Shown piece after piece: positions 1-33,603 of a DNA stretch of 33,603 bases. How positions within the stretch are numbered: the first letter of the stretch is position 1; each line of letters starts with the position of its first letter. Under the pieces are notes generated by a model that was not told the origin of the DNA, searched no databases, and worked only from the letters and a program-made list of their open reading frames with translations. This DNA is from an uncultured Oscillatoriales cyanobacterium (GTDB taxonomy: Bacteria > Cyanobacteriota > Cyanobacteriia > Cyanobacteriales > Microcoleaceae), in NCBI GenBank assembly GCA_903893625.1, contig CAITND010000106.1, forward strand, positions 1 to 33,603, in the 5' to 3' direction. The translations under genes were made by a program, and so were the position numbers.

Positions 1-1342
1 CTATCCCTGCTATGGCGGTGATCTCACCTTTGATGCCGTAAGGCGTTGAGCACACAGGACGGAATTACCAAAAAGGTAAACAACTTCTGTGATCTCACCG
101 TTGATGCCGTAAGGCGTTGAGCACATCGAAATACCCCCACTTAAGCCTAAGCAAAGAAGTGATCTCACCTTTGATGCCGTAAGGCGTTGAGCACTGGAGC
201 CGTTGGAACGGGTATCTACTCCACTAAAAGTGATCTCACCTTTGATGCCGTAAGGCGTTGAGCACTGGATAGGTGCGGTTTCGTTCTTTTCCCCAGTCGT
301 AGTGATCTCACCTTTGATGCCGTAAGGCGTTGAGCACAAAGAGGGCGATCAGCCCCTAACAGCGAAATATATCAAGTGATCTCACCTTTGATGCCGTAAG
401 GCGTTGAGCACTGTTAATTGTAACGTCTCGTTTTCGTCATTTTTCGGGTGATCTCACCTTTGATGCCGTAAGGCGTTGAGCACGTGATATCCGATTCAAC
501 ACACTCAACCCAGATCCCCGGTGATCTCACCTTTGATGCCGTAAGGCGTTGAGCACCTACGGGCAGTAATTGGTCTGCTTTCGGGACAAGTGTGATCTCA
601 CCTTTGATGCCGTAAGGCGTTGAGCACTATGGACAATTTAGCGTCCGCTTTCCCTGGATTGAATGTGATCTCACCTTTGATGCCGTAAGGCGTTGAGCAC
701 ATTCTCTGTACTCGAAAGTTTTCACGTTAAAATTGTGTGATCTCACCTTTGATGCCGTAAGGCGTTGAGCACAAAAACCTGGGGATAGCTTAAGCAGTAA
801 TGCAGTAGTGATCTCACCTTTGATGCCGTAAGGCGTTGAGCACGTGCTTAAATCTTCGCGGCTCCAGAGTTCACCTAGTGATCTCACCTTTGATGCCGTA
901 AGGCGTTGAGCACAATCCCAATAATTACATCTATTCACAGTCTGCTTGTGATCTCACCTTTGATGCCGTAAGGCGTTGAGCACGATTCTGACGAAAAGGA
1001 AGATGGCGAATGGTGGCTTGTGATCTCACCTTTGATGCCGTAAGGCGTTGAGCACTATTTGTGATGGGGATTTTTTAACAACTACATTCACAAGTGATCT
1101 CACCTTTGATGCCGTAAGGCGTTGAGCACATATAATCACTAAAATTATAGAGGGCCGTCCAATGGTGATCTCACCTTTGATGCCGTAAGGCGTTGAGCAC
1201 TTGTAGAAGCTGTCATGCTCGTAATTAATATGGGTAGTGATCTCACCTTTGATGCCGTAAGGCGTTGAGCACTTCATTAACCGTAATCCCTCCGCCTTTT
1301 CCGGGTGTGATCTCACCTTTGATGCCGTAAGGCGTTGAGCAC
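1..1342. CRISPR. CRISPR array, 19 repeats visible, continues past the left edge
   Basis: A 36-bp repeat starts at 18, 89, 159, 230, 302, 376, 448, 521, 592, 665, 737, 808, 878, 948, 1020, 1094, 1165, 1237 and 1307. It begins GTGATCTCACC and ends GGCGTTGAGCAC on the plus strand. The 18 complete spacers are all different and 34-38 bp long; bases 1-17 are the end of another spacer. Eighteen repeats are identical and the second (89-124) has one change. Read on the plus strand the repeat can fold: bases 16-20 pair with 25-29 (including one U-G pair) around a GUAA loop of GNRA type, and GTG/CAC plus CTCA/TGAG can pair at the outside. The minus-strand transcript would lose the wobble pair and the GNRA loop. 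This favours plus-strand transcription, with the leader beyond the left edge, but does not prove it. No cas gene is in the window and the subtype is not assigned. Confidence 0.98.
89..124 (+). repeat. variant CRISPR repeat (one base change)
   Basis: This repeat has G instead of T at repeat position 12 (window base 100). All 18 other visible repeats are identical to each other. It is internal, not the terminal copy, so it is not ordinary decay of the distal end of the array. Confidence 0.9.
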
Positions 1343-1376
1343 AATGCATCCCGACCGCCAGGTTGTGCTAAATTCG
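1343..1376 (+). repeat. alaS-matching segment in terminal spacer position
   Basis: Directly after the last intact repeat, bases 1345-1377 match bases 1760-1792 inside alaS at 31 of 33 positions; the mismatches are at 1362 and 1366. On the minus strand the segment encodes PNLAQPGGRDA against [11 protein letters not shown] in the AlaRS C-terminus here. If a repeat had begun at GTG 1377, this would be a 34-bp spacer, the shortest common length in the array. No recognisable repeat follows, so it is either a terminal spacer whose last repeat has been lost or a small duplicated or diverged piece of alaS. Its plus-strand transcript would be complementary to alaS mRNA. Confidence 0.75.
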
Positions 1377-1411
1377 GTGTTAGTTTTTGTTAACAATATC
1401 TACCTAAAAAC

Positions 1412-1630
1412 TTAAATTTTAGCACCCGCTACTAACTGAGCCACTAATGGTTGATCTGTTGATAACTGACTCACAGCTAATACAGAAAACCCTAATAAAT
1501 TTCCGGCTTCATCCACTCGTTCCATAATCGCATCATTATCGGTTTTTCGCATATAACCCGGTTGATCCGAAAATAAAACTTCTAAAAAATCGCCTTCTTT
1601 ATCAAAATAAACTTTTACAGTTGAGGCCAT
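1412..1630 (-). CDS. DUF2283 family small protein
   Basis: This gene encodes 72 residues. The N-terminal half has the DUF2283 pattern: a short beta strand (VKVYFDKEGDFLEVLF), then an acidic turn and GNLLGFSVL. DUF2283 proteins are small beta-rich proteins of unknown biochemical role, often found near toxin-antitoxin or mobile genes. The ATG is preceded by AAGGAG about eight bases upstream on the minus strand, a clear ribosome binding site that fixes the start. It is downstream of alaS in the same direction but separated by a rho-independent terminator, so it is probably a separate unit. Its 3' end lies 35 bases from the alaS-like segment that follows the CRISPR array. No toxin or antitoxin partner is visible next to it. 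The family call is from recollected pattern only. Confidence 0.8.
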   Translation of the reverse strand: MASTVKVYFDKEGDFLEVLFSDQPGYMRKTDNDAIMERVDEAGNLLGFSVLAVSQLSTDQPLVAQLVAGAKI

Positions 1631-1660
1631 AGTTGCTCTCCTTTCTAAATCTCAAAATAT

Positions 1661-1689
1661 AAAAAGCCCCTCACCTGCTAGGGGAGGGG
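1661..1689 (-). terminator. rho-independent terminator after alaS
   Basis: On the minus strand a hairpin (CCCCTC paired with GAGGGG, extended inside by CCT/AGG) is followed by CTTTTTAT. It sits ten bases beyond the alaS stop codon and just ahead of the DUF2283 gene. Confidence 0.85.
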
Positions 1690-1699
1690 TTAATTTAAC

Positions 1700-4441
1700 T
1701 TATTTCAACCCTTCAACTAACTGCATTTTTGCACTCTCTAACGCTGCTTTTAACTGCGTTGCATCCCGACCGCCAGCTTGGGCTAAATTCGGACGTCCGC
1801 CGCCGCCACCGCCGCAAATTTTGGCAATACCGCCGATAAATTTACCCGCTTGTAAGCCTTTATTATTAACAGCTTTACTGAACGCTGCAACAAAATTAAC
1901 CTTACCATCGGTTGTTGCTGAACCCAAGACAACGGCACTTTCTCCTAACTTTTGTTGTAACCTTTCTGCGGCGGTTTTTAATGATTCTGCATCGGCATCA
2001 TGGAGTTCTGCTACAATTAATTTAAACTCACCAATAGTTTCAGCAGTGGTTAATAATTGTTGGGAATTGGCGATCGCTAATTCGGCTTTAACTGCTTCTA
2101 ATTGTTTCTGAGTAACTTTTAACTCCTGTTGTAAATTCGTAATGCGTTCGGGAAGTTCTTCGGGTTTAGCTTTAAAGCGATCGCCTAATTCCTTAACCAC
2201 CGTATCCCTGACTTTCAAATAATCTAAAACCGCCTGTCCTGCTACCGCTTCTATCCGTCGAATTCCTGATGCAATACCCGTTTCTGAAATAATCTTAAAT
2301 AGACCAATTTCGGCGGTATTACTAACATGAATTCCCCCGCATAATTCCATCGAAACCCCAGAATAATCGACCACCCGCACAATATCAGAATATTTCTCTC
2401 CAAACATAGCGGTAGCGCCTTTGGCTTTGGCGGCTTCTATTGCCATTTCTGCAATAACCGCCGGATGTGCTTCGGTGATCCAACTATTAACTTGATCTTC
2501 AATTTGTTGAATTTCTTCAGAGGTTAACCCCTTGGGAGAATTAAAATCGAACCGTAAACGCTCAAAATCAACTAAAGAACCCGCTTGAGAAATAGAGGAA
2601 TCTACTATTAATTTTAAGGCTGATTGTAACAAATGGGTTGCGGTATGATTAGCTTGGGCGCGACGACGACAGGCGCGATCAATTTGGGCAGTTAAGGTCA
2701 TTCCTGGGGTTATTATTCCCCGTTCAATTCGTCCGAAATGGATGAAAATATTGGATTCTTTTTTAACATCTTCGATCCGAATTACGGTATCACCATAACT
2801 TAAATAACCGCGATCGCCAATTTGTCCCCCAGACTCGGCATAAAAGGGAGTTTTATTCAAAATTACTTGAATTTCTGTTCCCGCTTCTGCTGTTTCTACA
2901 GGTTTTCCATTCACTAAAACTGCTTCAACTTTGACATCAGATGTTAATAAAGTATAGCCTAAAAATTCCGTTGGGTGAATATGTTCTGCTAATTGATCTA
3001 AACTTCCTTGTACGGTTAAATCAATAGTTTCATGGGCATCTTGAGAACGGCGACGTTGTTCTTCCATTGCCGTTTCAAAACCTTTAATATCAACAGTTAA
3101 CCCATTTTCTTCGGCAATTTCTTGGGTTAATTCTAGGGGGAAACCGTAGGTGTCATATAAAACAAAAGCATCTTGACCGGAAATTTCACCCCCCTCTAGT
3201 CCCCCCTTACTAATGGGGGAAGAAATATCTGTAGCCTGCTTGGTAAGAGGGGAAGTTGTAGCATCCCCTTTACTAAGGGGGAGGTTGGTGGGGGTCGCCT
3301 TCGCGATAATTTCTGCTAACAGTTTTTCCCCTCTTTCTAAAGTTTCCAAGAAACGGGTTTCTTCCCTCTGTAATTCCCCTTTAATTGCAGTTTCCCGTTG
3401 ACGCACATTCGGATAAATAGCTTCTGATAATTGAATTGCAGTTTCAGATACTAAGGTTGTAAATTCCTGATTAATTCCAATTAACCGACCATGACGAACT
3501 ACCCGACGAATTAAGCGCCGGACAATATAACCCCGGCCAATATTAGAAGCCGTAACTCCATCAGCAATTAAATGCACAACCGCCCGAATATGATCCCCAA
3601 TTACTTTTAGAGAAACCTTGGTTTTATCATCGGATTTGTGATAGTCAATTTGGGCAATTTCCGCCGCTGTTTTAATAATCGGAAAAATCAGATCGGTTTC
3701 ATAATTATTAGGAACTTGCTGTAAAATTTGTGCCATGCGTTCTAACCCCATGCCCGTATCAATATTTTTATTCTGTAATGGGGTTAAAATACCATCGTTA
3801 TCTCGGTTATATTGCATAAATACTAAGTTATAAAACTCAATAAACCGAGAATCATCCTCTAAATCAATATTATCCTCGCCGCGTTCGGGGTGAAAATCAT
3901 AATAAATTTCCGAACAGGGGCCACAGGGGCCAGTAGGGCCAGATTTCCAGAAGTTATCCGCTTCTCCCATGCGTTTAATGCGTTGGGGAGGCACACCAAT
4001 TTCGTCACGCCAGATGGCAAAAGCTTCGTCATCTTCCTCAAACACACTGACAACCAAACGGTCTGGGGGTAACTCAAAGACTTTTGTGGAAATTTCCCAT
4101 CCCCATGCGATCGCTTGTTGTTTAAAATAGTCTCCAAAGCTGAAATTGCCCAACATTTCAAAAAAGGTGTGATGTCTGGCCGTTCTGCCTACATTTTCAA
4201 TATCATTAGTACGGATACATTTTTGGGAGGTGGTAGCGCGGGGAACTTCCGGTTGTCGCTGTCCCAGAAATATCGGTTTAAAGGGTAGCATCCCCGCAAT
4301 GGTTAACAACACCGTCGGGTCTTCGGGAACTAAGGAGGCACTGGGCAGAATTTTATGCCCTTTTTCGGCATAGAAGTTCAGGAATTTTTGACGAATTTCG
4401 CTGCCTGTGGAACACTTGGGAGAAAAAGTCATAACACTCAC
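1700..4441 (-). CDS. alaS: alanine-tRNA ligase with an in-frame repeat insertion
   Basis: Alanyl-tRNA synthetase charges tRNA-Ala in the cytoplasm and edits mischarged Ser/Gly. The protein has 913 residues, longer than the usual ~875-880. The class II catalytic core is N-terminal ([18 protein letters not shown] and [14 protein letters not shown] are visible). The editing-domain zinc ligands are H599/H603 (HTATH) and C701/H705 (CGGIH). The C-terminal C-Ala domain ends with the glycine-rich [16 protein letters not shown] motif. The extra length is mainly residues ~382-419, encoded by a cyanobacterial dispersed repeat (3189-3295) between the LLAEIIAKA helix and the conserved [12 protein letters not shown] segment. 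The start given is GTG; an in-frame ATG three codons later (4432) is equally plausible. All active-site motifs look intact, so the enzyme should work. It is followed by a terminator. A 33-bp near-copy of its 3' end lies at the edge of the CRISPR array. Confidence 0.98.
3189..3295 (-). repeat. dispersed repeat inserted in frame in alaS
   Basis: The segment contains two short inverted units of type CCCCCTTAC-TAA-GGGGG (3201-3219 and 3264-3281 on the plus strand) with a related partial unit (GGTAAGAGGGGA) between. This is the kind of repeat usually found between genes in cyanobacteria. In frame it encodes a low-complexity stretch with [16 protein letters not shown] and [11 protein letters not shown], unlike the flanking AlaRS sequence. 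The frame is kept and no stop is introduced. Confidence 0.8.
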
Positions 4442-4648
4442 GGTAAAAAAATTAGACCAACCTTTCAGGATAATTGAAAGATCAAATCTTACATCGGATT
4501 ATTCCTATTTTAATTGTTGGCTTTTCTAATTTCTCTACCCTAGACTTTTAACCTAACAGCAGGGAAGTCCCTCGGTGTATTTAGAGGGGATGTCTCGGAG
4601 CGCTGGCGCGGAGTACCCCGAATAAATCACCGCCGGGATGAAATGCTC

Positions 4649-4673
4649 GTCGGACTCCGGTACGGAGTCCGAC
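4649..4673. repeat. perfect hairpin at the end of the IS200-like remnant
   Basis: An 11-bp perfect stem (GTCGGACTCCG / CGGAGTCCGAC) surrounds a 3-base loop. It lies three bases past the stop codon of the TnpA remnant. IS200/IS605 elements carry subterminal hairpins near their ends, so this could be the right-end hairpin. It could also act as a terminator for the M23 gene, although no T-run follows on the minus strand. Confidence 0.6.
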
Positions 4674-4675
4674 AA

Positions 4676-4791
4676 TTATATTTCGGGAGCATCCTGATTC
4701 TCAATGTACTTTCTAAGAGTTGAAACAGTGACACCTCCACAAGATGCAATAAAACATGAACTATAGCGGTCTAACTGTACCCAGTTGACCG
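4676..4791 (-). pseudogene. IS200/IS605-type TnpA transposase remnant (C-terminal end only)
   Basis: Too short to appear as a gene. On the minus strand one frame reads through TVNWVQLDRYSSCFIASCGG, then VTVSTLRKYIENQDAPEI and a stop at 4676-4678. This has the character of the C-terminal end of Y1 (HUH) transposases of the IS200 family, where a CGGV segment is followed by an L..YIE(N/S)Q helix. The rest of the transposase, including the HUH and tyrosine motifs, is absent. The upstream end abuts the last codons of the M23 peptidase gene, whose TGA stop (4792-4794) lies at the junction, so the insertion or later deletion may have set the present C-terminus of that protein. The remaining ~200 bp up to the alaS promoter hold GC-rich repeat-like DNA (around 4590-4620) and the hairpin, but no gene. 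Confidence 0.75.
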
Positions 4792-6429
4792 TCAGGTTCG
4801 TTCACTATTTTCTGCAAATCCAAAGTTAAGAGTTGGAGGTTCTAAATTAGGAATCATCACATCAATACCTGGGGGTAAAGGCGGTAATTTCGGGGTTCCC
4901 GTTTCTGCATCCGTTGTTTTTTCGGCTAATTTGGCAATAAACTCCGCCGAGGGAACTTCCGCCACCTTCATTGTATTTAACAGTTGAGCCAGCGCCACCT
5001 GAATATCATTTCCGGGGTCAATCGCCACCCAACCTTGACTGGTGAGTTTTCGCAATTCAAAGTGTAAATGCGGCCCCGTTGACACCCCCGTAGTACCGAC
5101 TCGTCCAATCACATCGCCTTGTTTAACGGTTTCTCCCGGTTTAACAAACAGTTCCGATAAGTGACCATAGAGGGTTTCTTCGGATTTTGCCGAGTGACTC
5201 AGCACCACCGCCATCCCATAACCCCCTAACCAATCTGCAACGGACACCTGACCCGAATAGGACGCCACAACCGGAGTTCCTTCATCGGCACCTAAATCAA
5301 TCCCCGTGTGAAAACGGCCATAACCGAGAACCGGATGTTGTCGCCAACCAAATAAAGAGGTAATCGGCGCTGGAATTGTCAAGGGAAAAAGAACGCTAGT
5401 ATCGCCATTTCCGCGCACAGATGCCGGACGTTGGCTGCGGTTATAATAAGCCAGACCGGAATTGCTCATACTGCTGACCGCAATCGGGCCAACTTGAATC
5501 GGACTAAACCCGCTAACGGCCACTTCCCCAGAGTATGACCCGCCAGAGCCATAATCAACGGGTTCAGGTTGCCAAGATGAGGTATAACTTTCTTCAGAAC
5601 TACCCCCAAAGGCTGGTTCAGAGTTGGCAACATACCCGTTAGAGTCAGAGGCAAAATTTCCTGGATTAACTAAGGGGTTAGGAATCGAGTTATTACTATT
5701 TCCGATATAGGGAGTATTGCCAATATAGGGAACTTGATTACCTTCTGCTTGATAGATTTGAGAAGGATAGACAGGGGAGCATAAATCTCCAGCCGCTTGT
5801 CCTAACTGTAAAGCTGCTTCACATCCGGTTGAACGATCTGAAAACACCACTGTAGAGGGAGGTTCATACCCATCCGTTGCGCCAACTTGGTAATCCGTTG
5901 GATCAATATAAGCATTAGCCGGAGAATCTGCTGCGGGGGGGATGTCCGGTAAAACAATCTCTTGTTCAGGAGGCGGAACAATATTAGGAATTTCGGGTTG
6001 CGATGGTTCTGAATTATATTCCGTTTCAGGATTATAGGCAGGTTCAGAATAACTGGGCTCAGGTTCTATGGAATTATCTATAGCAGGTGCGGGTTCACTA
6101 TAGGTGACTTCAGGTTCAACCTGGGGTTCAGTATCAGGAACAATAACAGGATCACTATATTCTGTGGTAGTTTCCGTGGAATAGGCATCTTGCTTGTTCT
6201 CTTGACTGTCACTGGCTGCTGCGGGAACAACCGCTTCCACAGGTTCAGCTTCTGTTGGAATCGAAAATTCATCCGTAGCAATTACACGGCTACTTAATAG
6301 CACTAAACCTGTCAGACAACCTAAACCCAAAAGGGCATACCGTCCTGACCACTGGTGCAAATGCCCTGGTCGGGTTTTCGGGGATGAATATTTTTTATGG
6401 GGGTAACTGGGTTCCGTCATCGTCCTCAC
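4792..6429 (-). CDS. M23 family (LytM-type) metallopeptidase, membrane-anchored
   Basis: This is a probable peptidoglycan endopeptidase or a regulator of cell-wall hydrolases. It has 545 residues. A cytoplasmic basic N-terminus is followed by one hydrophobic segment (YALLGLGCLTGLVLLSSRVI, near residues 32-51). A long Pro/Glu/Ser/Tyr-rich linker (~55-330) comes next, then a C-terminal M23 domain (~360-475). Zinc ligands of the family are present: H374 and D378 in FHTGIDLG, and H454/H456 in HLHFE. The start given is GTG; an ATG three codons later (6420) is about as likely. It lies 23 bp downstream of birA in the same direction, so the two may be co-transcribed. Part of the linker (near 6177-6200) is a copy of a short repeat also found between genes at 8199. 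The 3' end touches an IS200-like remnant. Catalytic activity is likely because all ligands are present. Confidence 0.9.
   Translation of the reverse strand: MRTMTEPSYPHKKYSSPKTRPGHLHQWSGRYALLGLGCLTGLVLLSSRVIATDEFSIPTEAEPVEAVVPAAASDSQENKQDAYSTETTTEYSDPVIVPDTEPQVEPEVTYSEPAPAIDNSIEPEPSYSEPAYNPETEYNSEPSQPEIPNIVPPPEQEIVLPDIPPAADSPANAYIDPTDYQVGATDGYEPPSTVVFSDRSTGCEAALQLGQAAGDLCSPVYPSQIYQAEGNQVPYIGNTPYIGNSNNSIPNPLVNPGNFASDSNGYVANSEPAFGGSSEESYTSSWQPEPVDYGSGGSYSGEVAVSGFSPIQVGPIAVSSMSNSGLAYYNRSQRPASVRGNGDTSVLFPLTIPAPITSLFGWRQHPVLGYGRFHTGIDLGADEGTPVVASYSGQVSVADWLGGYGMAVVLSHSAKSEETLYGHLSELFVKPGETVKQGDVIGRVGTTGVSTGPHLHFELRKLTSQGWVAIDPGNDIQVALAQLLNTMKVAEVPSAEFIAKLAEKTTDAETGTPKLPPLPPGIDVMIPNLEPPTLNFGFAENSERT
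6177..6198 (-). repeat. short dispersed palindromic repeat inside the M23 gene
   Basis: The 22 bases starting TGGAATAGGCATCTTGC match the intergenic repeat at 8199-8220 at 20 of 22 positions; both differences are C/T. In frame it encodes NKQDAYS in the disordered linker, where an insertion would be tolerated. Confidence 0.7.
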
Positions 6430-6452
6430 AAAACCAATGATGATCTAACCGT

Positions 6453-7256
6453 TTAACTATAGCCGACACTTATTGTACCGGGCTTGAGGTCAATTTCTTG
6501 AGAAAACCCGATTTCGGTCTTAGGATACAGACCGACTCGCAGGTTTCCCTGTTCCGAAATTCCTATAATTACACCTTTTTGCTCGCCAATTGAGATGGGC
6601 TTGCCAATACTGGTTAATAGTTGGGTATAATCCGTTAAAACTTTATTAATATTAGCACTAGATAATTGTTGAATTCCTAAGTCTAATCCCTGTAAGACTA
6701 ATGCTGCTAAAAATTCTAGGGATTGAATCGGCGGTGTCTCAGAATTAGCAAAAAAGGTTTGTAAATTAATCCCGATTTCAGGAACCCGGTTGCTCCAGTT
6801 TATCCCGACTCCAATCACGGCTTGGGTGATGCGATCTTGAGAAATTTTGGTTTCGGTGAGAATTCCTCCTAATTTGCGCTGATTTAAGATTAAATCATTC
6901 GGCCATTTGAGTTGAACAGGACAACCGCGATCACGCAAAATAGTCGCAATACCCCAGGCAGAACATAAGCTTAATTGGGCTTTTTGACTCACTGGAAGCT
7001 TGAGATCCACAATTTTTGATAAAAATAACCCCCCCTGACTCGACTGCCATTCTCGCCCCCACTGTCCCCGTCCGGCGGTTTGTTGTCCGGCGATAACAAC
7101 GGTTCCCGAAGGTTCACCCTGTTCTAAGAGTTCCCAAGCCGTTTGATTGGTAGAAATTAAGCTATCAAAATAGTAAATATTGGGTAGAGACGTTCCATGG
7201 AACGTCTCTACAAGGGTTTGTAAGGCTGATTGTAAACGGGATAAATTTAGGGTCAC
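6453..7256 (-). CDS. birA: biotin-[acetyl-CoA-carboxylase] ligase
   Basis: This enzyme activates biotin to biotinyl-AMP and attaches it to the biotin carboxyl carrier protein of acetyl-CoA carboxylase, the first step of fatty acid synthesis. It has 267 residues. The catalytic domain shows the biotin/ATP loop TAGRGQWGREW (60-70), KWPNDL (117-122) with the essential Lys, and KLGGILTE (128-135); a small C-terminal domain follows. There is no N-terminal DNA-binding domain, so it is a monofunctional ligase and not a repressor. The start is GTG, with a stop codon in frame shortly upstream. A 28-bp perfect palindrome sits in frame at codons 16-25. The gene is divergent from pgeF and 23 bp ahead of the M23 peptidase gene. 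Confidence 0.95.
   Translation of the reverse strand: MTLNLSRLQSALQTLVETFHGTSLPNIYYFDSLISTNQTAWELLEQGEPSGTVVIAGQQTAGRGQWGREWQSSQGGLFLSKIVDLKLPVSQKAQLSLCSAWGIATILRDRGCPVQLKWPNDLILNQRKLGGILTETKISQDRITQAVIGVGINWSNRVPEIGINLQTFFANSETPPIQSLEFLAALVLQGLDLGIQQLSSANINKVLTDYTQLLTSIGKPISIGEQKGVIIGISEQGNLRVGLYPKTEIGFSQEIDLKPGTISVGYS
7184..7211. repeat. 28-bp perfect palindrome in frame in birA
   Basis: GTAGAGACGTTCCA is followed directly by its exact reverse complement. The element supplies codons 16-25 of birA (VETFHGTSLP), ahead of the catalytic core. Palindromes of this kind are common interspersed repeats in filamentous cyanobacteria, normally outside genes. Confidence 0.85.
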
Positions 7257-7398
7257 AGCAAATCGTTTAATCTATAGGGGTTTTTGGTTTTGTCAGCTAG
7301 GGGGAATTTTTGCAGGAAACACACTCGTCACAAAGACACTAAGAAATCCGTTAAAATCAAGAAAGTTTGTAGTTGCAACAGTTCCTAATCATAATTTT

Positions 7399-8187
7399 AT
7401 GCACACTTGGCACTGGCAAAGCTGGGATGGATTACCGTATTTAACCTGTAGTTTGCTTAAAGATTGGCAACATGGTTTTTTTACTCGTTCCTTTAGTCCT
7501 CGAACTCCAACAGATTTAGTGAATGTTTTACAACCTGCAATTCCCGTGTATCGAGTTAAGCAAGTACATGGAAATGTAGTGTTAAAAACGGGAACTGTAA
7601 ATCCTCTAGATCATTTAACATCTGAAGAAATACCTTTAGTAGAAGCGGATGGTTTATTTACAGAAAATTCTTCAGAAGCGGTTTGGGTTGCTACGGCTGA
7701 TTGTGTTCCGGTATTAATTGCGGATACTCAAACGGGGAAAGTAGCGGCGGTTCATGCGGGATGGCGAGGAACGGCTGCTAAAATTGTTCCTGAAGCGATC
7801 GCACATTTTCAAGCGGTCGGTAGTCAACTCGAAGATCTGCGAGTAGCATTAGGCCCAGCTATTTCAGGACAAGTTTATCAAGTTTCCTTAGATGTCGCCA
7901 CACAGTTAGCTCAAAGCTTAATTTCTAACACTGAAACTGAAGCATCAACAGAGATATTAGAACAAATTTATCAATTGCCAAATTCCCCACTATTGCCTGA
8001 TTCTGAACCCAACAAAGTCCGTTTAGATGTGCGTCGCTTCAATAGTTTACAACTCGAACAATTAGGCATTATACCCGACCAAGTAGCGATCGCACCCTAT
8101 TGTACCTATCAAGACCCCAACGCCTTTTTCTCCTACCGTCGAGACAACTTGAAAAAAGTTCAATGGTCAGGAATTGTTAGTAATTAG
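7399..8187 (+). CDS. pgeF: YfiH/YlmD/PgeF family copper-dependent oxidase / purine nucleoside phosphorylase
   Basis: The product has 262 residues from the ATG at 7399. The reading frame is open further upstream to 7180, but that part overlaps birA antisense and its translation is not family-like. The family (laccase-domain, DUF152) has been described as polyphenol oxidase, adenosine/purine nucleoside phosphorylase and, in E. coli, a peptidoglycan-editing factor; the physiological role here cannot be read from sequence. Conserved metal-site motifs are present: KQVHGNVV, ATADCVPVL, VHAGWRGTA, the LDVRRFN segment and CTYQDPNAFFSYRRD at the end. It is divergently arranged with birA, sharing a 142-bp intergenic region that must hold both promoters. 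It ends 226 bp before the CPP1-like gene, with a repeat in between. Confidence 0.93.
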   Translation: MHTWHWQSWDGLPYLTCSLLKDWQHGFFTRSFSPRTPTDLVNVLQPAIPVYRVKQVHGNVVLKTGTVNPLDHLTSEEIPLVEADGLFTENSSEAVWVATADCVPVLIADTQTGKVAAVHAGWRGTAAKIVPEAIAHFQAVGSQLEDLRVALGPAISGQVYQVSLDVATQLAQSLISNTETEASTEILEQIYQLPNSPLLPDSEPNKVRLDVRRFNSLQLEQLGIIPDQVAIAPYCTYQDPNAFFSYRRDNLKKVQWSGIVSN

Positions 8188-8198
8188 GCTGTCATCTG

Positions 8199-8220
8199 TG
8201 GAACAGGCATCTTGCCTGTT
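8199..8220. repeat. short palindromic repeat (AACAGGCA / TGCCTGTT)
   Basis: AACAGGCA (8202-8209) and TGCCTGTT (8213-8220) form an 8-bp stem with a 3-base loop just after pgeF. It is nearly identical to the copy inside the M23 gene at 6177-6198. No T-run follows, so it is a dispersed repeat more than a typical terminator. The rest of 8221-8413 holds no gene that I can recognise. Confidence 0.7.
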
Positions 8221-8413
8221 AACCTGTTAACTGGGGTGTTGGCTGTCACCGAAGGAGTATCTATCATTTCTTCTCTTGCCCTTGCTCCCCTTGTCCACTA
8301 GCAAATCAGTGGTTAATATTAGAGGTATGAGGGGAAGTCTCTGAACAGAGCAACGCTTTGGATAGAGATTGAGTTAAGCTTACATTTAATGAAACGGTAT
8401 AAATAAAAGTCCG

Positions 8414-9022
8414 ATGAGCGAGCAAAGTCCCTACGAACAGCTTGGGGTTACCGTTGATGCTTCCTTTGATGAAATTCAGGAAGCCCGGGATCGCCTAAAA
8501 CAACAATATAGTGGTGAGCGTAAGCTGCTTGAATCGATTGAAGCAGCTTATGATGCCATTTTGATGGATCGGCTAAAACTGCGGCAAGAGGGCAAAATTA
8601 AAGTCCCGGAACGGATTCGTTTTCCTGAACGAGCGACCCCAACCCCCCCGCCTGGTGTTCAACCTCCAGCCAACCAAAAGCCTAATTGGTTACAACAACT
8701 GCTGGATACTCCCAGCCGTGCTGATCTGATATGGCCATCGGGAATCTATGTGGCGTTAGGGGGTTTAAGTCTATATCCGGGTTCACCGGAATCCATTTTA
8801 ACCCTGACTCTCGCCTTGGGAGTTGGCTCTTGCTTGTATTTTCTAAACCGTAAAGAAAATAAGTTTGGTCGAGCCGTTTTACTAACGGTGGTGGGTTTAA
8901 TTACGGGATTATTGTTAGGGAGTTTACTAAGTCCAATTACTGGAACAGCTTTTGCTGTTGAGCGGTTTATTTCTTTAATCACTTTTACTATTTTGTGGAT
9001 CGTGAGTTGCTTTCTGCGTTAA
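8414..9022 (+). CDS. CPP1-like family protein (J-like domain plus membrane helices)
   Basis: The protein has 202 residues. The N-terminal ~50 residues (SPYEQLGVTVDASFDEIQEA) resemble a J-domain fold, but the HPD motif needed to stimulate Hsp70 is absent. A Pro-rich linker (~76-92) leads to three or four hydrophobic helices (~105-200: IYVALGGLSLYPG, LTLTLALGVGSCLYFL, VLLTVVGLITGLLLGSLL, FISLITFTILWIVSCFL). This is the architecture of CPP1/DUF3353, a plant and cyanobacterial membrane chaperone-like protein reported to protect light-dependent protochlorophyllide oxidoreductase. It is convergent with ftsH, with a shared terminator between. Family assignment is confident; the exact client here is unknown. 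Confidence 0.85.
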   Translation: MSEQSPYEQLGVTVDASFDEIQEARDRLKQQYSGERKLLESIEAAYDAILMDRLKLRQEGKIKVPERIRFPERATPTPPPGVQPPANQKPNWLQQLLDTPSRADLIWPSGIYVALGGLSLYPGSPESILTLTLALGVGSCLYFLNRKENKFGRAVLLTVVGLITGLLLGSLLSPITGTAFAVERFISLITFTILWIVSCFLR

Positions 9023-9071
9023 TTCAAACGAGGTTAAATTCAGATCAAATCCCACTGCTAATTCCTATAAA

Positions 9072-9109
9072 AAATCGGGCTATTTCTATCTCTGGAAATA
9101 GCCCGATTT
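9072..9109. terminator. bidirectional rho-independent terminator
   Basis: A 15-bp perfect stem (9072-9086 with 9095-9109, core CGGGCTATTTC) has an 8-base loop. On the minus strand it is followed by TTTTTATAGG, a good U-run for ftsH; on the plus strand the T-rich tail (TCTATTTAT) is weaker. It lies between the convergent CPP1-like gene and ftsH. Confidence 0.85.
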
Positions 9110-9113
9110 CTAT

Positions 9114-9200
9114 TTATAGCAGGGAACAGGAAGAACAAGACTTAACCTTATAGGTTGGCTGAATCAGTCTATGTTCTAACCGTTCTGGTAACTGCTATAA
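9114..9200. repeat. possible MITE-like element with 9-bp inverted ends
   Basis: TTATAGCAG at 9114-9122 is matched by its reverse complement CTGCTATAA at 9192-9200. The 87-bp unit fills most of the space between the terminator and the ftsH stop. There is no coding capacity and no clear target-site duplication. Confidence 0.45.
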
Positions 9201-9225
9201 AACCCTTCAATTTTTGAACATTGAA

Positions 9226-11064
<1,839 letters not shown>

Positions 11065-11298
11065 CGAGGTCTATCCTCCTACTGTTGCTGCGAGTCCACA
11101 GGACTCTGGTATCGTTCTGTTATTGTTACTAATCTTAACGTATTTTTCATCAAGACTGGGTAGGGTCTCGTTGATCATCTAAATTAGTCCCCAGCCCAGA
11201 GGGTTTGAGCAGTTGTACTCAAAACAGAGCAGAGGCAGCGACCAGGGAGTAATATAGTAAAAGATTTTTCACTCCGTTCTGTTTAAGGTCAAATTGTT

Positions 11299-14200
11299 GT
11301 GCAAGTTGAACGTCAACCGAAAGTTAAGCAAAATTCCCTGTGTAAAATTTGTAGTTCCTTATCTCCCTATTTTGCTGAAGCTACAATTTTAAATACCTAT
11401 TCTATTGATTATTTTAAATGTTCGGTTTGTGGATTTGTGCAAACTGAAGATCCTTATTGGTTAGATATAGCTTATTCTAATCCTATCGCCATCAGTGATG
11501 TGGGATTAGTAGCCCGGAATTTTAAATTTTCTCAAATTACTCAACAGTTAATTTTATCGGGTTTTCATCCCCAAGGAAAATTTTTAGATTATGGTTGTGG
11601 TTATGGTTTATTTGTGCGTCTGATGCGAGATTCGGGGCTAAATTTTTATGGATATGATAAATATTGTCAAAATATATTTTATCAGGGATTTGAAGGAAAT
11701 GAACAAGAAACTTATGATTTAGTCACGGCTTTTGAAGTTTTTGAACACTTTGTTAATCCCCTGGAGGAAATTCCAAGATTATTAAAGTTATCTAAAAATT
11801 TGTTATTCAGTACCCAACTGCTCCCGACTCATCATCCTAAACCCGATGAATGGTGGTATTATGCCCTCCATGAAGGTCAACATATTGCGCTCTATACCTA
11901 TCAATCTTTAGTAAAAATTGCTGAAAAATTTAAGTTAAATTTATATTCCGATGGCAGTAATTTACATCTATTAACGGAAATAAAACTATCAGAATCTGCT
12001 TGGAAAAAAGTAGTGTCTATAGAATCTCCTCCTCATCCTCTACCCTCATTAATTGAGCCGGATTTCTTAAAAGCAATAGCAACTCGAAAAAACATTAATC
12101 ACCAACCTTTAGAGAATAAAATAATGTCTAATCAAAAGTTAATTAAAGTTGTCATTGATGGCGTATTTTTCCAAATTCAAAACACCGGAATTGCTAGAGT
12201 TTGGAAATCCTTACTAGAACAATGGTCTAAAGGAGATTTTTGTCAACAGATTATTGTGTTAGATCGAGCCGGAACAGCCCCGAAAATTGCAGGAATTCAA
12301 TATCACAAAATTCCTGTTTATGATTATAATAAAGTTGATCAAGATCGTCAACTCTTACAAACAATTTGTGATCAAGAAAATGCAGATATTTTTATTTCTA
12401 CTTATTATACAACTCCCCTAACAACACCTTCCGTTTTTATGGGATATGACATGATCCCCGAACAATTAGGACTGGATTTAAAAACTCCCATGTGGAGAGA
12501 AAAACATTATGGAATTGAACACGCATCCGCTTATATCACAATTTCTAAAAATACGGCTCAGGATTTAGTTCAGTTTTTCCCGAAGATTCAACCGGATAAA
12601 ATTACAGTCGCTCATTGTGGAGTCCCTTCAGGATTTTCACCCGCAAAAATAGAAGAAATTCAACAGTTTAAAGAAAAATATGGCATCAATAAACCCTATT
12701 TTATTTTAGTCGGTCAACGTTTAGGTGCAGGAGGCTATAAAAATACTTTATTATTCTTTAAAGCCTTAGCTGAATTCAAAAATAACCGAGATTTTGAAAT
12801 TATTTGTGTGGGAGGAGAACCCACTTTAGAAGCCGAATTTCAAGGTTATGCTCAAGGGTTGAAAATTCATTTATTACAACTGAGTGATGAAGAATTGAGA
12901 CGGGGTTATTCCGGTGCGATCGCATTGGTGTATCCTTCTAAATATGAAGGATTTGGAATGCCAATTATTGAAGCAATGACCTGTGGTTGTCCGGTGATTA
13001 CCTGTCGCAAAGGTTCAATTCCCGAAATTGCTAAAACATCGGCTTATTATGTTAATGAAGATCGGGTTTTAGAAATGCTTCAAGCATTAGAAGAAATTCA
13101 AAAAACCGAAGTCCGTCAACCTTTAATTGAAGCGGGTTTAGCACAAGCTTCTCACTATTCTTGGTCAAAAATGGCTGCAATTGTTCAAAATACTTTAATC
13201 CAAACCGTGCAAAACTTAAAAACACAAAAACAACAGCTTGATTTTCAAGAGTTTACCTATTCTAAACGTAGCCATTTTAATCAGTTTCAACCCTTTGGAT
13301 ATTATAACAAAATTAATCTTGATGCCTGTGACCTGAAAGTTTATCAAGATTTATTAGTCTATAATTTTATTACAAAAAATTTACCCAAGGGCTCAAAACT
13401 GTTAGAAATTGGAGGGGGGAATTCCAGAGTATTGCAGGCTTTAAAACAGGATTATGAATGTTGGAATTTAGACAAATTTGAAGGCATCGGCAATGGCCCT
13501 AATCAAATTAAGACCTCGGAAAACTACCGAATTATTTTAGATTATATTGGCAACTTTAACTCTGAACTTCCTGAGCAATATTTTGACTGTGTTTTTAGTA
13601 TTTCTACCCTAGAACATATTGCCGAAAATGAAACAACCTTTGAGCAAATTAGTCAAGATATTGATCGGCTTTTAAAATCTGATGGCTTTTCCTTGCATTG
13701 TTTTGATGTTCTTGTTAAAGAAGCAGAGGTTTGGACAAATCAATTTTTACCCTATTTATTTAAACACCAAAAAACCTTAAATTCAATGATTCCACTTTCA
13801 GAGATTAAATTTGATCCTGATTTATATGGAATGTCAGAAACAGCTTATCGTCAATTTTGGCAACCCACGACTCAAAAATCCTATCAAGAATTTGGTCTAC
13901 CGATTTCCTATAATATTCTTTGGCAAAAATCACCCGTTAAGATCAAATCTGTATCCCATCAACTTTTAGTTTCTTCATCTTTACCCAAAATTTCTATTGT
14001 TACTCCTTCCTTCAACCAAGCTGAATTTTTAGAAGCTTGTATTGATTCGATTTTAAGTCAAAATTATCCCAACTTGGAATACATAATTATGGATGGGGGA
14101 AGTACGGATAATTCAGTTAATATTATCAAAAAATATGAAAAGTATTTAACCTATTGGCAAAGTCAACCCGATGGCGGTCATTATGCGGGAGTAAATGCGG

Positions 14201-17200
14201 GATTTCAAAAAACAACAGGCGAGATTATGGGATGGTTGAATTCAGATGATCAATATCATCCTGACGCTTTTTATAAAATTGCGGCGACATTTCAACACCA
14301 TAAACAGGTGGAATGGGTAATGGGAATTCCGACGGAATGGGATCGAAAAGGTAAACGCATTCCTCGTCAAGTTCCTATTCCAAAATGGACAAGAAAATTA
14401 TTATTAGAAAAACAGGGAGTTCTAAAGAATCAAGAATTACAGCATCTTTGGATTCAACAGGAAAGTACATTTTGGACGCGATCGCTTTGGGAAAAAACAG
14501 GTTCTTATTTACAAGAAAATTGGCAATTAGCCGCAGATTTTGAACTCTGGTTAAGATTTTCTCGCTATGCACAATTACATTTAGTCAAGACATTTATAGG
14601 CGGATTTCGGACGTATGAAGGTCAACGATCTCAAACCTATCGACAACAATATTTTCAAGAAGTTGAACAAATTATTCAAGAGGAATTAGAACAAATTCCG
14701 GTTGATCAATCCTCCTCAGAACAGCTATCTCCTCCAGCGATAAGTTTAGATGAAACTCACGTTTTAGCCTTAAAACAAAAAGGATTAACTGAAACTAAAA
14801 TTAAAGTTTCTGCGATTGTTTCTACCTATAATTCAGCAGCAATGATTGGGGGACGGTTAGAAAATTTAGTGAATCAAACCCTATTTAAAACCGGGAAATT
14901 AGAAATTATTGTTGTGGATTCGGGTTCTCTGGAAAATGAAGGTGATATTGTTTTAGCGTTTAAACAACAATATCCTGACTCTATTATTTACATTAGAACT
15001 GAAGAACGAGAACCGATTTATCAAGCTTGGAATCGAGGAATTGCGATTGCACGAGGTCAATATATTACCAATCAAAATACCGATGATCGACTAAAATTAA
15101 ACGCTTTAGAACGGTTATCTACCTATTTAGATGAACATCCAGAAGTAATATTAGTACATGGTGATCAACAACCTGTATCATCAGGAGAAATTGTTAATAT
15201 TGAACAATTAAAGGGTAAACCGCACTGGAACTGGTCAGAATTTTCTCGCTTAAAATTATTGTTTTTAGCACAAGTGGGTTCTCAACCAATATGGCGAAAA
15301 TCCCTGCATAATGACTATGGATTATTTGATCAAACCTTAAAAGTTCGAGGAGATCAAGATTTTTATATTAGAATTGCCAATGGGGGAGAATTCCATTTTA
15401 TTCCTGAAATATTAGGGACTTTGAATCTATCTGAAAACTCTTTAAGTCATCAACAAGAGTTAAGTCGGGAAGAAGAAATATTAATCTTTAAAAGATATAC
15501 CTCCTCACGGGAAAAATTAGCTCAATTTTTGAATCTAAATTCAATCGAATTAACGGATCAAAATTATCAAATTTTAGTCAATAATTTCTGCTGTGATTTA
15601 GCGAATCAAGCTTTATCTCAGTTCCATCTTCCCTTTTACCTGAAGTTAATCACAGAATTATTAAACTCTGTTGCTGAACTAGGAACCTATCAACAAACAG
15701 TTCAAACCAATCTATTAAGAATTTGGAACCGATTTGCTGACCCCGCAACGCGATTTCAATTCATGAAAACCTTATCACCAGAAATCATAGAAACCTGTGA
15801 TGAGCAAATTCAACTCCAAGGAGAGGGAATGGAAAAAATTGATCCGTCTCAACTGTATATTGATCTTTCTAAACTCAATACCGTGAATGCACCCTCAATT
15901 TCTCCGGTTTTGACCTCTCAAATTCGACCCTTTTGGTCAGTGATGATTCCGACTTATAACGGCGAAAAATATTTAGAACAAGTATTAAATAGTGTTCTGA
16001 GTCAAGCACCGAGTTCAGAAGAGATGGAAATTATTGTTGTTGATGATTGTTCAACGCATCCAGAGATTGAATTTCTAGTCAAACGAGTTGGTCAAAATCG
16101 GGTTCAATTTTATCAACAACCGCAAAATTTAGGGTTAATTCCTAACTGGAATGATTGTATTAAACGTGCGAAGGGAAAGTGGATTCATCTTCTGCATCAA
16201 GATGATTTAGTTCTCCCTGGATTTTATCGTCAAATGCGAAACTTATTAGAAAAAGAATCCACCGCAGGTGCCGCATTTTGTCGCCATTATTATATAGATG
16301 AACAGGGAAAACAGCACTCACTTTCAGCTTTAGAACAGGAAACAAGCGGAATTCTTTCTAATTGGTTAGAACGCATTGCTGTGATGCAGCGAATTCAATT
16401 TGCTTCTATGGTAGTTAAACGCAGTGTTTATGAAACATTAGGAGGGTTTTCTGAAGCAGCAGGTTCCGCCGCTGACTGGGAAATGTGGAAACGAATTTCG
16501 GCTTATTATCCCATTGCTTATGAACCTCAACCTTTAGCTTGTTATCGTTTACATTCAACCTCAGAAAGTTCTCGATTAATTGCAATGGGTGTTAATATTT
16601 CAGATACATTAAAATCAATTGAACTATCTCAATCTTATCTTCCCGAAAAACAAGGGATGGATTTATCAAATAAAGCCAGAGAACACTATGCTTTTTATGC
16701 CATTAATACCGCTAAACAACTGTTGATTCAGGGAGACGCTAAAGCGGTTATTGCTCAAATTCAAGAAGCATTAAAATGTAGTCAATCTGATGCAATTAAA
16801 CAAGCGATTATTGCCTTATTCAGTCCTCAACAACAACCCAAAGCACAACTCAAAACCTTAACTCCGGCTCAAATTTTGGCAGAAGTTTCTCGTTTAAATG
16901 AAGAATATAAGCAAACCAATAACCCAACCTCGATTCTGAATTCATTGCGTCAAATTCGGCAAATTGTCGCTCAATATTGGTTAGGTTTAGACAAAGAAAA
17001 ATTAGAAAAAACTTATTTAGGAGAAATTGGTCAAGCTCATAAAATTCTGTTGAATAGTGGTCTAAAAAATCAAGCCTTAACCTCCCAAGAAAAAGCTCAA
17101 ATTCAAGACTGGTATGCTTACCTAGAAACTGGATTAAATCAACCCCAAGGGCAACAATATTTATTGGCAATTACATTATATAGCTATCCTTACCAACTCT

Positions 17201-19692
17201 CAACAAATTGGTATATTCAAGCTCCCATTCCTAAATGGTTTTTAGACGATTATTTTAAGTTTATGTTAGCGGTTCCTCAGTTTTTTCAGGAAGTAGGAGA
17301 AGCCGACCGCTATTATCATTATCTGGAGAGTTGGATTAACTATATTCATGGGCGGTTCATGAGTGATCCTGAGTTCCCAATTTGGAAAGAATTGGCTTGG
17401 AAATTTACCCAAACCGCTAACTTAATTCCCTTATATTTTAATACCGCTAATCTCAAAGACATTTATATTAAACGGGCAGAAATTATGGAATTTGCCCTAA
17501 AAGGTTTAGGTCATTCCTTAGAGTATCAGTTTCCCCAACGTCCTCAAAATCGTCAGAAAATTCGTTTGGGAATTCTCAGTAACCATTTTCTTCCTCAAAC
17601 AGAAACCTACTCAACGCTACCTGTTTTTGAGTATTTAGATCAGACCCAATTTGAGGTTACTTTATATGCAATGCAATCCCATGATCATCCCCTGGAAAAA
17701 TACTGTAAAAGTCGTGCATATCGATGGGTACAACTGCCAAAAAATATAGCAGATCAGGTTAAATTAATTCGTAATGATGATTTAGATATTCTGTTAATTG
17801 GAACCAATGTAACGGCCGTTAATCACGGGATAACGTTATTAGCATTACATCGGTTAGCTCGAATTCAAGTTACCTCAACGTCATCTTGTGTAACAACAGG
17901 AATGCGGCATATTGATTACTATATTTCGGGAACTTTAACAGAATCAAAACAGAATCCTCAAGACCAATATCGAGAACAATTAATTCTCCTAAAAGGTACA
18001 GCCCATTGTTTTAGTTATTATGCTACTCCCCCCGAACAAGCCCAATTTATTCCCACTCGTTCGCGTTTAGGAATTCCTGATCAAGCCGTTGTCTTTATTT
18101 CGGGTGCTAATTTCTATAAAATTATTCCTGAATTACGAGAAACTTGGGCAAAAATATTAGCAAAAGTTCCAAATTCTGTGTTAGTTTTATATCCGTTTAA
18201 TCCCAATTGGGCCTCTCAATATGCAGCCTTTCCCTGGATCAATAATTTCAAAGAAATTTTAGCCCAATATGGTATTGATCCGAGTCGTTTAATTATTCTC
18301 AAACCCCAAGGAAGCCGAAGCGATATTAAAGAATGTTTGAAGTTAGCGGATGTTTATTTAGATTCCTATCCGTTTTCGGGAGTAAATTCTTTAGTTGATC
18401 CCTTAGAAGTGGGTTTAGTTACTGTGGTGCGAGATGGGGATGGAATTCCTTCTTTTTCCCCGAAAACATCCCAAGCGGGAGAATTATTTGTCGTGCGAGA
18501 TAGCAGTTCATTTCGTTCTTTGATGGCTGCATCATTGTTGCGATCACTCTCTATTCCTGATTTAATTGCTAATAGTGAAGAAGCCTATATTAATTTAGCC
18601 ATTACCCTAGCCAATACACCGCAACTACGACAACAAAAACGGCAGGAAATTCAACAAAAAATGCAGCAAAATCCTGAATTTTTGGATAGTCGAACCTACT
18701 CCGCTAAAATGGGTGTAATCTTTCAACAGTTATTTAAAAATTGGCAGCAAAACCAGAAATCTGTTCCCGTGAATAATCGAGAAACAATGCAACAGTATTT
18801 ATCGAGTTTGGTTACTCATGTCAATCGTTATGACTTAGAAAAAACAAATCAAACTGTGATTAATGAGTTGCGATCTATCCGAAAAATTATGGCGGAAAAT
18901 TGGTTACAGGTTTCGCCAGAACATTTAGAACGAATGTATAAAAATGATTTAGGAAAAGGGTATCAAATTCTCTTAAATCGAGGCATTCAACGGGAGCCAT
19001 TGACCCCAGAAGAACAACAGTTTATTAACCAGGTTACGCAACACGCCATTGGACTCAAACAGTCTGATTCCCTCAATTCTCTGATGGTTTTGATGTTATA
19101 TTATCCTCCTGGAAAAATATTAGTTGCAAATGCAGATACTCGTTTACCTCACTGGTTACTGAAAGATTACAAACGGGTGTTTGAAAATTCGTCAGTTTTA
19201 GAAAAAGTACAACCCTCAATAGAGTCAAAAACTCCGGCTGCGGTTACGGAAAATCAAGCGTTACCTGAAACAGAATCCTTCCAAAATCGTTTAGTAGGAT
19301 GTGTTAATTTATATCGAATTGATCCTTCTAATCCGGCTATAATTGAGGAGTTACGTCAAATTCGTCAACAATTGGCTGATTTTTGGTTGGGTTTGGAATC
19401 TACAACATTAGAATCGGTTTATCAAAGTTCAATGGGTCAAGTCTATCGAACCTTATTAAAAAGTGAATTTTCTCAAGAAGCTTTAACTTCCTCAGAACAA
19501 CAATTTATCAAAACCTTAGCTTCTCAAATGAATCAAGGTTTGAATGAAATAGACACCATGAAATCTCTATTGGCGGTGTTATTATATTGTCGTCCTGAAC
19601 AGTTACAAATTCAAGATCTTTCCCGTTTACCGCAGTGGTTTCGGTCAGATTATCAACAGTTGAGTCATTCGGATTCTAGTTTGAAAAGTTAG
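11299..19692 (+). CDS. giant modular glycosyltransferase/methyltransferase (2 MTase, GT4, 3 GT2, GT41-like)
   Basis: This is a single open frame of 2797 codons starting at GTG. Visible modules, in order: a CxxC...CxxC zinc-like head (15-18, 41-44) with a class I SAM methyltransferase (LDYGCGYG near 94-101); a GT4 glycosyltransferase (~282-620, EGFGMPIIEAMTCGCPVI near 550); a second methyltransferase (LLEIGGGNSRVL near 702); three GT2 domains (~896-1115 with NSDD, ~1168-1380 with NTDDR, ~1545-1755 with HQDD); a GT41/SPINDLY-like domain (~2088-2480, LGILSNHFLPQ start); and three copies of a ~115-residue helical repeat, one before GT41 (~1870-1990) and two after (~2495-2628, ~2661-2790). No signal peptide or membrane helix is evident, so it should be cytoplasmic. 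The likely role is stepwise assembly and methylation of a surface glycan or protein-linked oligosaccharide; the acceptor is unknown. No other glycan genes flank it. GT41-like sugar transfer to protein is inferred from family only. Confidence 0.92.
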   Translation: MQVERQPKVKQNSLCKICSSLSPYFAEATILNTYSIDYFKCSVCGFVQTEDPYWLDIAYSNPIAISDVGLVARNFKFSQITQQLILSGFHPQGKFLDYGCGYGLFVRLMRDSGLNFYGYDKYCQNIFYQGFEGNEQETYDLVTAFEVFEHFVNPLEEIPRLLKLSKNLLFSTQLLPTHHPKPDEWWYYALHEGQHIALYTYQSLVKIAEKFKLNLYSDGSNLHLLTEIKLSESAWKKVVSIESPPHPLPSLIEPDFLKAIATRKNINHQPLENKIMSNQKLIKVVIDGVFFQIQNTGIARVWKSLLEQWSKGDFCQQIIVLDRAGTAPKIAGIQYHKIPVYDYNKVDQDRQLLQTICDQENADIFISTYYTTPLTTPSVFMGYDMIPEQLGLDLKTPMWREKHYGIEHASAYITISKNTAQDLVQFFPKIQPDKITVAHCGVPSGFSPAKIEEIQQFKEKYGINKPYFILVGQRLGAGGYKNTLLFFKALAEFKNNRDFEIICVGGEPTLEAEFQGYAQGLKIHLLQLSDEELRRGYSGAIALVYPSKYEGFGMPIIEAMTCGCPVITCRKGSIPEIAKTSAYYVNEDRVLEMLQALEEIQKTEVRQPLIEAGLAQASHYSWSKMAAIVQNTLIQTVQNLKTQKQQLDFQEFTYSKRSHFNQFQPFGYYNKINLDACDLKVYQDLLVYNFITKNLPKGSKLLEIGGGNSRVLQALKQDYECWNLDKFEGIGNGPNQIKTSENYRIILDYIGNFNSELPEQYFDCVFSISTLEHIAENETTFEQISQDIDRLLKSDGFSLHCFDVLVKEAEVWTNQFLPYLFKHQKTLNSMIPLSEIKFDPDLYGMSETAYRQFWQPTTQKSYQEFGLPISYNILWQKSPVKIKSVSHQLLVSSSLPKISIVTPSFNQAEFLEACIDSILSQNYPNLEYIIMDGGSTDNSVNIIKKYEKYLTYWQSQPDGGHYAGVNAGFQKTTGEIMGWLNSDDQYHPDAFYKIAATFQHHKQVEWVMGIPTEWDRKGKRIPRQVPIPKWTRKLLLEKQGVLKNQELQHLWIQQESTFWTRSLWEKTGSYLQENWQLAADFELWLRFSRYAQLHLVKTFIGGFRTYEGQRSQTYRQQYFQEVEQIIQEELEQIPVDQSSSEQLSPPAISLDETHVLALKQKGLTETKIKVSAIVSTYNSAAMIGGRLENLVNQTLFKTGKLEIIVVDSGSLENEGDIVLAFKQQYPDSIIYIRTEEREPIYQAWNRGIAIARGQYITNQNTDDRLKLNALERLSTYLDEHPEVILVHGDQQPVSSGEIVNIEQLKGKPHWNWSEFSRLKLLFLAQVGSQPIWRKSLHNDYGLFDQTLKVRGDQDFYIRIANGGEFHFIPEILGTLNLSENSLSHQQELSREEEILIFKRYTSSREKLAQFLNLNSIELTDQNYQILVNNFCCDLANQALSQFHLPFYLKLITELLNSVAELGTYQQTVQTNLLRIWNRFADPATRFQFMKTLSPEIIETCDEQIQLQGEGMEKIDPSQLYIDLSKLNTVNAPSISPVLTSQIRPFWSVMIPTYNGEKYLEQVLNSVLSQAPSSEEMEIIVVDDCSTHPEIEFLVKRVGQNRVQFYQQPQNLGLIPNWNDCIKRAKGKWIHLLHQDDLVLPGFYRQMRNLLEKESTAGAAFCRHYYIDEQGKQHSLSALEQETSGILSNWLERIAVMQRIQFASMVVKRSVYETLGGFSEAAGSAADWEMWKRISAYYPIAYEPQPLACYRLHSTSESSRLIAMGVNISDTLKSIELSQSYLPEKQGMDLSNKAREHYAFYAINTAKQLLIQGDAKAVIAQIQEALKCSQSDAIKQAIIALFSPQQQPKAQLKTLTPAQILAEVSRLNEEYKQTNNPTSILNSLRQIRQIVAQYWLGLDKEKLEKTYLGEIGQAHKILLNSGLKNQALTSQEKAQIQDWYAYLETGLNQPQGQQYLLAITLYSYPYQLSTNWYIQAPIPKWFLDDYFKFMLAVPQFFQEVGEADRYYHYLESWINYIHGRFMSDPEFPIWKELAWKFTQTANLIPLYFNTANLKDIYIKRAEIMEFALKGLGHSLEYQFPQRPQNRQKIRLGILSNHFLPQTETYSTLPVFEYLDQTQFEVTLYAMQSHDHPLEKYCKSRAYRWVQLPKNIADQVKLIRNDDLDILLIGTNVTAVNHGITLLALHRLARIQVTSTSSCVTTGMRHIDYYISGTLTESKQNPQDQYREQLILLKGTAHCFSYYATPPEQAQFIPTRSRLGIPDQAVVFISGANFYKIIPELRETWAKILAKVPNSVLVLYPFNPNWASQYAAFPWINNFKEILAQYGIDPSRLIILKPQGSRSDIKECLKLADVYLDSYPFSGVNSLVDPLEVGLVTVVRDGDGIPSFSPKTSQAGELFVVRDSSSFRSLMAASLLRSLSIPDLIANSEEAYINLAITLANTPQLRQQKRQEIQQKMQQNPEFLDSRTYSAKMGVIFQQLFKNWQQNQKSVPVNNRETMQQYLSSLVTHVNRYDLEKTNQTVINELRSIRKIMAENWLQVSPEHLERMYKNDLGKGYQILLNRGIQREPLTPEEQQFINQVTQHAIGLKQSDSLNSLMVLMLYYPPGKILVANADTRLPHWLLKDYKRVFENSSVLEKVQPSIESKTPAAVTENQALPETESFQNRLVGCVNLYRIDPSNPAIIEELRQIRQQLADFWLGLESTTLESVYQSSMGQVYRTLLKSEFSQEALTSSEQQFIKTLASQMNQGLNEIDTMKSLLAVLLYCRPEQLQIQDLSRLPQWFRSDYQQLSHSDSSLKS
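16890..17270 (+). repeat. first copy of ~115-residue internal protein repeat
   Basis: It encodes LNSLRQIRQIVAQYWLGL, then LTSQEK, LLAITLYSYP and IPKWFLDDY, at residues ~1865-1990 of the giant protein. It shares spacing and key residues with the copies at ~18780-19180 and ~19280-19670: (E/S)LR-IR, W-L, LE-Y, G-Y, LL, LT-E, L-LY-P, and LP-W-DY. The repeats bracket the GT41-like domain. Confidence 0.75.
18780..19180 (+). repeat. second copy of the internal protein repeat
   Basis: It encodes INELRSIRKIMAENWLQV, LTPEEQQFI, LMVLMLYYPPGK and RLPHWLLKDY. It follows the GT41-like domain and is joined to the third copy by a ~30-residue polar linker. Confidence 0.75.
19280..19670 (+). repeat. third copy of the internal protein repeat
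   Basis: It encodes IEELRQIRQQLADFWLGL, LTSSEQQFIK, LLAVLLYCRPEQL and RLPQWFRSDY, and ends the protein. After the stop codon, 19693-19767 holds only repeat-like DNA (GTAGGGGCGGGTTTACC near 19716) and the convergent end of the HNH gene; no clear terminator is seen. Confidence 0.75.
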
Positions 19693-19767
19693 AATTGTGA
19701 ATCAGAAATTAATTGTAGGGGCGGGTTTACCAGGATAGATGTAAATATTAATAACCCCTCTATACAG

Positions 19768-20574
19768 TTAATCAAGTAATTGATTAATTCTGGCAAATTG
19801 GCTATAGCTAGGACTCCGTTGACCTACTTTTTTTAATAAATTAATGGCTTCTAAATCTTGACATTCATGAGCCAAAAATGGTAAAATATAAAATAAAGCG
19901 AAAGCTAGATAGGTTTCTTCAATATTACACAACTCTTTGAGTAAATTAATCGCCTTTTTTCTATTAGCATCATCAATTGTTTCACTGGTTGCCAGATCTA
20001 AAAGAGCAAGCATTCTTTTAACTTTTTTACTTCGTTCGTCAATTAACTCTTTCCTTGTACCTCTTTGAGCATTTAGATCAAAAATATCTACAACAGTTTT
20101 ACCTCTATCCGTAAGCCCATCAATACAGGCTTTGTTAGTAGTTTGATCCCAAGTTAATTTAAGATGTTCAAAAATATCTGTTTGTTTATCAGTTGGATCG
20201 ATGAGCAAAGGTTTATGATTAGCATTTAGGGGAAATTTTGTCCCTTTATGTTTAGAATTATTACAAATTTTACAAGATAATAATAGGTTTGTCCACTCAA
20301 AGGTGAAATCAGTATATTCGCTTTTAGGATAAAAATGTTCAATATCCCCATAATCAACAATCCGAATCTGGCTCTCACAATAGGCACATTTCCCATGAAA
20401 CATTCCAACTAAAGCCTCCTTAACTTCAGGCTGATTATATTTATTAATAGCATTCTTAAGTTCGGTTTTTGTTGCCTTCGGATTGGCTTTAATCGCTTTG
20501 AGTTTAGTTAGCCATTCATTAGCGTTGGTTTCTAAAATCGTAGGAACTTGAGTTAATCGGGAAACGGGAATCAA
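19768..20574 (-). CDS. HNH endonuclease, PtuB-like (Septu-type defence)
   Basis: This is a predicted nuclease of 268 residues. The HNH core shows zinc pairs CAYC (63-66) and CKIC (101-104), the catalytic segment DIEHFYPKS with H80, and the tail CNNSKHKGTKFP. DIEHF-PKS together with W-NLL-SC-CN matches the HNH family partnered with AAA ATPases in Septu (PtuB) and some retrons. The start is TTG at 20574, overlapping the TGA stop of the upstream ATPase gene by four bases (TTGA), which implies translational coupling. The rest of the protein is helical with no domain I recognise. The pair ATPase-HNH in this order is the type I Septu layout. The phage trigger and nucleic acid target cannot be told from sequence. 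Confidence 0.85.
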   Translation of the reverse strand: MIPVSRLTQVPTILETNANEWLTKLKAIKANPKATKTELKNAINKYNQPEVKEALVGMFHGKCAYCESQIRIVDYGDIEHFYPKSEYTDFTFEWTNLLLSCKICNNSKHKGTKFPLNANHKPLLIDPTDKQTDIFEHLKLTWDQTTNKACIDGLTDRGKTVVDIFDLNAQRGTRKELIDERSKKVKRMLALLDLATSETIDDANRKKAINLLKELCNIEETYLAFALFYILPFLAHECQDLEAINLLKKVGQRSPSYSQFARINQLLD

Positions 20575-21929
20575 GGTAAATTCATCTCCAAAAACGCATT
20601 AATTCTATCATCTAAACTGCCGGGTTCAGGAGGAGAAATAGGTTGTTTATCCTGCATAAACAGTTTCAATTGGTTAAATTCTTGCTCTTCTTCTTTAGAA
20701 AGCTTATCTTTTTTGATTCTGAGTTCATGATATCGCTGAATTTTCTCCTGTGCGGAGGGGGAATGAGTAGATTCTAAACCAAAAGCAGGACTTCTGAGAA
20801 TGTAGTCAACATCATAAGCTGAGATGTCTTCAACAGGTGTAATTTTAGTTTCTCCGTTAACAATATCTAAACGTAAAGTTAAAGCATCTTCTCCGGCTCC
20901 GGCTGCAATCAAAGGACTATGAGTAGCAACAAAAAACTGAAGGTTGGGAAAAACTTCGCGTAGCAATTCAGCAATTAATCGTTGCCAAACAGGATGTAAG
21001 TGAATGTCTAATTCATCAATTAAAACAACACCCGATGCTTGAGTGGGATCTTCTAAATCAGGAAAGGTTTGAAGTAAGCGCCAAATTAAATCTCCTGCTA
21101 ACGCAATAATACTGCGATATCCATCTGATAAACCAATCGTTGAAACCCTTTGACCATTAACATCAAATTTAATTAAACCCTCCATACTCACTTCAGCAAT
21201 TTTTGTATTTCCAAGAAGTAGTTTTTCAATCGCATTGATTCCAATGTCTCGCATTTTTTTTGCAGTTGGATCTCCTTTGGCAATCCTAAAGTCTAAATAA
21301 ACCATCCATCTTTCAAATGAACTCAAAGCACTATCTTCATTAAATTGAGTGGCAAAGTTACTTGATCGTTTTGGAGGTTCTAAACTAGGAATTAAAACTT
21401 GACTGGTTCTCGTTAGACGACGAAACGCACCATATCCAGCAGCAAACCATCCTTTTGTATCGGATGCAAACGCATTCTTTCTCAACCAACTTAATATTTT
21501 TGAACTTTCTTCAATTAATGCAGGTTCTGTATAAGTTTCTTTACCGACTTTGACTGCTTTATCTGCTGTAACAAAATAAGAATAGGAAATTTTTTTTTCG
21601 ATTGGGCTCCTATTAAAAATTACCTTACCAAAAATTACAGCATCATTTTCTTCTTTATTTAAAGTAATACTTAGTTTCCCCGGCTTTTTAGAATCACAAA
21701 CCCAACCCGTAGGGCGAGGTAACAGTTCTTTAGCTGCTTCTGGCCCTGCTAACAGTAAGCCAATGGCTTGTAGCAATGTACTTTTGCCAACAGCATTTTC
21801 CCCTAATAAGGAAATCCAAGAATAGGGTTTTTGGCAATGATTAGGAACATTACCAGCACTGCGAGTAAAAGTAATTTTCTCGTTTTTAAAGCACTTAATG
21901 TTATTTAAAGTTACGCTTTCAACCCACAT
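20571..21929 (-). CDS. AAA family ATPase, PtuA-like (Septu-type defence)
   Basis: This SMC/ABC-like ATPase of 452 residues is a predicted partner of the adjacent HNH nuclease. Walker A is GENAVGKST (43-51), the signature-like segment is GLSDGYRS (266-273), Walker B is VVLIDELD (301-308), followed by IHLHP, and the H-loop is ATHSPL (335-340). The N-terminus (VESVTLNNIKCFKNEKITF) is typical of RecF/OLD/AAA15-type proteins. A charged C-terminal stretch (~395-430) may be a short coiled coil. AAGGAG upstream of the ATG is a strong ribosome binding site. It lies only 50 bp after ubiD in the same direction, with no good terminator between, so read-through is possible. It is shorter than the PtuA first described, so this could be a Septu variant or another ATPase-HNH defence pair. 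Confidence 0.85.
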   Translation of the reverse strand: MWVESVTLNNIKCFKNEKITFTRSAGNVPNHCQKPYSWISLLGENAVGKSTLLQAIGLLLAGPEAAKELLPRPTGWVCDSKKPGKLSITLNKEENDAVIFGKVIFNRSPIEKKISYSYFVTADKAVKVGKETYTEPALIEESSKILSWLRKNAFASDTKGWFAAGYGAFRRLTRTSQVLIPSLEPPKRSSNFATQFNEDSALSSFERWMVYLDFRIAKGDPTAKKMRDIGINAIEKLLLGNTKIAEVSMEGLIKFDVNGQRVSTIGLSDGYRSIIALAGDLIWRLLQTFPDLEDPTQASGVVLIDELDIHLHPVWQRLIAELLREVFPNLQFFVATHSPLIAAGAGEDALTLRLDIVNGETKITPVEDISAYDVDYILRSPAFGLESTHSPSAQEKIQRYHELRIKKDKLSKEEEQEFNQLKLFMQDKQPISPPEPGSLDDRINAFLEMNLP

Positions 21930-21979
21930 TCTTGTCTCCTTAAAAATTTTAGCTTTTTTTAGATAGTAGCACGTTACAA

Positions 21980-23488
21980 CTATCTTATCTCATAACCGAA
22001 CTTGTTGGGGTCAACTTCGGTTAAATTCAGATCATTTAATCCATATTCTGCCCAACGTCTTGTTACCATTTTGGCTGTATTAACATCTGATTCTAGGGGT
22101 TCTCCCCATTCATGATCGGTTTCAGGAGGTATTTTTGTAGTCGCATCAATGCCCATTCTTCCCCCTAATCCTATTTTTTGACTGGCAAAATCTAAGGTAT
22201 CAAAAGGCGTATCTGGAAGAATAAAAACATCCCTGGAAGGGTCAACTTTTGAACTAATTGCCCATACGACTTGTCGCGGATCTCGAATATTAATATCCTT
22301 ATCCACAACTATTACAAATTTGGTATAAGTAAACTGAGGTAATGCACTCCAAAACGCTAAAGCTGCCCGCCGCGCTTGACCCGGATAGGCTTTATCAATG
22401 GAGATAATTGCTGCTTTATAACTTAAGGCTTCCATGGGTAGGAAAAAGTCTACAATTTCCGACACTTGCTGTCTTAAAATCGGGGTATAAATTCGGTTTA
22501 ATGCGATCGCCATCATCGCTTCTTCTTTGGGAGGACGACCGCTAAAAGTAGTTAAATAAATCGGGTTTTGACGATGGGTAATACAGTTAAATCTAACTAG
22601 CGGAGAATCTTCAACACCGCCATAATATCCTATATGATCACCAAAGGGCCCATCGGGTAATATTTCTCCGGGAGTAATAGTTCCTTCTAATACAAATTCC
22701 GAGTCCGCAGGAACTTCTAAATCTACCGTTTTACACTTGGCTAATTGTACGCCAGAACCCCCATATAATCCCGCAAATAACCATTCCGATAAATCAACGG
22801 GAATGGGAGTCGCCGCCGCCATAATAATTAACGGATCAACCCCTAATGCGATCGCAATTTCTAATTTTTTTCCCTTCTCCGCCGCTTTGCGTAAATGTCT
22901 AGCCCCTCCCCGCACCGATAACCAATGGACGGTCATGGTATTTTTAGATTGCAATTGTAATCGATAAACCCCGACATTGGGGGTTCCGGTTTCACAATCT
23001 TTTGTAATCACTAATCCCAAAGTAATAATTTTACCCGCATCTTTAGGATAGGGACGAATCATGGGAATTTGGTTTAAATCAACATCATCTCCTTGAATGA
23101 TAATCTGTTGACAAGGAGGAAAAAAGTTACGCCCTGGTTTGGCTTTAACCACATCAAATAAAACTTTTCCTAAATCAATCGCTTGGGAGATTTTTTTAGG
23201 GGGTTTCGGTTGTTGTAACATTCCCAATTTTTTCCCCAATTCTTCTAACTCTTGGGGAGTTTCCATATTCATTGACCAGCAAACCCGTTGTTCTGTCCCT
23301 AATAAATTTACAGCTACCGGATAGGGTGAACCTTTGACATTTTCAAATAATAAACCAGGGCCACCACATTGCAGCATTCGGTTGGCAATTTCAGCAATTT
23401 CTAAGTCAGGATCAACTAAGGTTTTAATCCGCCGTAATTGTCCCCGTTCTTCTAACTGTTTTAAGAATCCCCTTAAGTCTCTCGCCAT
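21980..23488 (-). CDS. ubiD: UbiD family decarboxylase
   Basis: The protein has 502 residues, the normal length of UbiD (E. coli ~497). The family uses prenylated FMN and a divalent metal to decarboxylate aromatic acids; in cyanobacteria the expected substrate is the 4-hydroxy-3-polyprenylbenzoate intermediate of plastoquinone synthesis. Visible features are MARDLRGFLKQLEERGQL at the start, the prFMN-binding segment NVGVYRLQL with the following TVHW, the glycine-rich SVRGGARHLRKA loop, and DGPFGDHIGYYGG with the conserved Glu/Asp region. The ATG start has no clear Shine-Dalgarno. It is divergent from the sigma factor gene, with a 179-bp shared intergenic region, and is followed closely by the Septu-like pair. 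Assignment to the quinone pathway is from family knowledge. Confidence 0.95.
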   Translation of the reverse strand: MARDLRGFLKQLEERGQLRRIKTLVDPDLEIAEIANRMLQCGGPGLLFENVKGSPYPVAVNLLGTEQRVCWSMNMETPQELEELGKKLGMLQQPKPPKKISQAIDLGKVLFDVVKAKPGRNFFPPCQQIIIQGDDVDLNQIPMIRPYPKDAGKIITLGLVITKDCETGTPNVGVYRLQLQSKNTMTVHWLSVRGGARHLRKAAEKGKKLEIAIALGVDPLIIMAAATPIPVDLSEWLFAGLYGGSGVQLAKCKTVDLEVPADSEFVLEGTITPGEILPDGPFGDHIGYYGGVEDSPLVRFNCITHRQNPIYLTTFSGRPPKEEAMMAIALNRIYTPILRQQVSEIVDFFLPMEALSYKAAIISIDKAYPGQARRAALAFWSALPQFTYTKFVIVVDKDINIRDPRQVVWAISSKVDPSRDVFILPDTPFDTLDFASQKIGLGGRMGIDATTKIPPETDHEWGEPLESDVNTAKMVTRRWAEYGLNDLNLTEVDPNKFGYEIR

Positions 23489-23667
23489 TGTATTTAAGAA
23501 GTGTTACATCTGTTTTTATATTATGACAGTTTAGTGGGCTTCGTGCCGATCTGTGTCAAAATTATATAGGTAAGTGTAATTATTTTTAGGGAGTCCCGGC
23601 TATAACGGACTTCAGAAAAATACATCCCTTCTAAAATAATAAACTTTCCACCTAACCAGGTTTTGCT

Positions 23668-24327
23668 ATGCGATTACCAGAACCGCCAGAAGAATTGATC
23701 AAGCGCTATCTTCAAGGAGATCGGGAAGCTTGTCGAGAACTTTTGAAACGTCCTGAATATTATCTAATTTGTCAAATCATAGCCCGGAAAAGATTTTTAG
23801 GACAGTCCCACAACTGGGAGGATGCGGCTCAAGCAGCATTTGAAAAAGTGTTAATCGAAGCTTTAAACGGTAACTTTACCCAAGGTAGCCTAGAAAAATT
23901 TAATCATTGGTGTTCTAAAGTTGCCTTGAATTGTATTCTGGATTTACTGCGTAAAATTAAAACAGAAAGTAAATTTTTACAAAATAAAAACCCACAAATT
24001 ATTGATGATGTTCCTGATATTCGAGAAGATTTGGAAACAGAGGATACAAATGCTCAAATTCAAAAAGCCATTATTTTTATAGACCAGCAAAATCCCAAGA
24101 AACTGTTTCTTCAAATTTGGCAAGGATTAAAGTTAGGAAAAAAACAAACGGAAATTGCTCATGATTTAGGGTTAAAGCAATCTGAGGTTTCTAAGCGAAT
24201 TCGGGAATTAGCAGTTTTAGTTGGGAAAGAATTAGATTGGTTAAACGTTAAACAAGTAGAGGAGGAACTAAAAAACATTCGTCAGGGTCGAAAACCGAAG
24301 CGTTCTGAAGAAAATTGGGACAACTAA
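23668..24327 (+). CDS. sigma-70 family RNA polymerase sigma factor
   Basis: The product has 219 residues. The region 2-like part (~1-95) contains NWEDAAQAAFEKVL and FNHWCSKVALNCILDLLRK. A variable acidic linker follows (~105-130). The region 4-like helix-turn-helix is near residues 160-180 (KKQTEIAHDLGLKQSEVSKR). It is short like ECF (group 4) factors, with an atypical C-terminal extension rich in Lys/Arg. It is the first gene of a close plus-strand run: the DUF1822 gene begins 35 bp later, behind an AAGGAG. No classical anti-sigma gene is present, so the neighbouring DUF1822, pilin-like or CHAT proteins are candidates for control. Sigma factor next to DUF1822 and CHAT genes is an arrangement I recall as recurrent in cyanobacteria. 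Confidence 0.88.
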   Translation: MRLPEPPEELIKRYLQGDREACRELLKRPEYYLICQIIARKRFLGQSHNWEDAAQAAFEKVLIEALNGNFTQGSLEKFNHWCSKVALNCILDLLRKIKTESKFLQNKNPQIIDDVPDIREDLETEDTNAQIQKAIIFIDQQNPKKLFLQIWQGLKLGKKQTEIAHDLGLKQSEVSKRIRELAVLVGKELDWLNVKQVEEELKNIRQGRKPKRSEENWDN

Positions 24328-24362
24328 AATAGCCTCTATGACCAAAAAAAGGAGAATTAACA

Positions 24363-25580
24363 ATGAAATTAATGGAAATTAGCCGAGAATTGCCCATCAT
24401 TAATCCTGAACAAATTAAACCGGGACAAATTTGGGAAGTCAGTCGTCAAGTATTCAGTCCTCTGGAATTTACCCCAGAAGAACAACAGCATTTTTATTCC
24501 CCTGCTATTTTTGATTTTCTCAACGGTGATGCACCTCCTCGCTATGTGATGATTGTCAGGGAACCCGAACCAGAAATGGAAGAAACACCGGAATGGCAAA
24601 GTGTTTCGGTGATGTTATTGTCTGTAAAAACTGACTATCTGAGTCCCATTAATATCTTAATTCCGACAGCAATTTCCGGTTTAGAACAGGATTTAATCGC
24701 CGAAACATCGAATTTAATTCCGATGCTAACTTGTAATTTATTAAGACCTGTGGGAAAACGATTATCTCGGAAAATTTATGACCTTTTATTAGATGTGGGA
24801 GACTGTGAACAAGGATTTATTGAAAAAGCTCCTAGTTCACAGGAAATTTTAGCTTTGGGTTTGAAACAAGGAACTACAAATCACCCAGAATTTCATCAAC
24901 AGGAGTTAGACTGGAAAACGGTATTAGAAGTTCCTGTGGTGGCTTATCATCTCTATGTAAAAGCGGTGTTGACATTAGATGAAACCTTATTATTAGAACA
25001 ACTTAAGGCAGAAATACGGATACAACCTGTTCCCTTAAGTCAATGGTTTCAGGGAATTATTCAGACGGGATGGCAAACTTTCGAGGATGTGTTTGGAATA
25101 TTTTCTGCAACTCCCGCGTTAGAAGGATGGAGGGGTACATCTACCACTGATTTCCCAGGAGGTGAAGCGGAAATAACCCAGATTGAAACCTTAGTTCAAC
25201 AAATCCAAACCACTGAAGAGGATGACAACCTTTGGAATGCTGTAGCCACTTTGCGACAATTGCAACCCAACCATTCTGCTTTAGGGGTGAGACGGGTTAA
25301 GTCCATCAATATTCAGGAAACAGCCTTAGTTTTAACCCTAAACTTGATTTCCAAAGTCAAGGAAGAAGTGCGAATTTTATTGGAAGTGAACTCCCCAGAC
25401 CATTCCCCTCTCCCTGGAGATTTAAAAGTGATGATTTTGGATGAGAACCAAGATATTGTATTGGAGGATACCACAGAGAATGGAATTGTATCAATTGCAT
25501 TACAAGGCTTGATCGGAGAAAAATTTAGTGTCAAAATAACAACCAAAGATGATTTTATCCTTGAAGATTTTTTGATTTAG
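24363..25580 (+). CDS. DUF1822 family protein
   Basis: The protein has 405 residues, with no signal peptide or membrane helix. The C-terminal half has DUF1822 character: LSQWFQGIIQTGWQTFEDVF (~227-246), then RRVKSINIQETALVLTLNL and a beta-rich end finishing FSVKITTKDDFILEDFLI. The N-terminal ~150 residues differ from the usual family head. They run PGQIWEV, RYVMIV, VSVMLLS, ILIP, LTCNLLRPVGKRLS, a pattern loosely like MazF/PemK beta-barrels; this is speculative. AAGGAG seven bases before the ATG is a strong ribosome binding site. Position between a sigma factor and a CHAT protease makes it a candidate regulator or protease substrate. DUF1822 has no established function. Confidence 0.8.
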   Translation: MKLMEISRELPIINPEQIKPGQIWEVSRQVFSPLEFTPEEQQHFYSPAIFDFLNGDAPPRYVMIVREPEPEMEETPEWQSVSVMLLSVKTDYLSPINILIPTAISGLEQDLIAETSNLIPMLTCNLLRPVGKRLSRKIYDLLLDVGDCEQGFIEKAPSSQEILALGLKQGTTNHPEFHQQELDWKTVLEVPVVAYHLYVKAVLTLDETLLLEQLKAEIRIQPVPLSQWFQGIIQTGWQTFEDVFGIFSATPALEGWRGTSTTDFPGGEAEITQIETLVQQIQTTEEDDNLWNAVATLRQLQPNHSALGVRRVKSINIQETALVLTLNLISKVKEEVRILLEVNSPDHSPLPGDLKVMILDENQDIVLEDTTENGIVSIALQGLIGEKFSVKITTKDDFILEDFLI

Positions 25581-25626
25581 ATTTTGTCTGGAAAAATTTT
25601 TAACCAGATTTACCCAAACCTAACCC

Positions 25627-26118
25627 ATGAAACCTATATTCCGTCTCGGTGCATCTCAGCGTAACTCTCAATTCTCTGTTCAAGGATTTACCTTGATTGA
25701 GTTATTAGTTGTTATTATAATTATTGGCATTTTGTCAGTAATTGCAACTTCCTCATTCCTAAAATTTATCAATCGTGCTAAAGAGACTGAAGCAATAAAT
25801 ATTCTTAATTATTTAGAAAAGCTAGAGAAAAATTATATTCATGAAAATCAAGTATTAGCACCATCATTAACAGCATTAGAATATAATGGCAAAACCGAAA
25901 CGGAAAACTATTCTATTCAAGTTTTCTCAGATAATACGACATTACATGGAGCCATCCATATTGCTAAATCGAAAAAAAATGAGTTGAATTCCTATATTCA
26001 AATTATTTATTTGAAAAACAATACAATCACAACCTGTAAAGCTGTTCCTATTCTTAACCCAAATCCTGTATTACTGCTGATGCAAGCCATCATGAATCCC
26101 AAACAATTCTGTCCTTAA
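25627..26118 (+). CDS. type IV pilin-like protein
   Basis: This is a prepilin-like protein of 163 residues. The leader ends QG before FTLIELLVVIIIIGILSVIA, so PilD would be expected to cut after G20 and methylate F21; the conserved Glu at +5 is present. One N-terminal helix is followed by a small globular part with two Cys residues near the end (TTCKAV and QFCP), likely a disulfide as in major pilins. It lies 46 bp after the DUF1822 gene and 12 bp before the CHAT gene in the same direction, so it is likely co-transcribed. No pil assembly genes are nearby. It may be a minor pilin or a pilin-fold membrane sensor used by this cluster. Confidence 0.88.
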   Translation: MKPIFRLGASQRNSQFSVQGFTLIELLVVIIIIGILSVIATSSFLKFINRAKETEAINILNYLEKLEKNYIHENQVLAPSLTALEYNGKTETENYSIQVFSDNTTLHGAIHIAKSKKNELNSYIQIIYLKNNTITTCKAVPILNPNPVLLLMQAIMNPKQFCP

Positions 26119-26130
26119 TTATCAAAAAAT

Positions 26131-29100
26131 ATGTTATCTAATTCTTTCCATTCTCAAACCAAAAAAAACTATCAAAATCGTTCTTTTAGAGGAAAAGATT
26201 TATCCCTAGAAGACTTTTCTAACGCCGATATTCGGGGTTGTGATTTCAGTGAAGCCAACCTCACGGGAGCTAACTTTCGAGGGGCTAAAGCGGGATTATC
26301 ACAACAGGGCATTTACCGCAGTTTATTGATAGCAGCAGCCCTATCAGGATTATCAGGAGCCGCTGCTACAATAGCCGTTGGTCAACCGATTGCATTGATG
26401 ACTCCTAAACCTAATCCAGTCCTGCCTTTTACGGTCAATTTTATCATGGGCTTGATTTTGATTTTTGTGAATGCAATTTTATTAATATCGAGCCTCAAGA
26501 ATGGGTTAGAAAAAACAATTCAAAATCTAGGAATTACGATTGCAGTTTTGATTCCTGTCGGGGGAATTTTAGCTGCATTAGGAAATGCCAAAACTCCAAT
26601 TTTATCAGAGTTGCGAGTTTTTAGAATCAGCTATTTAATTAACTCAAACCAAATAGGAAACCCAATTTCTCCCCTAATTGTCACCCTTACGGCTTCAATG
26701 GGAGCCACGCTAACAGTTGTTTTTACCTTAGCTTTAGCCATTGCAATTACAACTATTACCTTAAACAAAATCTTCAAATTATTAATCATCGTCGAAGCAT
26801 TGGTGATTGGAATTATTGCTAGTGCTATTGTGACTAGAAATGCCGATGATGCAGTTTTTGAAGTGTTTTCAGGAGTTGATAGAGGGCCAGCTACTTTACC
26901 TGCCATCATCACCCTAATTGCCTTGGTGATATTATCAATAATTTTAGCAACTATTCTGATATTAGTGAGTAGTAATATTGGCAAAAGAGTTTTAAAAGAA
27001 GAAGAAAAATATCCCATTATTCGACAATTTGCGATCGCAATTTCCTCCTGGGGCGGAACTTCCTTTGTCAAAGCCAACTTAACTCAATCCCATTTTAATC
27101 AAGCCCTATTAAAAAGTACCGACTTTACCGATGCTAATATCAAGCATACACGCTGGTATCAAGCCGAAAAATTAGAATGGGCAAAAGTCGGAAACACGAT
27201 TTTAGAAAATGCCCAAGTCCGAGAATTACTGGTTAGTTTAGAAGGATATAGAAAAACATTTATTGGTCTAAATTTAAAGGAAGCAAACTTAATGAATGCT
27301 AACCTAGAATCTGCTAATTTAAGAGGATCTGATCTCAGTGAAGCCACCTTAGAAACGGCAAATTTAGAATGGGCAAACCTCACCCAAACTCAAGCCATCG
27401 GGACTAATTTTAGAGAAGCTCGTTTAACCGGGTCTTATGGTTTAAGCACTTGGAATATTGATAGCACCACTAATTTATTATGGGTGAATTGTAAGTTTAT
27501 TTATCTATTAGAATATCCCAAACCCGGAACCGATGACCGCGAACGTCGCCCCAGTAGCGGAGAATTTGGGCCAGATGAATTTACTAAATTGTTTCAAGAA
27601 GCGATAGATACCGTTGATTTAATCTTCCGTGAAGGAGTTGATTGGCGGGCGTTTATTTATTCCTTTAAAAAAGTTCAAGTTGAGAACTCAGAAACCGAAT
27701 TAACTATCCAAAGAATTGAAAATAAAGGCGATGGCGTGTTTATTGTGCGGGTGCAGGTTCCCCCGGAAGCTGATAAAACCAAAATTCATCAAAACTTTAC
27801 TCAAACCTATCAGGAAACCTTACAAATATTAGAAGCGGAATATCAAGAAAAATTAAAAATCAAAGACTCAGAAATTGCTAACTATCGTGAACGTAGTTCT
27901 AATATGACTGAAGTAATTCGGCTATTAGCCAGTCGAGAAATTACTCAAGACCGTAAATTCATCAAAAAATCTCCCCTAGTTGCAGGTAAATTAGTGATTT
28001 TTAAAATTATCAAAGGAGACTTTAAAACTGGGTTCACGGTGATGTTACAATTAGGACAAGATGGAATGTTACCCAGCACAGAAATATCCGGTTCCTTACC
28101 CCCTTTTCCTGAACTAGAAGCCACCTATCAACAGTGGAAAATCCTTTATCATAAACTCCAACTTCCTGTGCGGATTAGTGGTAGAAAAGTTAATCTTTTT
28201 TCCTCTGAAGATGTATGCAAAGAATCAGCAAAACTTTTAGAAAAACACCTCAAAATCTGGCTGAAATCAGAAGAATTTTATCCCCTCAAAGATCGGTTAC
28301 AACAAAAATTGAATTCAACGGATGAAATTCGATTGATTCTGCAAACAGAACATCCGACATTAATGCGACTTCCTTGGCAAGTTTGGGAGATTTTTGAACA
28401 TTACCCAAAAGCGGAAATAGCCTTGAGTTTACCCCAATACGACCAAGCGGAATCTGTTAATTTAAACCTACCCAGAACACGAGTTAGAATTTTAGCGATT
28501 TTAGGAAATAATCAAGATATTAATGTTCATAAAGATAGAGCTATTTTACAACAGATTATCGGTGCGGATGTGACGATTTTAGATCAACCCCAAAGGTTAG
28601 AGGTTGATGTTCACCTCCGGGATGAAATTGGCTGGGATATTCTGTTTTTTGCCGGACATAGTTTAACCGAGGAAGAATCAGGGATTATTCATATTAATCC
28701 GACGGATTATTTGACGATTTCTGATTTAAAATATTCCCTCCGATTTGCTGTTAATCGAGGGCTGAAATTAGCCATTTTTAACTCCTGTGATGGCTTGGGG
28801 TTAGCACGGGATTTAGCGGATTTACAAATTCCTCAAATTATTGTCATGCGAGAACCCGTACCTGATACTATTGCTACGGAATTTTTAAAGTATTTTCTCC
28901 TAGCATTTTCTAAGGGAAAAACCTTATATACAGCCGTGCGCGAAGCTAGAGAAAAACTCCACGCCAAAGAAGATCAATATCCCTGTGCGAGTTGGCTGCC
29001 AATTATTTTTCAAAATCCGGCAGAAATGCCATTAATTTGGGATGATTTGCGGGGTTTATCTTCAACAATAACTAATTTTAAAACCTGTTTAGAAGATTTA

Positions 29101-29346
29101 GCAAAATTACGAGAAATACTTGAACAAAATCTTGATTTATCTCCTTTAGAACAGGCGAATATTTTAGAGCAATTGCAAGCCTTAATTCAAATTGTGCCAA
29201 TGCCTCCATCGGAGCTTAAACAACGTTTAGGAAGTCAAGCTTTAATGGTGATTAAAGGCACAATTGCTGATTTACCAGCTACTTCTATCTTAAAACAGGA
29301 GGGTCAAAAACTATTGAAGGAAATTTATCAAGAAATTTTGGGTTAG
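26131..29346 (+). CDS. pentapeptide-repeat / multi-helix membrane / CHAT caspase-like protease
   Basis: The protein has 1071 residues with a mosaic layout. A first pentapeptide-repeat block (~18-55, ANLTGANFRGA) is followed by about six hydrophobic helices (~65-280). A second pentapeptide block (~310-437, NLKEANLMNANLESANLRGS) follows. A linker with a coiled-coil-like stretch (~555-600) leads to a C-terminal CHAT domain (~765-975). The caspase-type dyad is visible: H843 in FFAGHS and C886 in NSCDGLG, 43 residues apart as expected for CHAT. The protease part should face the cytoplasm, since it lies on the same side as the pentapeptide repeats after an even number of helices. It is 12 bp after the pilin-like gene. 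CHAT proteases can cut partner proteins after a trigger; here the sigma factor, DUF1822 protein or pilin are natural candidates. The trigger is unknown. Confidence 0.88.
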   Translation: MLSNSFHSQTKKNYQNRSFRGKDLSLEDFSNADIRGCDFSEANLTGANFRGAKAGLSQQGIYRSLLIAAALSGLSGAAATIAVGQPIALMTPKPNPVLPFTVNFIMGLILIFVNAILLISSLKNGLEKTIQNLGITIAVLIPVGGILAALGNAKTPILSELRVFRISYLINSNQIGNPISPLIVTLTASMGATLTVVFTLALAIAITTITLNKIFKLLIIVEALVIGIIASAIVTRNADDAVFEVFSGVDRGPATLPAIITLIALVILSIILATILILVSSNIGKRVLKEEEKYPIIRQFAIAISSWGGTSFVKANLTQSHFNQALLKSTDFTDANIKHTRWYQAEKLEWAKVGNTILENAQVRELLVSLEGYRKTFIGLNLKEANLMNANLESANLRGSDLSEATLETANLEWANLTQTQAIGTNFREARLTGSYGLSTWNIDSTTNLLWVNCKFIYLLEYPKPGTDDRERRPSSGEFGPDEFTKLFQEAIDTVDLIFREGVDWRAFIYSFKKVQVENSETELTIQRIENKGDGVFIVRVQVPPEADKTKIHQNFTQTYQETLQILEAEYQEKLKIKDSEIANYRERSSNMTEVIRLLASREITQDRKFIKKSPLVAGKLVIFKIIKGDFKTGFTVMLQLGQDGMLPSTEISGSLPPFPELEATYQQWKILYHKLQLPVRISGRKVNLFSSEDVCKESAKLLEKHLKIWLKSEEFYPLKDRLQQKLNSTDEIRLILQTEHPTLMRLPWQVWEIFEHYPKAEIALSLPQYDQAESVNLNLPRTRVRILAILGNNQDINVHKDRAILQQIIGADVTILDQPQRLEVDVHLRDEIGWDILFFAGHSLTEEESGIIHINPTDYLTISDLKYSLRFAVNRGLKLAIFNSCDGLGLARDLADLQIPQIIVMREPVPDTIATEFLKYFLLAFSKGKTLYTAVREAREKLHAKEDQYPCASWLPIIFQNPAEMPLIWDDLRGLSSTITNFKTCLEDLAKLREILEQNLDLSPLEQANILEQLQALIQIVPMPPSELKQRLGSQALMVIKGTIADLPATSILKQEGQKLLKEIYQEILG

Positions 29347-29378
29347 TTGGAATATTCTCAGCAGAACTGACGTTATAT
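29347..29378 (+). promoter_or_regulatory. shared upstream motif, copy 1
   Basis: TTGGAATATT (29347-29356), then 13 bases, then ACGTTATAT (29370-29378), in front of the small gene at 29409. The same two blocks with the same 13-base gap occur at 29701-29732 before the PEP-CTERM gene. It starts at the base after the CHAT stop codon. A promoter or operator is possible; the -35/-10 reading would have an unusually long 20-base spacer. Confidence 0.45.
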
Positions 29379-29408
29379 TAACTATAACTTACAGTGTCTT
29401 TGGGAAAA

Positions 29409-29624
29409 ATGAGTAAAATTTGTGAACTTGTTCAAAATAGTTTAGCAACTGGTTACTTAACTTTAGAAGCAGAACAAGAATTAAGAAGACTATTGCAAAC
29501 TACAAAGTATGGGGTTTCTGAATTAAATACTTTTGCTGATTTGCAATACGCCGGAATACAAGGTCTGATTCGCCAAGAGTCCCGTGAACTTTTAGAGTCA
29601 GTTCATCTGGAAATTCAAGTTTGA
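29409..29624 (+). CDS. small protein of unknown function downstream of the CHAT gene
   Basis: The product is 71 residues from ATG 29409; a GTG five codons upstream (29394) is in frame but less likely. It is helical and charged: SKICELVQNSLATGYLTLEA, then EQELRRLLQTTKYG and a final ESRELLESVHLEIQV. No signal peptide or membrane segment is seen. I recall similar ~70-residue cyanobacterial proteins of unknown function starting MSKICELV, so I treat it as real. It follows the CHAT gene by 62 bp in the same direction and may belong to the same unit, but carries its own upstream motif that is repeated before the next gene. Confidence 0.65.
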   Translation: MSKICELVQNSLATGYLTLEAEQELRRLLQTTKYGVSELNTFADLQYAGIQGLIRQESRELLESVHLEIQV

Positions 29625-29700
29625 TTTCTCTTGGCTGACGGCACTTATGGGGTATCGAGATGACAATTTGATCTCCCCTCAAAAAATTAAAGGGTTGTCT

Positions 29701-29732
29701 TTGGAATATTTTTTCCAGCCCTCACGTTATAT
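29701..29732 (+). promoter_or_regulatory. shared upstream motif, copy 2
   Basis: TTGGAATATT (29701-29710), 13 bases, ACGTTATAT (29724-29732), about 80 bases before the PEP-CTERM gene start. All 19 fixed bases and the gap length match copy 1; the flanking and spacer bases match only partly. Confidence 0.45.
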
Positions 29733-29814
29733 CAATTAATCAGCTTTGAAAAACCGAGGGAGCGAGATTACAAAGATTGACCCCTCATATTCTATTTGTG
29801 GAGACATTAATTCT

Positions 29815-30654
29815 ATGACTATTCTCAAACAGCTATCTTTTGCACTGACAGGAGCAGCCTTGATCACCTTAGAAACAGTGAGTGCTGTTCAAGCCGGAGT
29901 TATGGGGGGACAGCTTTTTTCTACGGGTGGTAATGTCGTTGTACAAATTTTGGGTGGGACTGCGGGTTATACCAGTTATTTAAGTCTTTATTCTCCTCGA
30001 TATCAGGGAATTGGTAACAATCGAGAGGTTGGTAAATCTGTCAATTTAGGAAATTTTTCAATAGGTCAAGAGTTACTTTTTGGCATCAATGTAGAAGGTC
30101 AAAATACATTTTTGATCGGCCCTAGTACCAGGAATGCAGATGGTTTAGCTCATGCGGTTGTTGATTTTTTAAGCCCTGGAGTAGCAAAAGTTGGGTTTGA
30201 GGATTTATGGGCCGGAGGAGATTGGGATTACGACGATGTTCAGTTCCTGTTTCAGGGTGCGATTGCAGCAGCCCCCCCTCGTCCTCCAGTCATTCTGAAT
30301 TTAACCTCAGATTTAACAGTTCGTACAAATACTTTTTTTGATTTCTCGGCTAATGCTACAGATCCTGATTCAGGGGATCTTCTAACTTTTCTGTGGGATT
30401 TCAATAATGATGGCTTGTACAGCGATTTTAAAGGTCGTAGTGGTCAATGGTCGTTCTCAAAACCCGGTGACTATAAAGTAGGTGTAAAAGTTGTAGACAA
30501 ATATGGTTTATCTACAAATGCTTCTTTCAATGTCAAAGCTGTTCCCGAACCTTCTTCAATGTTAGCTTTATTAGCATTTGGAACTTTCGGTGTCGCTTCC
30601 CGATTAAAACGCAAACAGCAACAGAAAGTTTTGAATTCAGTTGTCAAGGATTAA
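29815..30654 (+). CDS. PEP-CTERM protein with DUF4114-like and PKD-like parts
   Basis: The protein has 279 residues from ATG 29815, with GGAG a short distance upstream; the frame is open to a TTG at 29746 but that adds no signal-like sequence. A signal peptide occupies ~1-28, with a likely cut after VQA. The middle part contains FEDLWAGGDWDYDDVQFLF, the acidic signature of DUF4114. A PKD-like segment follows (FSANATDPDSGDLLTFLWDF, then YKVGVKVVDKYG). The C-terminus is a PEP-CTERM sorting signal: VPEPSSM, a hydrophobic stretch (LALLAFGTFGVASRL) and KRKQQQK. It is expected to be exported and processed by an exosortase, then found at or outside the outer membrane. A long hairpin follows the stop. 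Its DUF4114-like part is shared with the acidic protein starting at 31481. Confidence 0.88.
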   Translation: MTILKQLSFALTGAALITLETVSAVQAGVMGGQLFSTGGNVVVQILGGTAGYTSYLSLYSPRYQGIGNNREVGKSVNLGNFSIGQELLFGINVEGQNTFLIGPSTRNADGLAHAVVDFLSPGVAKVGFEDLWAGGDWDYDDVQFLFQGAIAAAPPRPPVILNLTSDLTVRTNTFFDFSANATDPDSGDLLTFLWDFNNDGLYSDFKGRSGQWSFSKPGDYKVGVKVVDKYGLSTNASFNVKAVPEPSSMLALLAFGTFGVASRLKRKQQQKVLNSVVKD

Positions 30655-30666
30655 TGAGGGAGAATT

Positions 30667-30745
30667 GCGATCGCACTTTCATATCCTTTTTCTATAACTA
30701 ATATAGATCCTTGAAAAAGGGGGGCTTTGAGGAGAGTGCGATCGC
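30667..30745 (+). terminator. long imperfect hairpin after the PEP-CTERM gene
   Basis: GCGATCGCACT (30667-30677) pairs with AGTGCGATCGC (30735-30745), and inside it CCTTTTTC (30685-30692) pairs with GAAAAAGG (30713-30720). TCCCTTTTTATT follows, consistent with termination on the plus strand. Both arms contain a HIP1 octamer. Confidence 0.6.
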
Positions 30746-30823
30746 TCCCTTTTTATTCACCTTCAAATCCAAAAATTAAACAATTGCTAGGGCTTAAATC
30801 AGAGAAAATTATCAACTCTAATT

Positions 30824-31126
30824 ATGAACATAATAAACAATAAAATCAAAGAAATTATTGCCAAAATCCACCGGGGATTGGAAAATATTTACGGTGAAGA
30901 ATTAGACCAAGTTATTCTCTTTGGCTCCCAAGGCAGAGATGATGCTAGATCCCATGCAGATATTGATGTTCTAATTGTTCTCAAAAATCAGTTTAACTAC
31001 TTTCAAGAAAGCCTGCGTATTTCTGTTTTAATTGTCGATATTTGCTTAGAACATACCGTCGTAATTAGCTGTATATTTGCTACAGTTTAGAAGTATCAAG
31101 AGTATGAAGAACGAGATCCAAGTTGA
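30824..31126 (+). pseudogene. MNT-type nucleotidyltransferase, interrupted and truncated
   Basis: The first 88 codons encode a minimal nucleotidyltransferase domain: VILFGSQGRDDARSHADIDVLIVL carries the GSx10DxD active-site pattern. Such proteins are the MNT partners of HEPN toxins and AMPylate or otherwise silence them. The frame stops at TAG 31088-31090, but the same frame continues after the stop with KYQEYEERDPS to a TGA at 31124-31126, which reads like the family's C-terminal part (a V-x-KY/F-x-E-x-x-P-x-F end is usual). The gene then runs into a repeat region and the normal tail is missing. No HEPN gene is nearby. I read it as a decayed antitoxin gene; a short functional form cannot be excluded. 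Confidence 0.7.
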
Positions 31127-31150
31127 AAACCAATTTCCTAAAACTTTCTG

Positions 31151-31210
31151 GAAAATGGAATAATTTCTTTCCCCACAACGTTAATAACAATAAGACGCTT
31201 AGGAGCGAAG
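31151..31210. repeat. 60-bp direct repeat, copy 1
   Basis: This copy matches 31253-31312 at 57 of 60 positions, starting AAAATGGAATAATTTC and ending GCTTAGGAGCGAAGT. The copies are 42 bp apart. The three differences are all transitions. No gene is convincing here on either strand. Confidence 0.9.
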
Positions 31211-31252
31211 TATTCTCAGTCTCACTCCTTTGGAACTTCCCCAAAATTTCAC

Positions 31253-31312
31253 CAAAATGGAATAATTTCTTTCCCCATAACGTTAATAACAATAAGATGC
31301 TTAGGAGCAAAG
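31253..31312. repeat. 60-bp direct repeat, copy 2
   Basis: This is the second copy of the unit, ending GCTTAGGAGCAAAGT. The pair sits between the broken MNT gene and the acidic DUF4114 gene. The remaining stretch 31313-31480 is AT-rich and holds nothing I recognise beyond the ribosome binding site of the next gene. Confidence 0.9.
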
Positions 31313-31480
31313 TTACTCCAAAAGGGGATCAATTAGGGATCAATCCTATTTTCCCTATTTTCAGTAGTTTCCTAGACGACTTTGAGAGATGAAGTTGACA
31401 CGCTAGGAGTCACATTTCTCTCCCTATTTAATTAAATTTCCGACACTGTTTATTTTTATTCTTCAGGAGTTCATCCCATC

Positions 31481-33603
31481 ATGTTATTTCGCAAATCCAA
31501 CCGCAAAAACAAAAAATCTCAGACCTTTAATTCTCAAGAAACCTTCATTTTAGAACCGATTTTAACCCCTAGTGGTTTTGTGGATACTGGAGATGATCAA
31601 CCTGATCCTGTTACCTTTGAAGACATAGATTTACACACAGATATTGACCATCCTGACAATTTATTAGATCCGATTGATCATTCTATTGCAGATTTACCCT
31701 ATCAAGATCCTTCAAACTTAGATTTAGATACTGATTTAGAAGAAATTCCCTTCATTACAACGGATCTCGAACTCAGTTCTCCAGAATCAATAGAAATAAC
31801 TCAGGATGATTTAACTCCTGAAGAAACCTCAATCACTTTTGAAAATTCTGAAACTCTAATTTCTGATGATATTACTTTTGTTCAAAACTCAGAAAATCCT
31901 GATCATACTGAAGTTTTAACAGCAGAAAATAACCCCGATCTCTTATTAGATTTATCAGAAAATTCGAGTGAATATCAGAATTATCAAGCGGTTGAAACTC
32001 CAGTATTAACCCTTGATGATTCTAATCAACCGGATAGTCAGGAGTTAGAATCACCAGAACATCAGATTGTTGATGGTTCTATAGGACTTGAAACGGATTT
32101 ATCCCTAGAAGATCATCAAGATAGTTTAACTGACGCTGAACCTGTCGAAACAGAGGAATTAGCAACAGAAAATCACCCCATTGAAACAACGGAAATAATA
32201 TCGGATTCAGAGATTGAACCCTTAACAGATTCACCGGAAAAAACTGATCCTGTTCAAATAGAATTAGCAATTGATCAACCGATTGAATCCGAACCCAATC
32301 TGGATCATCATTTAACTGAAGATCTAAAATCTGACTCTGATCAAACCGTTGAATTGGTAACAGAACCGTTACCAGAAACCCCTGCTGAAAATCATCCTTT
32401 AGAAACGAATAGCGATGCTCAAGTGATTGATGCGCTCGCCAATTCTCAACCAGACTTTCAATTTGATTCCGGTGTATTTACCGTTGGGGAAACGGGAGAA
32501 GTGACGATTGATTATCTATTTGATGGCGGGAAATATAAAGGGGAATTAGCCATCTTTAGTTTAGAGGGAATGGAACACTTTGAACCCGGTTCATCCGACT
32601 TTATTAAAGAAGCTGCAAGTCGGGCTTTAAGTGATTCCAACTTAGGACATATTGTAATTTCTGATATTACACAAGGGGCGAAATTTAGTGGTAATTTATC
32701 CGGTGAAACCAATTGGAATGGCGGTGAATATTTGGGATTAAAAACCGTTGAAATGCGACCTGGAGATACCTTTGGGATAATGTTAGTTCCCAATGGAAAA
32801 GTACAGCAAGTCTTTAATAATCCTGATATCAGTGGCGCAACTAAACCTCTATTTTCTTTAGCAACAGCTAACCCTGATGATGGTTTCCAAGTAGGACAAA
32901 TTGCCGATATTAATGGCGAAGGAAATACTTTCGCTATGGAAGATTTACGAATTGATCAACACACAGATAAAGACTATAACGATATTATTTTTCAAGTCCG
33001 GGGTGCGAAGGGGGAAGCAGTACATTTAGATGAGGTTATGAATCCCCAAAAAGATTGGCGTTCTTCTGATTTAGGACAAGCATTAATTGATTATGCTGAA
33101 CCTTATATTAATACAGAGGAACCTGAACCCATCAATGAATTTGAGGATATTGTTGGGGATTTAGTTAATAACTTAGATGATTTAATTCAGGATAATCAAG
33201 ATCTAAGCGAACCGGGGATAGAGGTCAACAGTCCATCGGAAAATATCGAATATTCAGAACAGATTGAATCTCCAGAATCAGTCGTTAATTCTGAAACTGA
33301 AAACCCAGAAGTAGAACCTACTATTTATGAATCAGAATCTATTTCTAACAGTGAAAACCCAAAAGTAGAACCTACTATTTCTGAATTAGAATCTATTTCT
33401 AACAGTGAAGCTAACGACTCAGAAATTGGCAGTGAACAGACCGATCAATTAACAGAATCTCATCCAGTAGAATCCTCTGAACCTGAAGATTTAGAACAAA
33501 ATCCCTTAGTTCCTGCTAACGAAATTTCTTCCGAAAATATTGAACAGCAAGAACCCATTAATTCTGAAGAATTAGCCGTTAATTCTGACAGTGAAAACCC
33601 AAA
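31481..33603 (+). CDS. very acidic DUF4114 domain protein, 3' end beyond the window
   Basis: The reading frame is open from ATG 31481 to the right edge without a stop (707 full codons seen). AGGAG lies about ten bases upstream of the ATG and supports the start. The N-terminus is short and basic (MLFRKSNRKNKKSQTF) with no classical signal peptide. Residues ~25-325 are low-complexity and rich in Glu, Asp, Ser, Thr and Pro. A globular DUF4114-bearing part follows at ~328-530, with FDGGKYKGELAIFSLEG near its start and DKDYNDIIFQVRG near its end. The acidic low-complexity style then resumes, with imperfect repeats of a NPxVEPTIxExESISNSE pattern near 33300-33410. DUF4114 is common in secreted, calcium-binding-type cyanobacterial proteins; a secreted or surface role is likely but the export route is not visible. 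C-terminal domains are unknown because the sequence ends. Confidence 0.85.
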   Translation, partial: MLFRKSNRKNKKSQTFNSQETFILEPILTPSGFVDTGDDQPDPVTFEDIDLHTDIDHPDNLLDPIDHSIADLPYQDPSNLDLDTDLEEIPFITTDLELSSPESIEITQDDLTPEETSITFENSETLISDDITFVQNSENPDHTEVLTAENNPDLLLDLSENSSEYQNYQAVETPVLTLDDSNQPDSQELESPEHQIVDGSIGLETDLSLEDHQDSLTDAEPVETEELATENHPIETTEIISDSEIEPLTDSPEKTDPVQIELAIDQPIESEPNLDHHLTEDLKSDSDQTVELVTEPLPETPAENHPLETNSDAQVIDALANSQPDFQFDSGVFTVGETGEVTIDYLFDGGKYKGELAIFSLEGMEHFEPGSSDFIKEAASRALSDSNLGHIVISDITQGAKFSGNLSGETNWNGGEYLGLKTVEMRPGDTFGIMLVPNGKVQQVFNNPDISGATKPLFSLATANPDDGFQVGQIADINGEGNTFAMEDLRIDQHTDKDYNDIIFQVRGAKGEAVHLDEVMNPQKDWRSSDLGQALIDYAEPYINTEEPEPINEFEDIVGDLVNNLDDLIQDNQDLSEPGIEVNSPSENIEYSEQIESPESVVNSETENPEVEPTIYESESISNSENPKVEPTISELESISNSEANDSEIGSEQTDQLTESHPVESSEPEDLEQNPLVPANEISSENIEQQEPINSEELAVNSDSENP

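Follow-up and report, generated by a model that had tools for sequence, protein, structure and literature searches.

The window examined here, meaning the whole 33,603-nucleotide stretch of DNA, is a Planktothrix contig in which five closely spaced plus-strand open reading frames were confirmed where an earlier sequence-only reading had placed them. The first (23668..24327) encodes a 219-aa ECF-type sigma factor that matches the TIGR02937 sigma70-ECF model at 46.5 bits (cut-off 42.9), with a Pfam sigma region 2 score under that family's cut-off. It is followed by a gene for a 405-aa DUF1822 protein (24363-25580), by a gene for an accessory 163-aa type IV pilin-like protein (25627..26118; Pilin_GH 32.7 bits, N_methyl 29.2 bits), and by a gene for a 1071-aa protein with a CHAT protease module (26131-29346). 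The last frame (29394..29624), of 76 aa from a GTG, belongs to no known family, has no Pfam match and is of unsure membership. A hydropathy scan finds a single span candidate in the pilin, whereas the sigma factor, the DUF1822 protein and the small ORF have no candidate. Both the short sigma factor and the pilin-like membrane protein of the earlier reading are borne out by these matches, as is its observation that an ordinary anti-sigma factor is lacking, no such family being matched among the five genes. The first three gaps, of 35, 46 and 12 bp, are also as it had reported; its 62-bp last gap fits an internal ATG at 29409, and the GTG start of the small ORF gives 47 bp.

Gene order is identical in four compared Planktothrix loci (L084, L085, L086 and L088), although the DUF1822 gene of L088 is split in two frames, and the small ORF is shared by L084, L085 and L088 and is not called in L086. 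In three pairwise comparisons, the CHAT module had an omega of 0.05-0.07, the sigma factor and DUF1822 genes one of 0.31-0.37, and the pilin gene one of 0.44-0.63. Several Planktothrix genomes lack the operon or carry it in decayed form. The window had no match in an Rfam scan, and its promoter- and terminator-like sites occur near shuffle level. As a candidate regulatory motif of the operon's own we considered 15 bases before the sigma start, ACTTTCCACCTAACC, which are identical in five Planktothrix loci and whose core occurs on the window's plus strand at this site only; this candidate was put aside.

The CHAT protein has three recognizable parts. Residues 1-445 (26131..27465) consist of pentapeptide repeats flanking six or seven hydrophobic spans (seven candidates at residues 65-277 in the hydropathy scan, two of them overlapping) and are likely the sensing part of the protein. 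Residues 446-615 (27466..27975) form a conserved middle domain, and residues 619-964 (27985..29022) are the CHAT protease module, which our profile of the module shared with other sigma-DUF1822 loci matches at 482 bits; the Pfam scores are 47 bits for CHAT and 86.1 bits for Pentapeptide. The description of a membrane CHAT protease with intact H843 (28657-28659) and C886 (28786-28788) stands, as both residues are present and are invariant across an alignment of 51 CHAT-module proteins. When residues 302-615, covering pentapeptide repeats and middle domain, served as query, 158 of 243 genomes from the order were matched. This pentapeptide-membrane CHAT subtype is repeatedly accompanied by a pilin gene. 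Among viruses, 59 pattern matches to carriers of the CHAT module were obtained, none of which was confirmed.

The DUF1822 protein proved to be composite. Its PF08852 match (63.3 bits) is confined to residues 207-403, so that the name it had been given holds for the C-terminal half (the C-half, 24933..25580) and fails for residues 1-190 (24363..24932), which form a separate unnamed domain that we term dufN. On sequence comparison, the window protein is a chimera of dufN and a DUF1822 C-half. None of 17 dufN members has a convincing Pfam match, no description of the domain was found in the open-licence papers searched, and a profile search of the PDB returned no significant solved relative for DUF1822, the CHAT protein or dufN. 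The domain keeps regular company with a sigma factor, which in 31 of 35 dufN loci lies upstream in the same orientation, no more than 700 bp away; the other four are decayed (L087), convergent (L248) or have none within the flank (L271 and L282). The 31 linked sigma factors, that of the window included, cluster as a single group (99/93; 99% of bootstrap trees) within a tree built from 63 short sigma factors; those of at least 345 aa were excluded from it, and L087, elsewhere counted as decayed, was dropped. Sigma factors outside the training set sort alike (11/11 dufN-linked and 9/9 others). Three sigma factors of the dufN clade occur without dufN (L089, L090 and L093).

Conservation of the sigma/DUF1822/CHAT adjacency was surveyed across 86 cyanobacterial DUF1822 genes and is evident, with a sigma-like gene upstream in 76 and a CHAT protease downstream in 51; the surveyed genomes commonly carry such loci, often in several copies. 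No CHAT module was seen within three genes downstream in the other 35 loci, and CHAT is therefore dispensable for some sigma/DUF1822 pairs. Its presence follows the C-half: among fully readable loci with dufN plus C-half, 13 of 14 have a CHAT module downstream, as against none of 8 readable loci with dufN alone. In 8 further dufN plus C-half loci just the beginning of a pentapeptide gene is seen, and with these counted the association gives a Fisher p of 1.5e-6, related genomes not being independent. L242 has a broken CHAT gene in convergent orientation. Three loci were counted as having the C-half on differing grounds, namely a Pfam match (L253), a weak profile match together with sequence reading (L283), and sequence reading (L282), and we dropped second copies (L104 of L086, L105 of L084, L106 of L088, and L107 of part of L087) as well as repeat cuts (L267-L270, L272 and L279). 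The dufN domain is also found fused to an NB-ARC-WD40 sensor, behind a sigma factor. Because it occurs alone without CHAT, with the C-half beside CHAT, or on NB-ARC-WD40, dufN appears to pair with the sigma factor and the C-half with the protease. This domain map looks new.

The neighbourhood itself is not. A system combining a caspase, an ECF sigma factor and DUF1822 was published by Kaur et al. (eLife 2021, PMC8195603), and with sigma/DUF1822/CHAT in print since then we describe no new system. According to the portions of that paper considered here, EACC2-caspase systems have a caspase-type module, variable other parts and adjoining ECF sigma and DUF1822 genes, and a transcriptional output has been proposed for them. 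The window has the shared CHAT/caspase module feature and the adjoining ECF sigma and DUF1822 genes. It differs in that its protease module is C-terminal (619-964 of 1071), behind pentapeptide repeats and spans, whereas in EACC2-caspase systems, as there described, the constant module is N-terminal and the C-terminus variable; we thus treat the window locus as a variant of the EACC2-caspase/ECF sigma/DUF1822 system. More broadly, the CHAT module is N-terminal in 49 of 57 other CHAT loci versus 3 of 13 dufN loci where it is seen. Also unlike those systems, going by the same portions, dufN replaces the N-half of the DUF1822 protein in the window and the operon includes a pilin gene. There is no mention of dufN in the portions in question, nor does section 9 of the paper call DUF1822 an anti-sigma. 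Besides PMC8195603, we found no open-licence work joining sigma factor, STAND NTPase, caspase and cyanobacteria, and nothing in the papers searched on a CHAT domain with an ECF sigma factor or with CHASE2 in cyanobacteria, or on sll0688.

We propose that the operon may encode a sensor-protease-sigma switch, in which dufN would hold the sigma factor as an anti-sigma and CHAT would act on the C-half to release it. The CHAT protein would be anchored in the membrane by the spans between its pentapeptide repeats, its CHAT domain being a predicted caspase-like cysteine protease. Residues 1-190 of the adaptor would bind the sigma factor and keep it inactive, and the C-half would be the target of the protease. 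On triggering of the membrane part, CHAT would cut or remodel the C-half, freeing the sigma factor to direct its genes. Comparison between loci shows the gene order, the conserved catalytic residues and the dufN/sigma and C-half/CHAT pairings on which this proposal draws; its binding, inhibition, cleavage, trigger and regulon are what we infer. Weighing against it are the DUF1822 loci with no CHAT module close downstream, the four dufN loci and the three dufN-clade sigma factors without their usual partner, the broken CHAT gene of L242, and the decay or loss of the operon in several Planktothrix genomes. We consider the switch a serious possibility while stopping short of calling it probable.

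Such a switch would work like the Craspase of type III-E CRISPR (Csx29/Csx30/CASP-sigma), with which, from the parts of PMC10028731 drawn on here, the window has in common a CHAT protease, a two-domain partner and an ECF sigma factor. Csx30 binds CASP-sigma through its N-terminal domain and is cut in its C-terminal one (PMC10028731, same parts). The CHAT protein of the window, unlike Craspase by that account, is membrane-linked with pentapeptide repeats, and the locus is not type III-E by any test made. Kinship of its sigma factor to type III-E was rejected, and a specific tie to such systems is not supported: the CAS_III-E_sigma model scores 34.6 bits where its cut-off is 100, and it matches 7 of 14 control genomes too, a generic signal. 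PDB profile matches with E up to 10 numbered 9 for DUF1822 and 8 for dufN, with no Csx30 among them in a PDB copy not confirmed to include it. Nor did we find anything pointing to the defence role that had been entertained, as the sigma factor alone drew PADLOC matches, two in number and weak. DegS/RseA and RsiW, as described in those parts of PMC10028731, resemble the proposed switch in that a protease controls the release of an ECF sigma factor, but they use serine or site-2 proteases and membrane anti-sigmas, whereas in the window the protease is of the CHAT type and the adaptor has no predicted spans.

Other readings of the locus can be weighed against this one. CHAT could itself be the effector, processing itself or other targets once triggered, with the sigma factor and DUF1822 merely tuning expression or threshold. 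The sensor parts of CHAT proteins do vary, and autopeptidase activation, possibly ending with the ECF sigma, has been proposed for EACC2-caspase systems (PMC8195603, in the portions considered). However, the C-half and CHAT are gained and lost together while dufN and the sigma factor stay, which suggests a direct CHAT-adaptor link, and we think this reading unlikely. It is likewise improbable, in our estimate, that DUF1822/dufN is a positive partner or scaffold bringing the sigma factor to a signal, with CHAT non-cutting or removing an activator. An NB-ARC-WD40 sensor fused to dufN could deliver a sigma factor as well as withhold one, but anti-sigma genes usually sit directly downstream of the ECF-type sigma gene, and the adaptor gene occupies that very place. 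Csx30, moreover, offers a protease-linked precedent that is inhibitory (PMC10028731, in the parts drawn on).

The pilin presents a further candidate, as substrate or sensing partner of CHAT, with the sigma factor controlling pilus or surface genes. Its gene lies upstream of CHAT in 5/5 Planktothrix loci, and of the 9 fetched loci with a non-dufN sigma and the order sigma/DUF1822-like/pentapeptide-membrane CHAT, 8 have a pilin-like gene after CHAT (L156, L255, L256, L259, L260, L262, L263 and L265; not L096). Against this, the pilin is missing from all five non-Planktothrix loci of the dufN type with a pentapeptide CHAT that were read downstream (L239, L240, L250, L251 and L252), the phmmer matches depend partly on a common N-terminal helix, and selection on the pilin is the loosest in the operon after the range of the small ORF. 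This pilin reading as a whole is very improbable, and the earlier suggestion of the pilin as cut partner of CHAT is weak, the gene being found with one CHAT subtype only. In L259, resemblance of the middle gene to DUF1822 is limited to its first residues. That the adjacency is functionally meaningless is scarcely credible, as many families show it, with sequences that diverge, and in P. rubescens (L107/L087) and G303 (L092) its parts have decayed jointly.

Returning to the sensor-protease-sigma switch, dufN could more generally be an unnamed anti-sigma domain, perhaps with a MazF-like fold, that acts as an exchangeable coupler. One sigma clade would be wired to CHAT via the C-half, or else connect straight to a sensor of the NB-ARC-WD40 (NLR-like) type, placing cyanobacterial transcription under caspase and NLR control, and the Csx30/CASP-sigma arm would be a CRISPR-bound relative, or a convergent twin, of a widespread chromosomal logic. 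We regard this wider picture as conceivable but doubtful. Should dufN be an anti-sigma domain, an unnamed family would gain a function, a role of cyanobacterial caspase-like proteases would become testable with three genes, and the transcription arm of Craspase would have a non-CRISPR parallel; the NB-ARC-WD40 fusion would tie an NLR-type sensor to RNA polymerase via a single domain. DUF1822 is rarely named in the open-licence papers searched despite how common sigma/DUF1822/CHAT loci are. The MazF/PemK fold is a lead only. PDB matches of dufN to MazF are not significant (E 0.31-0.92), and a first dufN profile scored 15.7 against PemK, which was not significant and was beaten by a sigma profile at 23.3. 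With a widened profile PemK ranks top of seven profiles (24.6, P 0.0023, probability 12.6%; next 19.5; best of 20 shuffles 15.0), and the blocks GEIW, VSVM and IP..ISG...D are colinear between dufN and the MazF/PemK fold.

The window is a Planktothrix contig, since relatives of its CHAT protein at 94-95% identity occur in Planktothrix (Planktothrix sp. PCC 11201, MAG CG2_30_40_61, and Planktothrix sp. UBA8402); a remnant of this protein is also present in P. rubescens PCC 7821. ORF placement confirmed the five plus-strand genes (23668-29624) that the sequence-only reading had described, and the families it had named for the sigma factor, DUF1822, pilin-like, and CHAT proteins were matched, while the small ORF at the end of the set is without any family match. 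In the CHAT protein, pentapeptide repeats precede and follow a region (residues 65-277) of six or seven hydrophobic spans; a middle domain and a protease module (residues 619-964) are also present. In three Planktothrix comparisons, omega was 0.05-0.07 for the protease module, 0.31-0.37 for the sigma and DUF1822 genes, and 0.44-0.63 for the pilin. The Pfam DUF1822 match is confined to residues 207-403 of the DUF1822 protein; we refer to residues 1-190 as dufN and to the remainder as the C-half.

DUF1822 was present in 187 of 291 genomes sampled from the phylum; family f31, from another phylum branch, comprises many small genomes (about 1.5-2.5 Mb) with single weak matches. Gene adjacency was counted in a non-random sample of 100 stretches, mostly centred on DUF1822 matches with high scores and in some cases on sigma paralogues, giving 86 DUF1822 genes with the window counted and two duplicates removed. 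A qualifying same-strand upstream gene was found for 82, of which 76 are sigma-like, falling into two single-linkage BLAST clusters in which some members are sigma-like by linkage only; TIGR02937 was matched by 53 of the 82 (E 0.001). A strong CHAT-module match lies within three genes downstream of 51 of the 86. Pfam CHAT was matched by 50 of these 51 proteins, whose other domains vary (CHASE2 in 24, Peripla_BP_6 in 8, pentapeptide in 5) and whose alignment holds eight invariant columns, H843 and C886 among them. The sigma/DUF1822/CHAT adjacency, which the sequence-only reading had proposed to survey, is conserved within this non-random sample. Among 26 fourth genes picked on size and spacing, 13 encode DUF928 after CHAT (e.g. 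L144 and L147), a gene absent from the window operon. The operon is a variant of the published EACC2-caspase system, in which a constant module carries variable C-termini (PMC8195603, section 9). It differs from that system in its C-terminal protease module (49 of the 57 other CHAT-bearing loci that lack dufN have the module at the N-terminus) and in the replacement of the N-half of its DUF1822 protein.

Within the first set of loci, matches to the dufN query (residues 1-190) were restricted to Planktothrix proteins; dufN was found in 21 of 243 genomes of the order and, by profile search, in 17 of 388 genomes of the class. Together with Planktothrix genus members, these searches yielded 35 distinct loci, 31 of them with a same-strand sigma gene no more than 700 bp upstream. 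The exceptions are a decayed locus whose ORF begins with sigma residues (L087), a convergent one (L248), and two with no sigma gene found within the flank (L271 and L282). A tree of 63 sigmas, each shorter than 345 aa, separates 31 dufN-linked sigmas from 29 beside ordinary DUF1822 genes (99/93; 99% of bootstrap trees), and sigmas outside the profile training sort alike (11/11 dufN-linked, 9/9 others). The sigmas of L089, L090, and L093 are without dufN, yet fall inside the dufN-linked group. The window sigma has a close paralogue without dufN in G157 and G310, and a fragment of one in G322 (L089, L090, and L091); this paralogue is followed by a gene on the same strand that encodes a repeat-rich protein of about 328 aa.

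We found dufN in three forms: alone, with the DUF1822 C-half, and fused to NB-ARC and WD40 domains. Stand-alone dufN (204-265 aa, nine loci) was accompanied by a CHAT module in none of the eight loci with enough sequence (6.3-20 kb stretches). Of 24 loci combining dufN with the C-half, 14 could be judged, and 13 of these, one of them flank-cut, have a CHAT module downstream on the same strand; the fourteenth, L242, adjoins a broken, convergent CHAT gene. Eight further loci have flanks that end after the start of a pentapeptide gene, and L271 (unreadable) and L087 stand outside the count. The association of CHAT with dufN form gave a Fisher's p of 1.5e-6, with the eight partial loci scored as CHAT and kinship uncorrected. 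Stand-alone dufN loci are spread, as judged by eye, over several branches of the sigma tree, which suggests more than one joint gain or loss of the C-half and CHAT. In the third form, a 1306-aa protein behind a sigma gene combines dufN, NB-ARC (58.5 bits), and WD40 (L286:1424-5344 in G651; the same place as L280), and a similar dufN start opens a 1314-aa frame, read in part, behind a sigma gene in G704 (L285). The fusion of dufN to NB-ARC and WD40 makes an NLR-like protein that is apparently coupled to a sigma factor. These comparisons indicate that dufN goes with the sigma factor and the C-half with the protease.

The Csx30 protein of Craspase has the same two-part layout, a likeness of logic rather than of demonstrated descent; PDB profile searches gave no sequence link for dufN or DUF1822. 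In profile comparisons, a MazF-like fold came up for dufN as a weak candidate. According to PMC10028731, the Csx30 N-terminal domain suffices for binding CASP-sigma and the cut site lies in the C-terminal domain; the N-terminal fragment alone gave no inhibition, so that the release step is tentative even there. Type III-E kinship of the window sigma was set aside, as matches to the III-E sigma model lack specificity. As the most likely mechanism, we propose that the membrane part of the CHAT protein would serve as a sensor that activates CHAT, which would act on the C-half, whereby dufN would release the sigma factor to direct its own genes. The dufN/sigma and C-half/protease pairings rest on comparison and each biochemical step is one that we infer; the whole chain, from membrane sensing to sigma output, is tentative, and we rate it at a little under an even chance.

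The pilin is probably accessory to a single CHAT subtype. It precedes CHAT in 5/5 Planktothrix loci and is missing from 5/5 other dufN loci read downstream. In nine comparison loci ordered sigma, DUF1822-like gene, and pentapeptide-membrane CHAT, with a non-dufN sigma, a pilin-like gene follows CHAT in eight (L156, L255, L256, L259, L260, L262, L263, and L265) and was not found there in L096. A Pfam match to Pilin_GH backs this identity in the window, L255, and L256; no DUF1822 profile match was found for the middle gene of L259. Small variable genes occupy the place of the Planktothrix pilin, between DUF1822 and CHAT, in five loci (L239, L240, L250, L251, and L096), among them a DUF433 gene (L239:9406-9696), a 124-aa unknown (L250 and L251), and two short ORFs (L096).

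L096, on contig 42, is a second set in the window's own genome, with a sigma-like gene (62 bits to our profile; Pfam sigma region 4 at E 0.2 only), a DUF1822 gene split over two frames, and a gene for a pentapeptide CHAT protein of 870 aa. Among 10 Planktothrix genomes, the window's included, the complete gene order is present in five (G000, G157, G307, G314, and, with its DUF1822 gene split, G322). The other five hold operon remnants (G255 and G303), the sigma paralogue only (G310), or no match in the sigma search (G317 and G320), and the operon is therefore dispensable in Planktothrix.

Elsewhere in the window, a Septu-type defence pair lies on the minus strand (19768-21929; PADLOC: PtuA 594.6 bits, PtuB 181.1 bits), its genes overlapping by 4 bp and separated from the operon by one gene (ubiD). 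Three Planktothrix relatives (L084-L086) have a different large gene at this position. Tandem repeats occur toward both window ends (157-984 and 33298-33409); their repeat units measure 70-72 and 54 bases.
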